In this document: positions 1-64,000 of the stretch, one piece after another
Layout: each line of letters opens with the position of its first letter
Position numbering within the stretch: position 1 is the first letter of the stretch
Assembly: GCA_947166305.1 (NCBI GenBank)
Contig: CAMVDV010000007.1
Location: 20,982-84,981 of the forward strand
Direction: 5' to 3'
DNA length: 64,000 bases
DNA from: an uncultured Prevotellaceae bacterium
GTDB taxonomy: Bacteria > Bacteroidota > Bacteroidia > Bacteroidales > Bacteroidaceae
Notes under the pieces: model-generated
Told to the model about the DNA's origin: nothing
Databases searched by the model: none
Seen by the model: the letters and a program-made list of their open reading frames with translations, nothing else
Made by a program: the position numbers and the translations under genes

Positions 1-75
1 GCCGACGGCAAGGTAAGGCCCTTCACTTGCCAGCGCACATGCCTCGACTTCGAGACGGACGAAATACCGTCGTGA
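1..75 (+). CDS. C-terminal fragment of an unidentified protein
   Basis: Frame 1 is open from the first base to a TGA at 73-75 and encodes a 24-residue tail ending DFETDEIPS. It is cut by the window edge and too short for the ORF track. It sits 48 bases before rfbA on the same strand, so it may be the previous gene of the same operon. The tail matches no family I recognise, so no function is proposed. The reading frame could also be chance, since only 24 codons are visible. Confidence 0.45.
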   Translation, partial: ADGKVRPFTCQRTCLDFETDEIPS

Positions 76-123
76 CGCATCAACATCATCCCGATACAAC
101 GAAACAAACAAAAATCAACAACT

Positions 124-1032
124 ATGAAAGGAATCGTTTTGGCAGGAGGCTCGGGAACGCGCCTCTATCCCATCACCAAGGGAATCAGCAAGCAACTCAT
201 GCCCATCTACGACAAGCCGATGATCTACTACCCCATCAGCGTGCTTATGTTAGCCGGCATCCGCGAAATCCTCATCATCTCCACGCCCTTCGACTTGCCC
301 GGCTTCAAGCGTCTGCTGGGCGACGGCAGCGATTACGGCGTGAGCTTCACCTATGCCGAGCAACCCTCGCCCGACGGACTGGCTCAGGCCTTCACCATCG
401 GCGCCGACTTCATTGGCTCGGACAGCGCATGCCTCGTCCTGGGCGACAACATCTTCCAGGGCAACGGCTTCAGCAAAATGCTCCGCGAGGCCGTACGCAC
501 TGCCGAGCAGGACAAGAAGGCCACCGTCTTCGGCTACTGGGTGAACGATCCCGAGCGATACGGCGTGGCCGAGTTCGACAAGCAAGGCAACTGCCTGAGC
601 ATAGAGGAGAAGCCTGAGCACCCGAAGAGCAACTATGCCGTCGTAGGCCTCTACTTCTACCCCAACAAGGTGGTGGACGTGGCGCGGAACATCAAGCCCA
701 GCGCACGCGGAGAGTACGAGATTACCACCGTCAACCAGCAGTTCCTTGCCGACGGCGAACTGAAGGTGCAGACGCTCGGGCGCGGCTTTGCCTGGCTCGA
801 CACGGGCACCTTCGACTCCCTCTCCGAGGCTTCCACCTACATCGAAGTGCTCGAGAAGCGCCAAGGCCTGAAGGTGGGCTGTCTGGAAGGCATCGCCTTC
901 CGCAAGGGATGGATTGACGAAGAGCGGATGCGCCAGTTGGCTCAGCCCATGCTCAAGAACCAATACGGCCAATACCTGCTCAAGGTCATCGACGACGTCA
1001 GGCGCTACGGCACCGACTCCGAAGAACTCTGA
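124..1032 (+). CDS. rfbA: Glucose-1-phosphate thymidylyltransferase RfbA
   Basis: Cytoplasmic nucleotidyltransferase joining dTTP and glucose-1-phosphate to give dTDP-glucose, the first step of dTDP-rhamnose and related sugar pathways for surface polysaccharide. The N-terminal signature [17 protein letters not shown] (residues 8-24) is the nucleotide-binding loop. [26 protein letters not shown] and [13 protein letters not shown] are typical RfbA segments, and the 302-aa length is close to the family norm. The ATG at 124 lies directly before the signature. The usual rfbB, rfbC and rfbD partners are not in the window. A strong hairpin with a T-run follows. Identification is firm. Confidence 0.97.
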
Positions 1033-1129
1033 CAGCCAAGCCACATAGGGCCTATATGCCCTATAAGGCCCACATGCCTCATTCGGCCTATTCAGCCTAT
1101 TCGGCCCATTAGGCTCATAGGCCAAAAAG
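1033..1129. repeat. Degenerate 9-10 bp filler repeat (GGCCTATTC type)
   Basis: Between the rfbA stop and its terminator the DNA is a run of variants of GGCCTATTC, GCCCTATAAG and GGCCCATTA at 9-10 bp spacing. It contains short inverted pairs such as GGGCCTATATGCCC. The same word family recurs as a hairpin at 58731-58763. No coding potential is evident. Confidence 0.7.
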
Positions 1130-1162
1130 CAGGGCACACCCACAGCGGGTGTGCCCTTTTTT
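1130..1162 (+). terminator. Rho-independent terminator after rfbA
   Basis: Perfect 10-bp stem GGGCACACCC / GGGTGTGCCC with a 5-nt loop, followed by TTTTTT. On the other strand the stem is followed by a shorter T-run, so it may also serve the convergent gene ending at 1196. Confidence 0.9.
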
Positions 1163-1195
1163 AATGCGAGAGCCCTTCTTATGAAAGGGGAGGCC

Positions 1196-2410
1196 TCAAG
1201 GCCCTTGCTTGATGCTGGCCGAGACAACGGCCGTCCCAGACTTTTCGTATGTGCCGTCCACCCTGATGCCTCGCGAGCCGGAGCCTGTGTTGGCCACGCG
1301 CACCGTGCCCGCCGTGACGTAGAGATTGCCTTTCACTCTGATGCCAGCGCAGCGCGTCTCTTCCTCAGTGATGGGGTCTTCGTACATGTCGCCCGTGGCG
1401 CGTATCTGGATGAGCGTCGGGTTGTTGTCCTCATTGATGGTGAGGTTGCCCGCCACCTGAATGCCTCGGCTGCCGGCACCGCTGGCCGTGATGTTGAACG
1501 TGCCGCCGCTGATGACCATGTCGGCCGGAGCCTTTATGCCCTTCGTGTCGTCGGCTGCCGCAGCAATGGTGAGGCTTCCGCCGTTGATGAAGGTCAGTCC
1601 GTTGTTTTCTTTGTCAGGGTCAGGCGTCACATCGTCGTCGAGAGTCTTTATCTCCACCTGTATGCCGTCGCCCATCTGCCCGCTGATGTTCAGCGTGCCG
1701 CCGTTCATCTTGAAGTATTGGCCGATGTGCATGGCATCGGAGGCAGCACCATTGACGGTGATGCGGCCCGTGCTCTTCTTCAGCAGCAGGTACTCCTTGG
1801 TGGCAATGCCGTGCTTTGCGTTGCCCGTCACCGTGAGCGAACCGCCGCCGCTCACTTCCAGGTGCCCCTTGCAGTAGAGGGCTGCCTTCTGCAATCCCCC
1901 GGCCATGTCGGCCAGCACGTTCTCCGTGCCGTTCACAAGGATGAGGTCGACGCGCTTGCCGCACTGGATGTCGATGGCCGCACCGCGCTGGCTTACCAGG
2001 TTGACACCGTTGAGATAGAACTTACACTTGAGCGGTCCGTCGTAGGTGAGCGAGCCGTCAGGACTCTCGCCCTGCACCACGAACTCCAGCTCGTCCGCCG
2101 TGTTCGTGCTCACCAAGTTGACATGGGCCGCATCCACGCTGGCTGTCACGCCAGGCGCATGGCCCAGGTCCACCATCGCCGTGTCGCCCGCAAAGGTGAC
2201 GCTCACGGTGTGAATGACTTTGATGCTGTCCACCGTGCTCACACTAAAGGTGTTGTCGCCCACGGTGAGGGTCTCGCCGTCGTCCGAGACCAGCAGTTCG
2301 GAGGTGGTGAAGCGTTGGCTATCCTCACCACTCCAGATGCGTATCTGCTCCTGAGCCAGCATTGTGTCGGCACAAGCCAAGAGCAGAGAGCAGAGAAATA
2401 CTTTCCTCAT
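1196..2410 (-). CDS. Secreted carbohydrate-binding beta-helix protein (DUF4353/Cthe_2159-like)
   Basis: 404-aa exported protein. Residues 1-19 form a signal peptide (MRKVFLCSLLLACADTMLA, then Q). The rest is a chain of short repeated beta-strand turns, for example GGSLTVTGNAKHGIATKEYLLLK, GGTLNISGQMGDGIQ and GGTFNITASGAGSRGIQVAG. This is the pattern of the DUF4353 right-handed beta-helix family, whose founding member Cthe_2159 binds polygalacturonate. It is the last gene of a five-gene minus-strand operon with a VTC-like polyphosphate polymerase and DUF4956, an association I recall for this family. The ligand is unknown. The long opposite-strand ORF over it is a shadow. Confidence 0.85.
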   Translation of the reverse strand: MRKVFLCSLLLACADTMLAQEQIRIWSGEDSQRFTTSELLVSDDGETLTVGDNTFSVSTVDSIKVIHTVSVTFAGDTAMVDLGHAPGVTASVDAAHVNLVSTNTADELEFVVQGESPDGSLTYDGPLKCKFYLNGVNLVSQRGAAIDIQCGKRVDLILVNGTENVLADMAGGLQKAALYCKGHLEVSGGGSLTVTGNAKHGIATKEYLLLKKSTGRITVNGAASDAMHIGQYFKMNGGTLNISGQMGDGIQVEIKTLDDDVTPDPDKENNGLTFINGGSLTIAAAADDTKGIKAPADMVISGGTFNITASGAGSRGIQVAGNLTINEDNNPTLIQIRATGDMYEDPITEEETRCAGIRVKGNLYVTAGTVRVANTGSGSRGIRVDGTYEKSGTAVVSASIKQGP

Positions 2411-2464
2411 TGTCTTCTTTCGTTAGTTGATGTCTTCCGTAAGGGGGCTTTCCTGCCCGAACCC

Positions 2465-2920
2465 TTACTTCCTGACTTTGATTGTCTTCTCGCCCAGACG
2501 TACAACATAGACGCCTGCGGGCAGTCCCTCAAGGCTGATGTTGGCGCCCTTCTTCACGTTGGCGACGCTCACCAGTGCCCCGTTTGTGCTAAAGACACGG
2601 AGCAGCCCGTCGCTTCCTACAGCCAGTTTGCCCTCGCCGAAGGCCAGTTCGTCCGTCTGCTCGGGCAGTGCCTCGATAGCCGTAGCGTCGTCTGTCCAGC
2701 CGAACGTTATCTTTCCCAGAGCGGAGATGGGGATTGTGACGCTACCCTCGTCCGTCGTCACCACCATCTTGCTGTCCTCGAAGGAGATTCTCTGCACGAT
2801 GGGCAACGGAATGATTTGCTCCGAGCCTGTAGTGCCAATGCTGATGGTCCTTGTGTCGTCGGCCATCATCGTGCCACCCAACATCATGAGAAGGGCAGCC
2901 AGAATGTTTCTTGTCTTCAT
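2465..2920 (-). CDS. Small secreted protein with type IX-like C-terminal sorting tail
   Basis: 151-aa protein with a signal peptide (MKTRNILAALLMMLGGTMMA). Its C-terminal domain VKKGANISLEGLPAGVYVVR plus a basic end KTIKVRK has the fold signature of T9SS type A sorting or Por-secretion tails common in Prevotella and Porphyromonas. The middle, with QRISFEDSKMVVTTDEG, looks like the short beta domain that often precedes such tails. It lies between the DUF2490 and DUF4353 genes, 54 bp before the latter, so it is probably co-expressed and co-exported. No catalytic motif is seen and the function is unknown. An AT-rich palindrome sits directly before its ATG. Confidence 0.8.
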   Translation of the reverse strand: MKTRNILAALLMMLGGTMMADDTRTISIGTTGSEQIIPLPIVQRISFEDSKMVVTTDEGSVTIPISALGKITFGWTDDATAIEALPEQTDELAFGEGKLAVGSDGLLRVFSTNGALVSVANVKKGANISLEGLPAGVYVVRLGEKTIKVRK

Positions 2921-2923
2921 ACC

Positions 2924-2950
2924 TTAACTATTATATATATAATGTATATG
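2924..2950 (-). promoter_or_regulatory. AT-rich palindromic leader before the start codon
   Basis: Read on the minus strand, ACATTATATATATAATAGT lies within 10 bases of the ATG at 2920. Similar TATATAAT words precede the start codons at 13735, 25960, 39889 and 46182. It may be a translation-initiation or short hairpin leader element. The role is inferred. Confidence 0.4.
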
Positions 2951-2984
2951 TGTTTTGCAAATAACTCTGCGGGATGCGAGCGCA

Positions 2985-3854
2985 TCAGAAGCTGAATTTG
3001 TACCCTACGTTTATGGCGTGTCGCTTCTCATCCTGCCGCACGACCTCGTTATCCTCAATGTCATAGACATAGAAGGTGGCGATATATGCCAGGGACACCT
3101 CGTGCTTCTTGCGGAACTTATAGGAGCATCCGGCACTGGCGCGCACCTTTTGGAGCAACATGTGGTCGCCTACGCTGACACTGTTGTGCGTCTCGGCCGA
3201 AACGAAGGGCGTGAAGGGGAAACGCTTCTTGTCGTACTCTATCTTTATGCGTGAGCGGAGCACCTGATCGGTGAGCCCCGGCTTCAGTTCCGACTCTTCC
3301 TCATAGGTATCTTCGGGCACGATGTATTCAATTTCGTTCCAGTCTTCGTCGAAATCAAGGTGCTTCACATAGGTCGTACGGTATTTCTGTTTGGTGACAT
3401 AGCGTGCCCTGCTGCGTGTCTGCTGATAGCGTTCGCGCAGAGAGACCTTGAGCCATCCCAGGAACTTCACGCTGCCCGTGGCCTCGGCGTAGAAGCGATG
3501 GCGCGGAAACCAGTACTGTGGCGTGAAATTATAACCGACGGTCCACTCGTCGTCGCCTTCCGTTCCTTCGTTCTTGTCCTTGCGTTTGTCCGGCCGGCAA
3601 GTGTAGAGGAAGTTATAACCCACGCCGAGCTTGAGGAACTTGAAGGGCTTGTAGCTCGTGCTGAGCCCTGCCGAGAAGCGCGACTTGTTCTGGGCTCTGT
3701 ACTCAAGGTCGAGCCCTACGTCCCACTTCTTCGTGATGGACTTCTCCAACCCCAGTTCCGTCCAGACGCCCACGTCGTCGTCTTCCGCCATCATGCAAGG
3801 CACGAAGTGCGGAAGAAAAAGCAGCAGGGCAAGTAAGGGCAGGCGATGTTTCAT
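2985..3854 (-). CDS. DUF2490 family outer-membrane beta-barrel protein
   Basis: 289 aa with a signal peptide (residues 1-23, ending PCMMA). It starts with GVWTELGLEKSITKKWDVGL, the typical DUF2490 opening. Alternating amphipathic strands follow (LEYRAQNKSRFSAGLSTSYK, KFLKLGVGYNFLY) and the protein ends in aromatic GYKFSF, as expected of an outer-membrane barrel. The ATG overlaps the stop of the upstream DUF4956 gene by four bases (ATGA), so the two are probably translationally coupled. In context it may be the outer-membrane component of the envelope system in this operon. The transported substrate, if any, is unknown. Confidence 0.88.
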   Translation of the reverse strand: MKHRLPLLALLLFLPHFVPCMMAEDDDVGVWTELGLEKSITKKWDVGLDLEYRAQNKSRFSAGLSTSYKPFKFLKLGVGYNFLYTCRPDKRKDKNEGTEGDDEWTVGYNFTPQYWFPRHRFYAEATGSVKFLGWLKVSLRERYQQTRSRARYVTKQKYRTTYVKHLDFDEDWNEIEYIVPEDTYEEESELKPGLTDQVLRSRIKIEYDKKRFPFTPFVSAETHNSVSVGDHMLLQKVRASAGCSYKFRKKHEVSLAYIATFYVYDIEDNEVVRQDEKRHAINVGYKFSF

Positions 3855-4567
3855 AGACGAGGCATCTTTGTCATTTCTTCAATACTGTTCCCACGGTCGG
3901 CAGGCTCGTCGTAGAAGATGCGGATGAGGCAGGCATCCTTCAGGAAGTCCACGAGTCCTATCTCGATGCGGTCAATCTTCAGGCCCGTACGCTTCTCCAG
4001 GTCGGCGATAAGCTCGGCGCGTTTGTCGGGAGCGATGAGGCTTACGTTGTCATACTTAATATACTTGCTGCAGGAATTGCTCACGAGCTTGCTGCTCTCG
4101 AAGAGCCATGCCATGCCGAGGAATACGAGGTTGACGAAGACGATGGTGACGATGCCGAAGCCATCCCAGTAGTCTGCCTTGGGATGATACTCGGCCCGTC
4201 CGAGCGCATTCACCACGCTCAGGGCGATGAGCATGAAGAGATATGTCATCTCACGAATGGGCACAGCCTCCGTACGGAAGCGCATGATGCCGAAGATGGC
4301 GAACAGTCCCATGGCGGCACCTATGTTCATGCCGTCGCCTTCCATCAGGCTTACGAGCAGGAAGATGCTCATGGACATGAGGATGAAGATGAACATATAG
4401 TCGCGTCGATGGCTTCGTGGGAAATAGAAGCAGCGCGCTATGAGTGTGACGGAGATGAGGTTGACCACAAAGCGCATCACCAGCGAGATGAAGTGCTGTG
4501 GGTCGAAGAGGGTGAGGCCTATCAGATTGCCCAGATCGTAGTTTATTTGCTGAAAGAATTCCATCAT
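3851..4567 (-). CDS. DUF4956 family inner-membrane protein
   Basis: 238-aa protein with about five transmembrane segments, for example FISLVMRFVVNLISVTLIA near residue 28, YMFIFILMSMSIFLLVSLM near 57, MTYLFMLIALSVVNAL near 107 and VTIVFVNLVFLGMAWLF near 138. A cytosolic C-terminal domain follows (KRTGLKIDRIEIGLVDFLKD). IGAAMGLFAIFGIMRFRTE is the characteristic DUF4956 core. The family is commonly encoded beside VTC-type polyphosphate polymerases, as here, where the polymerase gene ends 31 bp upstream. It is presumably a membrane partner of that enzyme, but its activity has not been established. Confidence 0.9.
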   Translation of the reverse strand: MMEFFQQINYDLGNLIGLTLFDPQHFISLVMRFVVNLISVTLIARCFYFPRSHRRDYMFIFILMSMSIFLLVSLMEGDGMNIGAAMGLFAIFGIMRFRTEAVPIREMTYLFMLIALSVVNALGRAEYHPKADYWDGFGIVTIVFVNLVFLGMAWLFESSKLVSNSCSKYIKYDNVSLIAPDKRAELIADLEKRTGLKIDRIEIGLVDFLKDACLIRIFYDEPADRGNSIEEMTKMPRL

Positions 4568-4598
4568 AGGTTATTTGTTTTGCTTTATGTTTATTTCT

Positions 4599-5375
4599 TT
4601 ATCCTTGTAGTCTTTGTCCGGCAAGCTTGCTGAATGTGACGAGCCGCTCGCGGAAGTTGTTCTTCTTGATGCCTTTGTTTGTCAGGACTGTGCCGATGCA
4701 GTATTTGCTGAAGCCGCTAGGCTTGATGCGGAGCTCGCGGAGGATGTCGAGCACAGGGCTGTAGACGTTGCCGTCACGTTTCAGCTCTACGATGACAAGC
4801 CCCCCGACGTTTGCGTCGCTGCCCGTCTCCAGGTTGTGGAACTGGACGTCGTAGTCGATGGTGAGGCGTTCGGTCTTGCCGTAGTTGACGAGCGTGATGC
4901 GGTGGAACTGGTTGCGGACTGTGGGGTGGAGGTCTGCGAGGCTGAGTTTGACACGCTCTTGGAGGAACTCTTCATTGCCGTTCCCTCCCGTTATCTCCTG
5001 GCTTGGCACCTCCACTCTCTTCTTCTTCGTGCGGCCGTGATTGTTCTTCGTCTTCACCTCGAGGAAGGTGGTGTTGCTGTCCATGTAAGTGCGGACGCGC
5101 ACCTTTTGCCTCGGGCTTCGGCCGTTGTGGTGTGTCAGATAGAAGATATGCCCTTCGGTGTCCCAGTACGTCGTCATGTAGTTTGCCACCATGCTTCCGT
5201 TGAGCAGCTGGGCATAGTACTTTCCTTGCGCCAATTCCAACAGGCGGGCGAGCGTCTGCTTGTTGGTCACGAACTTTGTGTCCGTTCGGTTCATGAGACG
5301 TATCTCCTTCATTTCCTCCAGCGTGATGGGCTTCAGATTGGCAAGAAGAGCGTCTATGCGGGCGTCTATATCCAT
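4599..5375 (-). CDS. VTC-type polyphosphate polymerase domain protein
   Basis: Tunnel-fold protein of the VTC/polyphosphate polymerase superfamily, about 258 aa from the chosen start. The ordered motifs RTDTKFVTNKQTL, YYAQLLNG, TTYWDTEGHIFYLTHHNGR, KVRVRTYMDSNTTFLEVKTK, RLTIDYDV and GLVIVELKRDG give the basic and acidic tunnel residues of the family. The ORF track begins at 5456. However, a TACATTTG -7 box at 5397-5404 puts transcription start near 5390, so translation must start at MDIDARID (5375) or MQKKMDID (5387). It heads the envelope operon. Polyphosphate synthesis is inferred from the family; another anionic polymer cannot be excluded. Confidence 0.88.
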   Translation of the reverse strand: MDIDARIDALLANLKPITLEEMKEIRLMNRTDTKFVTNKQTLARLLELAQGKYYAQLLNGSMVANYMTTYWDTEGHIFYLTHHNGRSPRQKVRVRTYMDSNTTFLEVKTKNNHGRTKKKRVEVPSQEITGGNGNEEFLQERVKLSLADLHPTVRNQFHRITLVNYGKTERLTIDYDVQFHNLETGSDANVGGLVIVELKRDGNVYSPVLDILRELRIKPSGFSKYCIGTVLTNKGIKKNNFRERLVTFSKLAGQRLQG

Positions 5376-5396
5376 CTTTTTTTGCATTCTTCGGTA

Positions 5397-5404
5397 CAAA
5401 TGTA
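5397..5404 (-). promoter_or_regulatory. Promoter -7 box of the VTC/DUF4956 operon
   Basis: TACATTTG on the minus strand matches the Bacteroidetes TAnnTTTG box and fixes the start of the first gene downstream of 5390. Confidence 0.75.
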
Positions 5405-5434
5405 GGTTTTTTTTCGTAAATATGGACGTGTTGC

Positions 5435-5465
5435 TTTGTTTTTTTAACAAAAACATATACTTTTG
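5435..5465 (+). promoter_or_regulatory. Promoter of frr-rsgA
   Basis: TTTG at 5435-5438 and TACTTTTG at 5458-5465 are separated by 19 bp. This is the textbook Bacteroidetes -33/-7 arrangement, 53 bp before the frr ATG. Confidence 0.85.
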
Positions 5466-5517
5466 CTAAAGAAATACTACGAAAAGTTAAGTTTCAAACC
5501 ACTTAAATCAAACAAAT

Positions 5518-6078
5518 ATGATTGACGTTAAGGAAACCCTCGGTCTGGCCGAGGAGAAGATGGAAGAGGCAGTGATGTACCTCGAAGAGGCTTTGGCGCA
5601 CATCCGCGCAGGCAAGGCCAACGTGAAGATTCTTGATGGCATCCGTGTGGACAGCTACGGCAGTCTGGTGCCGCTGAACCAGGTTGCGGCCGTCAACGCT
5701 CCCGATGCGCGCTCCATCACTATCAAGCCTTGGGACAAGAGTATGTTCCGCCCCATCGAGAAGGCTATCATAGACAGCAACGTGGGCATCACTCCCGAGA
5801 ACAACGGCGAGATTATCCGCCTGGGCATCCCGCCCCTGACGGAGGAAAGGCGCAAGCAACTTGTCAAGCAGTGCGGCAAGGAGGCGGAGCAAGCCAAGGT
5901 GAGTGTGCGCAACACGCGCCGCGAAATCATCGAAAAGCTGAAGAAGGGCATCAAGGACGGCCTTTCGGAGGACCTGGAAAAGGACGCCGAGGCCGACATG
6001 CAGAAGATGCATGACAAGTTCATCAAGAAGGTCGACGAGCTGTACGCCGCTAAGGAAAAGGAGATAATGACCGTCTGA
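5518..6078 (+). CDS. frr: Ribosome recycling factor
   Basis: Cytoplasmic translation factor that, with EF-G, splits post-termination ribosomes. It is 186 aa, the standard length. Family features are [30 protein letters not shown] at the N-terminus, [20 protein letters not shown] and the [32 protein letters not shown] segment of the long helical domain. It is preceded by a well-formed promoter. Its TGA overlaps the ATG of rsgA by one base (TGATG), so the pair is transcribed and probably translated together, both acting on ribosomes. Identification is firm. Confidence 0.98.
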
Positions 6079-7013
6079 TGCGCGGCCTTGTCGTTAGGAC
6101 CACCGGCAGTTGGTACACCGTTAGGACAGATGGCGGCGCGCTGCTCGACTGCAAGGTGAAGGGTTCGTTCCGGCTCAAAGGCATCAGGAGCACCAACCCC
6201 GTTGCCGTGGGCGACCGCGTGAGCGTGGTGCCTGGCGCCGACGGGCAGACTGCGCTGATCGACGGCATTGAGGACCGCCGGAACTACATCATCCGTAAGG
6301 CCTCCAACCTGTCGAAGCAGAGCCACATCATCGCAGCCAATGTGGACATGGCGGCTTTGATTGTCACCATCGCCCACCCCGAGACGAGCACTACCTTCAT
6401 TGACCGCTTCCTGGCAAGCGCCGAGGCGTATCGCGTCCCCGTGCTCCTTGTCTTCAACAAGGCCGACCTCTATGGGCCGGAAGAGCAGAGGCTGCTCGAG
6501 CAAACGATGGCGCTCTACCAGGGCATAGGCTACACCTGTCTGTCCTGCTCGGCCGAGACCGGCAGCGGCATCGACGCGCTGCGGGCGGAGCTGACGGGCA
6601 GGACGACCCTGCTGAGCGGCAACAGCGGCGTGGGGAAGAGCACACTGCTCAACCTGCTGGTGCCCGATGCGGAGGCAAAGACCGCCGAAATCAGCGCGGC
6701 TCACGACTCGGGGATGCACACCACCACCTTCTCGCAGATGTACTTCATGGCAGAGGGCGGTTCGCTCATCGACACGCCGGGCATCAAGGGATTCGGCACG
6801 TTCGACATGGAGCCGGAAGAGGTCTCGCACTACTTCCGCGAGATATTCCGCACGTCGGAAAACTGTCGGTTCGGCAACTGCACGCACACCCACGAGCCGG
6901 GCTGCGCCGTCCTCGAGGCCGTGGCCAACGGGACGATTGCCGAAACGCGCTTCGCCAGCTACCTATCCATGCTCGAGGACAAGGAGGAGGGCAAGTACCG
7001 AAGCGCATTCTGA
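6078..7013 (+). CDS. rsgA: Small ribosomal subunit biogenesis GTPase RsgA
   Basis: Circularly permuted GTPase that checks late 30S maturation. The order is an N-terminal OB domain (residues 1-75), then G4 FNKADLYG, G5 [11 protein letters not shown]1 [15 protein letters not shown] and G3 DTPG. A C-terminal zinc motif follows, with Cys-x4-Cys-x-His-x5-Cys visible in [14 protein letters not shown]. This permuted order is diagnostic, and 311 aa is normal. The start codon overlaps the frr stop. A 22-bp repeat array begins 10 bases after its stop codon. Confidence 0.97.
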
Positions 7014-7022
7014 CAGGCGATG

Positions 7023-7095
7023 TCCGTTGCTTCATCATCATGAAGCAATTGCTGCATCATGTATAAGCAATTGCTGCAACATGATGAAGCAATGA
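7023..7095. repeat. 22-bp tandem array A1 (GCAATTGCTGCATCATG type)
   Basis: Three 22-bp units (7023, 7045, 7067) plus a partial fourth at 7089. GCAATT or GCAATG recurs at 7045, 7067 and 7089, exactly 22 bp apart. The unit contains the palindrome GCAATTGC. The first unit forms an 8-bp hairpin, TTGCTTCA / TGAAGCAA, at 7027-7048. The array fills the rsgA-argB spacer. Confidence 0.85.
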
Positions 7096-7136
7096 GAACC
7101 CTACAGGGTTTTGGGAAAGACAAAATGCTGAAGAAA

Positions 7137-7937
7137 ATGGAAAAGCTTAATGTCATAAAGGTAGGAGGCGGCGTAGTGGAGAATGCCGCCTCGCTCAGTT
7201 TGCTCCTGGAGCAGTTCGCGCAGATGCCCGGCCGCAAGGTCCTGGTGCATGGCGGCGGACGGTTGGCCACGTCGGTGGCAGCCAGCCTCGGCATCGAGAG
7301 CCGCATGGTGGGCGGACGGCGCATTACCGACGAGGAGATGCTCCGCGTGGTGACGATGGTCTATGGCGGCCTCGTGAACAAGAACATCGTGGCCGGACTG
7401 CAGGCAAAGGGCGTCGCTGCCATCGGGCTGACGGGCGCCGACGGCGACATCATCCGCAGCCATCGCCGGCCACCCAAGCGCGTCAGGATGGACAACGGCA
7501 CGGAGCAGACGGTGGACTTCGGTTTCGTGGGCGACGTCGACAAAGTGGATGCCGGGCTTCTCTCCCAGCTCATCGAGGCCGGACGCGTGCCCGTCATCGC
7601 TCCACTCACGCACGACGGCCGGGGGAATATCCTCAACACCAATGCCGACACCATCGCCTCGTCCGTAGCCATCGCCCTCGCCGAGCACTACGACACCACG
7701 CTCACCTTCTGCTTCGAAAAGGCCGGAGTGCTCCGCGATGCCGACGACGACGGCAGTGTCATCCCGCTCATCACGGAGGAACAGGCTGCCGGACTCGTCC
7801 GCGACGGCATCATCTCCGGCGGCATGATACCGAAGATAGAGAACGCCTTCAGTGCCATCCGCAGGGGCGTCGGGCAGGTCGTCATCACACACTCCGAGGA
7901 CATCGGCGGACATCACGGAACGATGTTGAAAAGTTGA
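7137..7937 (+). CDS. argB: Acetylglutamate kinase (ArgB)
   Basis: Amino-acid kinase of arginine biosynthesis that phosphorylates N-acetylglutamate (or the N-succinyl form that some Bacteroidetes use). VIKVGGGVVENAASL is the ATP-binding lysine region, VLVHGGGRLAT the substrate glycine loop, and NTNADTIASSVAIAL plus GGMIPKIENAFSAI the C-terminal ATP site. The ORF track starts at 7059 inside a repeat array; the homologous part begins at MEKLNVIKVGG, so 7137 is chosen (7125 is possible), giving 266 aa. No other arg gene is adjacent. The repeat-filled leader could affect expression, but no classic arginine operator is visible. Confidence 0.95.
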   Translation: MEKLNVIKVGGGVVENAASLSLLLEQFAQMPGRKVLVHGGGRLATSVAASLGIESRMVGGRRITDEEMLRVVTMVYGGLVNKNIVAGLQAKGVAAIGLTGADGDIIRSHRRPPKRVRMDNGTEQTVDFGFVGDVDKVDAGLLSQLIEAGRVPVIAPLTHDGRGNILNTNADTIASSVAIALAEHYDTTLTFCFEKAGVLRDADDDGSVIPLITEEQAAGLVRDGIISGGMIPKIENAFSAIRRGVGQVVITHSEDIGGHHGTMLKS

Positions 7938-7975
7938 AAAGTTAAAAGGTTAAAAAGTTAAAAGGGGAAACATTA
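7932..7975. repeat. GTTAAAAG 8-9 bp filler repeat
   Basis: Tandem variants of GTTAAAAG (GTTGAAAA, GTTAAAAG, GTTAAAAA) start at the last codon of argB and fill the spacer. The same family occurs at 48465-48530 and, in both orientations, at 56262-56350. Confidence 0.75.
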
Positions 7976-8015
7976 ACCCCCCAAGCCCTCACCTCAAAAA
8001 AAATTCACCCTTACC

Positions 8016-8043
8016 TGTAACTTTTTGCGTGCTGAATCGTCTA
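8016..8043 (+). promoter_or_regulatory. Predicted ECF-type autoregulated promoter
   Basis: TGTAAC (8016-8021) and CGTCTA (8038-8043) are separated by 16 bp and lie just before the sigma-factor ATG at 8057. This is the usual form of an ECF -35/-10 pair and suggests that the sigma factor transcribes its own operon. Confidence 0.55.
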
Positions 8044-8056
8044 TATTAACAGAGAG

Positions 8057-8554
8057 ATGGAAAACATCAGCTTCCGGACCACCGTTTTGCCGCTGAGCGA
8101 CAGGCTCTTCCGCCTGGCTCTGCGCATCACGATGAACAAGGCAGAGGCCGAAGACGTGGTGCAGGACACGCTCCTCCGAGTGTGGGAGTGCCGCGGACAA
8201 TGGGAGCAGATAGGCAGTCTCGAAGCCTTCGCCATCGCCACCTGCCGCAACCGCGCACTCGACGTCAGTAAGCGTGCCGGACGAAACGCTCGCTCGCTCG
8301 ACGAGATAGACGGCGGCCAACGCTCAACGGCCAACGCTCAATCAGAGCTGGAGGCACGCGAAGAAATCTCTCTCATCCGCCGTCTCATGGACGAACTCCC
8401 CGAGCTGCAACGCACCATCATGCTGCTGCGCGACATCGAAGGACAGTCGTATCAGGAGATTGCCCAAGCCCTCAGCATCAGCGAGACACAGGTGAAGGTC
8501 TATCTCCACCGCGCCCGGACGAAGATCAGAGACGGATTAGGGAATAGAGATTAG
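8057..8554 (+). CDS. ECF RNA polymerase sigma-70 factor
   Basis: 165-aa group 4 sigma factor. Region 2 is LFRLALRITMNKAEAEDVVQ with DTLLRVWECRGQWEQIGSLE. Region 4 is LPELQRTIMLLRDIEGQSYQ followed by the helix-turn-helix EIAQALSISETQVKVYLHRARTKIR. The linker carries an exact 14-bp tandem duplication (CGGCCAACGCTCAA twice, 8314-8341) encoding the DGGQRSTANAQSE stretch, a small in-frame insertion where length tolerance is expected. It is followed by a probable anti-sigma partner (8685). The upstream ECF-like promoter suggests autoregulation. The regulon is unknown. Confidence 0.95.
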   Translation: MENISFRTTVLPLSDRLFRLALRITMNKAEAEDVVQDTLLRVWECRGQWEQIGSLEAFAIATCRNRALDVSKRAGRNARSLDEIDGGQRSTANAQSELEAREEISLIRRLMDELPELQRTIMLLRDIEGQSYQEIAQALSISETQVKVYLHRARTKIRDGLGNRD

Positions 8555-8600
8555 GGATTGTTGGATTAGAGATTAGGGATTAGGGAATAGGGCTTGGCTG
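8535..8600. repeat. GATTAGG 7-bp filler repeat
   Basis: Repeats of GATTAGGG and GATTAGAG at 7-bp multiples (8535, 8549, 8564, 8571, 8578) start at the sigma-factor stop and continue towards the next gene. No coding signal. Confidence 0.7.
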
Positions 8601-8684
8601 ATTCGGCCTGTAGGAACGCGCCGTGGTGCGTCCGCCACCCGAGGATTAGAGACTGAAGCATCAAAAATTCTTCAAATAAGGAAA

Positions 8685-9170
8685 ATGGATTACAAATACA
8701 TAGAACAGCTGTTGGAGCGATACTGGGAGTGCCAGACGACGCTCGAGGAGGAGGCCATCCTGCGCAACTTCTTCCGTCAGGACGACGTGCCCGCAAGCCT
8801 TCTGCCCTATCGCCAGCTCTTTGCCGAGCAAGATGCACTGGCCGAGGAGCACCTCAGCGAAGGCTTTGCCGAGAAGATGCTGCAGCTCGTGGGAGAAGAC
8901 ACCGCCACGCAGGTGTGCAAGGCTCGCCGCCTCACCATCATGCGCCGCCTGCGTCCCTTCTACAGGGCAGCCGCTGCCATCGCCATCCTCCTCACCATCG
9001 GCGACGCAGCACAGCAAAGCTTCACCAACGACGAAGCAGCCGAGGTGGAACAAATGGCTGAGAGCGTCGCCGGCGACACCCTGCGAGGCATCACCACAGA
9101 CCAGCCCGAGAGGCAGGCTGCAGCCCTCGCCACCAGCACGGCCGACTCGCTCGATGCCAAGACACGCTGA
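8685..9170 (+). CDS. Putative anti-sigma membrane protein partnered with the ECF factor
   Basis: 161 aa. The N-terminal region MDYKYIEQLLERYWECQTTL has the helical, acidic make-up common to proteins encoded directly after ECF sigma factors in Bacteroidales. One hydrophobic segment, AAAAIAILLTIG, near residues 91-102 would place the N-terminus in the cytoplasm and about 55 residues outside. No zinc-binding HxxxCxxC motif is seen. The anti-sigma role is inferred from position, size and topology only. A rho-independent terminator follows at 9241. Confidence 0.7.
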   Translation: MDYKYIEQLLERYWECQTTLEEEAILRNFFRQDDVPASLLPYRQLFAEQDALAEEHLSEGFAEKMLQLVGEDTATQVCKARRLTIMRRLRPFYRAAAAIAILLTIGDAAQQSFTNDEAAEVEQMAESVAGDTLRGITTDQPERQAAALATSTADSLDAKTR

Positions 9171-9240
9171 ATCATTTCTTTTTTCATTTATACTTGCATA
9201 TTAAAACAATCATTTCTCAGTACACCTGTAGAAGCAGGAA

Positions 9241-9267
9241 AGGGCAACCGTGAGGCTGCCCTTTTTT
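9241..9267 (+). terminator. Rho-independent terminator after the sigma/anti-sigma operon
   Basis: AGGGCAACC / GGCTGCCCT (8 of 9 pairs, 4-nt loop) followed by a run of T residues. Confidence 0.85.
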
Positions 9268-9359
9268 CTGTGACTTCCTGCAAGATGTCTGTAAAGACAA
9301 AGGCCAGGAGCACTCCCGGGGACTGCCACGGTTCCTCCTGCCGAAGGGGATGAAACAAA

Positions 9360-9397
9360 AAAAGGCACGCATGGTAGCGCTACCATGCGTGCCTTTT
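9360..9397. terminator. Perfect 38-bp palindrome, bidirectional terminator
   Basis: AAAAGGCACGCATGGTAGC is followed directly by its own reverse complement with no spacer. It is flanked by an A-run on the left and T residues on the right. It lies between convergent genes and can end transcription from both sides. Confidence 0.85.
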
Positions 9398-9409
9398 CTA
9401 TAAACTTTG

Positions 9410-9475
9410 CCTGCGGCGATGTCTGTTTCAGCCTGTGGCGTTTGCCGACATCGCCTGCTGCGTTTCAAGCCTTGC
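9410..9475. repeat. 22-bp tandem array A2 (CCTGCGGCG type)
   Basis: CCTGCGGCG, CCTGTGGCG and CCTGCTGCG begin at 9410, 9432 and 9454, exactly 22 bp apart. The third unit runs into the 3' end of the minus-strand transporter gene (stop at 9465). Confidence 0.7.
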
Positions 9476-10622
9476 CTCCCTTGAGCCAGAAGCCCAGCAA
9501 GTAGAGTATGCCGAGGGACAGGACAAGTATGGCTCCAACCTGGCCCGTGGCATCGCTTGCGAAGCCCATCAAGGGCGGGAATATCATGCCTCCCACGAGT
9601 CCCATGATGAGCAATCCGCTCACTTCGTTCTTCTTCTCCGGCGCTGCTTGCATGGCACGCGCAAAGATGATGCTGAAGGGATTGCCGTTGCCGAAGCCCA
9701 TCAAGGCCACGCTGGCATAGATGGCGGCCGTGCTCTGCCCGTAGATGAGGCCAACGACGGACACCACCATCATCAGAACGCTCACGAGCAGGAAGGTCCA
9801 GTCCTTGAGGAAACTCATGATGAAGCTGCCCGAGAAACTGCCAGCAGCCTTTGCCACGAAGTAGATTGTGCCGATGATGGCGGCCTCGTTCAAGTCGATG
9901 CCGGTGCGCTCCATCAGTATCTTCGGGGCGGTGATGCTCATGCCTACGTCGATACCGACATGGCAGATGATGGCCACAAAGCAGAGCAGGATGAATGAAT
10001 CCTTCAGCAAAGCGAAGGCTCCGGCAAACTGTTCGCCCACCGACTTCTGCTCTTGTGCGGCAGGCTGTTCGCTGATGCGAGTGCCGAAGAGCAGCAATGT
10101 GGTCAGAACTCCCACGCCCAGATAGATGGGATAAAGCACTCTCCAGCCGAAGCCGAAAGCATTCGTCGTAGCTCCCCACGAGGCGATGATGGGAGCAAGG
10201 AACGATGCGATGCTCTTGATGAACTGTCCGAAAGTCAAGGTGCTGGCTGATGCGCCGCCCTTCATCACCGTGTCAACCAACGGGTTCAGCGAGGTCTGCA
10301 TGATGGCGTTCCCTATGCCAAGAAGCGAGAACGAGAGCAGCAACATCGGAAAGCTCAGGGTGAACATGGGCACAACCATTGCAGCCAATGTCAGCACAAG
10401 GCTCAGCAGAACCGTGTTCTTGCGGCCGATCTTGTTCATGAGCAAGCTCGTGGGGATGCTGAAGATAAGGAACCAGAGGAACACAAGCGAGGCGAGAGTG
10501 TTGGCCAAAGAGTCCGAAAGGCTCAAGTCGGCCTTTACATAGTTGCTGGCAATCCCGACCATATCGACAAAGCCCATGGCGAAGAAGCACAGCATGACGG
10601 GGAGGAGTTTCTTGTAGTTCAT
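9465..10622 (-). CDS. MFS sugar transporter
   Basis: 385-aa major facilitator with about 12 transmembrane helices. The loop 2-3 signature is MNKIGRKNTVLLSLVLTLAA (residues about 62-81). The N-terminus LLPVMLCFFAMGFVDMVGIA resembles the FucP/GluP-type sugar:H+ symporters of Bacteroidetes. It is the last gene of a minus-strand group with a ROK sugar kinase (10703) and a mannose-6-phosphate isomerase (11918), so it probably imports a monosaccharide such as mannose. The substrate is inferred from context only. Perfect-palindrome and 22-bp repeat sequences lie directly downstream. Confidence 0.9.
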   Translation of the reverse strand: MNYKKLLPVMLCFFAMGFVDMVGIASNYVKADLSLSDSLANTLASLVFLWFLIFSIPTSLLMNKIGRKNTVLLSLVLTLAAMVVPMFTLSFPMLLLSFSLLGIGNAIMQTSLNPLVDTVMKGGASASTLTFGQFIKSIASFLAPIIASWGATTNAFGFGWRVLYPIYLGVGVLTTLLLFGTRISEQPAAQEQKSVGEQFAGAFALLKDSFILLCFVAIICHVGIDVGMSITAPKILMERTGIDLNEAAIIGTIYFVAKAAGSFSGSFIMSFLKDWTFLLVSVLMMVVSVVGLIYGQSTAAIYASVALMGFGNGNPFSIIFARAMQAAPEKKNEVSGLLIMGLVGGMIFPPLMGFASDATGQVGAILVLSLGILYLLGFWLKGGKA

Positions 10623-10624
10623 AG

Positions 10625-10698
10625 TGTCATTTACTATTTAACCATTTACCATTTACTATTTACCATTTTATTCCCCCTAAAGGGGGACAGGGGGTCTT
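10625..10698. repeat. CATTTAC filler followed by a G/C palindromic half-element
   Basis: 10629-10668 holds CATTTAC repeats at 7- and 14-bp spacing. 10671-10698 is TTCCCCCTAAAGGGGGACAG followed by GGGGTCTT, the short form of the palindromic mini-element that is also found inside rluA, queA and queG. Here it is intergenic, between the ROK kinase and transporter genes. Confidence 0.75.
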
Positions 10699-10702
10699 CT
10701 TC

Positions 10703-11800
10703 TTATCTGTCCAGTTCGTTCAAGGCAAAAGCGTAGGCACCGTACATGATGGACGTGCTGGCACCGTTCTTGCTCAAGCCCACGCAGACGCTTCGCTGGC
10801 GAAGATAAGGCTGCACGTTGGCCGTGCGAGGCACGATGACGCTGTCCATGCCTAAAGAAAGGAACCACTGACGGTCGGCTGGGTCTTCCCAATTGTACGT
10901 CTCCATCTGCAGAATCGGGAAACGACTTCCGCCGAAAGTGCCCACGCTGCCATGCAAGGCGTCCATCACTCCGGGCAGGATGTACTTGCCTGCACCGGCC
11001 AGTCCGCCGCCAATGCTGACGATGCCGTCGGCAATGTCGAGGGCTGTGGCAATGGCTTCGCCTGCCACCTGACCAAGTTCGCGGAAGCTCTGACGTGCTG
11101 CGTCGGCGTTGCCCGGCTGCTCTCCCTCGGCAATGAGGAAGATGTCGTAGGGCGTCAGCTCGTCAACAGGCTCGTCTGAAAGCTCGTGATAGACACGGCG
11201 AACGGCACGGATGCTGACGCTTTCCTCTGCTATCAAGTCGGGATACTTGTTGTTTCTCATGCACCAAACGTCGCCGCCGCAGCCGTTGTCGCCTCGCAGC
11301 AAAGTGCCGTCGATGACGACTCCGCCGCCAAAACCTGTGCCGAGGGTGATGCCGATGAGATTCCTGTAGCGCCGCTGGTTGCCGGCTTCCTCGAGGGCAG
11401 CATTCACTTCGGGCAGCAATCCGGCAAGCGCTTCACCATAGGCAAAGAGGTTGCCATCGTTGTTGATGAAGACGGGCACTTTGAAGACGCTCTCGAGATA
11501 AGGCCCGAGTGCAATGCCGCCACGGAAGGCAGGGAAATTAGGCAAGTCGCCAATGATGCCGTGTTCGTAGTCGGCAGGGCCGGGGAAAGCAAAGCTGATG
11601 GCAGACGGTTTGCCCTTCATCTTCTTCAAGACGAGGCGGAAACCTTTCTCGAGCGTGTCGAGACAGCCTTCGATGTCGTCGCTGACGGCATCCAGGCGAA
11701 TGGGTTCTACAATCTCCTTGTATCCCTGCATGGCAGAGAATACGAAGTTCGTGCCGCCAGCATCAAGGGTCAGCACGATGCGGTTGTCGTTGGTATACAT
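10703..11800 (-). CDS. ROK family sugar kinase
   Basis: 365 aa from the chosen ATG. VLTLDAGGTNFVFSAMQG is the N-terminal phosphate loop, ISFAFPGPADYEHGIIGDLPNFPAF and VPVFINNDGNLFAYGE the sugar-binding and catalytic-Asp region, and NLIGITLGTGFGGGVVIDG the adenosine site. The usual ROK zinc motif CxCGxxGC is absent (NGCGGDVWCM is there instead). The ORF track starts at 11839, but MYTNDNRIVLTLDAGG at 11800 is the natural start. With the adjacent transporter and isomerase it probably makes mannose-6-phosphate or a similar hexose phosphate; glucokinase or fructokinase activity is possible. Confidence 0.92.
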   Translation of the reverse strand: MYTNDNRIVLTLDAGGTNFVFSAMQGYKEIVEPIRLDAVSDDIEGCLDTLEKGFRLVLKKMKGKPSAISFAFPGPADYEHGIIGDLPNFPAFRGGIALGPYLESVFKVPVFINNDGNLFAYGEALAGLLPEVNAALEEAGNQRRYRNLIGITLGTGFGGGVVIDGTLLRGDNGCGGDVWCMRNNKYPDLIAEESVSIRAVRRVYHELSDEPVDELTPYDIFLIAEGEQPGNADAARQSFRELGQVAGEAIATALDIADGIVSIGGGLAGAGKYILPGVMDALHGSVGTFGGSRFPILQMETYNWEDPADRQWFLSLGMDSVIVPRTANVQPYLRQRSVCVGLSKNGASTSIMYGAYAFALNELDR

Positions 11801-11837
11801 GGTTGTTGTTGTTATGGGTTCGTTATGATGTTGTTTC

Positions 11838-11910
11838 AACTTTCGTTATGACGTTATCTCGTTATGACGTTATCTCGAATTTCGTTATAACGTTATTTCG
11901 TTATGACGGG
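11838..11910. repeat. TCGTTATGACGTTATC 16-bp filler repeat
   Basis: TCGTTATGACGTTATC units at 11843 and 11859, then again at 11882 and 11898, fill the manA-ROK spacer. Related sequence occurs at 40824-40858 and 61868-61910. The unit contains the palindrome AACGTT or a near match. Confidence 0.75.
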
Positions 11911-11917
11911 GTTTGCC

Positions 11918-13735
11918 TTAAACTCTCACTGAGGCCTTGATGGTCATGCATTCTCCGCCGAGGGGTTTGATAACGTAGCGTCCCACGCAGGCCGGGATGA
12001 TGAAGGTCTCGGCATAATGTACTTCAAAGGGAGCAAATGCACCCGAAGGGCTTTCGACGACGGCTGCCTCACCGTCCACGAGGTTGAGGACGTTCACGCC
12101 GCCCTTCGTATCGTGTTCTACGGGACGGGAGAAGGTGTGACGCCGTGTCTCGATGAACTCGTTGGGATGCAAGCCGGTGCGTTCCTCCTTGATGCCTGGC
12201 TCTTCGTGGAGCACTTCGAAATGATTGGCAATCTCTCGCTTGACGAATGGCGTGGTGCGATTCCACTGGATGACGTGCTTGCCGCGCTCCACGTTGATGG
12301 GCCTCGGCTTGCCGTCAAGTCCGAGTCGTGCCCAGTCCCAAAGCTTGAAGGTGAAGATACTTGGCGTTGAGCTTATCTCGAGCACCATGCTGTTTGCACC
12401 GGAACAATGGATGGTGCCGGCAGGGATGAGGTAGTGGTCGTGCTTTTTGGCAGGCAGCTTGTTGACGTACTTCTCTGCGTCGAACAGAATTTCTCCCCTT
12501 TGTGCAGCTCGAAGGTCTTCTATCATCTGCACTTTGTCGATGCCTTCCTTCAGGCCGAGATAGACCACGGCATCTTCTCCGGCATCCAGGAGATAATAGC
12601 TTTCGTCCTGAGTATAGGGCAGACCGAACTCTTTGTAAGCAAACTCGTTGGTGGGATGCACCTGTAGGCTGAGGTTTCCTCCGCCGATGGTGTCGAGGAA
12701 GTCAAAGCGGATGGGGAACGACTTGCCGAATCGATGCCACACTTGTTCGCCGAGAAGCTGGTGAGCGTGAGCCAGCACGACGTCCTGCGAAGGCAGTTCG
12801 AAGAGCGTGCCGTCGCCTTCCAGATAGAGGCTGTTCTCCTCGGGCACACAGTCGAAGCACCAGCCATAGTTCACCTCCTCGCGTGGAAGGTCGCAGACTT
12901 CCTTCATCCATTGTCCGCCCCAAGGTGCGGGGTCGAAGAAGGGGACGACGCGGAAGGGCTTCTGCGACGTGCGTTCCAAGCCCTGACGCATCTGTCCGTC
13001 GGTGATCATCTTAGGTTCGTCGCGGCGGTTCGAGTCAATCCAGAACTGGATGCTTCCGCTTTGCATCAGCTCGTCCTTGTAGCGGTCCAGGATGTTCCAG
13101 TCGTTGAAGTAACCTCTCTTATATTGCACGGAGGGACTGTCGTCGCGATTGTCGATGCCGAGCGCCTTCACTTCGTGGCGACGGAAGCGCTGCTGAATCT
13201 CCCATCGCGCCATGTCGGCATAGACCGTAGGAAAGGTGAAATGAAAAGATGAAAATGTGGAATCGTGAAAATGTGATTTTTTGAATTTGTCAATTTGTGA
13301 AATTGTCAAATTGTCAAATCGTGAAATTGTCAAATCGTGTAGCTTCTGCGCGACAAAGGCAGCGCCCGAGCCGATGACGATGCAGGGCCTGTCATTATGA
13401 ATTGTAAGTTGTGAATTATGAATTGGCCCGAAGTACTCTTCCAGGCGAATGTTCGACATATATCCGAACAGCACGTCGTCGGTCATGAAGCGTTCCGTGA
13501 GCTGCCGAAGCTCCTGCTCCGGCCGCATCAGCGAGCGCGTGTCGATGATTTGACGTCCCGTCTTGCTGAAAGCTTCGATGAAGTCTTCTTCGTAAGTGCC
13601 GCTGTAGAGGTCGACGACCCACACGGGTTCGTCGGCCCAAGCTGCACTGAGCGTCTCGACGATGCTGTCCCAACCTCTGATTACCTTGCCCTCGATGTGC
13701 GTGGAGGGCTGCTTGTCGTAGTTGCTTTTTCTCAT
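11918..13735 (-). CDS. manA: Large class I mannose-6-phosphate isomerase with N-terminal domain
   Basis: 605 aa. The C-terminal half from about RVVPFFDPAPWGGQWMKEV is a type I phosphomannose isomerase. GGNLSLQVHPTNEFAYKEFG and PAGTIHCSGANSMVLEISS give the zinc-binding Gln, His and Glu residues. It interconverts mannose-6-phosphate and fructose-6-phosphate. The N-terminal 220 residues (GKVIRGWDSIVETLSAAW) form an extra domain that I recall in large Bacteroidales ManA proteins. Two AT-rich filler repeats interrupt it in frame: 13393-13425 (NSQLTIHN) and about 13236-13339 (LTISRFDNLTISQIDKFKKS). First gene of the probable mannose operon, with a TATCTTTG box at 13758-13765. Confidence 0.92.
   Translation of the reverse strand: MRKSNYDKQPSTHIEGKVIRGWDSIVETLSAAWADEPVWVVDLYSGTYEEDFIEAFSKTGRQIIDTRSLMRPEQELRQLTERFMTDDVLFGYMSNIRLEEYFGPIHNSQLTIHNDRPCIVIGSGAAFVAQKLHDLTISRFDNLTISQIDKFKKSHFHDSTFSSFHFTFPTVYADMARWEIQQRFRRHEVKALGIDNRDDSPSVQYKRGYFNDWNILDRYKDELMQSGSIQFWIDSNRRDEPKMITDGQMRQGLERTSQKPFRVVPFFDPAPWGGQWMKEVCDLPREEVNYGWCFDCVPEENSLYLEGDGTLFELPSQDVVLAHAHQLLGEQVWHRFGKSFPIRFDFLDTIGGGNLSLQVHPTNEFAYKEFGLPYTQDESYYLLDAGEDAVVYLGLKEGIDKVQMIEDLRAAQRGEILFDAEKYVNKLPAKKHDHYLIPAGTIHCSGANSMVLEISSTPSIFTFKLWDWARLGLDGKPRPINVERGKHVIQWNRTTPFVKREIANHFEVLHEEPGIKEERTGLHPNEFIETRRHTFSRPVEHDTKGGVNVLNLVDGEAAVVESPSGAFAPFEVHYAETFIIPACVGRYVIKPLGGECMTIKASVRV
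13236..13339. repeat. In-frame AT-rich filler insertion inside manA
   Basis: AATTGTCAAATTGTCAAATC-type 8-bp repeats and GAAAATGTG variants inside the N-terminal domain of manA. The same words occur between genes at 20948-21007 and 40374-40412. They encode a low-complexity stretch without a stop codon. A second filler of the family GTGAATTATGAATTG lies at 13393-13425. Confidence 0.8.
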
Positions 13736-13757
13736 ACCTTATATATATATTGTGCCG

Positions 13758-13765
13758 CAAAGATA
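13758..13765 (-). promoter_or_regulatory. -7 box of the manA operon
   Basis: TATCTTTG on the minus strand, 22 bp before the manA ATG, followed by an AT-rich TATATATATA leader. Confidence 0.75.
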
Positions 13766-13847
13766 AAAAAAAACTCCCTCACCTGCAAGAGATGAGGAAG
13801 AAATGTGGTCAAATTTCATCTGAATTTGTCAGATTGACCGATTGGAA

Positions 13848-14309
13848 TCACTCCAGCCCGTGGATGGTCTCAGAGTTCTTGATGACCTCGATGTCATCCT
13901 TCTGCTGCTTGCGCTTTGGCACGAGCTGGAACGTTGCTTCCTGCCTGAGGTGCTTGAACCTGCTGCCCGGCGTCCATCGGATGTTGACATCCTTGATGTT
14001 CTGCGCAGAGAAGTCGTCCGTGGTGACAGCACCTTTCGTGTTGAGCTCCACATGGAAGTCGCCCAGGTCGCCGAGCTTCACCTTGTTGCCAGCCAGCATC
14101 TGCTCGCGCAGGCAGGCTACCGAGTCGGTCAGGACGCCCTTGATGGTTCCCTTCGAAAAGGGAGAGTTGTGGTCGGCAACGTGCTGGCAGAACGCGTCAA
14201 GGTCGAGAACCTCATCCACCTGTGCCGAGCCATAAGCCTTGGTCTCCTGAATTTGTGCCTTCTTCGTGCCAGGTTTTGAACTCATGATAACGATACTGTA
14301 CTTAATCAT
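13848..14309 (-). CDS. HU-family (HU-like) DNA-binding protein
   Basis: 153 aa. VLDLDAFCQHVADHNSPFSKGTIKGVLTDSVACLREQMLAGNKVKLGDLGDFHVEL follows the HU/IHF alpha-helical dimer domain and beta-arm start, and VNIRWTPGSRFKHLR resembles the arm and closing strand of the Bacteroidetes HU-like DNA-binding family. Extra N- and C-terminal basic tails are typical of that family. A non-specific nucleoid role is inferred. The first ATG at 14309 gives an N-terminal MIKYSIVIM, also usual for the family. It is alone on this strand. Confidence 0.9.
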   Translation of the reverse strand: MIKYSIVIMSSKPGTKKAQIQETKAYGSAQVDEVLDLDAFCQHVADHNSPFSKGTIKGVLTDSVACLREQMLAGNKVKLGDLGDFHVELNTKGAVTTDDFSAQNIKDVNIRWTPGSRFKHLRQEATFQLVPKRKQQKDDIEVIKNSETIHGLE

Positions 14310-14375
14310 AATGGTAGTGTTTTTAAGTGATTAATAATTAGTTGGTTGATGATTTTTGTGAGAAGAGCAGAAACT

Positions 14376-14441
14376 ACTCGTTAGTAAATGGCAAATTACT
14401 CGTTAGTAAATGACGAATTACTCGTTAGTAAATTGCTATCG
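14376..14441. repeat. 22-bp tandem array A3 (ACTCGTTAGTAAATG type)
   Basis: ACTCGTTAGTAAAT starts at 14376, 14398 and 14420, exactly 22 bp apart. The core TTACTCGTTAGTAA is a dyad (TTACT / AGTAA). Confidence 0.85.
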
Positions 14442-14814
14442 ATGCACAAGTAGCAGACAAACCATTCGTGCGAAGTCGGCCAGGCTCACACAGGCTTCGG
14501 ACTGTCTTTTGCAGTGCCCTCACGTTGTTATATACGGCATCACCCCCGTTTTGTTAACAGCAGAGGGCAGAAATTATTCAGAAAAAGGAGAAAAAGACGA
14601 ACAATTCGCCTTTTTTATCCCAAATCGTTCATTTGAATTACCTGGCAGGAGCGCTGACAGGCATCGTCAGCCTCGTGCTCGAAAAGAAAAAGAAGAACGG
14701 CAAGTGACCCAAGGGAACAAACGACCGTCCCCTGTGCGGCAGAAGCACTTCAGTTTTCTGACTCTATTTTTTCATTTTTCGTTTTTTATTTTTCATTTTT
14801 TTAGTAACTTTGCC

Positions 14815-14822
14815 CACGGAAA
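14815..14822 (+). promoter_or_regulatory. -7 box for the secreted protein at 15151
   Basis: TAACTTTG after a T-rich tract. It implies a long 5' leader, which is unusual compared with the short leaders elsewhere in the window. Confidence 0.5.
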
Positions 14823-15150
14823 CAAGAAAAAGAACGGAAAACACGAAGGTCCTGCCCAGGGCAACCTCCAACGCAGAAAGTCATTGACAGACACAACATA
14901 TCATAAGCAGTAACGACTAAAACTTCAGAACAAGAAACAGACATCAGCGACAACAGTCAAGGCAGCAGGCCGCACCAGGTGCGCTGCGCCCCAAAGGGAC
15001 AATCAACAAACTTCTATTCATTCAATCAACAACCAACGGAGAAGCGCGTCCTGAAGTCCCGTTCGCAGTCTTATCGATAACCTGAGCTTTCTGCTCTTGT
15101 TCTCCTCTACAAAACAGAACATATCTATTTCACTTAATACTTTAATTGTA

Positions 15151-17763
15151 ATGAAAAAGGTTTTTTTACTATCTTCACTCCTATTTTGCTTCTTGGTGGC
15201 TAATGCACAGTTTAGCGGCAATGGTTCAGGAACATCAGCAGACCCGTATCAGATAACGAATGCAGACGAACTATCTGAAATGAGAAATGCTTTGTCTGCC
15301 TGCTATCAATTAATGAACGATATTGACCTGACTGAATGGATAGAAGAGAATAATCCTACACAAGGATGGAAGCCCATAGGCACTTCAAGCGCTCCTTTTC
15401 ATGGAATCCTTAATGGCGCAAATCATTCCATCAGAGGATTGTACATTAATCGTCCGAATGAAGATTATGTTGGATTACTCGGAGTATTTTATGCCCCCTA
15501 TGGTCAAGACAATGTTCCTACCATCTATAATCTAAACTTAGTCAAGCCCCGCATTACGGGGAAAAACGGTACTGGCGCGTTGGCTGGTGTTGCTGAGGGA
15601 GAAAGTAGTAACTCCCATTTTTACATTAATAAGATTACTGTCATAGAACCATCAATTGAAGGCAATGATTCTGTTGGTGGAGTTGTTGGGGCAATAAAGG
15701 CTTGTTTTTTAAATAACCTTTCCGTGATTAATCCCATGGTTGTTGGCAAGGGAAGCGCAGGTGGAATTGCAGGGTATTACAGATACGCAAGTTATGATTG
15801 GAGCAGTGAGGTAGCTAACTGTATTGTTAATGGAGGATGTGTGTCTGCCGAACAAACGAGTGGTGGAATTGTTGGCAAGGCCATCAATGGCACAGAATAC
15901 TCTCTTATTGCAACAATAAAAGGCAATTATTGCTCGTCGAAGGTTACAGGCTATTTGGCAGGAGGAATTGTCGGACAGGCTGATGGCTCGGGATATAAGT
16001 CATCAACATATGGGTCGACAGTGAAGGAATCGATTCCTAAAATCGATGATAATCATTTTGCCGGAAGTATAGAAGGAACACATGTAGGAGGTATCCTTGC
16101 CTCTTTGAAGGATAACAATTTAGCTTCGACTCTACATCTTAGGCGAAATATCTGTAGCGGTAAAATTTACGGGCTTCACACTTGCAATGGTATTGTCGGA
16201 GAAAGCACCTATGGAAATCCTCCTGCTCATTATTATGATGTTACCAATAACGTCAATGTCTCTGACACCATTTCTGTTTCCAAAGGACAAGTTAACCCTT
16301 ATCGTATCTCCAGTGATGAAAGGGTAAAATCTAATTATGGTCTTGCTACAACGATAATGGTGGCCCAAGGAAATGAGTACATGGTTTCAGAAGATAATGA
16401 ATTACAGGGAACCAGCTATGGAATGAGGACTTTAATGAGAAAATCTACTTACATAGGTTTTGGATTTGACTTCGATAGTCAATGGGCAATTAACGATGAG
16501 AAATCCTATCCATATAACATCAATCAATGTCCATACCCTATTATCACCTCATTCACTTGTGGAAAGAATTCTACAATCAGTGGAACTGCCGACAATCCTG
16601 AAGCCGCAATTGTTAACGGGCAGGTGTTTGTTATTTGCAATGGAGTATTATCAACGGGCATAGTCCAGGACGGAAAATGGCAGGTGGAATTAGGAGAAGT
16701 AGATTATGGAACAGAGGCACAAGTCTGTGTAATGACCAATAACTCGCAGCCCTCAATACTTTCTTCGGGAAAAGCGGGGATAAGTGGAGGAGACAACACG
16801 TCAATTCCTGATGAAGAGGACACCGATATTTCACAGCTTGACAATGTCATCTACCTTGAGAAGGCTGATCTGCAGGCTGGCAGTACTGCTACGCTTTCTT
16901 TCCGCATGAAGAACTCAGCTGCGATTCGCGGTTTCCAGTTCGACCTCTACTTACCCGATGGCGTGACAGTTGTAAAGAACAGCAAAAACAAGATTCAGGG
17001 GGCGTTGAGCAGCGGACGCTTGCCTGTGGACGACGAGCACACATTGACTTTAGTGGAGCAAGCCGACCATGCCATCCGTTTCCTCTGTAATTCGGAATAC
17101 GCAGAGACATTCACAGGCAACGAAGGCGAGATAGCTACCTTGCAGATACAAATTGACGAAGGGATGCCTAACGGCGATTATCCTTTTGTTATTAAAAATA
17201 TGAGCCTCAATGAGATCAATGCCAGCGTGTATTACAATCACAATTATGTGCAGACTTCATTAACGGTGCTCGGTGGAAAACAGTGTGCCAAGCCCACCAT
17301 CAGTTATGCTGGCGGGAAGCTGACGTTCACTTGCGAGACAGAAGGCGCAATATGCCACTCCACCATCACCGACACGGACATTGCATCCTACAGCGGCAAC
17401 GAGGTACAGTTGGGTGTGACGTACAATATCAGCGTCTATGCTACGAGGGAAGGTTACGCTGATAGCGAGGTGGCGACTGCTACGCTCTGCTGGATAGATG
17501 CCGAGCCAAGGACAGAAGGACTGGCAGAAGATGCCGTGACGGAAGTAAAAGCTCTGCCCGTACTCATTCAGACGCAAGGCGGCACTATCAGCGTCCGGGG
17601 CATCGACGACGGCATGGAAGTCTCTGCCTATAGCGTTGACGGTAAGAAGGAAGGCTTTGCCATCAGTGAGGCTGGCCTGGCTGTCGTCAATACGAACCTG
17701 ACCTCAGGCAGCATCGCCGTCATCAAGATAGGCGAGAAGGCTATCAAAGTTCAGATAAAGTAA
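15151..17763 (+). CDS. Large secreted protein with beta-helix-like N-terminus, cohesin-like domain and sorting tail
   Basis: 870 aa from MKKVFLLSSLLFCFLVANAQ, a clear signal peptide; the ORF-track start at 15097 would place it internally. Residues about 25-450 hold GLUG-like repeats (SVGGVVGAIKACFLNN, SAGGIAGYYRYASYD, LAGGIVGQADGSG) as in adhesin beta-helices. Residues about 570-710 (EKADLQAGSTATLSFRMKNS, GFQFDLYLPDGVTVVKNSKN) resemble a cohesin or carbohydrate-binding fold. A chitobiase-like C-terminal segment and a short sorting tail GEKAIKVQIK follow. The first two thirds are much more AT-rich than the rest, suggesting a mosaic origin. It is probably a cell-surface adhesin or binding protein; the ligand is unknown. 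Confidence 0.82.
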   Translation: MKKVFLLSSLLFCFLVANAQFSGNGSGTSADPYQITNADELSEMRNALSACYQLMNDIDLTEWIEENNPTQGWKPIGTSSAPFHGILNGANHSIRGLYINRPNEDYVGLLGVFYAPYGQDNVPTIYNLNLVKPRITGKNGTGALAGVAEGESSNSHFYINKITVIEPSIEGNDSVGGVVGAIKACFLNNLSVINPMVVGKGSAGGIAGYYRYASYDWSSEVANCIVNGGCVSAEQTSGGIVGKAINGTEYSLIATIKGNYCSSKVTGYLAGGIVGQADGSGYKSSTYGSTVKESIPKIDDNHFAGSIEGTHVGGILASLKDNNLASTLHLRRNICSGKIYGLHTCNGIVGESTYGNPPAHYYDVTNNVNVSDTISVSKGQVNPYRISSDERVKSNYGLATTIMVAQGNEYMVSEDNELQGTSYGMRTLMRKSTYIGFGFDFDSQWAINDEKSYPYNINQCPYPIITSFTCGKNSTISGTADNPEAAIVNGQVFVICNGVLSTGIVQDGKWQVELGEVDYGTEAQVCVMTNNSQPSILSSGKAGISGGDNTSIPDEEDTDISQLDNVIYLEKADLQAGSTATLSFRMKNSAAIRGFQFDLYLPDGVTVVKNSKNKIQGALSSGRLPVDDEHTLTLVEQADHAIRFLCNSEYAETFTGNEGEIATLQIQIDEGMPNGDYPFVIKNMSLNEINASVYYNHNYVQTSLTVLGGKQCAKPTISYAGGKLTFTCETEGAICHSTITDTDIASYSGNEVQLGVTYNISVYATREGYADSEVATATLCWIDAEPRTEGLAEDAVTEVKALPVLIQTQGGTISVRGIDDGMEVSAYSVDGKKEGFAISEAGLAVVNTNLTSGSIAVIKIGEKAIKVQIK

Positions 17764-17784
17764 TGCTCTTATACAACAAATAAA

Positions 17785-17818
17785 AGAGAGGGCTGTTCTA
17801 TGTTGAACAGCCCTCTCT
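17785..17818. terminator. Bidirectional terminator hairpin between convergent genes
   Basis: Perfect 14-bp stem AGAGAGGGCTGTTC / GAACAGCCCTCTCT with loop TATGTT, between the secreted-protein stop and the alaS stop. Confidence 0.85.
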
Positions 17819-17853
17819 ACATTATTATATTATAGAACTATATTTAGACAAGA

Positions 17854-20535
17854 TTATGCTGTGAGCAGTTCGATGAGTTTGGTCACGGCGGCGTGGAGGC
17901 CGTCGAGGTTCTTGCCGCCGGCTGTGGCGAAGTGGGGTTGGCCGCCGCCGCCGCCTTGCATCAGCTTGGCTGCCTCGCGGATGTTCTTGCCAACGTTGAT
18001 GCCAGCGGCCACTGCGCTGTCGGAAGCTGCTGCGGTGAGCAAAGGCTTGCCGCCTGCCACTGAACCAATCACGACGAGGCTATTCTCTACCTCTGCACGA
18101 AGCTGGAAGGCAATGTCCTTGACGAAGTCGGCATCGAGAGGCGTGATGGCACTCATGACGGTGATGCCGTTCACTATCTGCTGTCCTGCCAGCATCTCCT
18201 TCTTCAGCTCGGCAGCCTTCTCGCGCATGGCGTCCTCCACTTGCTTGCGGAGTTCGGCATTGTCGTTGATGGCTTTCTGAATGGTGCCGACCAGGTCGGG
18301 AGCATTGTTGAAGAGGGCGCGCAGGCTGCAAATCATGTCCTGCTGCTTGTCGATGGCTTCCTCTACGGCGCGACCCGTGATGGCTTCGATGCGACGAACG
18401 CCGGCTGCGATGCTACTCTCCGAGACGATACGCACCATGCCAATGCAGCCCGTGCTGCTGGCGTGGCAACCGCCGCAGAACTCGATGCTCGAACCGAACT
18501 GAATGACACGCACTTTGTCGCCATACTTCTCGCCGAAGAGGGCGATGGCACCCAGCTTCTTGGCTTCCTCAATCGGCGTGTCGCGGTATTCCTGCAGAGG
18601 CAGGTTCTGACGGATGCGGTCGTTGACGAGGTGTTCCACTTGGCGCAACTGTTCGGGCGTTACCTTCTCGAAATGAGAGAAGTCGAATCGCAGATAGTCG
18701 GGCGTCACGAGCGAGCCTTTCTGCTCCACATGGTCGCCGAGAACCTCCTTGAGGGCTTGGTCGAGCAGATGGGTGCAGGTATGATTGGCCTCGATGGCAC
18801 GGCGACGTTCCACATCGACGCAGGCCATGAACTCGGCTTCGGGGTGCTGCGGGATGCGCTCCAGCAGATGGACGGTCACGCCGTTCTCCTTCTTGGTGTC
18901 AATCACTTTGATGGTTTCCTCTTCGTTCACGATGACACCCGTGTCGCCTACCTCGCCGCCCATCTCGCCGTAGAACGGAGTTTGGTCGAAGATTGCTTCG
19001 AAGACGACACCTTTCTTCTGCTTGACCTCGCGATACTTGACGATGTGGCAGGTGTATTCCGTGAAGTCGTAGCCAACAAACTTCTGCTCTGATTGACCAT
19101 TATTAGCGTCGGAATTGTCGATGGCCGATGATGGATGGCCAATGACTACCCAGTCGCCAGCCTCTACCTTGGCGGCACCTCGGGCACGTTCTTTCTGCTT
19201 CTGCATCTCGACGTTGAAGCCTGCTTCGTCCACCGTGAGTCCGTTCTCGCGGCAGATAAGTTCGGTGAGGTCGAGGGGGAAGCCGTAGGTGTCGAAGAGC
19301 GTGAAGGCCTTCTCGCCTGCGATTTCTGTCTTGCCTGCTGCTTTTGCCTCCTTCATGACGCCGTCCAAGAGGCGGATACCCGTGTCGAGCGTGCGGAGGA
19401 AGCTTTCTTCCTCTTCTTTCATTACCTTCGAGATGAGCTCCTTCTGTGCCTCGAGTTCGGGATAAGTGGCTCCCATTTCTTGGATGAGGACAGGCAGGAG
19501 TCGATAGATGAAGGCTTGCTTCTGGCCGAGGAAGGTGTAGGCATAGCGTACGGCGCGACGCAGGATGCGGCGGATGACGTAGCCTGCCTTGGCATTACCG
19601 GGGAGTTGTCCGTCGGCAATGGAGAAGGCGATGGTGCGAAGATGGTCGGCCACGACGCGCATGGCGACGTTCACTTCTTCGGAGCAATCAGAGCTCTCCG
19701 AGCTGTCGGAGCAGTATTTCAGTCCGGTAAGGCTCTCGATGGCGCGGATGATGGGCTGGAAGACATCGGTGTCATAGTTCGACTGTTTGCCCTGAATGGC
19801 ACGGACGAGGCGCTCGAAGCCCATGCCTGTGTCGATGACATTCATGCCGAGCGGTTCGAGATGTCCGTCGGCCTTGCGTTCGTATTGCATGAATACGATG
19901 TTCCAAATCTCGATGACTTGCGGGTCATCCTTGTTGACGAGCTCGCGTCCGGGCACTTTGGCTTTTTCCTGAGGCGAGCGGCTGTCGAGGTGAATCTCTG
20001 AGCATGGTCCGCAAGGCCCTGTGTCGCCCATCTCCCAGAAGTTGTCGTGCTTGTTGCCATTGATGATGTGATCGGCAGGAACGTGCTTGAGCCAGTAGCC
20101 AGCCGCCTCGTCGTCGCGGACGAGTCCCTCTTCGGGGCTGCCCTCGAAGACGGTGACGTAGAGGTCCTGGGGATTGAGTTTGAGCACATCGACGAGGTAT
20201 TCCCAAGCCATGTCGATGGCTCCTTCCTTGAAGTAATCGCCAAACGACCAGTTGCCCAACATCTCGAACATGGTATGGTGATAGGTGTCGTGCCCAACCT
20301 CTTCCAGGTCGTTGTGCTTACCGCTTACGCGGAGGCACTTCTGGCTGTCGGCTCTGCGGCGAGGTTCGGGGTCGCGCTGTCCGAGGATGATGTCCTTCCA
20401 CTGGTTCATGCCGGCGTTGGTGAACATCAGCGTCGGGTCGTCCTTCACAACCATGGGTGCCGACGGCACAATCTTGTGTCCCTTCGACTCGAAATAACGG
20501 AGAAACGAGTCGCGTATCTCATTTGCTGTCATCAT
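17854..20535 (-). CDS. alaS: Alanyl-tRNA synthetase
   Basis: 893-aa class II synthetase charging tRNA-Ala. Catalytic core: [20 protein letters not shown] and [20 protein letters not shown]. The editing domain has the zinc motif in [16 protein letters not shown] and [10 protein letters not shown], and the C-terminal glycine-rich [16 protein letters not shown] of the C-Ala domain is present. Two short low-complexity inserts interrupt conserved context: [14 protein letters not shown] (near 19685-19725) before [13 protein letters not shown], and [16 protein letters not shown] (near 19085-19140). A TACATTTG box lies at 20622-20629 on the minus strand. The second Met (20532) is an equally good start. 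Confidence 0.97.
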
Positions 20536-20621
20536 ATCTTTAGTGTTTTTACGATTTTACTATCTACGATTTTACTTTCCTTTTGAACCTATTCTTTACT
20601 GACTTACAGTTAAAATGTCTG

Positions 20622-20629
20622 CAAATGTA
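20622..20629 (-). promoter_or_regulatory. -7 box of alaS
   Basis: TACATTTG (followed by CA) on the minus strand, about 90 bp before the alaS start. Confidence 0.7.
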
Positions 20630-20683
20630 CGAAAAAAATATGAATAAAGAACCATTTATAATGTTTTAACCAAGTTTTTTTTG

Positions 20684-20691
20684 TACTTTTG
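20684..20691 (+). promoter_or_regulatory. -7 box upstream of the small ORF and merR
   Basis: TACTTTTG preceded by a T-rich tract. It is the only good promoter before the MerR gene and implies a transcript starting near 20698 that carries the 22-bp array in its leader. Confidence 0.7.
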
Positions 20692-20709
20692 TAGGCGAAA
20701 TCAAGAATA

Positions 20710-20829
20710 ATGAATCAAAGGCTTCCCGATTTGGAGGACGAATTGTTTGATTTTGAACTCAAGGGGAACGCAACAATAACGGCGAAGGGTTATTCAAAAA
20801 ACGGCGAAGGATTATGTCAACAATGCTGA
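20710..20829 (+). CDS. Candidate 39-aa small ORF (MNQRLPDLEDELF...)
   Basis: ATG at 20710, just after a good TACTTTTG box, opens a 39-codon frame beginning MNQRLPDLEDELFDFELKGN and ending at TGA 20827-20829. The N-terminal half is acidic and looks protein-like. The C-terminal half is made of the 22-bp repeat (NGEG and similar). It is too short for the ORF track. It could be a leader peptide of the downstream MerR gene, the broken 5' end of a former gene extended by repeats, or chance. No homologue is known to me. Confidence 0.35.
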   Translation: MNQRLPDLEDELFDFELKGNATITAKGYSKNGEGLCQQC

Positions 20830-20866
20830 AGGGTTCTGCCCACAACGGCGAAGGATTATTTCCGGC
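20779..20866. repeat. 22-bp tandem array A4 (ACGGCGAAGGATTATT type)
   Basis: CGAAGG or TGAAGG occurs at 20783, 20805, 20827 and 20849, exactly 22 bp apart. Four units, the third most degenerate. The array lies in the probable merR leader. Confidence 0.85.
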
Positions 20867-20939
20867 ACCCAGCAGCAGGCAAAGACATTGAAAATGCTAA
20901 AGAGGGAAGAGGGAAAAGGGAAAAGTGAATCATTTGCTG

Positions 20940-21012
20940 CCGCCCCAGCAAATTGTGAATTTGTGAAATCGTAAAATCGTCAAATATAGTAAAATCATCA
21001 AATAGTTAATAT
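20940..21012. repeat. AAATCGTCAAAT filler repeat
   Basis: GTGAAATCGTAAAATCGTCAAATATAG variants at about 8-bp spacing directly before the merR start. This is the same family as the insertion in manA and the spacer at 40374-40412. Confidence 0.7.
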
Positions 21013-21020
21013 ACAAGATT

Positions 21021-21365
21021 ATGCCCTACAATCCTAACAAAGAGCTGAAGAAATACTACGGCATAGCCGAGGTGGCGGAGCAGTTCGGCGTGGCCGAGTC
21101 GCTGCTGCGCTACTGGGAAAAGGAATTTCCCAACATCAAGCCCCGCAAGAGCGGCCGCGGCGTACGTCAGTACACAAAGGAGGACATCGAGGAAGTGCGC
21201 ATCGTCTACAACCTGCTCAAGGTGAGAGGCATGAAGATAGCCGCAGCCAAACAGGTGCTCAGCAAGAACAAAAAAGCCGCCACCGACACGTCGGAAATCA
21301 TCGACCGCCTGGAATCCATCAAGGCCGAACTGAAAGAAATCAGCCGCGAGCTGGGCGAACTCTGA
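21021..21365 (+). CDS. MerR-family transcriptional regulator
   Basis: 114 aa. The N-terminal winged helix-turn-helix YYGIAEVAEQFGVAESLLRYWEKEF is followed by wing residues RGVRQYTKEDIEEVRIVYNLL and a C-terminal coiled coil EIIDRLESIKAELKEISREL for dimerisation. The usual C-terminal effector domain is missing, which is normal for this small Bacteroidetes MerR type. The target is not evident: neighbours are alaS on the other strand, tRNA-Val and the arabinose operon. A five-unit 22-bp array begins directly after its stop codon. Confidence 0.93.
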   Translation: MPYNPNKELKKYYGIAEVAEQFGVAESLLRYWEKEFPNIKPRKSGRGVRQYTKEDIEEVRIVYNLLKVRGMKIAAAKQVLSKNKKAATDTSEIIDRLESIKAELKEISRELGEL

Positions 21366-21367
21366 AT

Positions 21368-21469
21368 CGTCGGCAGCGGCGACGGACATCTCCGCGTGCC
21401 GCGATGAGGATTTCCGCGTGCCGCGATGAGGATTTCCGCGTGCGGAGATTGGCAACGCCGCGTCCGTCA
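21368..21469. repeat. 22-bp tandem array A5 (TTCCGCGTGCCGCG type)
   Basis: Five units at 21368, 21390, 21412, 21434 and 21456, each exactly 22 bp apart. The core is CCGCGTGCCGCG or CCGCGTGCGGAG. The array starts 3 bases after the merR stop. Confidence 0.9.
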
Positions 21470-21504
21470 CGTCCGCCCCACCCTGCCAACATCCTGAAAA
21501 ACAA

Positions 21505-21530
21505 AAAGCGAAGCCTACAGACTTCGCTTT
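21505..21530. terminator. Terminator hairpin between merR and tRNA-Val
   Basis: AAAGCGAAG / CTTCGCTTT with an 8-nt loop, A-run on the left and T-rich sequence on the right. It can terminate both the merR transcript and the convergent tRNA transcript. Confidence 0.8.
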
Positions 21531-21536
21531 CTTTTG

Positions 21537-21611
21537 TGGGCGCTGAGGGATTCGAACCCCCGACCCTCTGCTTGTAAGGCAGACGCTCTGAACCAGCTGA
21601 GCTAAGCGCCC
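21537..21611 (-). tRNA. tRNA-Val (anticodon UAC)
   Basis: The reverse complement begins GGGCGCTTAGCTCAGCTGGT and closes its acceptor stem with AGCGCCC plus discriminator A. The anticodon arm TCTGC-CTTACAA-GCAGA gives anticodon TAC, decoding GUA and GUG-type valine codons. The T arm contains GGTTCGAATCC. CCA is not encoded. A -7 box TACCTTTG lies at 21642-21649 on the same strand, with TTTG about 20 bp further upstream. Confidence 0.97.
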
Positions 21612-21641
21612 TCAACTGCCACTTCCTCGGCAAAAGCAGTG

Positions 21642-21673
21642 CAAAGGTACGGCAATCCGCCGACATCTGCAAA
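21642..21673 (-). promoter_or_regulatory. Promoter of tRNA-Val
   Basis: Minus-strand TTTG (21670-21673) and TACCTTTG (21642-21649) with 20-bp spacing, about 31 bp before the tRNA 5' end. Confidence 0.75.
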
Positions 21674-21775
21674 CTTTCAGCCAAAAAAGTTCCCTCATCC
21701 GACACTAATCGTTAAGTAACACTAAATTTTGAACCGTTTTTTACGGAAAAGAGAGGAAATTAACGGAAAAAACCG

Positions 21776-21783
21776 TATCTTTG
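21776..21783 (+). promoter_or_regulatory. -7 box of the arabinose operon
   Basis: TATCTTTG (followed by CA), 44 bp before the araD ATG. Upstream at 21736-21774 the words ACGGAAAA and TTTACGG form repeated and inverted pairs that could be an operator. Confidence 0.8.
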
Positions 21784-21827
21784 CACATGACAGCGCCGAC
21801 CATCGGACAAACTAAACCTAACCAACT

Positions 21828-22526
21828 ATGCTGGAAGACCTCAAACAAAAAGTATTCGAGGCAAACCTCGAACTCGTCAGGCACGGACTCGTCATCTTCA
21901 CATGGGGCAACGTCTCAGGCATCGACCGCGAGAAAGGACTCGTCGCAATCAAACCAAGCGGAGTCCAATACGACAAGATGAAAGCCGAAGACATGGTGGT
22001 CGTAAGCCTCCAGACCGGCGAAGTGATCGAAGGCAACCTCAACCCAAGCAGCGACACCCCCACACACCTCGTCCTCTACCGTGCATTCCCACACATCGGA
22101 GGCATCGTACACACACACTCCACCTACGCCACAGCCTGGGCACAGGCCGGGCGCGACATCCCAAACATCGGCACCACTCACGCCGATTACTTCTACCAAG
22201 ACATCCCCTGCACACGCGACATGACGCACGACGAAGTGTTCGGCGACTACGAAAAGGAGACAGGCAACGTCATCGTAGAGCGGTTCCACACCCTCTCACC
22301 CGACGACACACCAGCCGTACTGGTGCGCAATCACGGCCCCTTCGCATGGGCCGGCACACCGGCCGACGCCGTGCACAACGCCGTAGTGCTCGAGCAAATC
22401 GCCAAGATGGCATACATCTCTTCCACCCTGCTTCACGGCACACCCCCGATGAACAAACTGCTCATCGAAAAACACTACACACGCAAACACGGCCCGAACG
22501 CATACTACGGGCAAACAAAAAAATAA
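21828..22526 (+). CDS. araD: L-ribulose-5-phosphate 4-epimerase
   Basis: 232-aa class II aldolase-fold enzyme converting L-ribulose-5-phosphate to D-xylulose-5-phosphate, the last step of L-arabinose entry into the pentose phosphate pathway. [35 protein letters not shown] and the zinc ligands in [15 protein letters not shown] are visible, as is [16 protein letters not shown]. The C-terminal part has [11 protein letters not shown]. It is the first gene of a three-gene operon and length is normal. AraD could be confused with related sugar-phosphate aldolases, but the neighbours settle it. Confidence 0.97.
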
Positions 22527-22550
22527 CAACCCCTAACCTTAACAAACAAC

Positions 22551-24089
22551 ATGAAAACATTCGAAAACCTTGAAATCTGGTGGGTGACTGGCGCACAGTT
22601 GCTCTACGGAGGTGACGCCGTCGCCACAGTCGATGCACACTCAAAAGAAATGGTGGCAGGACTCAACGCCGCCGGAAACATTCCGGTCAACATCGTGTAC
22701 AAAGGCACGGCCAACTCAAGCAAAGAAGTCGAAACCGTCATGCAAGCCGCCACTGCCGACGAGAAATGCATCGGCGTCATCACCTGGATGCACACCTTCT
22801 CACCAGCCAAGATGTGGATCAAAGGTCTGCAAGCACTGCGAAAGCCATTGCTACACTTCCACACACAGTACAACGCCGAAATTCCCTGGAGCACCATCGA
22901 CATGGACTTCATGAACCTCAACCAAAGCGCACACGGCGACATAGAGTTCGGCCACATCTGCACCCGGATGCGCATCCCGCGCAAAGTCGTATGCGGCTAC
23001 TGGAAAGACCCCGAACCACAAAGGAAAATCGCCGTCTGGGCACGCGTCGCAGCCGGCGTGGCCGACGCTAAGAAAGTTCGCTGCCTGATGTTCGGCATGA
23101 ACATGAACAACGTAGCAGTCACCGATGGCGACCGCGTAGAGTTCGAACAACGACTCGGCTATCATGTCGACTACTATCCCGTCAGTTCCCTCATGGAGTA
23201 TTACAAAAAAGTGACCGACAAGGAAGCCGACGAACTCGTCGAGGAATACAAGAAACGCTACACAATACAGATAGGCGAAAGCGGCGAACAGGTTTACTGG
23301 GAGAAAGTGAAGAACTCCGCAAAAGCCGAGATTGCCCTTCGCCGCGTACTGAAGGACGAAGGAGCCACAGCCTTCACCACCAACTTCGACGACCTGGGCG
23401 ATGCCGACACCGACGCACCCGACTTCCGCGGATTCGACCAAATACCCGGCCTCGCTTCGCAGCGACTCATGGAGGAAGGCTACGGCTTCGGCGCAGAAGG
23501 CGACTGGAAGACTGCCTGCCTCTTTCGCACCCTCTGGGTCATCCAGCAAGGCATGCCATCGGGTTGCTCGTTCCTTGAGGACTACACGCTGAACTTCGAC
23601 GGCGAACGCAGCTCGTGCCTGCAGAGCCACATGCTCGAGATTTGCCCGCTCATTGCAAGCGACAAGCCTAAGCTCGAGGTTCACTTCCTCGGCATCGGCA
23701 TCCGCAAGCAGCCGACAGCCCGCCTCGTCTTCACATCAAAGACAGGCCACGGCATCAAGGCAACCGTGGTGGATCTGGGCAACCGGTTCCGACTCATCTC
23801 GCAGGAGGTGGAGTGCATCGAGCCAAAGCCTATGCCTCATCTGCCCGTTGCAAGTGCCCTGTGGGTGCCGCAGCCGTCGTTCGAGGTCGGTGCAGGAGCT
23901 TGGATTCTTGCCGGCGGAACGCACCACTCGGCCTTCTCCTACGACATCACCGAGGAGTACTGGGAGGACTTCGCCGAGATAGCTGGCATCGAATATGTCA
24001 AGATAAACAAGCAGACGGACACCTACGAGTTCAAGCAGATGCTGCGCAACAATGAGGTTTACTATATGTTGAACAAAGCCTTGAAGTGA
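22551..24089 (+). CDS. araA: L-arabinose isomerase
   Basis: 512-aa isomerase converting L-arabinose to L-ribulose. It opens with LEIWWVTGAQLLYGGDAV, the usual AraA start. It also has GVITWMHTFSPAKMWIKGLQ, LHFHTQYNAEIPW, MDFMNLNQSAHGDIEFGHI and the metal-site region VHFLGIGIRKQPTARLVFTS. The length is close to 500 aa as expected. It lies 24 bp after araD and 2 bp before the kinase ATG, so it is co-transcribed. Identification is firm. Confidence 0.98.
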   Translation: MKTFENLEIWWVTGAQLLYGGDAVATVDAHSKEMVAGLNAAGNIPVNIVYKGTANSSKEVETVMQAATADEKCIGVITWMHTFSPAKMWIKGLQALRKPLLHFHTQYNAEIPWSTIDMDFMNLNQSAHGDIEFGHICTRMRIPRKVVCGYWKDPEPQRKIAVWARVAAGVADAKKVRCLMFGMNMNNVAVTDGDRVEFEQRLGYHVDYYPVSSLMEYYKKVTDKEADELVEEYKKRYTIQIGESGEQVYWEKVKNSAKAEIALRRVLKDEGATAFTTNFDDLGDADTDAPDFRGFDQIPGLASQRLMEEGYGFGAEGDWKTACLFRTLWVIQQGMPSGCSFLEDYTLNFDGERSSCLQSHMLEICPLIASDKPKLEVHFLGIGIRKQPTARLVFTSKTGHGIKATVVDLGNRFRLISQEVECIEPKPMPHLPVASALWVPQPSFEVGAGAWILAGGTHHSAFSYDITEEYWEDFAEIAGIEYVKINKQTDTYEFKQMLRNNEVYYMLNKALK

Positions 24090-24091
24090 AC

Positions 24092-25678
24092 ATGGATGCA
24101 AAGCAGACAATCGAAAGTGGCAAAGCCATCCTTGGCATAGAGCTTGGCTCCACACGCATCAAGGCTGTCCTGACTGACCAAGCGGGCAAACCCCTCGCGG
24201 CAGGTGCCTTCGAGTGGGAGAACCAATTGGCCGACGGCCTGTGGACCTACAACATTGACTCCATTTGGGAAGGGCTGCAGGCGTGCTATGCAGACCTCCG
24301 CAAGGACGTGGGCAGTCGGTATGGCTGCGAGATAGAAAGCCTTGCCGCCATGGGCTTTTCGGCGATGATGCATGGCTACATGGCTTTCGACGAAAGGCAG
24401 AAGATTCTTGTCCCCTTCCGCACTTGGCGCAACACGAATACTGGTCGTGCCGCTGCCGAGCTCTCCAAGCTCTTCGACTACAACATTCCTCTTCGATGGA
24501 GCATATCGCATCTCTATCAGTGCATCATCGAAGGAGATGAGCACGTGAAGGATATCAGGTATCTGACCACGCTGGCCGGGTATGTCCACTGGCAGCTGAC
24601 GGGTGAGTTCGTGCTGGGCGTGGGTGATGCCTCAGGTATGATACCTGTTGACCCGGCCACGAAGACCTACGATGCCGCAATGGTTGAGAAGTTCGACCGC
24701 CTCGTTGCTCCCAAGGGCTATCCGTGGAAGTTGTCGGACATCCTGCCTCGGTCGCTTTGTGCAGGCGAGAGTGCCGGTTTCCTCACTGCCGAGGGAGCCA
24801 AGCGCCTCGATGCCTCCGGCCATCTGAAGCATGGCTGCCCCGTTTGTCCACCAGAGGGCGACGCCGGCACAGGCATGGTAGCGACGAACGCCGTAAAGCA
24901 ACGGACGGGTAACGTCTCGGCCGGCACGTCGTCGTTCTCAATGATAGTGCTCGAGAAGCCGCTGAGCAAACCCTACGAGGCCATTGACCTCGTCACCACG
25001 CCCGACGGCTCGCTCGTGGCAATGGTACACTGCAACAACTGCACTTCCGACATCAACGCCTGGGTTGGGCTCTTCCGAGAGTTCCAACAGATGCTTGGAC
25101 TTCCGATCGACACGAACGAACTGTACAACAAACTCTTCAGCAAGGCGCTCGAAGGCGATGCTGACTGCGGAGGACTGATGGCTTTCAACTACGTCAGCGG
25201 CGAGCCCATAACGGGCATGGCAGAAGGGCGTCCGCTCTTCGTCCGCTCGGCGAACGACAAGTTCTGCCTTGCCAATTTCATGCGTGCCCAGCTCTATGGG
25301 GCTATCGGCGTGTTGAAGCTCGGTAACGACATCCTGCTGAAGGAAGAAAAGGTAAAAGTGGACCGCATCACAGGTCACGGCGGATACTTCAAGACTCCGG
25401 GCGTGGGTCAGCGCATACTGGCGGCAGCCCTGGGTTCGCCCATCTCCGTTATGGAGACCGCCGGCGAGGGAGGTGCTTGGGGCATCGCACTGCTGGCAGG
25501 ATACCTCATCGCAGGGAACGGCCAAACTCTTGCCGACTACCTCGATTCGCAAGTCTTTGCCGGCAACACAGGCACTTCGGTGGAGCCGACCGCCGAAGAC
25601 GTCGCCGGATTTGAGAAGTACATCGAGACCTACAAGCGGTGCCTTCCCATCGAGCAGGCTGCTGTCGAGCACAAATAG
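24092..25678 (+). CDS. FGGY-family carbohydrate kinase, probable L-ribulokinase
   Basis: About 528 aa. LGIELGSTRIKAVLTDQAGKP is the N-terminal phosphate loop of FGGY kinases, GTSSFSMIVLE and the C-terminal ATP-site stretch GHGGYFKTPGVGQRILAAAL are also present. Its place after araD and araA makes it the ribulokinase of the operon, although by sequence style it is closer to xylulokinase-like FGGY proteins than to classical AraB. The ORF track starts at a GTG (24086) overlapping the araA stop; the ATG at 24092 is preferred. A 22-bp repeat array follows its stop. Confidence 0.93.
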   Translation: MDAKQTIESGKAILGIELGSTRIKAVLTDQAGKPLAAGAFEWENQLADGLWTYNIDSIWEGLQACYADLRKDVGSRYGCEIESLAAMGFSAMMHGYMAFDERQKILVPFRTWRNTNTGRAAAELSKLFDYNIPLRWSISHLYQCIIEGDEHVKDIRYLTTLAGYVHWQLTGEFVLGVGDASGMIPVDPATKTYDAAMVEKFDRLVAPKGYPWKLSDILPRSLCAGESAGFLTAEGAKRLDASGHLKHGCPVCPPEGDAGTGMVATNAVKQRTGNVSAGTSSFSMIVLEKPLSKPYEAIDLVTTPDGSLVAMVHCNNCTSDINAWVGLFREFQQMLGLPIDTNELYNKLFSKALEGDADCGGLMAFNYVSGEPITGMAEGRPLFVRSANDKFCLANFMRAQLYGAIGVLKLGNDILLKEEKVKVDRITGHGGYFKTPGVGQRILAAALGSPISVMETAGEGGAWGIALLAGYLIAGNGQTLADYLDSQVFAGNTGTSVEPTAEDVAGFEKYIETYKRCLPIEQAAVEHK

Positions 25679-25743
25679 ACGGAAACCGCCAGGGGCAGAC
25701 ACCCACCGCGGAATGCGACGTGTCCGCCCTTGGCATTCTGCAA

Positions 25744-25823
25744 CACCGCACGCGACGATGCCAATCGCCGCACGCGGAGATCAGCAACGCCGCACGCGGA
25801 GATTCTCATCGCCGCACGCGGCG
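25744..25823. repeat. 22-bp tandem array A6 (CGCCGCACGCGG type)
   Basis: Four units at 25744, 25766, 25788 and 25810, exactly 22 bp apart, core CGCCGCACGCGG. Located 66 bp after the stop of the arabinose-operon kinase and ending GCGTTTT. Confidence 0.9.
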
Positions 25824-25904
25824 TTTTCTGTCCCCCTGCAGTGCATTCTGCATCAAAGCACAATAATTTTGATTTCTTAATTTTGAATTTCGGATTATAT
25901 TGTG

Positions 25905-25912
25905 TACCTTTG
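25905..25912 (+). promoter_or_regulatory. -7 box of the DUF2723 gene
   Basis: TACCTTTG (then CA), 48 bp before the ATG. The leader at 25926-25955 is the AT palindrome ACATTATATAATATATTATA. Confidence 0.75.
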
Positions 25913-25959
25913 CACGCGCTTTTATACATTATATAATATATTATATCACGTTATAAGGG

Positions 25960-28900
25960 ATGAGACATTTCAGACTTATCGACAACCTGATGGGGTGGCT
26001 CACCTTCGCCATTGCAGCCTACGTCTATTGCAGCACGGTGGAGCCCACGGCGAGCTTTTGGGACTGCCCCGAGTTCATAACCACAGCTTACAAGCTGGAA
26101 GTAGGGCATCCACCTGGGGCACCCTTCTTCATGCTCACCGCCAACCTCTTCACGCAGTTGGTCGATGACCCGACAAAGGTCGCCCTCATGGTCAACATGA
26201 TGAGCGCCCTCTTCAGTGCAGCCTGCATCATGTTCCTCTTCTGGAGCATCAGTCACTTGGCACGCAAGCTCGTGGGCAAGGACGGCAGGGTGCAGACCCT
26301 GGCACAGCTCATCACGGTGGAGGCCAGCGCACTGACCGGCGCACTGGTCTATACCTTCAGCGACACCTTCTGGTTCAGCGCAGTAGAGGGAGAGGTCTAT
26401 GCCTACAGCAGCCTGTTCACTGCCGTCGTCTTCTGGCTGATGCTCAAGTGGGAAGACCATGCCGACGAGCCTGGCAGCGACCGCTGGCTCATCCTCATCG
26501 CCTACCTCACGGGTCTCAGCATCGGTGTGCATCTGCTCAACCTGCTCTGCCTGCCTGCCCTCGTGCTCATCTTCTACTACCGCAAGGTGAAGAATGCCAC
26601 CACCAAGGGCGCACTGCTCTCGCTGGCAGGCAGCGGAGTGCTCATTGCCGCCGTGCTCTATGGCATCGTGCCAGGCATCGTCAAGGTGGGCGGATGGTTC
26701 GAGTTGCTCTTTGTCAACACCCTGGGTATGCCCTTCAACACCGGCGTCATCGTCTACATCGCCCTGCTCACGGGCACAGTGCTGTGGGCCATTTGGGAGA
26801 CCATCCGACAGGAGAGCCGCATCCGCATGACGGTGTCCTTCCTGCTGAGCGTGGGAATGCTGGGCATCCCCTTCTACGGCTACGGCTGGAAGAGCATTGC
26901 CTGCGGCATCGTAGTGCTGGCCCTGCTCTTCGTGGCACTCGGATGGAGGAAGGACGGCAAGCACGTCGTCACAGCTCGCCTCATGAACACCTCGCTTCTC
27001 TGTATGCTCATGATCATGATAGGCTACAGCTCCTATGCCGTCATCGTCATCCGTAGCGCTGCCAACACGCCCATGGATCAGAACTCACCCGAGGACATCT
27101 TCACGCTGGGCACCTACCTGAGCCGCGAACAGTACGGCGACCGGCCGCTCCTCTACGGCCCTGCCTACACCAGCCAAGTGCTGCTCAAGCCCGACGGCAA
27201 CTACTGTGTGCCCGTCAGCGAACAGGGTGCACCCGTCTATCAGCGCAAGGAGAAACAGACACCCGACGAGCCGGACCGCTACGAGCTGCAGCGATACAAG
27301 ACAGACTACGTCTATCAGCAGAACATGCTCTTCCCCCGAATGTACAGCGAGGCACACGCCGGAGCCTACGAGAGCTGGATGGGAGGCGTGAAGGGAACCG
27401 TCAAGACCTATGAACGCTGCGGCGAGATGGTGCAGATCAAGACGCCTACACAGCTCGAGAACCTGCGTTTCTTCCTCAGCTATCAGGTCAACTTCATGTA
27501 CTGGCGATACTTCATGTGGAACTTTGCAGGCCGGCAGAACGACCTGCAGGGCAATGGCGAATGGGAGCACGGCAACTGGATTACCGGCATTCCCTTCCTG
27601 GACAACATACGCCTGGGCGACCAGAGCAAACTGCCAAGCGAACTGCGAGAGAACAAGGGCCACAACGTCTTCTACTGCCTGCCCTTGCTGCTCGGACTCA
27701 TCGGCATTCTCTGGCAACTCTTCAAGAACGACGGGGAAGAGCGCGGCGAGGGAGAGAAACAGTTCGGCATCGTCTTCTTTCTCTTCTTCATGACGGGCCT
27801 CGCCATCGTGCTCTATCTCAACCAGACTCCCATGCAGCCTCGCGAACGAGACTATGCCTATGCCGGCTCATTCTATGCCTATAGCATCTGGGTGGGCCTC
27901 GGTGTGGCCGGAATCGCCTACTATTTGCAGAAACTGCTTCGGAACGACACCGTTTGCGCCGCACTCAGTTGCCTCTGTGTGCTCGTTCCTCTGCAAATGG
28001 CGGGACAGACTTGGGACGACCACGACCGCTCCGGCCGCTACACCTGCCGCGACTTCGGCCGCAACTATCTCGAGTCGCTGCCAAAAGGCAACTTCCCCAT
28101 CATCTATACTAACGGCGACAACGACACCTTCCCTCTCTGGTATGCCCAGGAGACCGAGGGCTTCCGCACCGATGCCCGCGTCTGCAACCTCTCATATCTG
28201 CAGACCGACTGGTACATCGACCAGATGAAGCGCCCTGCCTACGACTCCCCTGCCGTGCCCATCCACTGGAGCAGGCTGCAATATGTGGCAGGCACCCGCG
28301 AAGGAGTCACCGTCCGGCCGGGCACTCTCGAACGCTTCATCGAGTCCTTCCAAGGCGACCCCGCCGAGCTGCGACAGCTCCTTGGCGACGATCCCTTCGA
28401 CCTCCGCAACATCATCGACAAATGGGTGCTCAATGAGAACCCAGACTTGCGCTTCATACCCACCGACAGCATCGTGCTCACCGTGGACAAGGAGGCTGTG
28501 CGGCGAAGCGGCATGATGATAGCGGCCGACAGCATTCCCGACAAGATGCACATCAGCCTGAAGGGGAAGCGTGCGGTCTACAAGAGCGAAATGATGATGT
28601 ATGAGATGATGGCCCAGTGCAATTGGGAGCGTCCGCTCTATATGGCTATGACCGTAGGGCCTGAGAACAAGGCCACCGTGCAGGACTTCTTCGTGCAGGA
28701 GGGTCTTGTTTACCGCATCACACCCTTCAACACGGCGAAGAGCGGAAAGAACATCGACACGGAGAAGATGTACGAGAACCTCATGACGCGCTTTGCCTTC
28801 GGCGGCATAGACAAGCCCGGCATCTACCTCGACGAGACGGTGATGCGTATGTGCAGCACGCACCGACGCATCTTCTCGCAGTTGGCGCTGAGGCTCGTGC

Positions 28901-29334
28901 AGGAGGGTAAGCTCGACAAGGCCGAGAAGGTCGTGGCAAAGGCTGAGCAGGCCATCCCGTCGTTCGCCGTGCCTCACAGCTTCAGCAGCGGCTCTCTCGA
29001 CATGGCTCGCGTGTGGGCCACCCTCGGGAAGTACAAGGAGGCAGGCGACATCGCCTATCCCGTGGCACTTCAGGCCAAGGAATACCTCGACTGGTATGCC
29101 GCCTTGCCCGACAACATCCTGCGCATCAGCGAGAAGGACTGCTACTACTATCTCTACCAGATGCACTCGGCGCTGGGCATCCTGGAGAGCACTTCCAACC
29201 CCAAGACACAGGAACTCTCCAAACAGCTCGACCTCTACAACCAGCTCATCCAGGGACGTCTCTACGGAAGCGTCGGCATGAGTCAGGCTGAGCCCGAGGC
29301 CGAGGAGTATGAGGAGGACTCCGTGGAGGAGTGA
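25960..29334 (+). CDS. DUF2723 multi-pass glycosyltransferase-like membrane protein
   Basis: 1124 aa. The N-terminal half has about ten to twelve membrane helices and the DUF2723 signature VEPTASFWDCPEFITTAYKL with GHPPGAPFFMLTANLFTQL. The acidic loop residues near FWDCPE resemble the catalytic Asp of GT-C protein O-mannosyltransferases. The C-terminal part is soluble with TPR-like helices (DKAEKVVAKAEQAIPS). Family members are thought to glycosylate secreted proteins from lipid-linked sugars, an idea by fold rather than by assay for this protein. The next gene, a deacetylase, starts 15 bp later. Confidence 0.92.
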   Translation: MRHFRLIDNLMGWLTFAIAAYVYCSTVEPTASFWDCPEFITTAYKLEVGHPPGAPFFMLTANLFTQLVDDPTKVALMVNMMSALFSAACIMFLFWSISHLARKLVGKDGRVQTLAQLITVEASALTGALVYTFSDTFWFSAVEGEVYAYSSLFTAVVFWLMLKWEDHADEPGSDRWLILIAYLTGLSIGVHLLNLLCLPALVLIFYYRKVKNATTKGALLSLAGSGVLIAAVLYGIVPGIVKVGGWFELLFVNTLGMPFNTGVIVYIALLTGTVLWAIWETIRQESRIRMTVSFLLSVGMLGIPFYGYGWKSIACGIVVLALLFVALGWRKDGKHVVTARLMNTSLLCMLMIMIGYSSYAVIVIRSAANTPMDQNSPEDIFTLGTYLSREQYGDRPLLYGPAYTSQVLLKPDGNYCVPVSEQGAPVYQRKEKQTPDEPDRYELQRYKTDYVYQQNMLFPRMYSEAHAGAYESWMGGVKGTVKTYERCGEMVQIKTPTQLENLRFFLSYQVNFMYWRYFMWNFAGRQNDLQGNGEWEHGNWITGIPFLDNIRLGDQSKLPSELRENKGHNVFYCLPLLLGLIGILWQLFKNDGEERGEGEKQFGIVFFLFFMTGLAIVLYLNQTPMQPRERDYAYAGSFYAYSIWVGLGVAGIAYYLQKLLRNDTVCAALSCLCVLVPLQMAGQTWDDHDRSGRYTCRDFGRNYLESLPKGNFPIIYTNGDNDTFPLWYAQETEGFRTDARVCNLSYLQTDWYIDQMKRPAYDSPAVPIHWSRLQYVAGTREGVTVRPGTLERFIESFQGDPAELRQLLGDDPFDLRNIIDKWVLNENPDLRFIPTDSIVLTVDKEAVRRSGMMIAADSIPDKMHISLKGKRAVYKSEMMMYEMMAQCNWERPLYMAMTVGPENKATVQDFFVQEGLVYRITPFNTAKSGKNIDTEKMYENLMTRFAFGGIDKPGIYLDETVMRMCSTHRRIFSQLALRLVQEGKLDKAEKVVAKAEQAIPSFAVPHSFSSGSLDMARVWATLGKYKEAGDIAYPVALQAKEYLDWYAALPDNILRISEKDCYYYLYQMHSALGILESTSNPKTQELSKQLDLYNQLIQGRLYGSVGMSQAEPEAEEYEEDSVEE

Positions 29335-29349
29335 TAAAACCGGACTTCT

Positions 29350-29964
29350 GTGTTCATCGAGCAGCCTCCAAGACTATTCCGCTGGTTCTATCCCCACGCA
29401 CTGTGGAGGATAGAACCCGAGCGGCGGGCTGTCTATCTCACCTTCGACGACGGTCCCATCCCTGAGGCCACACCCTTCATCCTCGACGTGCTCGACCGTT
29501 TCGACGCAAAGGCCACCTTCTTCATGGTGGGCGACAACGCCGTGAAGTATCCACACTTGGTGGACGAGGTGAGAAGGAGGGGACATCGCATCGGCAACCA
29601 CACCTTCAACCACCTCTCGGGAGCACGTCACACGCCATGGACGTACCTCTCCAACGTGCTGAAGGCCAACGAAGTGCTCCACACCGACCTTTTCCGGCCA
29701 CCGCATGGATGGATAGGTATGGTGCAATACCGTGTGCTCCGATACTGCGGCCTGAAGGTGGTGATGTGGGACGTAGTGACGCGCGACTACAGCCGCCTGC
29801 TCACGGCCGACGACGTCGTGAACAATGTGAAGCGATACGCACGCCCTGGCAGCATCATCACGCTCCACGACTCGCTCAAGAGCATTGACAAGCTCAAACA
29901 TGCCTTGCCCGAGATTCTGGTATGGCTGAAGCAAGAAGGATATGAGCTCGGCATTATTGAATAG
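29350..29964 (+). CDS. Polysaccharide deacetylase (NodB domain)
   Basis: 204 aa, GTG start. Ordered carbohydrate esterase 4 motifs are visible: motif 1 YLTFDDGPIPEAT with catalytic and metal Asp, motif 2 HRIGNHTFNH (HxxxH metal ligands), motif 3 LFRPPHGW and motif 5 IITLHDSLKS. The family removes N- or O-acetyl groups from peptidoglycan, chitin-like or other surface sugars; the substrate here is unknown. No signal peptide is seen, only an amphipathic N-terminus. It overlaps the following queG-like gene by 23 bp and follows DUF2723 closely, suggesting one operon. Confidence 0.93.
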   Translation: MFIEQPPRLFRWFYPHALWRIEPERRAVYLTFDDGPIPEATPFILDVLDRFDAKATFFMVGDNAVKYPHLVDEVRRRGHRIGNHTFNHLSGARHTPWTYLSNVLKANEVLHTDLFRPPHGWIGMVQYRVLRYCGLKVVMWDVVTRDYSRLLTADDVVNNVKRYARPGSIITLHDSLKSIDKLKHALPEILVWLKQEGYELGIIE

Positions 29965-30898
29965 CAACGCAGTCAAAGCCCAGGCCAAACGCTTGGGCTT
30001 TGTTGCATGTGGACTGGCTCCGGCAGAGCCCGTGGCTGAGCCTTTTGCCGCACACCTGCGGCGGTGGCTGAGCCTGGGCTACTGCGCCGACATGGACTAT
30101 ATGCGCCGCAACGTCGACAAGCGCCTGGACCCCAGGCTCCTCATGCCCGGCGTGCGCACCATCGTGAGCCTTGCCATGAACTTCATGCCTGCCCGCTTCC
30201 AGCCCGCCATCAGCCTTTATGCTCAGGGAAAAGACTACCACGACGTCCTGCGCGAACGTATGTTCCGCCTCATGGCCGACATGGGTCTGGAGGGACGCGC
30301 CTTCGTCGACACCGCCCCCGTGCTGGAGCGCTACTGGGCATGGCGCAGCGGAGTGGGCGTCATCGCCGGCCCCGGCGGCTTCATCAGCGTGCCGAACTGC
30401 GGACCGACCGTCTTCCTTGGAGAATTATTCCTGACGGAGGAGGCAGACAAGTATGATAGCCCCCTCCCCGCTCCCCCTTTGGGGGAGTGCCTCATTGCCG
30501 CTAAAAACACTTGCCAATTCAACGAGATTGAGGCACTCCCCCAAAGGGGGAGCGGGGAGGGGGCTTTTTGTCCTGCCCTCACCCCCGAGGGCCTCGATGC
30601 ACGACGGTGCATCAGCTATCAGACCATCGAGCACCGTGGGCCTTTGCCCGACGGGTTCCGACTGCACCAGACCTTCTACGGATGCGACCGCTGCCTGCGC
30701 GCCACGCCCGGATTTGCCGAGGCTAAACCCACTGAAGAGCCTGACTTCCAGCCAACTGACGCGCTCCTGGAGATGACGCCCGACGATTGGTTCTCGCTCA
30801 CGGTGGAGCAATATCGGAGCCTCTTCAAAGGCTCTGCCGTGAAGCGCGCCAAGTATGAAGGCCTCATGCGCAACATCGCGTGCTGGCTCAGAAAATAG
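29942..30898 (+). CDS. queG: QueG-like epoxyqueuosine reductase, degenerate and carrying a palindromic insertion
   Basis: 318 aa. The N-terminal B12-binding half (KRLGFVACGLAPAEPVAE, FVDTAPVLERYWAWRSGVGV) and the tail GSAVKRAKYEGLMRNIACWL are clearly QueG, the last enzyme of queuosine synthesis in tRNA. However, the first iron-sulfur motif (normally CxxCxxCxxxCP) is replaced by a 108-bp palindromic element encoding SPLPAPPLGECLIAAKNTCQ and more. The second reads GCDRCLRATP, lacking its third Cys, and the usual GWxGKN loop is GVIAGPG. The frame is intact but the enzyme is probably inactive or changed. It overlaps the deacetylase gene. Confidence 0.85.
   Translation: MSSALLNSNAVKAQAKRLGFVACGLAPAEPVAEPFAAHLRRWLSLGYCADMDYMRRNVDKRLDPRLLMPGVRTIVSLAMNFMPARFQPAISLYAQGKDYHDVLRERMFRLMADMGLEGRAFVDTAPVLERYWAWRSGVGVIAGPGGFISVPNCGPTVFLGELFLTEEADKYDSPLPAPPLGECLIAAKNTCQFNEIEALPQRGSGEGAFCPALTPEGLDARRCISYQTIEHRGPLPDGFRLHQTFYGCDRCLRATPGFAEAKPTEEPDFQPTDALLEMTPDDWFSLTVEQYRSLFKGSAVKRAKYEGLMRNIACWLRK
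30458..30565. repeat. 108-bp palindromic mini-element inserted in queG
   Basis: Perfect 37-bp inverted repeats (30458-30494 and 30529-30565), beginning AGCCCCCTCCCCGCTCCCCC, flank a 34-nt loop. The 108 bp equal 36 codons and contain no stop in the queG frame. It is the longest and least decayed copy of the CCCCCTTTGGGGG element family in the window. Confidence 0.93.
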
Positions 30899-30976
30899 AC
30901 TTTCTCCCCCTCGCGGCAGCGACATTTCGTTCCTTCTTATGGCTTGTTTCCACACACTCTGCACGGCTCTCCCACA

Positions 30977-31040
30977 CGTCGCAGCCGGAGATTGCAAACG
31001 TCGCAGCCGGAGATTGCAAACGTCGCAGCCTGCGTTTTTT
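30977..31040. repeat. 22-bp tandem array A7 (CGTCGCAGCCGGAGATTGCAAA type)
   Basis: Three units at 30977, 30999 and 31021. The first two are identical over the full 22 bp. Located 79 bp after the queG stop and ending TGCGTTTTTT. Confidence 0.92.
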
Positions 31041-31097
31041 CACCCCGCTGCCGGTGGCAATCATTCGGCAGTGCAGTAGGCTCATTCTCTGGGTAAA

Positions 31098-31290
31098 CCC
31101 AAATCGGTCATTAGAATTTTAGTCAGCGTGCATTTCTTCTTAGAGCAGGTTTTCGTCTTATGTAAGGGAGCAATGCGGGCATTGTGACCGCACATAAGGC
31201 GGAAAGATGCCAAGAAGAAATGTGCGAGGAATAAAATAGAAGTTCTTAGATTCATATCTTTGAGTCCTTCGTTCTAATGACCGATTTGGG
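31098..31290. mobile_element. 193-bp MITE-like element with 19-bp TIRs and GTAAA target duplication
   Basis: Terminal inverted repeats CCCAAATCGGTCATTAGAA (31098-31116) and its perfect reverse complement (31272-31290). Both ends are flanked by the direct repeat GTAAA (31093-31097 and 31291-31295). Inside are further inverted pairs, CATTTCTTCTT / AAGAAGAAATG and CTTATGT / ACATAAG. No ORF. The structure is that of a non-autonomous transposon that would need a transposase elsewhere in the genome. Confidence 0.9.
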
Positions 31291-31381
31291 GTAAAGCAAT
31301 CCCCCATTCGAGCACCACGGGAGGACGTGTCAAAATACCAATATAGATACAATAAGACTTCCTCTCTCCACTCGTAGCACG

Positions 31382-32101
31382 TCAGCCCAATCCGATATGG
31401 CTGAGGAAGCGCCGGGAGTCGCAGTTCATGATGAGCCCTTCGGGGAACTCCGTCTCCTGCAGGAGCGGTCGGAGAAAGTCAAAATTCCCGATGGAATGGG
31501 AGAAATGTGCATCGCTCGAGAGGATGACGGGCACTTCGTATCGCTTGCAGAGGCGCAGGATTTCGAGGTTGTTGGCGCGTGCCGACAGCTTCTTCCGGAC
31601 GGGGTTGAGGCTGCTATTGTTGATTTCGAGCAGTGTGCCCGTGTCCTTCGCCGCCAGGACAATCGGTTCGAAGAGGAGGTCAGCGGTGCCGTCGCCCGGG
31701 TGAGAGATGATGTGTGTCCACGGATTGCGTATGGCGTTGATCATGCCCTGGGTGTTCTCTTCGATGCTACCCCCCTGCCAGCAGAGCGCATGGATGCCGG
31801 CGATGCGCACCTCGAGCAGCGGATAGATGGTCTCATCGAGGTCGAGTGTGCCCTTGGTGTCCAGTATGTTCAGCTCGGCACCAAGCAGCAGTCGGAGGCT
31901 TCCCCACTGCCTTGGCACCACATGGAGGTTGCGGAAATAGATGGGATGGCAGGTGCCTGGGATGCCCGGAGCGTGCTCCGTAATGCCCAGAACCTCAAGG
32001 TGTTTCTCCTGAGCCGCTGCCACCATCTCCTGCAGGGTGCTGAAGGCGTGACCGCTCATCACGGTGTGCGTGTGGACATCAAGTTTCGAGTCGTAATTCA
32101 T
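31382..32101 (-). CDS. PHP-domain phosphatase/phosphoesterase (YcdX-like)
   Basis: 239-aa metal-dependent hydrolase of the PHP family. The first metal motif is LDVHTHTVMSGHAFSTLQEM, followed by LGITEHAPGIPG, the conserved His region HIISHPGDGTADL and the late motif SSDAHFSHSIGNF. YcdX-type proteins bind three zinc ions and hydrolyse phosphoesters; the physiological substrate is uncertain. It is the last gene of the minus-strand group dapB-lepB-wbqC-rluA, 10 bp after rluA, and probably co-transcribed. The MITE lies beyond its stop. Confidence 0.92.
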   Translation of the reverse strand: MNYDSKLDVHTHTVMSGHAFSTLQEMVAAAQEKHLEVLGITEHAPGIPGTCHPIYFRNLHVVPRQWGSLRLLLGAELNILDTKGTLDLDETIYPLLEVRIAGIHALCWQGGSIEENTQGMINAIRNPWTHIISHPGDGTADLLFEPIVLAAKDTGTLLEINNSSLNPVRKKLSARANNLEILRLCKRYEVPVILSSDAHFSHSIGNFDFLRPLLQETEFPEGLIMNCDSRRFLSHIGLG

Positions 32102-32111
32102 AGTTCGCAGT

Positions 32112-33737
32112 TCATAATAAAAACGTGTCGGGCGTAAACTCGTCCGTAAAGGTGTGTCCCCCTAAAGGGGGTTGGGGGGTCTGTAGCGTGACACTATAGG
32201 CATGGAGCATGAGCCTCGCCGCGGGCTTCCCGTACAGGCGGTCGCCGACGATAGGGTTGCCCAGGCCAAGCGGATGGGCGCAGTGGACGCGCAGCTGATG
32301 CGTGCGGCCCGTCGTGGGACAAAGCTCCAAGAGTGCATGGCCCGCCCTGTTTTCCAGCACTCGATAATGTGTCTGTGCCGGCTTGCCGTGCACCTCGTCC
32401 ACCATCTGCCTCGGCCTGTCGTCGATGTCGGGCCGCAGGGGAAGGCTGATGTCGCCTTCCTCGCCGACAGGCATCGCCTTTTCGAGCAAGGCATAATACA
32501 CTTTGTGGATGCGCCTTTGCAGGAAGAGTTTTTGCAGTTCCCTGTACTTCTCCTCCGTCAATGCCACGAGCATCAAGCCGCTTGTGTCCATGTCGAGCCG
32601 ATGCGCCACGAGGGTAATTTTTGCCGATGGAATGGCGCTTTTTAGCACATCCTGCACGTTTGGCAAGTCCTCCTTGCCCGGCACGGACAGCATTCCTGCG
32701 GGCTTGCTCACCACGGCCAGTTCGCCGTCGTTATATATGATGTGGAGTCTGTCAGCCAACGCCTCTAGGTTTGCAAGCAAAGGGTTCGGCTCTACGTTGA
32801 GTCCGCCAAGCATGTGGCGCAAGATAGGACGGCACTTGCTGTGGCAGGCGGGGTAGTAGTGACCGTCAAGCCTTACCTCTCCTGCCGGTGACTCACCGAC
32901 CCAAAACTCGGCCATGCACAAGGGTTGCAGGCCTTCGCTGTAGGCCGCCTGCAACAATCGCGGTGCACAACACTCTCCAGCCCCCGAGGGTGGAACGTCC
33001 GGCGCAAACAGTTCGGGCAAAGACTTCACTTCGCCCCGGGCATTGAGGAACGCAAACTGACGGAACAACCACTGCTGCAAGGACTTACTGCGCTCTTGCC
33101 GTTCCTTCTGCAGGCTCGCGATTTCTTCCTGCACGGCTCGCAGCGATGACTCATCATCAACGATGCGTTGCTCCCAAGCCTGCTTAATCCGACGGAACTC
33201 GGCCTTCTCATATTGGCTCTGACGGACAAGGTTTTCCTCCTCGTCCGCTTCAATGGCGACAGACTTCCTGCGCCGTGCATCGCGCTCAGCCTTGTGGCGT
33301 TGCATCATTTGCTTGTAGGCGGCAAGCTCCTCGGCCATCTTTTCGCGCAGAGGACTCGGCCGGTGTTTGGCTTCAAGCAATGCGATTCGACGATTGATGG
33401 CACTGATGGCGGCCTCTTCCTCTTGGAAATAACAGCCCGGAGCCATGAGGTCGAAGACAGGCGGGACGAAGTATTCGTGCTGTGTCCGTGCGTCGAGTGT
33501 GCCGGAGAAAGCAGCAAAAAAGCCCATTCCATCGCGTTTTTTTACCACAAGCACACCGAACATTTTGCCTTTACGAAGCTCTTCGTGCCACTCCACGCGC
33601 TGCTTCAGATAGCGACGCACCTCGTCGGCCGCAGCCACACAAAGCGGGTGAGGCTCGTAGCAGAAAGGGTAAGTGAACTGCTCCGGCGCAGGGATTCCGG
33701 CGACGGAGGCTGGGAGAGGATGCAACGTCACAGCCAT
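32112..33737 (-). CDS. RluA-family pseudouridine synthase (large form)
   Basis: 541 aa. The C-terminal 220 residues are a canonical RluA catalytic domain: YNDGELAVVSKPAGMLSVPG, VAHRLDMDTSGLMLVALTEE (catalytic Asp in HRLDxxTSG), ALLEKAMP and GRTHQLRVHCAHPLGLGNPI. The N-terminal 300 residues hold a coiled coil (RQSQYEKAEFRRIKQAWEQR) typical of the long Bacteroidetes RluA type. Near the C-terminus a palindromic half-element (32157-32182) adds LQTPQPPLGGH in frame where homologues have a short loop. It isomerises uridine in rRNA or tRNA; the site is unknown. Its start overlaps the wbqC end by 10 bp. Confidence 0.93.
   Translation of the reverse strand: MAVTLHPLPASVAGIPAPEQFTYPFCYEPHPLCVAAADEVRRYLKQRVEWHEELRKGKMFGVLVVKKRDGMGFFAAFSGTLDARTQHEYFVPPVFDLMAPGCYFQEEEAAISAINRRIALLEAKHRPSPLREKMAEELAAYKQMMQRHKAERDARRRKSVAIEADEEENLVRQSQYEKAEFRRIKQAWEQRIVDDESSLRAVQEEIASLQKERQERSKSLQQWLFRQFAFLNARGEVKSLPELFAPDVPPSGAGECCAPRLLQAAYSEGLQPLCMAEFWVGESPAGEVRLDGHYYPACHSKCRPILRHMLGGLNVEPNPLLANLEALADRLHIIYNDGELAVVSKPAGMLSVPGKEDLPNVQDVLKSAIPSAKITLVAHRLDMDTSGLMLVALTEEKYRELQKLFLQRRIHKVYYALLEKAMPVGEEGDISLPLRPDIDDRPRQMVDEVHGKPAQTHYRVLENRAGHALLELCPTTGRTHQLRVHCAHPLGLGNPIVGDRLYGKPAARLMLHAYSVTLQTPQPPLGGHTFTDEFTPDTFLL
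32157..32182. repeat. Palindromic half-element inside the rluA C-terminus
   Basis: TCCCCCTAAAGGGGGTTGGG followed by GGGTCT, translated in the antisense frame as QTPQPPLGG. Nearly the same sequence is intergenic at 10671-10698. Confidence 0.85.
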
Positions 33738-34285
33738 AGCACGCCCTCCGGCCCTTCGTTGAAGAGCAAATCGACGATGCTGAGATCACGTAAGAAGCCG
33801 TGACGCGAGGCAAACATCTGGTAGTAAGGAGTCGTCTCCCCGCTGCTTGAACTCAAAAGGGGAGCGCCTTCAAAAGCAACGGTCCGTGCGACGGGCTTCT
33901 TTATGTCAAGCAACGAAGCGACCAGAGCCATGAGGTCTTCGTTGAAATCGGCAAGGAATTCCCACTTCTTTTCATAGAACGGGGCGAAATCATCTGCGTA
34001 GTATTCGAAGAAAGGCGACTGCCTGTAACTGCTCACGAAAGCAGTCCAGTGCTGATGACGCCAGTTGCCATGATCGCTGATGCGCACGTCTTTCATCATC
34101 GTCTTACCTTCCGTCTTCACCACAGGAACGGTGAGAGCGAGCGCACCTTGTGGGCTGTCGATCCAACAACGGTTGCGAAGCGTCTGTTTCGCAAAGTGGT
34201 CGCAGACCTCGAGGCGCACTTCGTCGGCACGATTGTAGGCCTGATAGTGCGAGACAGGCGCAAGGTAACAGCAAGGCAAGACCAC
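33728..34285 (-). CDS. WbqC family protein
   Basis: 185 aa from a GTG start at 34285. It opens with LPCCYLAPVSHYQAYNRADE and has KQTLRNRCWIDSPQGALALT and SDHGNWRHQHWTAFVSSYRQ, all standard WbqC positions. The usual conserved S-Y-F pattern continues with FFEYYADDFAPFYEKKWEFL. WbqC-like proteins occur in surface-polysaccharide and signal-peptidase clusters, but their reaction is not established. It lies 12 bp after lepB, the usual arrangement in Bacteroidales. An alternative start is a TTG two codons later. Confidence 0.88.
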   Translation of the reverse strand: MVLPCCYLAPVSHYQAYNRADEVRLEVCDHFAKQTLRNRCWIDSPQGALALTVPVVKTEGKTMMKDVRISDHGNWRHQHWTAFVSSYRQSPFFEYYADDFAPFYEKKWEFLADFNEDLMALVASLLDIKKPVARTVAFEGAPLLSSSSGETTPYYQMFASRHGFLRDLSIVDLLFNEGPEGVLWL

Positions 34286-34297
34286 GGCGAAGGGCCT

Positions 34298-35737
34298 TTA
34301 CTTGATGTTATCCACGAGGGAGAAGATGCGGTTCCAACGGATGTGATGTCCACTGAACCAAGGACGATCCACGTCTGTGCTGAGCCAAATAAAGATAGGT
34401 TTGCCCACGATGTGGTCTTCTGGAACGAAGCCCCAATAGCGAGAGTCGGCCGAGCAGTGACGATTGTCGCCCTGCATCCAGTAATAATCCATCTTGAAAG
34501 TATATTCCGTGGCCTTCTTACCATTTATATATATGTCGCCCTCGGGCGTGACGCGGAGGTCGTTGCCCTCGTAGACGCGGATGGGACGTTCGTAGATGGC
34601 GATGTTTTCCATGCTGAGCTTGATGCTTTCGCCCTTCTTAGGAATCCAAATCGGTCCGTAGTTGTCCTGCGTCCAGCCTGTGTAGGCATTCTGCGGATAA
34701 AGGCTCTCGGTGTCGTTGTTGACAACAGGCGTGATGCTGGCGACGTAGGGTTCAAGGCCTTTCCTTGCCTCCTCGGTGAGAGGAATGTTGCCAGACTGAT
34801 ACATGTCCTGCACATCCTTCATGCTCAGTCCGAGCTTGTAGATGAGTTCTTCCGGCAGGTAGCTGGAGTTCATCTCGACGTGATAGTTGAACTGCACATT
34901 CTTGGGGGCAGGGTTCTCCTTGCCGTCAAGATAGATGACTTTGTTGCGAATCTCGAGCGTTTGTCCTGGCAAGCCGACGCAACGCTTCACATAGTTCTCA
35001 CGGCGGTCAACGGGACGCCAGCCGATTTCTCCAAACTCCTGAGGCGAAAGACGTATGTACTGACGCCCGAGTTCATAGAGCATACTGTAGTATTTACGTT
35101 GCTCGGCAGTCGTCATCTCCTTAGGATTGGCGTATGTTCCCGTCTGCTGGTGGTAGAGTTGTGCGCCGATGCCGTAGCAAAGAGCGTAGTATTCGGTCTG
35201 ATACCTCACGTTGGAAACGATGCTGTCGCCAGCAGGGTAGTTGAAGACGACGATGTCGTTGAGCCCGACAGGCTTAGGCGTGACGCGTTTGTACTCCCAT
35301 TGTGGCCACTCGATGTAGCTCTTTCCTCCGAAGGGAAGGGTGTGCTGGCACATCGGCATGTGCAGAGGTGTCTGCGGAACTCTGGGGCCGTAGCTCATTT
35401 TGCTCACAAGGAGATAGTCGCCCACGAGCAGGCTTTTCTCCAACGAGCTTGAGGGAATCGTGTAGTTCTGAAAGAAGTAGATGTTGACGAAATAGACGGC
35501 AACGAGTGCGAAGACGATGGCGTCCACCCAGCTCATCACGGTCTTGACGATGGGGTTCTCTGCTTCTTTCCACCAAGTCCACGGGATGCGGCGCGTGACG
35601 TAGGCGTCGAAGATGAACGGAACTGCGATGATTCCCCACCAGGCGTCCACCCAGTAGAGGAAGACGATGAAGAGGACAATAAAGATGATGGCCTTGGCCC
35701 AGTCTTTTTTTGTTGCTTGATATTTCTTTTTTTCCAT
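34298..35737 (-). CDS. lepB: Signal peptidase I
   Basis: 479-aa membrane serine protease that removes signal peptides. Two N-terminal hydrophobic segments (WAKAIIFIVLFIVFLYWVDA and IVFALVAVYFVNIYFF) precede the catalytic Ser in YTIPSSSLEKSLLVGDYLLV. The catalytic Lys is in YVKRCVGLPGQTLEI and the last conserved box is MQGDNRHCSADSRYWGFVPE. At 479 residues it is longer than the E. coli enzyme (324), with a large insert between the Ser and Lys boxes, common in Bacteroidetes. It is co-directional with dapB and wbqC. It would serve the many exported proteins in this window. Confidence 0.97.
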   Translation of the reverse strand: MEKKKYQATKKDWAKAIIFIVLFIVFLYWVDAWWGIIAVPFIFDAYVTRRIPWTWWKEAENPIVKTVMSWVDAIVFALVAVYFVNIYFFQNYTIPSSSLEKSLLVGDYLLVSKMSYGPRVPQTPLHMPMCQHTLPFGGKSYIEWPQWEYKRVTPKPVGLNDIVVFNYPAGDSIVSNVRYQTEYYALCYGIGAQLYHQQTGTYANPKEMTTAEQRKYYSMLYELGRQYIRLSPQEFGEIGWRPVDRRENYVKRCVGLPGQTLEIRNKVIYLDGKENPAPKNVQFNYHVEMNSSYLPEELIYKLGLSMKDVQDMYQSGNIPLTEEARKGLEPYVASITPVVNNDTESLYPQNAYTGWTQDNYGPIWIPKKGESIKLSMENIAIYERPIRVYEGNDLRVTPEGDIYINGKKATEYTFKMDYYWMQGDNRHCSADSRYWGFVPEDHIVGKPIFIWLSTDVDRPWFSGHHIRWNRIFSLVDNIK

Positions 35738-35754
35738 TGCTTAGTGCGGGTTGT

Positions 35755-35812
35755 TGGAGGGATGGGAGTTATGGGAATTATGGGAATAATGGGAGTTATG
35801 GGAGGGGGAGAC
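35755..35812. repeat. ATGGGAGTT 9-bp filler repeat
   Basis: ATGGG occurs at 35762, 35771, 35780, 35789 and 35798 (9-bp steps) in the dapB-lepB spacer. Confidence 0.75.
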
Positions 35813-36529
35813 TCAGAACTTGAACAGGTCGTCCATGGTGAGCAGGCCTGTGTGGTCCTTGGTATATTCAGCGGCGAGGACTGCTCCCATCGCGAAGCCT
35901 CGGCGGCCATGAGCGTCGTGGGTGATGCGAATCATGTCCTCGGGCGAGTCGTAGGTAATGGTGTGAATGCCGGGGACCTCCGTCTGGCGGATGTCGTCGA
36001 TGCGGAGCACGCCGGGTTTTGTCTCGTGGAGTCCCCAACGTTCCTTGCGGTCGATGTTCGCCACTATCTGTTCTGCCAGCGTGATGGCCGTGCCCGAGGG
36101 GGCGTCGAGCTTGTGGACGTGGTGCGTCTCTACGAGGTTGACGTCGTACTGCTCAAAGCGGTTCATGATCTTGGCCAAGTAGGCATTGACGGCCGAGAAG
36201 ATGGCGACGCCCACACTGAAGTTGCTGGACCAGAAGAGCGTCTTGCCTCCGTCGGTGCAAGCCTTGCAGACATCGGCCTCGTGGTCCTTTTTCCATCCGG
36301 TGCTTCCGCTGACCACCTTGACGCCTGCTGCCCAGGCTTTGAGGAAATTGTCGTAGGCAGTCCAGGGCGTTGTGAACTCGATGGCGACGTCTGCACTGGC
36401 AAAGGCGGGGCTATCGAAGTCTTGCTGATTGTCAACGTCGATGGTGCAGACGATCTCATGTCCGCGCTGCAGGGCTATTTCTTCTATCATACGGCCCATC
36501 TTGCCGTAGCCTATGAGTGCTATTTTCAT
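35813..36529 (-). CDS. dapB: 4-hydroxy-tetrahydrodipicolinate reductase
   Basis: 238-aa NAD(P)H-dependent enzyme of diaminopimelate and lysine synthesis. MKIALIGYGKMGRMIEEIAL is the Rossmann start, AIEFTTPWTAYDNFL follows, and VVSGSTGWKKD with LVETHHVHKLDAPSGTAITLAEQI holds the catalytic His pair and Lys. The length is normal for Bacteroidetes DapB. A TACTTTTG box at 36552-36559 on the minus strand starts the dapB-lepB-wbqC-rluA-PHP group. The product DAP also feeds peptidoglycan, fitting the envelope-related neighbours. Confidence 0.97.
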   Translation of the reverse strand: MKIALIGYGKMGRMIEEIALQRGHEIVCTIDVDNQQDFDSPAFASADVAIEFTTPWTAYDNFLKAWAAGVKVVSGSTGWKKDHEADVCKACTDGGKTLFWSSNFSVGVAIFSAVNAYLAKIMNRFEQYDVNLVETHHVHKLDAPSGTAITLAEQIVANIDRKERWGLHETKPGVLRIDDIRQTEVPGIHTITYDSPEDMIRITHDAHGRRGFAMGAVLAAEYTKDHTGLLTMDDLFKF

Positions 36530-36551
36530 ACGTTATCTGATATTTTTCCTG

Positions 36552-36589
36552 CAAAAGTACGGCTTTTCGTGCAATTTTATGTACTTTTG
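36552..36589. promoter_or_regulatory. Divergent promoters of dapB and the DUF2851 gene
   Basis: TACTTTTG on the minus strand (36552-36559) faces away from TACTTTTG on the plus strand (36582-36589). Both match the Bacteroidetes -7 box. Confidence 0.8.
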
Positions 36590-36623
36590 TTTCACAAAAT
36601 AAGTTAACAAGGCTAAAATACGC

Positions 36624-37847
36624 ATGGAAAGGCTGCTACACTATGTGTGGAAGCACAAGATATTGCCTCTGAAGCCACTCCTGACGGAAGACGGGCAGGA
36701 AGTCGAGGTCATCGACCCTGGCTTGCACAACAGAAACCAGGGACCAGACTTTTTCAATGCCAAGATAAAGCTCGGTCCGACGATGTGGGCGGGCAATGTG
36801 GAGGTGCATCTACGCTCGTCGGACTGGTACAGACACCACCATGAGACGGACGAGGCCTACAACAGCGTGGTCCTTCACGTCGTGGGAGAAGTGGACGCGG
36901 AGGTGGTGACGCAGGACGGCAAGACGCTGCCGCAGCTCCGCCTCGACGTGCCCGACGACATCCGCCTGCGCTATGAGGAGCTTTGCCGCACGGAGGATTA
37001 TCCGCGATGCCACACGGTCATCCCGACGATTCCGCCCTTGAAGGCCCATCAGTGGATGGACGCTTTGCTCGTGGAGAGGCTGAAGGAGCGGTCGGAGAAG
37101 GTGGCGGAGCGCGTGGAGCGTACAGGCGGCGACTGGGAGCGCGCCACGTTCGTCACGCTGAGCCGCAGCTTCGGGTTCGGTCTCAACGGCGATGCTTTCG
37201 AGCGTTGGGCCATGCGCATCCCGCTCTCGGCGGCTGGAAAGCATCGCGACGACCTGCTACAGGTGACGGCCCTCTTCCTCGGCATGGCCGGCCTCATCGA
37301 CAAAGCCGGAGGCTCCGACGACAGCCAGCGAACGGAGCGACTGCGGCAGGAGTTTGCCTTCCTCCAGCACAAGTTCGGCCTCACCGACACGATGCAGCAG
37401 TCCGACTGGAGCTTCCTTCGCACCCGCCCTGGCAATTTCCCGTCCCTTCGCATCGTGCAGATGGCCGAACTCTACCACTCGGGAAGGGCACAGATGAGCC
37501 GCCTCGTGGAGGCGAAGAACGTGGAGGAACTGCACACCTGCCTGCAGGTGAGGGGCATGACGGCAGCAAGCCGACGCCTGCTCATCATCAACACGGTGGT
37601 GCCCCTGCTGTTCGCCTACGGACGTCATGCCAGCCGCGAGGACATCTGCCAGCGCGCCATCCGGCTGCTCGAGACGTTGCCCGCCGAGAACAACTACATC
37701 ATGCGGCAGTGGCACGAATGCGGACTTACGGCCCTCACGGCTGCCGACAGCCAGGCTCTGCTACAGCTCAAACGACAGTATTGCGACCGGACGGACTGCC
37801 TCCGATGCCGCTTCGGATACGAATACCTCAAGGCCAGCCGGCAATGA
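36624..37847 (+). CDS. DUF2851 family protein
   Basis: 407 aa. The start MERLLHYVWKHKILPLKPLL and the following DGQEVEVIDPGLHNRNQGPDFFNAKIKLG, WAGNVEVHLRSSDWYRHHHE and YNSVVLHVVGEVD are the strong DUF2851 signature. The pattern of an Asp, a Glu and a Lys around GPDFFNAKIK and NVEVHLRSSDW looks like a PD-(D/E)xK nuclease-type fold, but no activity is known to me. C-terminal cysteines (CDRTDCLRCRFGYEYL) may bind metal. It is transcribed from its own promoter, with a 22-bp array after its stop. Confidence 0.9.
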   Translation: MERLLHYVWKHKILPLKPLLTEDGQEVEVIDPGLHNRNQGPDFFNAKIKLGPTMWAGNVEVHLRSSDWYRHHHETDEAYNSVVLHVVGEVDAEVVTQDGKTLPQLRLDVPDDIRLRYEELCRTEDYPRCHTVIPTIPPLKAHQWMDALLVERLKERSEKVAERVERTGGDWERATFVTLSRSFGFGLNGDAFERWAMRIPLSAAGKHRDDLLQVTALFLGMAGLIDKAGGSDDSQRTERLRQEFAFLQHKFGLTDTMQQSDWSFLRTRPGNFPSLRIVQMAELYHSGRAQMSRLVEAKNVEELHTCLQVRGMTAASRRLLIINTVVPLLFAYGRHASREDICQRAIRLLETLPAENNYIMRQWHECGLTALTAADSQALLQLKRQYCDRTDCLRCRFGYEYLKASRQ

Positions 37848-37867
37848 CCCGACGAGGCAGCCGCCAA

Positions 37868-38012
37868 CGCCGCAGGCGACGGCGGGAAATGAAAAAATGA
37901 AGAAATGAAATAATGAAGGCGGGGGCCGAAAACGCCGCAGGCGACGATGCCAATCGCCGCACGCGGAAACCGCCAACGCCGCACGCGACGATGACCATCG
38001 CCGCACGCGGAG
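37868..38012. repeat. 22-bp tandem array A8 (CGCCGCACGCGG type) with an outlying unit
   Basis: Four units at 37933, 37955, 37977 and 37999, exactly 22 bp apart, plus a single unit at 37868 directly after the DUF2851 stop. AAATGAAAAAATGAAG filler separates the two parts. Confidence 0.9.
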
Positions 38013-38050
38013 TCCTGAACCATCACAAACGAAAACACAACCCACTCAAT

Positions 38051-38461
38051 ATGAAAGATTACGCCTACACACTCCGCATGAAGGTGCGCGACTATGAATG
38101 CGACATGGAAGGCATCGTCAACAATGCCAACTACCAACACTACATGGAGCACACGCGCCATGAGTTCCTGCTCTCGGCAGACATCAGCTTCGCCGAGATG
38201 CTGGAGCAGGACATCGTCTCCGTGGTGGCACGCATCGCCATCGACTACAAGACGCCGCTACGCAGCCGCGACGAATTTCTCTCTTGCCTCAACATCCGTC
38301 AGGAAGGCGTCCGCTATGTCTTCCATCAGGACATCTATCGCGCCAGCGACATGAAACTGGCTGCACGCGGGAAAGTCGACGTCGTCTGCCTCGTCGGAGG
38401 CAAACTGAACCGATGCCCGCAACTGGAGGAGAAACTGAAACTCTACGGCATAGCGCTATGA
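38051..38461 (+). CDS. Acyl-CoA thioesterase (hotdog fold, YbgC/FadM-like)
   Basis: 136 aa from MKDYAYTLRMKVRDYECDME; the ORF-track start at 37913 lies in repeat DNA. EGIVNNANYQHYMEHTRHEF is the hotdog active-site motif of the 4-hydroxybenzoyl-CoA thioesterase type (normally with Asp or Glu in the GxVN/H-xxxY-xxYxExxR pattern). It likely hydrolyses acyl-CoA in the cytoplasm; chain preference is unknown. Its TGA overlaps the dprA ATG (ATGA), so both are probably translated together. Confidence 0.9.
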   Translation: MKDYAYTLRMKVRDYECDMEGIVNNANYQHYMEHTRHEFLLSADISFAEMLEQDIVSVVARIAIDYKTPLRSRDEFLSCLNIRQEGVRYVFHQDIYRASDMKLAARGKVDVVCLVGGKLNRCPQLEEKLKLYGIAL

Positions 38462-39585
38462 CCGAACAGGAGACGCTCTACACCATCGCGCTCACGCAGG
38501 TGCCTTCCCTCAGCCTCGCCAACCTGCATCAGCTCATCGACGGACTGGGTTCTGCCACAGCCATCTACGAGAACCGACGCTCGCTCGGCGAACTCCTGCC
38601 GGCTGCACAGAAGAAGACACTCGCCGCACTGGCCGCAATGGACAGCCATCTCAGCCGCGCAGAAGAGGAGATGCTGTTCTGCCAGAACGGACGAATCCAG
38701 TGCCTCGGCCTCACCGACGACCGCTATCCTCAGCGCCTGCGCGACTGCCCCGACGCGCCCGTCGTACTCTACTACCGCGGCACGGCCGACCTCAACAGCC
38801 GACACATCGTCAGCATGGTGGGCACGAGGCAAATCACTCCCTACGGACAAGACCTCTGCCGCACTTTCATCCGCGACCTCCGCCAGCTTTGCCCCGACGC
38901 ACTCGTCGTGAGCGGACTGGCCTACGGCGTGGACATCCACTGCCACAGGGCAGCACTCAGCGAAGGCCTCGACACCGTCGGCGTGCTGGCACACGGCCTC
39001 GAACAGATCTATCCCCGCCTTCACCGCGACACCGCCAAGCAGATGGCAGGGCAAGGCGGACTGCTCACCGAGTATATGTCGCACGCCATCATCGACAAAC
39101 GCAACTTCGTGCAACGCAACCGCATCGTGGCAGGAGTGGCCGATGCCGTCGTGGTGGTGGAAAGCGCCACACGCGGCGGTTCGCTCATCACCGCAGATAT
39201 CGCCCTCAGCTACGACAGGCAGGTGTGGGCCTTCCCAGGTCGCGTCTTCGACAACTACTCGGCAGGATGCAACCGTCTCATCTTCGAGAACAAAGCCACT
39301 CTGCTCACCGGTGCCGAAGACTTCTGCCAAGCCATGGGATGGACCGACGAGGCGCAACACCGCAAACAACTCGCCGACGGCATACAGCAAGAGCTATTCG
39401 CCGACTTCTCCGACACCGAGAGGCGCATTCTCCAAGCCCTCGCCGGCGGCGACAGCAAGCAAATCAACGTCCTCGCCGTGGAGACAAACATCCCCGTCGG
39501 CGAACTCTCCAGCCATCTCTTCACGCTCGAAATGAAAGGAGCCGTGCAGATGCTCGTAGGCGGAAAGTACAAACTCGCACGCTGA
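38458..39585 (+). CDS. dprA: DNA-processing protein DprA
   Basis: 375 aa from MTEQETLYTIALTQVPSLSL (the ORF track begins earlier at 38284). The N-terminal SAM-like region is followed by the Rossmann fold VSMVGTRQITPYGQDLCRTF, VVSGLAYGVDIHCHRAALSE, GVLAHGLEQIYPRLH and VVVESATRGGSLITADIALS. A C-terminal winged helix follows. DprA loads RecA on incoming single-stranded DNA during transformation. With the ComEA-type helix-hairpin-helix protein at 52039 it hints at DNA uptake, although other competence genes are not visible. The start overlaps the thioesterase stop. Confidence 0.96.
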   Translation: MTEQETLYTIALTQVPSLSLANLHQLIDGLGSATAIYENRRSLGELLPAAQKKTLAALAAMDSHLSRAEEEMLFCQNGRIQCLGLTDDRYPQRLRDCPDAPVVLYYRGTADLNSRHIVSMVGTRQITPYGQDLCRTFIRDLRQLCPDALVVSGLAYGVDIHCHRAALSEGLDTVGVLAHGLEQIYPRLHRDTAKQMAGQGGLLTEYMSHAIIDKRNFVQRNRIVAGVADAVVVVESATRGGSLITADIALSYDRQVWAFPGRVFDNYSAGCNRLIFENKATLLTGAEDFCQAMGWTDEAQHRKQLADGIQQELFADFSDTERRILQALAGGDSKQINVLAVETNIPVGELSSHLFTLEMKGAVQMLVGGKYKLAR

Positions 39586-39888
39586 ACGACACGCTCTCCG
39601 TTCCCCTCGCAAGGCAAACATCTGACACATCCACAAAGGAAGCAGGGAAAATTTTGCAAAGAAGTAAAATTTTCCTACAAAAAGTTTGCAGTTACGGAAA
39701 ATAATCCTAACTTTGCATACGGCAATCCCAATAAAGGGATTAAGGCAAGGGTTCTGACTCGAACGGTCGGGATTCTTCTTTTTTTCACACTTCGCCGGAA
39801 AAGGAAGACCGCCACGTTCCATGCCACTCAACCCTCGCCCACACATTACTATATATAATAATGTATAACTAACAAAAAGAAAAAATAA
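39586..39888. other. greA leader with possible attenuator-like RNA
   Basis: Contains a promoter (TTTG 39685-39688, 19 bp, TAACTTTG 39708-39715). A transcript from about 39721 would have AATCCC (39724-39729), which can pair with GGGATT at 39736-39741 or with GGGATT at 39769-39774. The second copy is followed by CTTCTTTTTTT. The two alternative stems look like an attenuator or a small RNA with its own end. An AT palindrome (39843-39869) precedes greA. No protein-coding gene seen. Confidence 0.4.
39685..39715 (+). promoter_or_regulatory. Promoter of greA
   Basis: TTTG and TAACTTTG (followed by CA) with 19-bp spacing, the consensus Bacteroidetes arrangement. Confidence 0.85.
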
Positions 39889-40356
39889 ATGGCTTACATG
39901 ACACAAAAGGGCTACGACGAGCTCGTAGCCAAACTGCAGCACATGGAGAGCGTGGATCGTCCTGCCGCAAGTGCTGCCATCGCCGAGGCCCGCGACAAAG
40001 GAGACCTCTCAGAGAATGCAGAGTACGACGCTGCAAAAGAACATCAGAGCAAGCTCGAGACGGAGATTGCCATGCTCAAGAAAACCATCATCGAGGCTAA
40101 AATCATCGACACGACACACCTCGACACCAGCACAGTGCAAATACTCTCCACCGTCGAACTGCGCAACGTGAAGAACAAGATGACGATGAAGTACACCATC
40201 GTCAGCGCCACGGAAGCAGACCTCAAAAGCGGAAAGATCAGCGTGGAAACCCCCATCGCCAAAGGCTTGCTCGGGAAGAAGGTGGGCGACATCGCCGAAA
40301 TCAAAGTCCCGCAAGGCACAATCCAGCTCCAAGTGATGAGTATCAACTTCGACTGA
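39889..40356 (+). CDS. greA: Transcription elongation factor GreA
   Basis: 155-aa factor that rescues arrested RNA polymerase by stimulating transcript cleavage. The N-terminal coiled coil has AAIAEARDKGDLSENAEYDA with the acidic tip residues Asp-Leu-Ser-Glu-Asn-Ala-Glu that enter the secondary channel. The C-terminal FKBP-like domain contains TMKYTIVSATEADLKSGKIS and PIAKGLLGKKVGDIAEIKVP. Length is normal. A HIT gene follows after 60 bp of AT filler repeat. A strong promoter and a structured leader precede it. Confidence 0.97.
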   Translation: MAYMTQKGYDELVAKLQHMESVDRPAASAAIAEARDKGDLSENAEYDAAKEHQSKLETEIAMLKKTIIEAKIIDTTHLDTSTVQILSTVELRNVKNKMTMKYTIVSATEADLKSGKISVETPIAKGLLGKKVGDIAEIKVPQGTIQLQVMSINFD

Positions 40357-40373
40357 CACGCCGTCACGGCAAA

Positions 40374-40412
40374 CAATAAATAGTAAATAGTAAATCGTCA
40401 AATCGTAAATAT
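40374..40412. repeat. AAATCGTCAAATCGTAAAT filler repeat
   Basis: Variants of AATAGTAAATCGTCAAATCG between greA and the HIT gene. The same family is inserted in manA and queA. Confidence 0.65.
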
Positions 40413-40416
40413 ACAC

Positions 40417-40812
40417 ATGGCCAGCATCTTTTCACGCATCGTGGCAGGCGAAATCCCCTGCTACAAGATAGCAGAAGACGACAGATATTTCGCCTTCCTC
40501 GACATCAACCCCTTGCAGAAGGGTCACACCCTCGTTATTCCCAAGCGCGAGGTGGACTACATCTTCGACCTCGACGACGATGAACTCGCCGGACTCCAAG
40601 TGTTTGCCAAGAAGGTGGCACGCGCCATCAAGAAGGCCATCCCGTGCATCAAGGTCGGACAGTGCGTGCTCGGACTGGAAGTGCCACACGCCCACATCCA
40701 CCTCGTCCCCTTGCAGACGGAGGCAGATATGCGCTTCGGCGGACAGCATCTACAGCTCACGCCCGAAGAGTTCAAGCAGATAGCCGACAGCATCCGCAAG
40801 GCTTTCCAGTGA
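40417..40812 (+). CDS. HIT-family protein
   Basis: 131-aa histidine-triad nucleotide hydrolase or transferase. FSRIVAGEIPCYKIAEDDRYFAFLDINPLQ is the typical opening, and the active site is in GLEVPHAHIHLVPL (HxHxHxx). HIT/HINT enzymes cleave purine nucleoside phosphoramidates or dinucleotides; the cellular substrate is not predictable. It sits between greA and an exported SGNH hydrolase on the same strand. Normal length. Confidence 0.95.
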   Translation: MASIFSRIVAGEIPCYKIAEDDRYFAFLDINPLQKGHTLVIPKREVDYIFDLDDDELAGLQVFAKKVARAIKKAIPCIKVGQCVLGLEVPHAHIHLVPLQTEADMRFGGQHLQLTPEEFKQIADSIRKAFQ

Positions 40813-40823
40813 ATCAAATGTCG

Positions 40824-40858
40824 TTAGAACGATATCACGTTATAACGTCATAACGAAT
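40824..40858. repeat. TCGTTA/TAACGA filler repeat
   Basis: TCGTTAGAACGATATCACGT and TATAACGTCATAACGA, the TCGTTATGACGTTAT family, between the HIT and SGNH genes. Confidence 0.6.
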
Positions 40859-40878
40859 AAAAACTAAGACAAAACATC

Positions 40879-41571
40879 ATGAAAGCAAGAATCTTCACCG
40901 CCGCAGCGTTGCTTTGCATCGCTCTCGGCACTCAGGCACAGAAACATGAATTTGCAAACTGGAAGCGCTATGCAGGTGCCAACCGCGAACTTGGCGCACC
41001 GGCCAAGGGCGAGAAGCGCGTCGTCCTGATGGGAAACTCCATTACCGACGGCTGGCCAGGCACGAGGCCCGACTTCTTCAAGGACAACAAACTCATCGGA
41101 AGAGGCATCAGCGGACAGACTTCCTACCAGTTCCTCCTGCGCTTTCGTGAGGACGTGATCAACCTCCAGCCCAAGGTCGTCGTCATCAACTACGGCACAA
41201 ACGACATCGCAGAGAACACAGGTCCGTACAACGAGGACTTGACCTTCGGCAATGTCCTCTCGATGGTAGAGCTGGCACGCTACCACAAGTGCAAGGTCAT
41301 CCTCACAAGTTGTCTGCCGGCAGGCGGGTTCAGTTGGCGACCTTCCATCACGGACAGCATGGACAAGATACGCAGCCTCAACGCTCGCGTCAAGGAGTAT
41401 GCCCAGAAGAACAAGATTCCGTATGTCGATTACTTCAGTGCCATGGTCAATGCAGAAGGCACAGCCATGCGCTCAGACCTTGCCAACGACAATCCCGGCG
41501 TACATCCCAATGCCGAAGGCTACAAGGTGATGGAGAGCCTTCTTCTGCCAGTCATTAAGAAGCTTAGATAA
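40879..41571 (+). CDS. Exported SGNH/GDSL hydrolase
   Basis: 230 aa with a signal peptide (MKARIFTAAALLCIALGTQA). Block I holds the catalytic Ser in RVVLMGNSITDGWPG, the Gly block is GRGISGQTSYQFLLRF, the Asn block is VVINYGTNDIAENTG and the Asp-His pair is in NDNPGVHPNAEGYKVM. SGNH esterases of this size deacetylate carbohydrates or cleave lipids outside the cytoplasm; in Bacteroidetes they often act on acetylated xylan or glycans. It lies 8 bp upstream of the mannose-1-phosphate guanylyltransferase, so they may be co-transcribed. Confidence 0.93.
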   Translation: MKARIFTAAALLCIALGTQAQKHEFANWKRYAGANRELGAPAKGEKRVVLMGNSITDGWPGTRPDFFKDNKLIGRGISGQTSYQFLLRFREDVINLQPKVVVINYGTNDIAENTGPYNEDLTFGNVLSMVELARYHKCKVILTSCLPAGGFSWRPSITDSMDKIRSLNARVKEYAQKNKIPYVDYFSAMVNAEGTAMRSDLANDNPGVHPNAEGYKVMESLLLPVIKKLR

Positions 41572-41579
41572 GAAATCGC

Positions 41580-42656
41580 ATGACAGACAATAAGTATTGC
41601 CTCATCCTGGCAGGTGGCAACGGGAGCCGCCTCTGGCCAATCAGCCGCACGGTCAAGCCCAAACAGTTTCTCGACCTCTTTGGCACGGGCAGGACTCTCT
41701 TGCAGCAGACCTACGATCGCGTCAGCCAGTTCATCGATCCTAAACATATCTACGTCAGCACAAACATGACGTATCTGCCGATTGTCTATGAACAATTGCC
41801 CGAACTGGACGACAAGCATATCCTGGAAGAACCGCTGCGAAGGGGCACACTGGCTGCCGTGGCATGGGGATCTGTGTTCATCGCTAAGCAAAACCCACAG
41901 GCCACGCTCTTCGTGACGCCTTCTGACCAACTCATCCTCGACGAGGAAAAGTACCGGCAGGACGTGCTCGACGGACTGCAATTCGCCAGTGAAAACGAGG
42001 GACTCCTCGTGATGGGCATTGCACCGACACGCCCCGAGACAGGCTACGGCTACATCCAAATGAACGATGACAAGCCGCTCAGCCACGACATCTTCCCCGT
42101 GAAGTCGTTCACCGAGAAGCCCGACACCGAGTTTGCCAACGTCTTTCTTCAGGAAGGGAACTTCCTCTGGAACACCGGCCTGCTGTGTTTCAGGACAAGC
42201 ATCATGCTGGACAATCTGTTCATGCTCGTGCCTGAGTATCGCCTCGAGATACCTCGCATGATGGCAGAAGCCGAGAGCGACGACCCGAAGTTGGTGCCTG
42301 AGAGCTTCAACGTACTGCCCAACTACAACATGGACGTCAGCATCCTGGAGCGCAGCGAGCACGTCTATGTGCAACGTGGGCACTTTGGTTGGGCCGACCT
42401 TGGCACATGGGCAAGCATTGGGAAGGACGTGCCGGGCGATGCCGACGGCAATGTCCTGCTCGACACAGAAGCAAGGCTCTACGAATGCTCGGGCAACATC
42501 ATCCGCTTGCCCAAGGGTCACACGGCCGTGGTCAAAGGCTTGCACGACTATGTCATTGCCGAAGAGGGCGAGTTCCTGATGATTTGTCCCCGCGAAGATG
42601 CCGCTGCGATGCGACGCATGCACACCGATACGAAGTTCGGCGACACTAAGAATTAA
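41580..42656 (+). CDS. Mannose-1-phosphate guanylyltransferase
   Basis: 358 aa. LILAGGNGSRLWPISRTVKPKQFLDLFG is the GTP-binding loop. VTPSDQLILDEEKYRQDVLD, GYGYIQMND, VKSFTEKPDTEFANVFLQEGNFLWNTGLLCF and GHFGWADLGTWASIG follow the GDP-mannose pyrophosphorylase family. It makes GDP-mannose for surface glycans or protein mannosylation. The C-terminal phosphomannose-isomerase half of bifunctional ManC is absent; the isomerase is encoded separately at 11918. Normal length for the single-domain enzyme. Confidence 0.96.
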   Translation: MTDNKYCLILAGGNGSRLWPISRTVKPKQFLDLFGTGRTLLQQTYDRVSQFIDPKHIYVSTNMTYLPIVYEQLPELDDKHILEEPLRRGTLAAVAWGSVFIAKQNPQATLFVTPSDQLILDEEKYRQDVLDGLQFASENEGLLVMGIAPTRPETGYGYIQMNDDKPLSHDIFPVKSFTEKPDTEFANVFLQEGNFLWNTGLLCFRTSIMLDNLFMLVPEYRLEIPRMMAEAESDDPKLVPESFNVLPNYNMDVSILERSEHVYVQRGHFGWADLGTWASIGKDVPGDADGNVLLDTEARLYECSGNIIRLPKGHTAVVKGLHDYVIAEEGEFLMICPREDAAAMRRMHTDTKFGDTKN

Positions 42657-42742
42657 TTCATAATGCTCAGTTCATAATTCATCATGAAGCCCTGTGCTTT
42701 GGACTTCACGAAGGAGAGAATTATGAATTGGGCATTATGAAT
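42656..42742. repeat. Imperfect 25-bp inverted repeat of ATTCATAAT filler between convergent genes
   Basis: ATTCATAATGCTCAGTTCAT... (42656-42680) pairs with its complement at 42718-42742 with three mismatches, loop of 37 nt. It probably ends both convergent transcripts. The word GTGAATTATGAATTG also occurs inside manA (13393). Confidence 0.75.
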
Positions 42743-42748
42743 TTTGAA

Positions 42749-43471
42749 TTACTCTGAGTCCGAGATTGACCAAGCGCTGCGCACAGGCTTGTCGTCCCGG
42801 ATGATGTCTTCCGTCCAGTTGGGTTCCCTGAAGAACTCATTCGGGCGGAAGACGTGTAGTTTATAGAACTTGGTGAGGTTGAGTCGCAGTTCGGTCGTGA
42901 TGGCAGGCTTGAGCTGGAAGGGCTTGCCTTGCTTCCAGGCGATGGCCTGAATGCAGAGATGTTCCAGGTCGTTGACTTCCTGGCGGTCGAAGGCTTCCAC
43001 GAAGAGCTTGCTATTAGGCTCCACGATGCCCGAGAAGCGCATTCGCCAACCGGCTCCTTCGGCACTGAGCAGGCTGACCTGCATATAGTAGTTGCTATCG
43101 TTGACAAGGTAAGACTCGAAGCCTGTGCTCGAGATTTCCTTCACTTCGTCGGGGAGAAAGGACAGATAGAGGTTGAGGCGCTCGCCTTCGCGACGTTCGA
43201 GGGGGACGGGCTTGAACGTTGTCGGCTTTTCCTGCTCTTGCTCCTCGTCTTCTTCTCTTTTCCGCGATATGGGTTTTGACAGCGGCTTCCTCACCTCTTC
43301 CTCTGTGGAGAGGTCGGGCGTGGCATCGGGCACCACGATTACATCCTTCACCTGCATGGGTATCTCGAAGCCGTCTGCGTCCTCGACCAGGACAATGTTC
43401 TTTCCTTGAAAACCACTCACCGTGCCTCCTCCCACCTCGGAGAGGAAGCGCACTTTGTCGCCTATCTTCAT
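42749..43471 (-). CDS. DUF2027 domain protein
   Basis: 240 aa from MKIGDKVRFLSEVGGGTVSG at 43471; the ORF-track start (43648) lies in a repeat array. The N-terminal SH3-like box and the C-terminal beta domain (RLNLYLSFLPDEVKEISSTG, NLTKFYKLHVFRPNEFFREP) fit the DUF2027 family of Bacteroidetes, here without the Smr endonuclease domain that many relatives carry. An acidic-basic linker (RKREEDEEQEQEKPTT) joins them. Function unknown. A TACCTTTG box at 43493-43500 (minus strand) lies 21 bp before the ATG. Confidence 0.85.
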   Translation of the reverse strand: MKIGDKVRFLSEVGGGTVSGFQGKNIVLVEDADGFEIPMQVKDVIVVPDATPDLSTEEEVRKPLSKPISRKREEDEEQEQEKPTTFKPVPLERREGERLNLYLSFLPDEVKEISSTGFESYLVNDSNYYMQVSLLSAEGAGWRMRFSGIVEPNSKLFVEAFDRQEVNDLEHLCIQAIAWKQGKPFQLKPAITTELRLNLTKFYKLHVFRPNEFFREPNWTEDIIRDDKPVRSAWSISDSE

Positions 43472-43492
43472 CGTTTCTGTGTTTTTTCGGTG

Positions 43493-43500
43493 CAAAGGTA
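43493..43500 (-). promoter_or_regulatory. -7 box of the DUF2027 gene
   Basis: TACCTTTG (then CA) on the minus strand. It selects the ATG at 43471 as start. Confidence 0.8.
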
Positions 43501-43540
43501 CGAAGAAAGATGTGATTCTGCAAGCAACGGCATGAGAAAA

Positions 43541-43622
43541 CGCCGCCTGCGACGATGCGAATCGTCGCGTGCGGCGTTGCACGTTTCCGGCTGCGGCGAT
43601 GCTGATCGTCGCAGGCGAAGTT
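43541..43622. repeat. 22-bp tandem array A9 (CGTCGCGTGCGGCG type)
   Basis: Four units at 43541, 43563, 43585 and 43607, exactly 22 bp apart. Located just beyond the stop of the zinc metallopeptidase gene (43653, minus strand). Confidence 0.9.
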
Positions 43623-43652
43623 TTTCTGCCCCGTCTGCGGGAACGCAACTCC

Positions 43653-44522
43653 TTACAGTTCTGCGTCGCTGCACTGGAAGGTGGTGCCTCGGCGGATGTC
43701 GCCCGTCTGCAGGCCGAGCTTCAGCCACTTCATGCGCTGCTTGCTGGTGCCGTGGGTGAACGTCTCGGGCTGTGAGTAGCCACGGGCCTTTTCCTGCAGG
43801 TAGTTGTCGCCGATGACTTGTGCGCAGTTGATGGCCTCTTCGAGGTCGCCCTCCTCGAGGCTTCCGAACATCTTATTGTCGTGGTATGCCCACACGCCGG
43901 CGTAGAAGTCTGCCAGCAGCTCGAGGCGGACGCTCAGCTTGTTGGCCTCGGCTTCGCTGAGGCGCGACATCTGCTGGTGAACCTTGCCGAGCGTGCCCAG
44001 CAGGTACTCGACGTGGTGGCCCACCTCATGCGCGATGACGTAGGCATAGGCAAAGTCGCCGTCGGCTCCCAACTGCTGTTTCATCGAAGAGAAGAAGGAG
44101 AGGTCGATGTAGAGGCACTGATCGGCCGAGCAGTAGAAAGGCCCCATGCTGGCAGACCCGCCGCCGCAGCCGGTCTGCACGCTGCCGGTGTAGAGCACCA
44201 TCTTGGGCGGTTCGTAGGTGCGGCCCAGTTTCTTGAACTCCTCCGTCCACACGTCTTCTGTGCCGGCGAGTATTTGTTTTGAGAACGTGGCCAGTGCCTG
44301 TTCCTCTTCCGTGAACTCGCGTCCGCCGTCCGCCTGCTCGGTGACGACGCCTTGGGTCACTACGTTGCTGATGATGTCGTTGAGGTCCAGACTTCCCTTC
44401 GAAAGGAATGTCATCACCAGGGCAATGATGATGCCCACGATGCCTGCTCCGCCAGCCTTGGCAGCCGTCATGCCGCGGCGGTCGTCCACGTTCGAACTTT
44501 CTCTTCTTCCTGTCAGTTTCAT
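43653..44522 (-). CDS. Neutral zinc metallopeptidase (YpfJ family)
   Basis: 289 aa. An N-terminal GGAGIVGIIIALVMTFLSKG membrane anchor is followed by the zinc-binding motif YVIAHEVGHHVEYLLG (HExxH) and the C-terminal FTHGTSKQRMKWLKLGLQTG. MKLTGRRESSNVDDRRGM is the usual family start. These proteins are predicted membrane-anchored metalloproteases, but their substrate is unknown. A TATCTTTG box lies at 44559-44566 (minus strand), divergent from queA. Length typical. Confidence 0.93.
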   Translation of the reverse strand: MKLTGRRESSNVDDRRGMTAAKAGGAGIVGIIIALVMTFLSKGSLDLNDIISNVVTQGVVTEQADGGREFTEEEQALATFSKQILAGTEDVWTEEFKKLGRTYEPPKMVLYTGSVQTGCGGGSASMGPFYCSADQCLYIDLSFFSSMKQQLGADGDFAYAYVIAHEVGHHVEYLLGTLGKVHQQMSRLSEAEANKLSVRLELLADFYAGVWAYHDNKMFGSLEEGDLEEAINCAQVIGDNYLQEKARGYSQPETFTHGTSKQRMKWLKLGLQTGDIRRGTTFQCSDAEL

Positions 44523-44558
44523 AAGTTTATTAGTTTAGGATTAAGTATGTTTCGCTTG

Positions 44559-44566
44559 CAAAGATA
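44559..44566 (-). promoter_or_regulatory. -7 box of the zinc metallopeptidase gene
   Basis: TATCTTTG on the minus strand, 36 bp before the ATG at 44522. Confidence 0.75.
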
Positions 44567-44610
44567 CGAATTATTCTGCATTCTCCGTGCGCTGTTCCCT
44601 ATTTTTTTCG

Positions 44611-44618
44611 TATCTTTG
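44611..44618 (+). promoter_or_regulatory. -7 box of queA
   Basis: TATCTTTG (then CA), only 10 bp before the ATG at 44629. The mRNA leader would be very short, almost leaderless. Confidence 0.75.
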
Positions 44619-44628
44619 CAGCCGATTT

Positions 44629-46035
44629 ATGGAAACGAAGCACATTCACATACGCGACTACGACTACCCTCTGCCCGACGACCGCATCGCAAAGTTCCCA
44701 CTCTCGGAGCGCGATGCAAGCAAACTCCTTGTCTACGACGGCGGACGCATCAGCGAGACTCACTTCCGCTCGCTGCCCGAATTGCTGCCCGAAGGCAGCC
44801 TCATGGTGTTCAACAACACGCGGGTCATCCAGGCTCGCCTGCACTTCCGCAAGAAGACAGCACAGCCTCCTTCAGGGGAAGACCCTCGTGCAGAGGAAAT
44901 CGTCAATAGTAAATTGTCAAATAATACATGCCTTGGTGCCCTCATCGAAGTGTTTCTCCTGGAGCCGGCACAGCCCGCTGAGTATCAGGAGAACTTCGCC
45001 GCCAAGGGTCACTGCTCGTGGTATTGCCTCGTGGGCAACCTCAAAAAATGGAAAGAAGGCAAGCTCGAGAGGGATTTCGAAATTCAAAATTCAAGATTCA
45101 AACTCACGGCGGAACGCATCGGGGCACACGGCACAAGCCAAGAGATAAGGTTCGAATGGCAAAAGACCCCCCTGCCCCCTTCAGGGGGAGAACTGGGCGA
45201 CGGACAGAAGTCCCCCCTAAAGGGGGCGGAGGGGGTCTCCTTTGCCGAAGTCATCGACGCCATCGGCGAGCTTCCCATCCCGCCCTATCTCAACAGAAAG
45301 ACTGAGGAAAGTGACAAGACGACCTACCAGACCGTCTATTCCAAAATAAAAGGTTCGGTGGCAGCGCCCACGGCTGGGCTCCACTTCACCGAGCGTGTCC
45401 TCAAGGACATCGAACGCCGGGGCATCGAGCGCGAGGAGGTGACGCTCCACGTCGGCGCCGGCACCTTCCGACCCGTCAAGAGCGAAGACATCGGAGGGCA
45501 CGACATGCACACCGAACACATCGCCGTGCATCGCCACACCATAGAGCGTCTGCTGGCACACGGCGGCGAGGCCATCGCCGTCGGCACAACCAGTGTGCGC
45601 ACACTCGAAAGCCTCTACTACATGGGAGTGATGGCAGACCCCTCTAAATCTCCCCTTAAAGGGGAGACTTCCTGCGCTGATAGCTCCCTCCCTTTAAGGG
45701 AGGGCTGGGGTGGGTCCGGACTCCACGTTCCCCAATGGATGCCGTATGAGTACGACAATTCGCTCTCCACGGTGGAAGCCCTCGAAGCCCTGCTCCGCTA
45801 CATGGACGAGCGAGGCGAGCAAGTGCTACATGCCAGCACACAAATCATCATTGCTCCCGGATACAAGTACCACATCGTGCGCCGCATGATCACGAACTTC
45901 CACCAGCCGCAGAGCACGCTTCTGCTGCTCGTCAGCGCCTTCATCGGCGACGCATGGCACGATGTCTACGACTACGCCCTTAGCCACGACTTCCGATTCC
46001 TCAGCTATGGCGACAGTTCCCTGCTCATTCCTTGA
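44629..46035 (+). CDS. queA: S-adenosylmethionine:tRNA ribosyltransferase-isomerase with four repeat insertions
   Basis: 468 aa from METKHIHIRDYDYPLPDDRI; bacterial QueA is usually about 350. Conserved blocks are intact: FPLSERDASKLLVYDGGRIS, LMVFNNTRVIQARLHF, SVAAPTAGLHFTERVLKDIE, TLHVGAGTFRPVKSEDI, AVGTTSVRTLESL and NFHQPQSTLLLLVSAF. It builds the epoxyqueuosine precursor on tRNA. The extra length comes from four in-frame repeat inserts: 44866-44932, 45073-45104, 45164-45240 and 45636-45717. All fall between conserved blocks, so activity is plausible. The ORF-track start (44587) precedes the promoter. Confidence 0.94.
   Translation: METKHIHIRDYDYPLPDDRIAKFPLSERDASKLLVYDGGRISETHFRSLPELLPEGSLMVFNNTRVIQARLHFRKKTAQPPSGEDPRAEEIVNSKLSNNTCLGALIEVFLLEPAQPAEYQENFAAKGHCSWYCLVGNLKKWKEGKLERDFEIQNSRFKLTAERIGAHGTSQEIRFEWQKTPLPPSGGELGDGQKSPLKGAEGVSFAEVIDAIGELPIPPYLNRKTEESDKTTYQTVYSKIKGSVAAPTAGLHFTERVLKDIERRGIEREEVTLHVGAGTFRPVKSEDIGGHDMHTEHIAVHRHTIERLLAHGGEAIAVGTTSVRTLESLYYMGVMADPSKSPLKGETSCADSSLPLREGWGGSGLHVPQWMPYEYDNSLSTVEALEALLRYMDERGEQVLHASTQIIIAPGYKYHIVRRMITNFHQPQSTLLLLVSAFIGDAWHDVYDYALSHDFRFLSYGDSSLLIP
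44866..44932. repeat. Insertion 1 in queA: half-element plus AT filler
   Basis: CTCCTTCAGGGGAAGACCCT followed by CGTCAATAGTAAATTGTCAA, translated as PPSGEDPRAEEIVNSKLSNN. Two repeat families are joined here. Confidence 0.7.
45073..45104. repeat. Insertion 2 in queA: AAATTCAAAATTC filler
   Basis: TTTCGAAATTCAAAATTCAA plus GATTCAAACTC, translated as FEIQNSRFKL. A 9-bp repeat. Confidence 0.65.
45164..45240. repeat. Insertion 3 in queA: palindromic mini-element
   Basis: Begins AGACCCCCCTGCCCCCTTCA and ends GGGGGCGGAGGGGGTCTCC. The ends are imperfect inverted repeats around CCCCCTTTAGGGGG-type cores. Translated as TPLPPSGGELGDGQKSPLKG. Confidence 0.88.
45636..45717. repeat. Insertion 4 in queA: palindromic mini-element (older copy)
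   Basis: AGACCCCTCTAAATCTCCCC plus TTAAAGGGGAG at the left, CTCCCTCCCTTTAAGGGAGG plus CTGGGGTGGGTCC at the right, divergent inverted repeats. Translated as DPSKSPLKGETSC and SSLPLREGWGGSG. Confidence 0.88.
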
Positions 46036-46091
46036 GGCGGGCGAGCAGCACATTTTCTGCCCTTTTGCTTGCAGCATTGGGGAAATAAGCG

Positions 46092-46160
46092 TACCTTTGC
46101 AGCAGAGATAACACATCGAGTACAGAATAATCATTTCGCTTACATTATATAATGTATAAC
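46092..46160 (+). promoter_or_regulatory. -7 box and AT-palindromic leader of the surface-protein gene
   Basis: TACCTTTG at 46092-46099, then the palindrome ACATTATATAATGT at 46142-46155, ending 26 bp before the ATG at 46182. Confidence 0.6.
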
Positions 46161-46181
46161 CCAACACAAAACCAAACGACA

Positions 46182-48425
46182 ATGAAAAGGGCATTATCTC
46201 TCCTGCGAGCAGGCATATTGCTGCTCGCGACGACGACAACAACAGCTTGGGCGCAGAGCACCGACCCGCTTGTGGGTGGCTTCACACCCACAGGAGGCAC
46301 GCTTGGCGTGATTAGCGAAAACTACGCCTTCCTGTTCGACGGCGACAAGAGCACGAAGTGGTGCGTCACGGACTGCAACTTCACGGACGACAACGTGGTG
46401 TGCGTCGAGTTCTACGCCGACGTTCCCTTCGTGCCGACGGGCTATGTGATGACCACAGGCAACGACTGCGCCGAGAACCCGGGCCGCAACCCTTCCCAAT
46501 GGGAAATCTTTGCAAAGCTTGACCCCGACCGCGGCTGGGTGCAGCTTGCCCACGTCATGAACGACAACGTGCTGCAAGACGTCAACGGGCAGGACTTTGA
46601 GTTCGAACTTCCCAACCACGAGACGGCGTTCAAGTACTTCCGCCTCGAGATTGAAGGCGTGAAGAGCGGCAATGTCTTCCAGCTCGCGGAGTTCCAGTTC
46701 AGAGGGCATCAGCACGTCACCGACCTCTCGACCATCACCGAGAACTTCGTTGCGCCCGACGGCGAGATACTCACCGGCACGCTCGACGGCCAGCAAAAGG
46801 TTTCCATTGCCGACGGTGCCCGCGTGACACTCAACGGCGCAACCATCCACGGCAAGGACTTGGCAATCTGTCCTTGGGCAGGCCTCACCTGCGAGGGCGA
46901 CGGGACAATCATCCTTGCCGAAGGCACCACGAGCGAGATAGAGGGATTCTACCATGACTTTCCTGGCATCTATGTACCTGTGGGCAAGACGCTGACCATA
47001 CGCGGCGACGGCTCGCTCATCGCGTACAGCTATAACTCAATAAACCATCTCGCTGGTAACAGCGCAGGCATCGGTGGCGGCACCTACACTGGTCCTGATT
47101 GCGGCAATATCAACATCGAGGGCGGCAACATCAAAGCATACGGCGGTGGCGGTTGTGCCGGCATCGGTGGAGGTATTGGAAAATCCTGCGGGGACATTAC
47201 CATCAGCGGCGGCACCATCTATGCAAAGGGCGGAATGACTGCCCCCGGCATTGGCTGTGGCGAGATACATTATGGAAGTGACATCCCTGGCTCCTGCGGC
47301 AACATTACCATCACCAACGGCGTAACGAGTGTCACAGCTCGCTCTGTGACGGGAAACAACGCCATCGGTACCGGAGGCGGCGGCACATGCGGCACTGTCA
47401 CCATCGGCGATGTCGTGACAGGCGTCATCGAACAGAACCCCTTCTACACCTTCCCCTACACGGTTTCCTTCGACGCGGGCGGCGGCACGGGCGAGATGCC
47501 GGCGATGCACTTCATGTATAATGTCGCAAAGGAGTTAAACAGCATTAACTTCGTCCGCGACGACTATGCCTTCGCCAAGTGGAGCACTGAGACAGACGGA
47601 GGCGGCACAACCTACGAGAACGGACAGAACGTCTGCAACCTCGTCTCCGAACAAGGCTCGAACGCGACGCTCCACGCGCAGTGGCAGCCGTACACGATGA
47701 CCTACGGCACGCCCTACATCATGACGCAGGAGCGCTTCGTGCCCTACGCCACCTTCACGAACACGTTCGACGCGGAAAGCGTCGGCAAGTACCAGCCGTG
47801 GTTCCTGCCCTTCGACTACACCATCACGGCAGAGGACACGCAGTCGTTCCGCTTCTTCAAGATATACATGATTGCCAACGCGCCGAAGCCCGGCGAAGGC
47901 CCTGAGGACGAAGTGTGGGTGTTCCTGACGCGTCTCGGCGAAGGCGACGTGCTCTATGCCAACATGCCCTACGTCTATAAGCCCACGCAGGCAATCGGCG
48001 AATACCGCTTCACCGCAGAGGAAACGAACTTGAAGCCGAAGAACGACGATGTGCTCATCACGATGCAGACCGCTGAGGACACTTACACCATTAGCGGCAT
48101 ATACGACAACAAGAAAGTCAATGGCGAATGGAACGACATTTACTGCTTCAACGCCGACGGCAGCCTTAGTTTCATGCATGACTGGGGCTTGACGGTTCCG
48201 TCCCTCCAGTGGGCACTGAAGGGGAAGAGCAAGAGCGACCACACACCAAGCTATGCGCCCCTGATACGCTTCTTCGGCGAAGAGACCGACGACCCCGATG
48301 GCATCGTCAGGATAAGCCGCGATGATGCAGCCTTCTGGTACGACATCCTTGGTCGACGCTCGGGCAGCAAGCCCTCACGGAAAGGGCTATATATCCACGG
48401 CAGCAGAAAGGAAATAATCCGCTGA
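46182..48425 (+). CDS. Secreted multidomain surface protein (discoidin-like, beta-helix, InlB repeat)
   Basis: 747 aa from MKRALSLLRAGILLLATTTT, a signal peptide ending TAWA. Residues about 40-180 (STKWCVTDCNFTDDNVVCVEFYAD, KYFRLEIEGVKSGNVFQLAEFQF) resemble an F5/8 type C discoidin domain for sugar binding. Next come Gly-rich beta-helix turns (GGGGCAGIGGGIGKSCGDIT), then an InlB B-repeat (VSFDAGGGTGEMPAMHF ... LHAQW). A short C-terminal tail GLYIHGSRKEIIR is sorting-like. The ATG at 46182 is preferred over the ORF-track start 46152. It precedes a GH115 gene, so a glycan-binding surface role is plausible. Confidence 0.85.
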   Translation: MKRALSLLRAGILLLATTTTTAWAQSTDPLVGGFTPTGGTLGVISENYAFLFDGDKSTKWCVTDCNFTDDNVVCVEFYADVPFVPTGYVMTTGNDCAENPGRNPSQWEIFAKLDPDRGWVQLAHVMNDNVLQDVNGQDFEFELPNHETAFKYFRLEIEGVKSGNVFQLAEFQFRGHQHVTDLSTITENFVAPDGEILTGTLDGQQKVSIADGARVTLNGATIHGKDLAICPWAGLTCEGDGTIILAEGTTSEIEGFYHDFPGIYVPVGKTLTIRGDGSLIAYSYNSINHLAGNSAGIGGGTYTGPDCGNINIEGGNIKAYGGGGCAGIGGGIGKSCGDITISGGTIYAKGGMTAPGIGCGEIHYGSDIPGSCGNITITNGVTSVTARSVTGNNAIGTGGGGTCGTVTIGDVVTGVIEQNPFYTFPYTVSFDAGGGTGEMPAMHFMYNVAKELNSINFVRDDYAFAKWSTETDGGGTTYENGQNVCNLVSEQGSNATLHAQWQPYTMTYGTPYIMTQERFVPYATFTNTFDAESVGKYQPWFLPFDYTITAEDTQSFRFFKIYMIANAPKPGEGPEDEVWVFLTRLGEGDVLYANMPYVYKPTQAIGEYRFTAEETNLKPKNDDVLITMQTAEDTYTISGIYDNKKVNGEWNDIYCFNADGSLSFMHDWGLTVPSLQWALKGKSKSDHTPSYAPLIRFFGEETDDPDGIVRISRDDAAFWYDILGRRSGSKPSRKGLYIHGSRKEIIR

Positions 48426-48464
48426 GCGTGCCGCAGGTTCGCTATATGCAGCCTGCATAAAAAA

Positions 48465-48530
48465 AGTTGAAAAGCTGAAAAGTTGGAAAGTTAAAAAGAG
48501 AAAGTTGAAAAGGATTTAGGCAAATATCAT
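48465..48530. repeat. GTTGAAAAG/GTTAAAAAG filler repeat
   Basis: AAAAGTTGAAAAGCTGAAAA and related 9-11 bp words in the spacer before the GH115 promoter. Confidence 0.7.
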
Positions 48531-48614
48531 ACCATTACAAGGCTCTTTCGTGCAAAAAAGTGCAATTAAGCAACATTTTTCTGCGGGAGAGCCTCTGTCC
48601 TGAGGAAGAAGTCG

Positions 48615-48622
48615 TATCTTTG
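48615..48622 (+). promoter_or_regulatory. -7 box of the GH115 gene
   Basis: TATCTTTG (then CA), 28 bp before the ATG at 48651. Confidence 0.8.
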
Positions 48623-48650
48623 CACGAGACACTCTAAATAGGTATAAGAT

Positions 48651-51600
48651 ATGAACATCAGACGCTCTCTTACGGCAGCTATCTGCCTAATGCTTTATTT
48701 CGTCGGCTTTTGTGCGGACGCCCTGTCTGCGCTCCCTGCCAATGCCTCGGGCGGCCTGCAGGTCGTGACCTCGCCCACCGACGGCTGCTTCCCCATAGCG
48801 GGGCAGACGACTTCCGACAAGGCCATCATCCTCTACGACGCCAACGACGCTGAGGTGGTGCAGACGGTCATCGACTGTCTGATATCCGACCTCAAGGCTG
48901 TGACGCGCAAGACCTTCATAAAATACAAGACGGAGCCTTCGTCGCTGAAGAATCCCATCATCGTGGGCACCATCGGGCAGTCGAGTCATGTCGACAAGCT
49001 CATTGAGGAAGGCAAGCTGGACGTGTCGGACGTGGAGGGACGCTGGGAGGTTTTCGGCCTTCAGGTGGTGGACGCGCCGATGGAGGGTGTGGACAAGGCC
49101 CTCGTCATCTTCGGCTCGCAGCCCCGCAGCACGGCCTACGGTGTGTTCCACCTCAGCCGCTTGATGGGCGTGTCGCCTTGGATATGGTGGGCCGACGTTG
49201 CGCCTTCCACGAAAACGCAACTCTACGTGACGCCAGGACGCTTTGTCTCCAAGTCGCCATCGGTCAAGTTCCGAGGCATCTTCCTCAACGATGAGGACTT
49301 CGGGCTGCTTCCTTGGGCCAAGAAGAAGATGGACAGTGCGTATGGGAACCTCGGCCCTAACACCTACGCCGCCATCATGGAGCTGCTGCTTCGCCTTCGT
49401 GCCAACACGCTTTGGCCTGCCATGCACGCCGGAAGCCGTGCCTTTTGGGACCAGAAGGCTAACATCCCGCTCATCATGAAGTACGACATCTACATGGGCT
49501 CCAGCCATTGCGAGCAGATGCTCCGCGACAATGAGTGGGAATGGAACCGCTATGGCGGTCACTACAACGATGACTGGCGGTGGGGAACGAACAGGGAGAT
49601 GATAAAGCGCTACTGGGCTGAGCGCGTGGGCGAAAGCCGTGGGAAGAATGCCATCTACACGCTTGGCATGAGAGGCGTACACGACTCGGGCATCAACGGC
49701 TACAATTCCACCGCCGAGCGCGTGGCTGCTCTCACCGACATCATTGCCTATCAGCGACAACTCCTTGCCGACAGCATCGGCGACCCCACGCAGATTCCGC
49801 AAATCTTCATTCCCTATAAGGAAGTGCTCGACTGCTATAATGCCGGACTCCAAGTGCCCGACGACGTCACCCTGATGTGGGTGGACGACAACCACGGGTA
49901 CATCCGCCAGATGCCTACGCTGCAGGAGCAGGCACGGAGCGGCGGCAATGCCATCTACTACCACCTCTCCTACTGGGGCTCGCCTGACTCCTACCTCTGG
50001 CTCAGCACCATCTCGCCCTCCCTCTGCAGCTTCGAGCTGAGCAAGGCTTATGACCAGGGCATCCGGAACCAGTGGATTATCAACGTCGGCGACATCAAGC
50101 CTGCCGAGGAGGAACTGGAGTTCTGCATGGATCTGGCTTGGGACATCGATAGCTGGACGCCCGACAATGCCTGGAAATATACACGGGAATGGGCGGCACG
50201 GACTTTCGGAGAAGACCTTGCCGACGAGATTAACGACATCAAGATGACGTTCTATCGGCTCGGCATCGCTGCCAAGCCGGAGCACGTCCAGCTTTGTCAT
50301 TTCGATTATTCCAATGCTCAGATCGACGCACGCATCGCCGAGTATCAAGATCTCTACCAGAGAGCCGTGGCTCTGCGCTCACGCATCCCGTCGTCACTCC
50401 GCTATGCTTACTATGAACTCGTGGAGTATCCTGTCTGTGCCTGCACTGACCAGAACATCAAACTGCTGCGTGCAAGGCAGAGCTTCGTGTACGCTTGGGC
50501 CGGACAGGGCGAGAAGGCTCTCTCCTACTCCACTGCCGCGGAGTCGGCATTCGAGGAGATAAAGACGCTGACCAACAAGTACAACAACGGCATAGCCGGT
50601 GGCAAGTGGCAGGGAATGATGGACTATAAGCCCAACAACTGGAGCCAGCATCTGATGCCGGCGGTGGCTTCTGCGACAGACGTGGCAGGCAGTCAGAGCA
50701 GCATCCTTGAGCCTGACATCTGCATCGTAGGCGGAGGGAGCTTCGTGCAGGCTTCGCCGTCGGTGAAGAGGCTGAAGGGTCTTGGCATCACCGGCACGTC
50801 GGCAAGCATCTGGCCGCTCGACATGACGAAGTACACCGATGCCGCCTCTGCGCCCTACGCCGAGTACAGTGTGACCGTGCAGAAGGGGCTGAACGTCATC
50901 CAAGTGCGCTGTCTGCCCACTTTCCCCATTAACACCGGCTACGACCTGCGTGCCGCCATCTCCGTCGACGGCAGTCCTGCCTCCATTATCTCCATAAAGC
51001 TTTCGGCCATGACGGACAACTGGGACGAGACCGTGGCACAGGGCTACATCCCTGCCGCCGTGCACTATGTGAGCACGGAGCAGAAGAATGTCACCGTCCG
51101 CGTGAGCTTCATGGACCCTGGCCTCACGGTGAGCGCCGTGGCAGGCTTGCCTTTTGCTGCCGGCGAGGAAGACCTCACGGGGCTTATCACGAACCCTGAC
51201 TTCGAGTACGGCGCGGGCGGACAGCTCAATCCGCAGGGCGGACTCGTCCGAGGCGTGCCCCAAGGCTGGCGAGCCACGGGCACGATGAACGGCAACTCCT
51301 GGGGCATCAACCAGGATGCCAAGCATCTCTACGGCATCAACACCTACTGGGCGAGTGCCAAGCCCATGCCAAACGTCTATGAACTCTCGCAGACCATCCC
51401 CGCCTCCAAGCTCGGTGCAGGCACCTACCTCGTGACCTGTCTGCTCGGGACGCAGAAGGACAAGCTGGCCACCTGCCGCCTCTTTGCCAACAAGAACGTG
51501 CAGTACTACGGGAAGGAAAGCGACTACAAGGAGTCGATGCTGACGGCGGGCGAGCAGAACACGTTCGCCGGCTACGGAGCATCCGGCTCGGGAAAGATGA

Positions 51601-51935
51601 CACTCAAGCAGATGGCCGTGATGGTGACGCTCGAGGACGGCGAAAGCCTCAAGCTGGGCATCCGCTCGAGCAACTACAAAACCGACGGAACGCGCTCCTC
51701 GGGCGACAGCCACGGATGGTTCAAGGTGGACCACTTCCGCCTGCAGCGCATCGACGCAAAGGAGATTCCGTCCGGCCTGAAAGACCTGAATGTCAGCAAC
51801 GACGTGAAAGACCTGAAGGAACAGTGCTACGACCTGAGCGGCCGAAAGCTCGGTGAGCTGCCTCGAGGAAGCCGACAGAAGGGACTTTTCATCGCCAAGA
51901 AGGCCGACGGAGGCTTCGTGAAACTGATCCGCTAA
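48651..51935 (+). CDS. GH115 family glycoside hydrolase (xylan alpha-glucuronidase)
   Basis: 1094 aa with an N-terminal signal segment (ITERATING hydrophobic start MNIRRSLTAAICLMLYFVGF). Family GH115 regions are visible: IIVGTIGQSSHVDKLIEEGK, IFGSQPRSTAYGVFHLSRLM, GVSPWIWWADVAP, KFRGIFLNDEDFGLLPWAKK, LRLRANTLWPAMH and MWVDDNHGYIRQMPTLQE. It removes (4-O-methyl)glucuronic acid from xylan outside the cytoplasm. The C-terminal 280 residues carry a GH115 C-domain, a further beta-sandwich (YGAGGQLNPQG) and a sorting-like tail GLFIAKKADGGFVKLIR. A 22-bp array follows its stop. Confidence 0.95.
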   Translation: MNIRRSLTAAICLMLYFVGFCADALSALPANASGGLQVVTSPTDGCFPIAGQTTSDKAIILYDANDAEVVQTVIDCLISDLKAVTRKTFIKYKTEPSSLKNPIIVGTIGQSSHVDKLIEEGKLDVSDVEGRWEVFGLQVVDAPMEGVDKALVIFGSQPRSTAYGVFHLSRLMGVSPWIWWADVAPSTKTQLYVTPGRFVSKSPSVKFRGIFLNDEDFGLLPWAKKKMDSAYGNLGPNTYAAIMELLLRLRANTLWPAMHAGSRAFWDQKANIPLIMKYDIYMGSSHCEQMLRDNEWEWNRYGGHYNDDWRWGTNREMIKRYWAERVGESRGKNAIYTLGMRGVHDSGINGYNSTAERVAALTDIIAYQRQLLADSIGDPTQIPQIFIPYKEVLDCYNAGLQVPDDVTLMWVDDNHGYIRQMPTLQEQARSGGNAIYYHLSYWGSPDSYLWLSTISPSLCSFELSKAYDQGIRNQWIINVGDIKPAEEELEFCMDLAWDIDSWTPDNAWKYTREWAARTFGEDLADEINDIKMTFYRLGIAAKPEHVQLCHFDYSNAQIDARIAEYQDLYQRAVALRSRIPSSLRYAYYELVEYPVCACTDQNIKLLRARQSFVYAWAGQGEKALSYSTAAESAFEEIKTLTNKYNNGIAGGKWQGMMDYKPNNWSQHLMPAVASATDVAGSQSSILEPDICIVGGGSFVQASPSVKRLKGLGITGTSASIWPLDMTKYTDAASAPYAEYSVTVQKGLNVIQVRCLPTFPINTGYDLRAAISVDGSPASIISIKLSAMTDNWDETVAQGYIPAAVHYVSTEQKNVTVRVSFMDPGLTVSAVAGLPFAAGEEDLTGLITNPDFEYGAGGQLNPQGGLVRGVPQGWRATGTMNGNSWGINQDAKHLYGINTYWASAKPMPNVYELSQTIPASKLGAGTYLVTCLLGTQKDKLATCRLFANKNVQYYGKESDYKESMLTAGEQNTFAGYGASGSGKMTLKQMAVMVTLEDGESLKLGIRSSNYKTDGTRSSGDSHGWFKVDHFRLQRIDAKEIPSGLKDLNVSNDVKDLKEQCYDLSGRKLGELPRGSRQKGLFIAKKADGGFVKLIR

Positions 51936-51950
51936 GGGGGAGAGACGAAA

Positions 51951-52033
51951 CGTCGCGTGCGGCGATGGCAATTTCCGCGTGCGGCGACGGGCATCGTCGC
52001 GTGCGGCGTTGGCCATCGTCGCACGCGGCGTTT
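51951..52033. repeat. 22-bp tandem array A10 (CGTCGCGTGCGGCG type)
   Basis: Four units at 51951, 51973, 51995 and 52017, exactly 22 bp apart. Lies between the convergent GH115 and helix-hairpin-helix genes and leaves almost no other spacer. Confidence 0.93.
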
Positions 52034-52038
52034 TCATT

Positions 52039-53001
52039 CTACTCGAACGAAAGATACGGACGGAGCCTGTCGATGTCGCTTGGACGGAAGGCGTCGAGGC
52101 GCGAAAGCTCGTCGATTGAGCGCAGATTGCCCTTGTCCTGGCGGTGCTCGAAGATGGCCTTGGCCTGATAGAAGCTCAGATAGGGATGGCGCATCAACTG
52201 CCTCACGGAGAGCTTGTTGACAGGAATCTTCCTGACCTCCACGGGCGTGAGCGTCATATACTTCAGCACCGTGTCGGGCATCTCGATGGCCTCCATGGCC
52301 TGCTCCACGTTGACAAAGCCACCAAGCGTCTGCCTGTAGGCCACGATGCGTGCGGCCCGCTTGCTGGCGATGCCGGGGATGAGCTTCAGCATGGCAGTGT
52401 CGGCCGTGTTGATGTCAACGGTCTCGCCGGCAGAAAGCTTGGGCATTAGTCCCACTCCAGGCCTCTCTGAATCTCCGCTCAAAAGGGAGACTTTGGGCAC
52501 AGAGTCGGCCCTTGCTTCCGTCGTCATGCTTTCTTTCTCCTCCTCCAGAGGGGAGTGAGAGGGGGCACGGAGGCGTCGGTGAGGTTCAACAAAGCGGAAC
52601 CTCTCCTCTATCCTAATGTAAGGCCGGAGCCTCTGCCACTGCTCGTTGGTGAGATACGGCACGTTCATGAAGTCCTCCGGCGTGTGGTAACGTCCCAACC
52701 TGGCGCGGTAGCGATAGATACTCCTCACCTGCCAGGGCGACAACCCCAGCCGGAGCAAGGCGGTGCTGTCGGCCGTGTTGGGGTCAAAGGGGAACGTCTC
52801 CACCTTGCGCTCAGGCTCGGCATAGGTGAAAGGCTTGGCCGGAGCATTAGACCACGCTCGCCGTTCCACCACTTCCTGCGAAGGAGATTGGGGAGTCCTG
52901 CCCTTCCAGACGGCTATTGCCACAATGCCCAGGAGCAGCACCCATTCGAGCAAAAGCAGGGCACGGCGCTGAGCCTTGGTCAGTGTGGGCAAGCGTCTCA
53001 T
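52039..53001 (-). CDS. Helix-hairpin-helix (ComEA-like) protein with a palindromic insertion
   Basis: 320 aa. An N-terminal membrane anchor (ALLLLEWVLLLGIVAIAVWK) is followed by several HhH units: DPNTADSTALLRLGLSPWQV, FMNVPYLTNEQWQRL, VDINTADTAMLKLIPGIASK and LMRHPYLSFYQAKAIFEHRQ. HhH proteins of this type bind double-stranded DNA, and ComEA relatives act in DNA uptake. A decayed copy of the palindromic element (52451-52568) is inserted in frame between units two and three, encoding HSPLEEEKESM through SGDSERPGVGL. It overlaps the upstream transporter gene by one base. Confidence 0.9.
   Translation of the reverse strand: MRRLPTLTKAQRRALLLLEWVLLLGIVAIAVWKGRTPQSPSQEVVERRAWSNAPAKPFTYAEPERKVETFPFDPNTADSTALLRLGLSPWQVRSIYRYRARLGRYHTPEDFMNVPYLTNEQWQRLRPYIRIEERFRFVEPHRRLRAPSHSPLEEEKESMTTEARADSVPKVSLLSGDSERPGVGLMPKLSAGETVDINTADTAMLKLIPGIASKRAARIVAYRQTLGGFVNVEQAMEAIEMPDTVLKYMTLTPVEVRKIPVNKLSVRQLMRHPYLSFYQAKAIFEHRQDKGNLRSIDELSRLDAFRPSDIDRLRPYLSFE
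52451..52568. repeat. Decayed palindromic element inside the HhH gene
   Basis: GGCCTCTCTGAATCTCCGCT plus CAAAAGGGAGACTT aligns with GACCCCTCTAAATCTCCCCT plus TAAAGGGGAGACTT of queA insertion 4. The other end, TCCTCCAGAGGGGAGTGAGA, is the degenerate partner. No stop codon in the gene frame. Confidence 0.78.
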
Positions 53002-54350
53002 CAGAAAAGCTCGTGGACGAAGACTGCCGCAATAGCCAGCGGCGCCACAAAACGTATGATGAAATAGTACAGACGGAACAGGCGGAAACGCAACTTGCCA
53101 CCGTTCGTCAGCTCACTCTCCACAAGGCTGCGGTCCAGATACCAGCCCGTGAAGAGACAAATCACGATGCCTCCCAACGGAAGGATTATTTTGGAAGAGA
53201 CGAAATCGAACAGCTCGAAGATGTTCAGCCCGAACAACGTCAGATGACTCCACGGGCCAAACGACAGCGAACACGCCACGCCGAGCGTCATGCACGAGAA
53301 AGAAACTGCCGCAGCAGCCTTGCGACGCGACATATGAAAGGCTTCCAGGACGTAGGCCGTCACACTCTCATGGAGCGACATCGCACTGGTCAGAGCCGCC
53401 AGCAGCAACAGCATGTAGAAGAATCCGGAGAAGGCATATCCTAACCACGGCAGGTGGCCAAAGGCGATATTGAACACGCTTGGCAGCGTCTTGAAGACCA
53501 ATCCCGGCCCAGCCGTCACGTCTACTGCCTCCACACTGAACACGGCAGGAAAGATAATGAAACCGCTCAGCACCGCCACCATCGTGTCGATGATGCTCAC
53601 ACCCGCCGCCGTCTTAGGCAAATTCGTGTCCGGTCGGAAGTAAGAAGCATAGGTGCAAAGGCAACCCATGGCAAGGCTCAGCGAATAGAACGCCTGCCCC
53701 ACGGCACTCAGCACTACGCTTCCCGTCAGCTTCGCCAAGTCGGGCTTAAGCAAGAAGCGCAACCCTTCCTTGGAACCAGGCATACCAAAAGAGCACACCA
53801 CCAGTATGCCGATGATGAAAAGCAACATCGGCATCATCAACTTCGAGAACCTCTCTATGCCCGACTGCACGCCTCGCGCTATGATGAAGTGCGTGAGGAA
53901 CATGAACGACGCGCCCGTCAACACCGGCAACCAAGGGTCGCTCACATAAGTATCAAACACTGCGTTGTAATCACGGTCTGCCATGAGTCGTCCCGACACA
54001 GACTGAATCAGATAATAGAGCGTCCATCCACTCACGATGATGTAGTAGGAAAGAATCATAAACGCCACGAAAACGCCTGCCACACCCTCGATGCGCCACC
54101 ACTTGCCGGGTGCCAGTTTGCTGAACGCCGTGATGGTGTTGGCATGAGTATGACGGCCGATGAGGAACTCACTCATCATGACGGGAATGCCAATCACGAG
54201 GATACAGAGCAGATAGACCATGATGAAAGCGGCACCGCCGTTGTTGCCGACTTCCGTCGGGAAACGCCAGACGTTGCCAAGCCCCACGGCCGAACCTGCC
54301 GCAGCCAGCACTGCGCCTATCTTACTGCCAAAGTTATGTCGTGTTTCCAT
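53001..54350 (-). CDS. Sodium-dependent transporter (NSS/SNF family)
   Basis: 449-aa membrane protein with 11-12 helices. KIGAVLAAAGSAVGLGNVWRFPTEVGNNGG contains the TM1 unwound sodium and substrate site of neurotransmitter:sodium symporters. VVLSAVGQAFYSLSLAMGCLCTYASY and VFKTLPSVFNIAFG follow. Bacterial members import amino acids with sodium; the substrate is not predictable. It is a paralogue of the gene directly upstream (54366, 15 bp away), suggesting a tandem duplication. An AT-rich TATTATATTATAG leader precedes its ATG. Confidence 0.95.
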   Translation of the reverse strand: METRHNFGSKIGAVLAAAGSAVGLGNVWRFPTEVGNNGGAAFIMVYLLCILVIGIPVMMSEFLIGRHTHANTITAFSKLAPGKWWRIEGVAGVFVAFMILSYYIIVSGWTLYYLIQSVSGRLMADRDYNAVFDTYVSDPWLPVLTGASFMFLTHFIIARGVQSGIERFSKLMMPMLLFIIGILVVCSFGMPGSKEGLRFLLKPDLAKLTGSVVLSAVGQAFYSLSLAMGCLCTYASYFRPDTNLPKTAAGVSIIDTMVAVLSGFIIFPAVFSVEAVDVTAGPGLVFKTLPSVFNIAFGHLPWLGYAFSGFFYMLLLLAALTSAMSLHESVTAYVLEAFHMSRRKAAAAVSFSCMTLGVACSLSFGPWSHLTLFGLNIFELFDFVSSKIILPLGGIVICLFTGWYLDRSLVESELTNGGKLRFRLFRLYYFIIRFVAPLAIAAVFVHELF

Positions 54351-54365
54351 AAGTTACTTATTATA

Positions 54366-55745
54366 TTATAGAAAGAGTTCATTGAGGAAAATAACTACGA
54401 TTCCGACCGGCGCCACCCAGCGAATGAGCACAAGCAACAGTCGCAAAGTGCGGGCGGAGAGTGCGCCGCCACCTGTCAGCTGCTGCTCCACGAGCTTTCG
54501 CTCCATGCGCCAGCCCACGAAGACGGTAATCAAGAAGCCTCCAATCGGCATCAGGAACTTCGTGACCATCATGTCGAAAAGGTCGAAGAAGCCGTAGCCG
54601 AACACCGTCACCCCCTTCCACGGACCAAAAGAGAGCGAGCAGAAACTGCCAAGCACGAGGCAGATGACGGTCACAACGGAAGCGGCCGCACGCCGACTCA
54701 GCCTGAAGTGTTCGCCGACGAAGGCCGTACATATCTCATGCATGCTGATGCTGCTCGTCAGCGCTGCCAGCAGAAGCAGTACATAGAAAAGCAGGGCGAA
54801 GACATAGCCTGCAAGGGACATCTCGCCAGCAAGCATGGAGAAAACGTTGGGGAGCGTGATAAAGACGAGGCCGGGACCTGCGTCGGGAGCTATGCCCACG
54901 CTGAAGACCGTGGGGAAGATGATGAAGCCACTGAGCACGGCCACAAAGGTGTCGATGATGCAGACGTTCCTTGCCGACGGCACAAGCCTTGTGTCCTGGC
55001 TGAAATAGGACGCGTAGGTAATCAGACAACCAAGCCCGACGCTCAGAGAGAAAAAAGCCTGACCCATGGCGCTGAGCACGACGCTGGGCGTCACCTTGCT
55101 CAGGTCGGGCTTGAGGAGGAAGCGAAGTCCGTCGGCAGTGCCCGGGAGAGTCATGGAAAAGCCCACGAGGACGACAATGATGACGAGCAGCATGGGCATC
55201 ATCAGCTTGGAGAAATACTCGATGCCGCGCTCGATGCCACGCGAAACGACGAAATGCGTCATCAACATGAAAACGGTGAGATAGGCGATGGGCAGCCAGG
55301 AATCGGAGACGAAGCCCTTGAAGGATGCTTCATAATCGGTCGTAAACTGGCCATGAACCACAGAGTGTACGCCTTGAAGCTGTCCGAGGAATGCCTGCAC
55401 GGTGTAGTGGAGCGTCCATCCTGCCACAACAGAATAGAAGGAGAGGACGTGGAATCCGCCCACGACGCCCATGATGCCAGCCACCACCCAAGGCTTGCCG
55501 GGTGCGAGACGCTGGAAGGCTCCGATGGCATTGCTGCGGGAGGAGCGCCCTATGACGAACTCGCTCACCATGACAGGCATGGCAAGCAGGAAGATGGCGG
55601 CAAGGTAGATGAGGATGAAGGCAGCCCCTCCGCCCTTTCCTACCTCGGTGGGAAAGCGCCAGATGTTGCCGAGGCCGACTGCCGATCCTGCCGATGCAAG
55701 CACCGCACCAAGTTGGCTGCCGAAATTTCCGCGTTCTGATTTCAT
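54366..55745 (-). CDS. Sodium-dependent transporter (NSS/SNF family), second copy
   Basis: 459 aa. GSQLGAVLASAGSAVGLGNIWRFPTEVGKGGGAAF is the TM1 site, and SVVLSAMGQAFFSLSVGLGCLITYASYF is nearly the same as in the neighbouring paralogue. The two differ enough across the middle helices to suggest an old duplication and possibly different amino-acid substrates. A TACCTTTG box at 55795-55802 (minus strand) is the likely promoter for both transporter genes and perhaps the HhH gene, which all overlap or nearly touch. Confidence 0.95.
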   Translation of the reverse strand: MKSERGNFGSQLGAVLASAGSAVGLGNIWRFPTEVGKGGGAAFILIYLAAIFLLAMPVMVSEFVIGRSSRSNAIGAFQRLAPGKPWVVAGIMGVVGGFHVLSFYSVVAGWTLHYTVQAFLGQLQGVHSVVHGQFTTDYEASFKGFVSDSWLPIAYLTVFMLMTHFVVSRGIERGIEYFSKLMMPMLLVIIVVLVGFSMTLPGTADGLRFLLKPDLSKVTPSVVLSAMGQAFFSLSVGLGCLITYASYFSQDTRLVPSARNVCIIDTFVAVLSGFIIFPTVFSVGIAPDAGPGLVFITLPNVFSMLAGEMSLAGYVFALLFYVLLLLAALTSSISMHEICTAFVGEHFRLSRRAAASVVTVICLVLGSFCSLSFGPWKGVTVFGYGFFDLFDMMVTKFLMPIGGFLITVFVGWRMERKLVEQQLTGGGALSARTLRLLLVLIRWVAPVGIVVIFLNELFL

Positions 55746-55794
55746 GGGATCACTGTTCGTGGTTCACTTTTGTGGCTATGCAAAAAACTTTGCA

Positions 55795-55802
55795 CAAAGG
55801 TA
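55795..55802 (-). promoter_or_regulatory. -7 box of the tandem transporter operon
   Basis: TACCTTTG on the minus strand, 50 bp before the ATG at 55745. Confidence 0.75.
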
Positions 55803-55847
55803 CGAAAAAATATGAACTCAAAGGTACATTTTATAAGATAAAAGTCG

Positions 55848-55855
55848 TATCTTTG
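55848..55855 (+). promoter_or_regulatory. -7 box of the VanZ gene
   Basis: TATCTTTG (then CA), 28 bp before the ATG at 55884. Divergent from the transporter promoter. Confidence 0.8.
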
Positions 55856-55883
55856 CATTAAAATTGCATAAAAGTACCAGAAT

Positions 55884-56273
55884 ATGCTTCATAAATATCT
55901 GTTTCGTTATCCTGTGACGCTGCTTTTGGCCGTAGTGATTGTCTTGCTTTCCATGCTTCCGATGCCCGACCTGAAGGTGGGAGTGGAGGTTCCGCTTGCC
56001 GACAAATGGACACACATGGTGATGTACGGCGTGCTGACGCTGGTGGTGTGGGTGGAGTATCGCCGCAGTCACGACCGTCCGGACTGGCCGCGTCTGCTGT
56101 TGCTGGCTTTTGTGGCTCCCATCGTCATGGGCGGTGCCTTGGAACTGGCACAGGCAAACCTGACCACTTGCCGTAGCGGTGAGTGGCTCGACTTTGTGGC
56201 CAACACCATTGGTGTCTGCCTGGGAGCGCTGGGCGGACTGGCGATGAAGAAGGTTAAAAAGTTAAAAGGTTAA
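55884..56273 (+). CDS. VanZ family membrane protein
   Basis: 129 aa with about four hydrophobic segments (LLLAVVIVLLSMLPMPDL, MVMYGVLTLVVWVEYRR, LLLAFVAPIVMGGALELAQ and VANTIGVCLGALGGLAM). LADKWTHMVMYGVLTLVVWV and GALELAQANLTTCRSGEWLD are standard VanZ features with the conserved D-K-xxH, E and R-x-x-x-x-x-D residues. The biochemical role of VanZ proteins is not settled; some contribute to teicoplanin resistance. A DD-dipeptidase gene lies convergently next to it, but this pairing is not a vancomycin-resistance cluster. Confidence 0.9.
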   Translation: MLHKYLFRYPVTLLLAVVIVLLSMLPMPDLKVGVEVPLADKWTHMVMYGVLTLVVWVEYRRSHDRPDWPRLLLLAFVAPIVMGGALELAQANLTTCRSGEWLDFVANTIGVCLGALGGLAMKKVKKLKG

Positions 56274-56350
56274 AAAGTTAAAAAGGGGAAATCCCCCGGC
56301 TTCCCCTTCGCTCCTTTCTTTTTAACTTTTTAACTTTTTAATTTTTCACC
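56262..56350. repeat. GTTAAAAAG filler in both orientations, hairpin-like
   Basis: AAGGTTAAAAAGTTAAAAGG on the left and CTTTTTAACTTTTTAACTTT on the right form a long imperfect inverted repeat around CCCCCGGCTTCCCC. It lies between the convergent VanZ and dipeptidase genes and probably acts as their terminator. Confidence 0.75.
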
Positions 56351-57146
56351 TTTTCAACTGCTGTACGGGGAAGTCGAAATAGGTGTCGGGGAATGGCTCG
56401 TCGCTGAGTGTGAAGTGCCACCACTCGGTGGGGAACGGTTTGAATCCGTGGCGCATCATGGCTTCGCGCAGTATCATGCGGTTGCAAAACTGTTCGCGCG
56501 AAATGCTCCGTCCGGCGGGGCTGGCTGTGTTCTGGCCTGTGTACTCGCCCGTCTCGGGGTCTCCGCAAAAGTCAGGATGGCTCTCGGGACCGAACCAATC
56601 GAACGTCCCTCCCATGTCGACTTCCTTTTCCTTCTGCATATCGAAGAGCGTGAGGTCAACGGTGGAGCCTCTCGTATGCCCGCTTTTGGCACAGATGTAC
56701 TCGCGCTCGAAGAGGACGCTCTTGTCGAGGTCGGGATAGAAATAGCGTCGCATGAGCGTGTCGGGAATGTTCTCCGCCCATCGCCAGAAGTGGTCAACGG
56801 CACGCTGCGGGCGGTAGGCATCGTAGATCTTCAGGCGGTAGCCCATCTCCCTGAGTTCGTCGCTGACTGCCCGAAGGCTGTCGGCGGCCTGACGTGTGAG
56901 CAGGGCTGTGGGCTCGAGATAGCCGTCGATGCGTGTGCCGACGAAGTTGTATGTGCTGAAGTACCTGATTTCCAGTATGGCATCGGGTACAGCATCGGTC
57001 AACGTCACGAACTGGCTGGAGTCTTCCGTCGGGTTGGAAGGACGGTTCTGAAGGTGATTGACGAGACGGACGCCAGCATACGCGAGCACGATTGGCAGGG
57101 CGATGGCCACCAGCAGATACAAGTTTCTTTTCTTCATGATATTCAA
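56346..57146 (-). CDS. M15 family D-Ala-D-Ala dipeptidase (VanX/DdpX-like)
   Basis: 266 aa with an N-terminal signal or anchor (RNLYLLVAIALPIVLAYAGV). Zinc and catalytic residues are visible in IYDAYRPQRAVDHFW, SGHTRGSTVDLTL (SxHxxGxAxD type) and EWWHFTLSDEPFPDTYFDFP (ExxH). It hydrolyses D-Ala-D-Ala in the envelope for peptidoglycan turnover or recycling. The second Met at MKKRNLYL may be the true start. No VanS/R or ligase genes are near, so antibiotic resistance is not indicated. A 22-bp array lies directly upstream of the start. Confidence 0.93.
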   Translation of the reverse strand: MNIMKKRNLYLLVAIALPIVLAYAGVRLVNHLQNRPSNPTEDSSQFVTLTDAVPDAILEIRYFSTYNFVGTRIDGYLEPTALLTRQAADSLRAVSDELREMGYRLKIYDAYRPQRAVDHFWRWAENIPDTLMRRYFYPDLDKSVLFEREYICAKSGHTRGSTVDLTLFDMQKEKEVDMGGTFDWFGPESHPDFCGDPETGEYTGQNTASPAGRSISREQFCNRMILREAMMRHGFKPFPTEWWHFTLSDEPFPDTYFDFPVQQLKR

Positions 57147-57178
57147 TGATTACGTTGTTTTGACAGGGTGTCTGAAAT

Positions 57179-57260
57179 CGCAGCACGCGGAGATGGTCAT
57201 CGCAGCGTGCTGCGTTTGGCATCGCAGCGTGGGGCGTTGGCCATCGTCGCGTGCGGCGTT
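57179..57260. repeat. 22-bp tandem array A11 (CGCAGCGTGCTGCG type)
   Basis: Four units at 57179, 57201, 57223 and 57245, exactly 22 bp apart. It starts 33 bp upstream of the dipeptidase ATG and ends at the GH76 stop (57264, minus strand). Confidence 0.92.
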
Positions 57261-57263
57261 TGA

Positions 57264-58706
57264 CTACTTCACCAGAATCTTCTTGCGCAGGAAGATGTAG
57301 AGTCCGCTGTCGAGCTGATGCACTTGCTCCTGAGTAGCGTTCTTCATGACCAGAATGCCTTCGGGAGTATAGACGTCGGCGGGTGTGTCGGCAGTCGTCT
57401 CCTCGCTTTCTCCGATGCCCGAAGCCGTGTCGCTGGCAGGGAACATCAGCATCAGGGCGGGCATTCCGCTGCCTCCGTAGCTCTCAACAACATCGGTTGC
57501 CGACGTCTTCTTGGCGAAGTTGCCCATTTGCAGACCGCGCTCTGCATCCATGTTGACGTAGGCGCGCTGGATGTTGCGCTGGATGTGAGAGAGATACTTC
57601 CTGGTGAGCGACTCGCTCAGGCCACAGTCGTAGATGAGCGTGCGCATGTACTGGGCATAGATGGCTGCGTAGATGCCTTGCTCGTAGCCTGTTTCGTAGC
57701 GGAGGATGCCGCCCGTGCACATGCTGTTGATGACGTAGTTGGCGGCACGCTGGGCTTTGGTGAGATAGCTCACCTCGTGGGTGAGAAGATAGAGCAGGCA
57801 GCTGGCTCCGATGTAGGTGGCCTGGTTGTAGAGGTGGTCGCTGTACTCAGGTCCGCCTCCATGTATGCCGTCGGCCACACGTCCGTTGCTGACGAGCGTC
57901 TGGTCAGCCCAGGCATATATCTCCTTCGCCTTCTCGAGATACCACTCCTTGGTCTGCCTCGTCGGGCGAGATGAAGTGGGTGCCGTGCGACCTTCGGGCA
58001 CAAGTCTGTGGAGCAGGCAGGCAGCGATGACGGTCGGGAAGTTGATGCATGCCGAACGGAAATCGCCTGGCTGGTGAGGATTGGCGTGGTCGATGGGTTG
58101 CCATTCCCAGAACATGCCGCCTCCAGACTTGCCTTCGAAGCGTGCAGGGTCGGCATAGGAGCCGTCGTCGCCCACCTTGGCCGAGCCGTACCACACGCGG
58201 CAGAAGCTCCTCTCGCTGTAGGTGAGATACTCCGTCCTGCCGAAAGTCTCGTAGGCACGCGCCAAGGCACACGTCCACCACATGATGTCGTCGTAGACAA
58301 ACCAGCCGTTGTTCGTGTTGCTATTATCGAAGTCGAAGTTCACATAGTGCGATTTCTCGCCTCGGTATATCTTGTCGTGCAGCGCCTTGTACTTTCTGGT
58401 TCGCGTCTCGTCGCCCTCTGCCTTGGCACGGTTGTAGGCATTGATGACCATGTCGTACATGATGGCCTGGCACCAGATGGCCGCAGCGCAGCCCGACACA
58501 TCGTTGTCCCTGTAGCCGTTGCCGCGGTGGTCGGCATTGGGTTGCTCCGTGTCGGCCTTGTAGATGTTGCGCGTCTTGTCGAGGAAGGCAGTGTTGAAGT
58601 CATCGTAGGCCTTCCATTCGGCCTCGTCGTCGTAGGTGATGTTCACCTGGGCACAAGCAAGGCTTGTCCATGCCAGCAGAGGGAGGAGGATTGATAAGTG
58701 CTTCAT
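57264..58706 (-). CDS. Glycoside hydrolase family 76 (alpha-1,6-mannanase-like)
   Basis: 480 aa with a signal peptide (MKHLSILLPLLAWTSLACA, then Q). The catalytic Asp pair of GH76 is in NNGWFVYDDIMWWTCALARA. GGGMFWEWQPIDHANPHQPG, TYIGASCLLYLLTHEVSYLT and GGILRYETGYEQGIYAAIYA are further (alpha/alpha)6-barrel features. It cleaves alpha-1,6-mannan such as the yeast cell-wall backbone. A type IX-like tail (DVYTPEGILVMKNATQEQVH ... LYIFLRKKILVK) is visible. It is next to GH92 on the same strand, so mannan breakdown is the probable task. Confidence 0.93.
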   Translation of the reverse strand: MKHLSILLPLLAWTSLACAQVNITYDDEAEWKAYDDFNTAFLDKTRNIYKADTEQPNADHRGNGYRDNDVSGCAAAIWCQAIMYDMVINAYNRAKAEGDETRTRKYKALHDKIYRGEKSHYVNFDFDNSNTNNGWFVYDDIMWWTCALARAYETFGRTEYLTYSERSFCRVWYGSAKVGDDGSYADPARFEGKSGGGMFWEWQPIDHANPHQPGDFRSACINFPTVIAACLLHRLVPEGRTAPTSSRPTRQTKEWYLEKAKEIYAWADQTLVSNGRVADGIHGGGPEYSDHLYNQATYIGASCLLYLLTHEVSYLTKAQRAANYVINSMCTGGILRYETGYEQGIYAAIYAQYMRTLIYDCGLSESLTRKYLSHIQRNIQRAYVNMDAERGLQMGNFAKKTSATDVVESYGGSGMPALMLMFPASDTASGIGESEETTADTPADVYTPEGILVMKNATQEQVHQLDSGLYIFLRKKILVK

Positions 58707-58730
58707 TGATGATGCTTTTTTTTGCTTAAG

Positions 58731-58763
58731 AGGGCTTATAGGGTCCGTTGCCCTATAAGCCCT
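58731..58763. repeat. Perfect 13-bp inverted repeat AGGGCTTATAGGG between GH92 and GH76
   Basis: AGGGCTTATAGGG, loop TCCGTTG, CCCTATAAGCCCT. Stable hairpin in the GH92-GH76 spacer; it could reduce read-through or protect the upstream mRNA. Same word family as the filler at 1033-1129. Confidence 0.8.
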
Positions 58764-58792
58764 GTAAGGTGTGTTGGGTTCACCTGAGTGTT

Positions 58793-61093
58793 TTACTTCT
58801 TTTTCTTTCCTTTGGCAGCCTGCTTGTACTCCTTGCTGAAGGAATAGGGAGCAGCCTCTGGGTTCGTGCCTCTCTGTCGGTTAGGCTCGGCCTGCATGTT
58901 GTAGTCCATCTTCATGCCTGCCACGACGTCGGTGTGCTTGACGTAGTTCTTGTCGTAGGCCACGCCGTTGACCTTGAGGCTACCGACGTAGCGGTTGGCA
59001 TCGCTCTGCTGCGGCGCCGTAATCACCACGTCCTTGCCGTTCTCGAGGTGCAACGTCATCTTCTTGAAGTAAGGTGCACCGAGCACATACTCTCCGCTGC
59101 CTGGGCAAACGGGATAGAATCCCATGGCTGTGAAGATGTACCAAGCCGATGTCTGCCCGTTGTCCTCGTCGCCACAATAGCCGTCGGCGTGAGCGTTGTA
59201 CATTCTGTTCATCGTCTCGCGCAACCAGTACTGGCTCTTCCAAGGCTCGCCGCTGTAGGCATACATATATATCATGTGCTGAATGGGCTGGTTGCCGTGA
59301 GCATAGTTGCCCATGTTCATGATTTGCATCTCACGAATCTCGTGGATGACGCCGCCATAGTAACTTTCGTCGAAGATGGGCGGAAGGATGAAGACGCTGT
59401 CGAGCATCTGATTGAACACAGCCTTTCCTCCCATGAGGTCGATGAGTCCCTGCGGATCGTGGAAGACACTCCACGAGTAGTGCCAGCTGTTTCCCTCGGT
59501 GAAAGCGTCGCCCCACTTGAAGGGATTGAAGTTGGGTGCCCAGTCGCCGTTGGCAAGCTTGCCGCGCATCAGGTTATAGTTCTTGTCGAAGAGGTTCTTG
59601 TAGTTGAAGGCACGCTCGGCATACACCTTGATTTCCTTCTCCGGTTTGCCGAGAGCCTGACCGAGTTTGTAGATGCTCCAGTCGTCGAAGGCATACTCCA
59701 GCGTGCGTGCAGCACTCTCGTTGATGCTGTCGTAGGGAACATAGCCGAGCTTGTTGTAAGCCTGCCATTGCTTGCGACCGCTCGTGGTGCGAGGCAAGTC
59801 GGCATTGGCGCCGTGCTTCACAGCTTCCCAAAGCGCGTCGATGTCATAACCGCGAATGCCTTTGAGGTAAGCGTCGGCCACAACGCTCGCAGAGTTGTTG
59901 CCCACCATGCAGGCACGATGTCCGGGAGCACTCCATTCGGGCAGGAATCCACTCTCCTTGTAAGCGTTCGCCCAGCCTTCCTGCATCTTCTGGCTCATGC
60001 TCGGGTACATCAGGTTCACCAATGGGAAGAGCGCCCGGAAGGTATCCCAGAAACCTGTGTCGGCGAAAAGGTAGCCAGGCAGGACCTGACCGTTGTAGGG
60101 ACTGTAGTGAACGACTTCGCCCTTCGCGTTGATTTCATAGAAACTGCGGGGGAAGAGCGTGCTGCGATAGAGACAACTGTAGAAAGTGCGGAGGCGGTCG
60201 ACGTCGCTTGTGTCGTCCACATCAATGACGCTCAGCACCTTATTCCACTCCTGCCTGCCGGCCTCGCTTATCTCTTCGAGACTCTTGCCTCCCAGTTCCT
60301 TGAGGTTCTGCTCGGCCTGCTCGATGCTGATGAACGAGCTGGCGACACGAACGTTGATTTGTTCGCCGCGCTTGGTCTGGAATCCTACGGCAGCCGCCGC
60401 GTGCTTGCTCTTCATCTCAAGGTTGCGGCTCTCCTTACCCTCGTCGGCTGTGGAATGATAGAAGAAGGGACGGTCGAATTTCAAGACGAAATAGTTCTTG
60501 AAACCTTCGGGCACGCCGCCGCTGTTGCGCGTCGTGTAGCCCACAACCTTGTTCTCGCCGGGAATAACCTTGACGTAGGAACCATGATCGAAAGCATCGA
60601 CGATGACGAAGTTCTTGCCTTCGGGCATCGTGAAGCGGAAGATGGCGGCACGACTTGTAGGAGCTATCTCGGTGGTGATGTCGTAGTCTGCAAGATATAC
60701 CTTATAATAATGTGGCTTGCTCACTTCTGCCTTGTGGCTGAACCAACTGGCACGTTTGTTCTCATCGAAGACAGGTGCGTCGCCAGCCTCGGGCATGATG
60801 TTGAACATAGCGTAGTCGTTCATCCAAGGGCTTGGCTGGTGGGTCTGTTTGAAGCCACGTATCTTCTCGGCATCATAGGTGTAGCACCAGCCATTGCCCA
60901 TCATTCCTGTCTGCGGAGTCCAGAAGTTCATGCCCCAGGGAAGAGCGATGGCGGGATAGGTGTTGCCCGTGGAGAGTCCACCCGTGGAGTGTGAACCGAC
61001 AAGGGGATTGACGTACTGCACGGGATCGTCTATTGCGTAAGTTCCCGTGAAAAAGGATAATGCGGCAAAGGCTGCCAGGATGTGCTTCTTCAT
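58793..61093 (-). CDS. GH92 family alpha-mannosidase
   Basis: 766 aa with a signal peptide (MKKHILAAFAALSFFTGTYA). GH92 signature stretches are seen: DDPVQYVNPLVGSHSTGGLS, NTYPAIALPWGMNFWTPQTG, GFKQTHQPSPWMNDYAMFNI, FYSCLYRSTLFPRSFYE and YCGDEDNGQTSAWYIFTAMG followed by FYPVCPGSGEYVLG. GH92 enzymes are calcium-dependent exo-alpha-mannosidases on N-glycans or yeast mannan. It lies with GH76, DUF1080 and an oxidoreductase on one strand, DUF1080 ending just 2 bp before it. The lysine-rich end KQAAKGKKKK is typical. Confidence 0.96.
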   Translation of the reverse strand: MKKHILAAFAALSFFTGTYAIDDPVQYVNPLVGSHSTGGLSTGNTYPAIALPWGMNFWTPQTGMMGNGWCYTYDAEKIRGFKQTHQPSPWMNDYAMFNIMPEAGDAPVFDENKRASWFSHKAEVSKPHYYKVYLADYDITTEIAPTSRAAIFRFTMPEGKNFVIVDAFDHGSYVKVIPGENKVVGYTTRNSGGVPEGFKNYFVLKFDRPFFYHSTADEGKESRNLEMKSKHAAAAVGFQTKRGEQINVRVASSFISIEQAEQNLKELGGKSLEEISEAGRQEWNKVLSVIDVDDTSDVDRLRTFYSCLYRSTLFPRSFYEINAKGEVVHYSPYNGQVLPGYLFADTGFWDTFRALFPLVNLMYPSMSQKMQEGWANAYKESGFLPEWSAPGHRACMVGNNSASVVADAYLKGIRGYDIDALWEAVKHGANADLPRTTSGRKQWQAYNKLGYVPYDSINESAARTLEYAFDDWSIYKLGQALGKPEKEIKVYAERAFNYKNLFDKNYNLMRGKLANGDWAPNFNPFKWGDAFTEGNSWHYSWSVFHDPQGLIDLMGGKAVFNQMLDSVFILPPIFDESYYGGVIHEIREMQIMNMGNYAHGNQPIQHMIYMYAYSGEPWKSQYWLRETMNRMYNAHADGYCGDEDNGQTSAWYIFTAMGFYPVCPGSGEYVLGAPYFKKMTLHLENGKDVVITAPQQSDANRYVGSLKVNGVAYDKNYVKHTDVVAGMKMDYNMQAEPNRQRGTNPEAAPYSFSKEYKQAAKGKKKK

Positions 61094-61094
61094 A

Positions 61095-61853
61095 TTAAAG
61101 TTCCTTTATCTTGACGTTCTTGAACCAAACTTCATCGCCGTGGTCTTGGAGCAGGATGCGTCCGTCGCGGTTGCCGAAGTTCGGCCAGTTCTTGTACTTA
61201 CTGTAGGCGACGAGCGCGTTCCACTCCTGGTTGTTGCGTTCATATTCGAGGAGTTTCACGCCGTTGAGCCAGTGCTCCACATGACCATCCTTGACGATGA
61301 CGCAGGCGGTGTTCCACGTTGTGATGTCGAAGGGCTTCTGTTCGGGTGCAGGGATGAGGTCGTAGAGCGAGCCGAGCTTGCGGTTTCCCTTCACGCCGAG
61401 CTTGGCATCGGGGTGACGGAGGTCGTCGAGAATCTGGAACTCGCAGCCTATGGCACTGCCTTCGCCCATGTTCATGTCGGGATCGACGAAGTATTTGATG
61501 CCGCTGTTAGCGCCTTCTGTTATCTTGAAGTCAACCTTCAGGATAAAGTTGTGGTAGTTTTTCTCGGTGACGATGTCGCCTCCGTTGCCGCTCTCGGCTC
61601 CGTTGGCTTTCTCCACCTTGAGGATTCCTTCCTCGATGCGCCATCCTTTCTGCGGGAAGGTCTGGAGCTTGGCGCCTCGCCAGCCGTTGGTTGTCTTGCC
61701 GTCCCAGAGGAGTTTCCATCCTTCGCGCTGCTCCTGTTCGGTGAGGACGTTGTCGGTGGTGGGCACGGGAGCGGGCTGTGCTGCTACTTTCTTTACTTTT
61801 GCCGATGCAGGAAGCAGGGCCAGCATCGACAGGGCTATGATAATCTTTTTCAT
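61095..61853 (-). CDS. DUF1080 protein (3-keto-disaccharide hydrolase-like)
   Basis: 252 aa with a signal peptide ([18 protein letters not shown]). [60 protein letters not shown] and [20 protein letters not shown] are the concanavalin-like DUF1080 pattern. Characterised relatives hydrolyse 3-ketoglucosides or related 3-keto-sugars made by Gfo/Idh dehydrogenases. The next upstream gene is such an oxidoreductase, so the pair may act through a 3-keto intermediate on an exported glycan. The substrate is unknown. Confidence 0.92.
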
Positions 61854-61867
61854 CTTTCTTGTTTGTT

Positions 61868-61910
61868 ATTTCGTTATGACGTTATAACGTTATTTCGTTA
61901 TGACGATTTT
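61868..61910. repeat. TCGTTATGACGTTATAACGT filler repeat
   Basis: TTTCGTTATGACGTTATAACG plus a second copy of TCGTTATGACG between the DUF1080 and oxidoreductase genes, the same family as 11838-11910. Confidence 0.65.
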
Positions 61911-61923
61911 CCCATAAGGGAAT

Positions 61924-63360
61924 TTAGTCAATCTTATAGAACTCTTCCCAGCCCTTGCGTGGCGGCATACCGCTGAGCATGGCGTTGGCGAAGGCATTGT
62001 TTGTGAACTGCTTGGTGCGTGGGTCGAAGAAGAGCTGGGTGTTGAGTCTCTGTGCGATGACGCCGAGGCAGAACACCTGGCAGAGCACGCCTGCTATCTG
62101 GAAGGGCGAGCGTGTCTTCTCCTGACCCATGCATGCACGGAGGAAGTTGACGTAGTGGTTGCTCGGGCTCTTGGGCACTTCGGGCAACTTGCCTTCCATC
62201 TCTTTCGCCTTTTCCTCAGGGATAATCTTGAGGGTGCTGCCGTGGCTGCCTCCCTTGAAGATGAGGTCGCGGCTATAGATTATCTTTCCCGGGCTGACCT
62301 TTGCGGCTGCATTCTTGAAATCGTTCTGTCCGCTGGCCGGAATGTTGGCTGCCATCTCGCTCTTGCCGTAGCCTGCGGGCAGGGGAGGCAGGTTGTCCAC
62401 GCCGTCGTACCATGTGATGTCGCAAGGAGGCATACCGTCGCGTGCGCCGAAGCGGAAGAGGATGGTGCTGGAATAGGGGTAGAAGAATTCGTTATGGTAC
62501 TTGGCATGTTTGAGCGTGACCTCGTATGGCAGGCCGAGATGCAGGAACTCATGGACGGTGTCGAGTATGTGAGCGCCCCAATCGCCGAGGGCTCCCATGC
62601 CGAAGTCATACCAGCTGCGCCAGTCGCCCTGATGGAAGAGGCGGCTATAGTTGTGGTATCTGACGCCGCAGTGCCAAGTGTCCCAGTCCATGCCTTCGGG
62701 GATGGTGTCGCCCTCGGGCATCTGCTTCATGTTCCAGTCGTACTTGTGCCAACGCCGGGCCTCGTTCATGTGGGCGGTGACTGCTGTGACATCCTTGATA
62801 ATGCCAGCCTCTTGCCATGCCTTGAACTGGAAATAGTTGGCCTCGGAGTGGCCTTGGTTGCCCACCTGCGTGGCAAGTTCGGGGTGACGGTTGGCCATCT
62901 CGATGAGGAGCTCGCCCTCCTGGAAGGTGCGGATGAGGGGCTTCTCGCAATAGACGTGCTTGCCGGCCTTCATAGCGGCCATGCAGACGAAGAAATGGGA
63001 GTGGTCGGGCACACTGATGGCCACGGCGTCGAACTTGTCGGCGTACTCGTCGAAGAGCTTACGGAAGTCGGTGAACCGCTTAGCGTCGGGGTACATGCCC
63101 AACACCTTCTGGCACTGTTTGCCCTGAAGGTCAACGTCGCACAGCGCCACGACGTCCACCATGCCGGTCTTGGCGAACTCCTCGATGTTCTGCTGACCGC
63201 GGTTGCCGATGCCGATGTAGGCAATCTTCACTTTGTCGCTCTTGGGAGCCGTGGCGGGCTGCACTTTCTTCTTGCCGGCGGCCAGCACCTCGGAGGGAGC
63301 CAGAGCAGAGCCTGCTGCAAGCAGACCAACTCCCTTGAGGAAATCTCTTCTTGTTGACAT
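61924..63360 (-). CDS. Gfo/Idh/MocA family oxidoreductase, exported
   Basis: 478 aa. It begins with a twin-arginine-type signal (MSTRRDFLKGVGLLAAGSAL). VKIAYIGIGNRGQQNIEEF is the NAD(P) Rossmann loop, HVYCEKPLIRTFQEGELLIE contains the family EKP motif, and the C-terminal beta sheet domain follows. Family members oxidise or epimerise sugars. With the exported DUF1080 protein and glycoside hydrolases it forms a plausible periplasmic sugar-processing set. A TAACTTTG box at 63400-63407 (minus strand) is the promoter of the group. Confidence 0.94.
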   Translation of the reverse strand: MSTRRDFLKGVGLLAAGSALAPSEVLAAGKKKVQPATAPKSDKVKIAYIGIGNRGQQNIEEFAKTGMVDVVALCDVDLQGKQCQKVLGMYPDAKRFTDFRKLFDEYADKFDAVAISVPDHSHFFVCMAAMKAGKHVYCEKPLIRTFQEGELLIEMANRHPELATQVGNQGHSEANYFQFKAWQEAGIIKDVTAVTAHMNEARRWHKYDWNMKQMPEGDTIPEGMDWDTWHCGVRYHNYSRLFHQGDWRSWYDFGMGALGDWGAHILDTVHEFLHLGLPYEVTLKHAKYHNEFFYPYSSTILFRFGARDGMPPCDITWYDGVDNLPPLPAGYGKSEMAANIPASGQNDFKNAAAKVSPGKIIYSRDLIFKGGSHGSTLKIIPEEKAKEMEGKLPEVPKSPSNHYVNFLRACMGQEKTRSPFQIAGVLCQVFCLGVIAQRLNTQLFFDPRTKQFTNNAFANAMLSGMPPRKGWEEFYKID

Positions 63361-63399
63361 AATGTAACTTGTTTAGTGTAAATTTGTACTATCTGCCCA

Positions 63400-63407
63400 C
63401 AAAGTTA
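63400..63407 (-). promoter_or_regulatory. -7 box of the GH92/GH76 gene group
   Basis: TAACTTTG on the minus strand, 40 bp before the ATG at 63360. Confidence 0.75.
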
Positions 63408-63608
63408 GCAAAAATAATCCTATGTGCAAGCATTTTGCAGTTAAAAAATGTGCAATGCCGCAGGTTTTTCGGTTTCGGAGCGTTCGGGCAGAAGAAAAAT
63501 GGAGCAGACGGAGGGACGATGTGGCCTGCCCCGATGCAAAATACGCGACAGCGTAGCGCTCCCCGCGCCAAGCCCTCGCGCCGAACATCGCCTGCCCTTA
63601 TGTTTGAC

Positions 63609-63674
63609 CCATGCGCATGGAACGATGGACCCATGCGCATGGGTCGATGGTTCCATGCGCATGGGTCAAACCCC
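63609..63674. repeat. 22-bp tandem array A12 with palindromic core CCATGCGCATGG
   Basis: CCATGCGCATGG, a perfect 12-bp palindrome, occurs at 63609, 63631 and 63653, exactly 22 bp apart. Each copy is flanked by GA or GT and GTCGATG-type linkers. Confidence 0.93.
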
Positions 63675-63747
63675 ACCGCCTGCCCTTCCGGGCACCAGGC
63701 TGTGCCGGACGGCACACCACGGCAGGCCGCCAGACGCAGGAGGCAAC

Positions 63748-63777
63748 AAAAAAAGGCACTGCCCGAAAGCAGTGCCC
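63748..63777 (-). terminator. Terminator of the small-protein gene
   Basis: GGCACTGC / GCAGTGCC with a 6-nt loop; on the minus strand it is followed by a run of seven T residues. Confidence 0.85.
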
Positions 63778-63817
63778 CAAACAAATTAAAAACTAAATTC
63801 AGTGCTTATGAAGACAC

Positions 63818-63979
63818 CTACCAGTCAATGTCCCAGGTGCCGTCGCCGGCATCCTGTTCCTTGACATATTCTTCGCTGCCGGACTCGTCCGACACCGTGA
63901 TGCTTGTCACCGTGAGAAGGCCGTCGGCCATCTCTGCCACGTCAACTCTGACGGAGGGGATAATATATGTCTTTCTCAT
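63818..63979 (-). CDS. 53-aa small protein (MRKTYIIPSVRVDVAEMADG...)
   Basis: ATG at 63979, TAG at 63818-63820, too short for the ORF track. The sequence begins MRKTYIIPSVRVDVAEMADG and ends GDGTWDIDW. It has the make-up of the short Prevotella and Bacteroides proteins that start K-T-Y-x-x-P-x-V/I-x-V and end in a negatively charged tail; I recall such proteins as common and uncharacterised. A rho-independent terminator follows. There is no signal peptide or membrane segment. The function is unknown. Confidence 0.75.
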   Translation of the reverse strand: MRKTYIIPSVRVDVAEMADGLLTVTSITVSDESGSEEYVKEQDAGDGTWDIDW

Positions 63980-64000
63980 AAATTACGCTTTATATCATTT

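Follow-up and report, generated by a model that had tools for sequence, protein, structure and literature searches.

A palindrome in frame within a Bacteroidota queG gene shares its ends with a homing-endonuclease-like element, hinting at how such inserts spread

How palindromic elements find their way into coding sequence has, to our knowledge, been an open question since the Rickettsia elements were described. The same question is raised by a 64,000-nt stretch of DNA from an uncultured Prevotellaceae bacterium of the gut (hereafter the window), in which queG, the gene for epoxyqueuosine reductase, contains a 108-bp palindrome (Table 1). A sequence-only reading had described perfect 37-bp arms around a 34-nt loop, exactly 36 codons long and stop-free in the queG frame, and re-examination of the sequence bore this out. 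When mismatches were allowed, the arms reached 48 nt at 90%, and the RNA fold of the palindrome had an energy of −92.1 kcal/mol (z = −12.2 relative to shuffles). BLASTN of the 108 bp against the genome matched dozens of places, and these near-identical copies confirmed that the palindrome is real and far beyond chance. Within the 64-kb window, BLASTN found no second copy, and Rfam matched no RNA family except one tRNA. Related copies had also been proposed in other genes of the window, yet these proved to be different families or remnants rather than members of the family to which the queG element belongs. The proposal stood for queA (44545-46032) in so far as this gene does hold two different C-rich palindromic inserts, both in frame, but they are other C-rich palindromes; it did not stand for rluA, which has a short C-rich remnant (TPQPPLGG).

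Table 1 Features of the queG palindrome, its host gene and the queA inserts, in window coordinates
Feature	Position	Strand	Details
Host gene queG (epoxyqueuosine reductase)	29942-30898	+	Variant without the distal [4Fe-4S] cluster cysteines
Family A palindromic element	30458-30565		108 bp; queG codons 173-208; peptide SPLPAPPLGECLIAAKNTCQFNEIEALPQRGSGEGA
Left arm	30458-30494	+	37 nt; first 33 nt AGCCCCCTCCCCGCTCCCCCTTTGGGGGAGTGC are the terminus conserved family-wide
Mini-hairpin nested in left arm	30471-30487		CTCCCCCTTTGGGGGAG; feature common to the arms of DUF559 elements
Central loop, variable	30495-30528	+	34 nt
Right arm	30529-30565	-	37 nt; perfect reverse complement of the left arm
Mini-hairpin nested in right arm	30536-30552		
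C-rich palindrome inside queA	45167-45234		Peptide TPLPPSGGELGDGQKSPLKGAEG; same kind as the queG element, different family
Second C-rich insert inside queA	45650-45714		Peptide SPLKGETSCADSSLPLREGWGG
QueG clade loci	29942-30898 (window); L046-L050, L059, L060, L062		Four distal-cluster cysteines absent

We refer to the element and its copies as family A. From the genome (G000), a 2.94-Mb metagenome-assembled genome (MAG) of 71 contigs that is 84% complete, BLASTN yielded 35 full copies of 93-132 bp in addition to partial ones, and an 818-kb sample chosen without regard to the repeat contained 18, which extrapolates to ~65 in the genome. Across 66 arms, the outer 33 nt agreed on average at 97% of positions, and positions 34-45 at 66%; pairwise identity between copies was 95% in the arms and 62% in the loops. 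The perfect arms had been taken as a sign of recent arrival. Since the arms are almost uniform in all copies while the loops are not, and since orthologous copies in sister species share their arms while their loops have diverged, arm perfection cannot serve as a clock. Two reading frames are used across the same arm DNA, giving SPLPAPPLGEC..EALPQRGSGEGA or xAPSPLPLWGSA..HSPKGGAGRGx, and it is therefore the DNA, not the peptide, that is conserved. No target-site duplications were seen by eye in the flanks of the 35 copies, where the exact target junctions are approximate because the empty sites come from species only ~75-90% identical. Three copies (L013, L015 and L026) lie inside remnants of older C-rich palindromes, and these nested insertions hint at a preference for palindrome centres.

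The ends of family A recur around a gene. At G000:C13:51878-52372, a gene for a 131-aa DUF559 protein stands between identical 33-bp arms, and we refer to this locus as the long form. The AlphaFold2 (AF2) model of the protein (pLDDT 88.6) best matched NGO0050, the homing endonuclease I-Bth0305I and Vsr, and a profile search returned 3hrl (1.5e-32) and 3r3p (2.4e-8). Both the fold and the active-site pattern are those of EDxHD/Vsr enzymes, with invariant E39, E78, D80, H84 and D93. DUF559 has been assigned to the EDxHD family in Thermosynechococcus and suggested to be a homing endonuclease (PMC9403480), and a Caulobacter DUF559 protein is responsible for an SOS response, for which the authors propose double-strand breaks (PMC12907096).

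Each of the five DUF559 genes of G000 is bordered by C-rich arms that contain a nested mini-hairpin, and the arms of the long form also surround 70-78% identical DUF559 proteins in three further Bacteroidales MAGs, of which two are of ruminant origin. Exact arms of at least 12 bp were present at about half of 34 DUF559 loci in relatives, a set that includes the five of G000, compared with 3 of 300 controls. A GTDB scan of Bacteroidota identified inverted arms scoring above all 247 control placements at 51 of 62 DUF559 loci, and arms were undetectable at 11 of the 62. In a broader sample of the phylum, exact arms of at least 12 bp accompanied only 7 of 26 loci, and many arms look degenerate. 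The pairing of long and short forms was repeated in a second genome, G016: three short palindromes (135-146 bp) carry the arms of one 477-bp DUF559 element, either exactly or with one mismatch in one arm, and the control pattern gave zero matches. No DUF559 gene was detected in G027 or G012, both incomplete genomes, despite their many short copies. A DUF559 gene with C-rich arms was also present in a Candidatus Marithrix MAG (Gammaproteobacteria; L361), suggesting cross-phylum spread or contamination. Our literature search, which covered few subscription journals and preprints, found no report linking DUF559 to inverted repeats or palindromic elements; papers that join DUF559 with the word palindromic deal, by title and abstract, with other subjects.

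These shared ends hint at how the inserts spread. The reading that we favour, with reasonable but guarded confidence, is that the queG palindrome is non-autonomous and derives from DUF559-endonuclease elements that enter reading frames and are then maintained as translated surface loops. The 108 bp would be a MITE-like copy of a selfish element whose long form carries an EDxHD/Vsr-type DUF559 endonuclease between the same nested-hairpin arms (5′-AGCC...GGCT-3′). The element would enter genes and intergenic DNA alike, often swapping out a few target codons. DUF559, which we infer to be the mobiliser of the short elements, would make the break or nick that starts the spread, repair would copy the element in with a small loss of target, and the short forms would be moved in trans. 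Out-of-frame insertions would then be purged, and in-frame copies, available to selection because the arms are open in most frames, would be kept, the host translating the insert as a floppy surface loop. Uniform arms with drifting loops are what would be expected if only intact arms are copied.

Unlikely, although the most serious of the alternatives, is that the palindromes are moved by other machinery, whether an IS200/RAYT-type Y1 transposase or replication and repair acting on hairpins, and that DUF559 is a passenger that settled in palindrome loops. REPINs, the hairpin elements of REPIN/RAYT systems, have conserved ends and variable loops and are thought to be moved in trans, and the conserved ends and variable loop of family A recall them; moreover, the genome encodes two Y1_Tnp proteins. 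However, neither Y1_Tnp locus has family A ends or a REP motif, and the otherwise obvious RAYT/Y1 partner was rejected on the former ground. Family A also differs from REPINs in its AGCC ends, the lack of a GTAG tag and of a linked Y1 transposase, and its mostly genic location, and the GTAG-REP family of this genome stays outside genes, a very different behaviour. That other open reading frames can occupy palindromes is indicated by a 23S-rRNA-IVP (PF05635) gene between the inverted repeats of another palindrome family, but the recurrence of the DUF559/arm link across the phylum weighs against a mere passenger. The IVP was likewise discarded as a partner of family A, as IVP genes have other arms. 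This four-helix IVP gene (L131, G000:C34:11321-11731) lies between inverted ATTGACCATTGACCATT arms, a motif that is read as NGQWSMVNGQC in frame in genes of related species. The GTAG-tagged REP/REPIN-like family, TGTAGGGACGCGCCGTGGCGCGTCC, has 16 copies in the 818 kb, with 0/16 in called genes, and is located on contigs C1, C2, C3, C5 and C11 of G000 (e.g., C1:25095-25472).

Orthologues from eight close species mostly have short empty loops where G000 carries an element. The wording of the sequence-only reading, in which the palindrome was inserted, implied a clean insertion; instead, the empty queG loop of 16 residues became 37, the element having replaced most of it, and the same holds in other genes, where LLTDGTDDLKV became LLE[element]LRV and HALNNGGDLFFLW became RIIPCPG[element]FFLW. 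In other species, the same loops contain different palindromes (SPLKGDF.., PLKGRL..PSREGRGG, GARGKGQ..LAPCPSPLAP, NGQWSMVNGQC and EELRMKNEE..FFILHSS). Because the loops are empty or otherwise filled in orthologues, permissive surface loops are where the elements land, or where they survive, at the cost of some target codons. The element in pmbA is 99/100 identical to its counterpart in the sister species G020, and the flanks are 83-85% identical, a pattern that would fit either recent transfer or separate insertion events at one site and that is suggestive of homing into an empty allele.

The queG site has a history of its own. In an orthologue alignment, the QueG proteins of nine species lacked four cysteines, namely the first three in motif one and the final one in motif two; the protein encoded in the window retains Cys210, 223, 248 and 251, and its eighth cysteine is replaced by Thr255. 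In the S. thermophilus QueG structure, Cys184, 187, 190 and 243 hold the cluster distant from cobalamin and the other four hold the near cluster (PMC4646009), and alignment to QueG from the PDB showed that the cysteines missing in the clade are exactly the distal-cluster set. The 16-residue loop thus vacated is empty in five species, contains related family A elements in G000 and G020, and is filled by unrelated palindromes in G027 and G013. The insert occupies a loop freed by loss of the distal Fe-S cluster in the clade, a loss that had already taken place when the element entered queG, and this would explain why QueG tolerates the insert. In the AF2 model of QueG, the insert has a pLDDT below 50 and the remainder is well folded.

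The absence of four conserved cysteines, with an insert at that very site, could also mean that queG is a decaying pseudogene and that the insert is tolerated only since the gene is dead. We regard this as highly improbable, given that the cysteine loss is common to nine species and confined to the distal-cluster set, and that the frame is open and 70-78% conserved. Nor is there a QueH backup: none of 23 genomes of the genus encodes both QueG and QueH, the two being mutually exclusive (Fisher p ~1e-5), and because of this exclusivity the one-cluster QueG is probably functional.

The sequence-only reading had likened the palindrome to the Rickettsia palindromic elements (RPEs) as an invader of coding sequence, and its genomic distribution supported that likeness in behaviour. 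Among the 35 family A copies, 25 are genic, and 24 of these keep the frame open, including copies whose length is no multiple of three (one of the 24, L007, was assigned from its open frame and look alone); at a chance of 1/3 each, the probability of at least 24/25 in frame is ~6e-11. Pfam identified the hosts as GMP synthase (guaA), dihydrolipoamide dehydrogenase (lpd), RmlD, Maf, RNase R (rnr), a histidine kinase, ABC ATPases, lipoate ligase, TldD/PmbA (two), DUF554, an AIRS-domain protein, AroE, MetH, ThiD and others. The only out-of-frame genic copy (L037, G000:C41:4835-4966) lies in a GH127 gene and is a possible pseudogene or assembly error. Family A elements are open in ~4/6 frames, whether genic or not; as openness is similar inside and outside genes, it is built in, and it is the frame that is selected. 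In the 818-kb sample, 11 of the 18 copies lie in called genes (13 after adding thiD and aroE) versus 74% of random points, the 11/18 being a lower bound because the simple gene caller under-calls and missed these two genes. Seven further palindrome families, among them the GTAG-type REP family, served as an internal control; none of their 51 copies in this sample was found in a called gene. Of the other C-rich palindromes, which are of the same broad kind as family A, 2 of 9 were.

Removal of the insert before or during translation, by RNA excision as in 23S rRNA intervening sequences, by splicing or by ribosomal bypass, would leave the protein unaffected, and the very stable mRNA hairpin, a likely RNase III substrate, together with the IVP gene inside another palindrome family, could be cited in its favour. 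Excision or bypass would nevertheless impose no frame constraint, and with nearly all genic copies in frame, including those of lengths not divisible by three, we give this explanation only a very slim chance. Finally, that the 36 residues are an ordinary conserved segment of QueG has next to no probability and was ruled out by the orthologue alignment: a related element does occupy this position in one sister species (G020), but most orthologues lack the residues, what a few of them have instead comes from a related element or an unrelated palindrome, and the same DNA occurs in unrelated genes in two reading frames. The outcome that the sequence-only reading had named as refuting it, the same residues as a conserved segment in orthologues, thus did not appear.

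Returning to the derivation from DUF559 elements, we found that the endonuclease domain itself sits in frame within host proteins. Pfam placed DUF559 between domains of LeuRS, an NAD-epimerase, IleRS and acetyl-CoA synthetase (Acs), and inside MetH (Flavobacterium cucumis), RecG (Tenacibaculum gallaicum) and ValRS (Dysgonomonas), and the peptides flanking such in-frame domains bear the arm signature on both sides. In a search at genus level, made in the genus of G296, three species had an occupied metH and a fourth an empty one, the loop again being replaced. Several genera share the MetH site and four share the RecG site, a distribution that would fit homing to a conserved target. Pfam scans of the insert-bearing proteins detected no intein domain, and within our incomplete coverage of the literature we found no report of in-frame DUF559 insertion without a splicing domain. 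By eye from sequence, DUF559 also stands in frame in helicases of several Bacteroidota whose sequences resemble type I restriction HsdR (L242, L244, L248 and L257).

How does this element compare with known systems? The passages on RPEs in one review describe palindromes of ~100-150 bp, in several families, in frame in unrelated genes and translated as an extra peptide, and name no mobilising enzyme (PMC10969869). Family A resembles them by behaviour, not by sequence, as an in-frame, stop-free palindrome in protein genes; it differs in belonging to another phylum, in its GC-rich nested-hairpin arms, which are C-rich and shared with Bacteroidota elements, in its loop replacement and in having a long form with an endonuclease ORF. 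Like a MITE, it is a short, non-autonomous inverted-repeat element whose ends are shared with a longer ORF-bearing form in the same genome, as again in G016, but neither a transposase nor a target-site duplication was seen, and its partner ORF is a homing-type nuclease, encoded within the insert in the long form only. Intervening sequences of 23S rRNA are likewise stem-forming inserts that may carry a small ORF (IVP, S23), but they lie in rRNA and are excised, whereas family A lies in mRNA and keeps the frame. While DUF559 shares fold and active-site pattern with I-Bth0305I and Vsr, its elements differ from I-Bth0305I and other EDxHD nucleases in lying outside group I introns and inteins, in their palindromic arms and in their in-frame fusion to host proteins with no splicing domain found. 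By the tests run, the family A/DUF559 element is not a REPIN, an intein or a group I intron.

On a broader proposal we are evenly divided: these elements may form an undescribed class of Bacteroidota mobile element, in which an EDxHD/DUF559 homing endonuclease with nested-hairpin arms would be inserted directly in host frames without a splicing domain, reside as an internal domain of essential enzymes (LeuRS, ValRS, IleRS, MetH and RecG) and shed palindromic non-autonomous copies that remodel surface loops proteome-wide. As a by-product, the analysis brought to light a lineage of QueG that has only one Fe-S cluster and so represents a natural one-cluster form of epoxyqueuosine reductase. Palindromic inserts of this kind would also be a source of misannotated peptides. 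Because an endonuclease is linked to the elements, sister species have empty sites, and cultured Flavobacterium, Tenacibaculum, Dysgonomonas and Leeuwenhoekiella include carriers, the question of how palindromes invade genes becomes directly testable. For the bacteria that carry them, the elements would amount to selfish DNA that remodels protein loops across the proteome, and to a homing-type nuclease carried in aminoacyl-tRNA synthetases without an intein.
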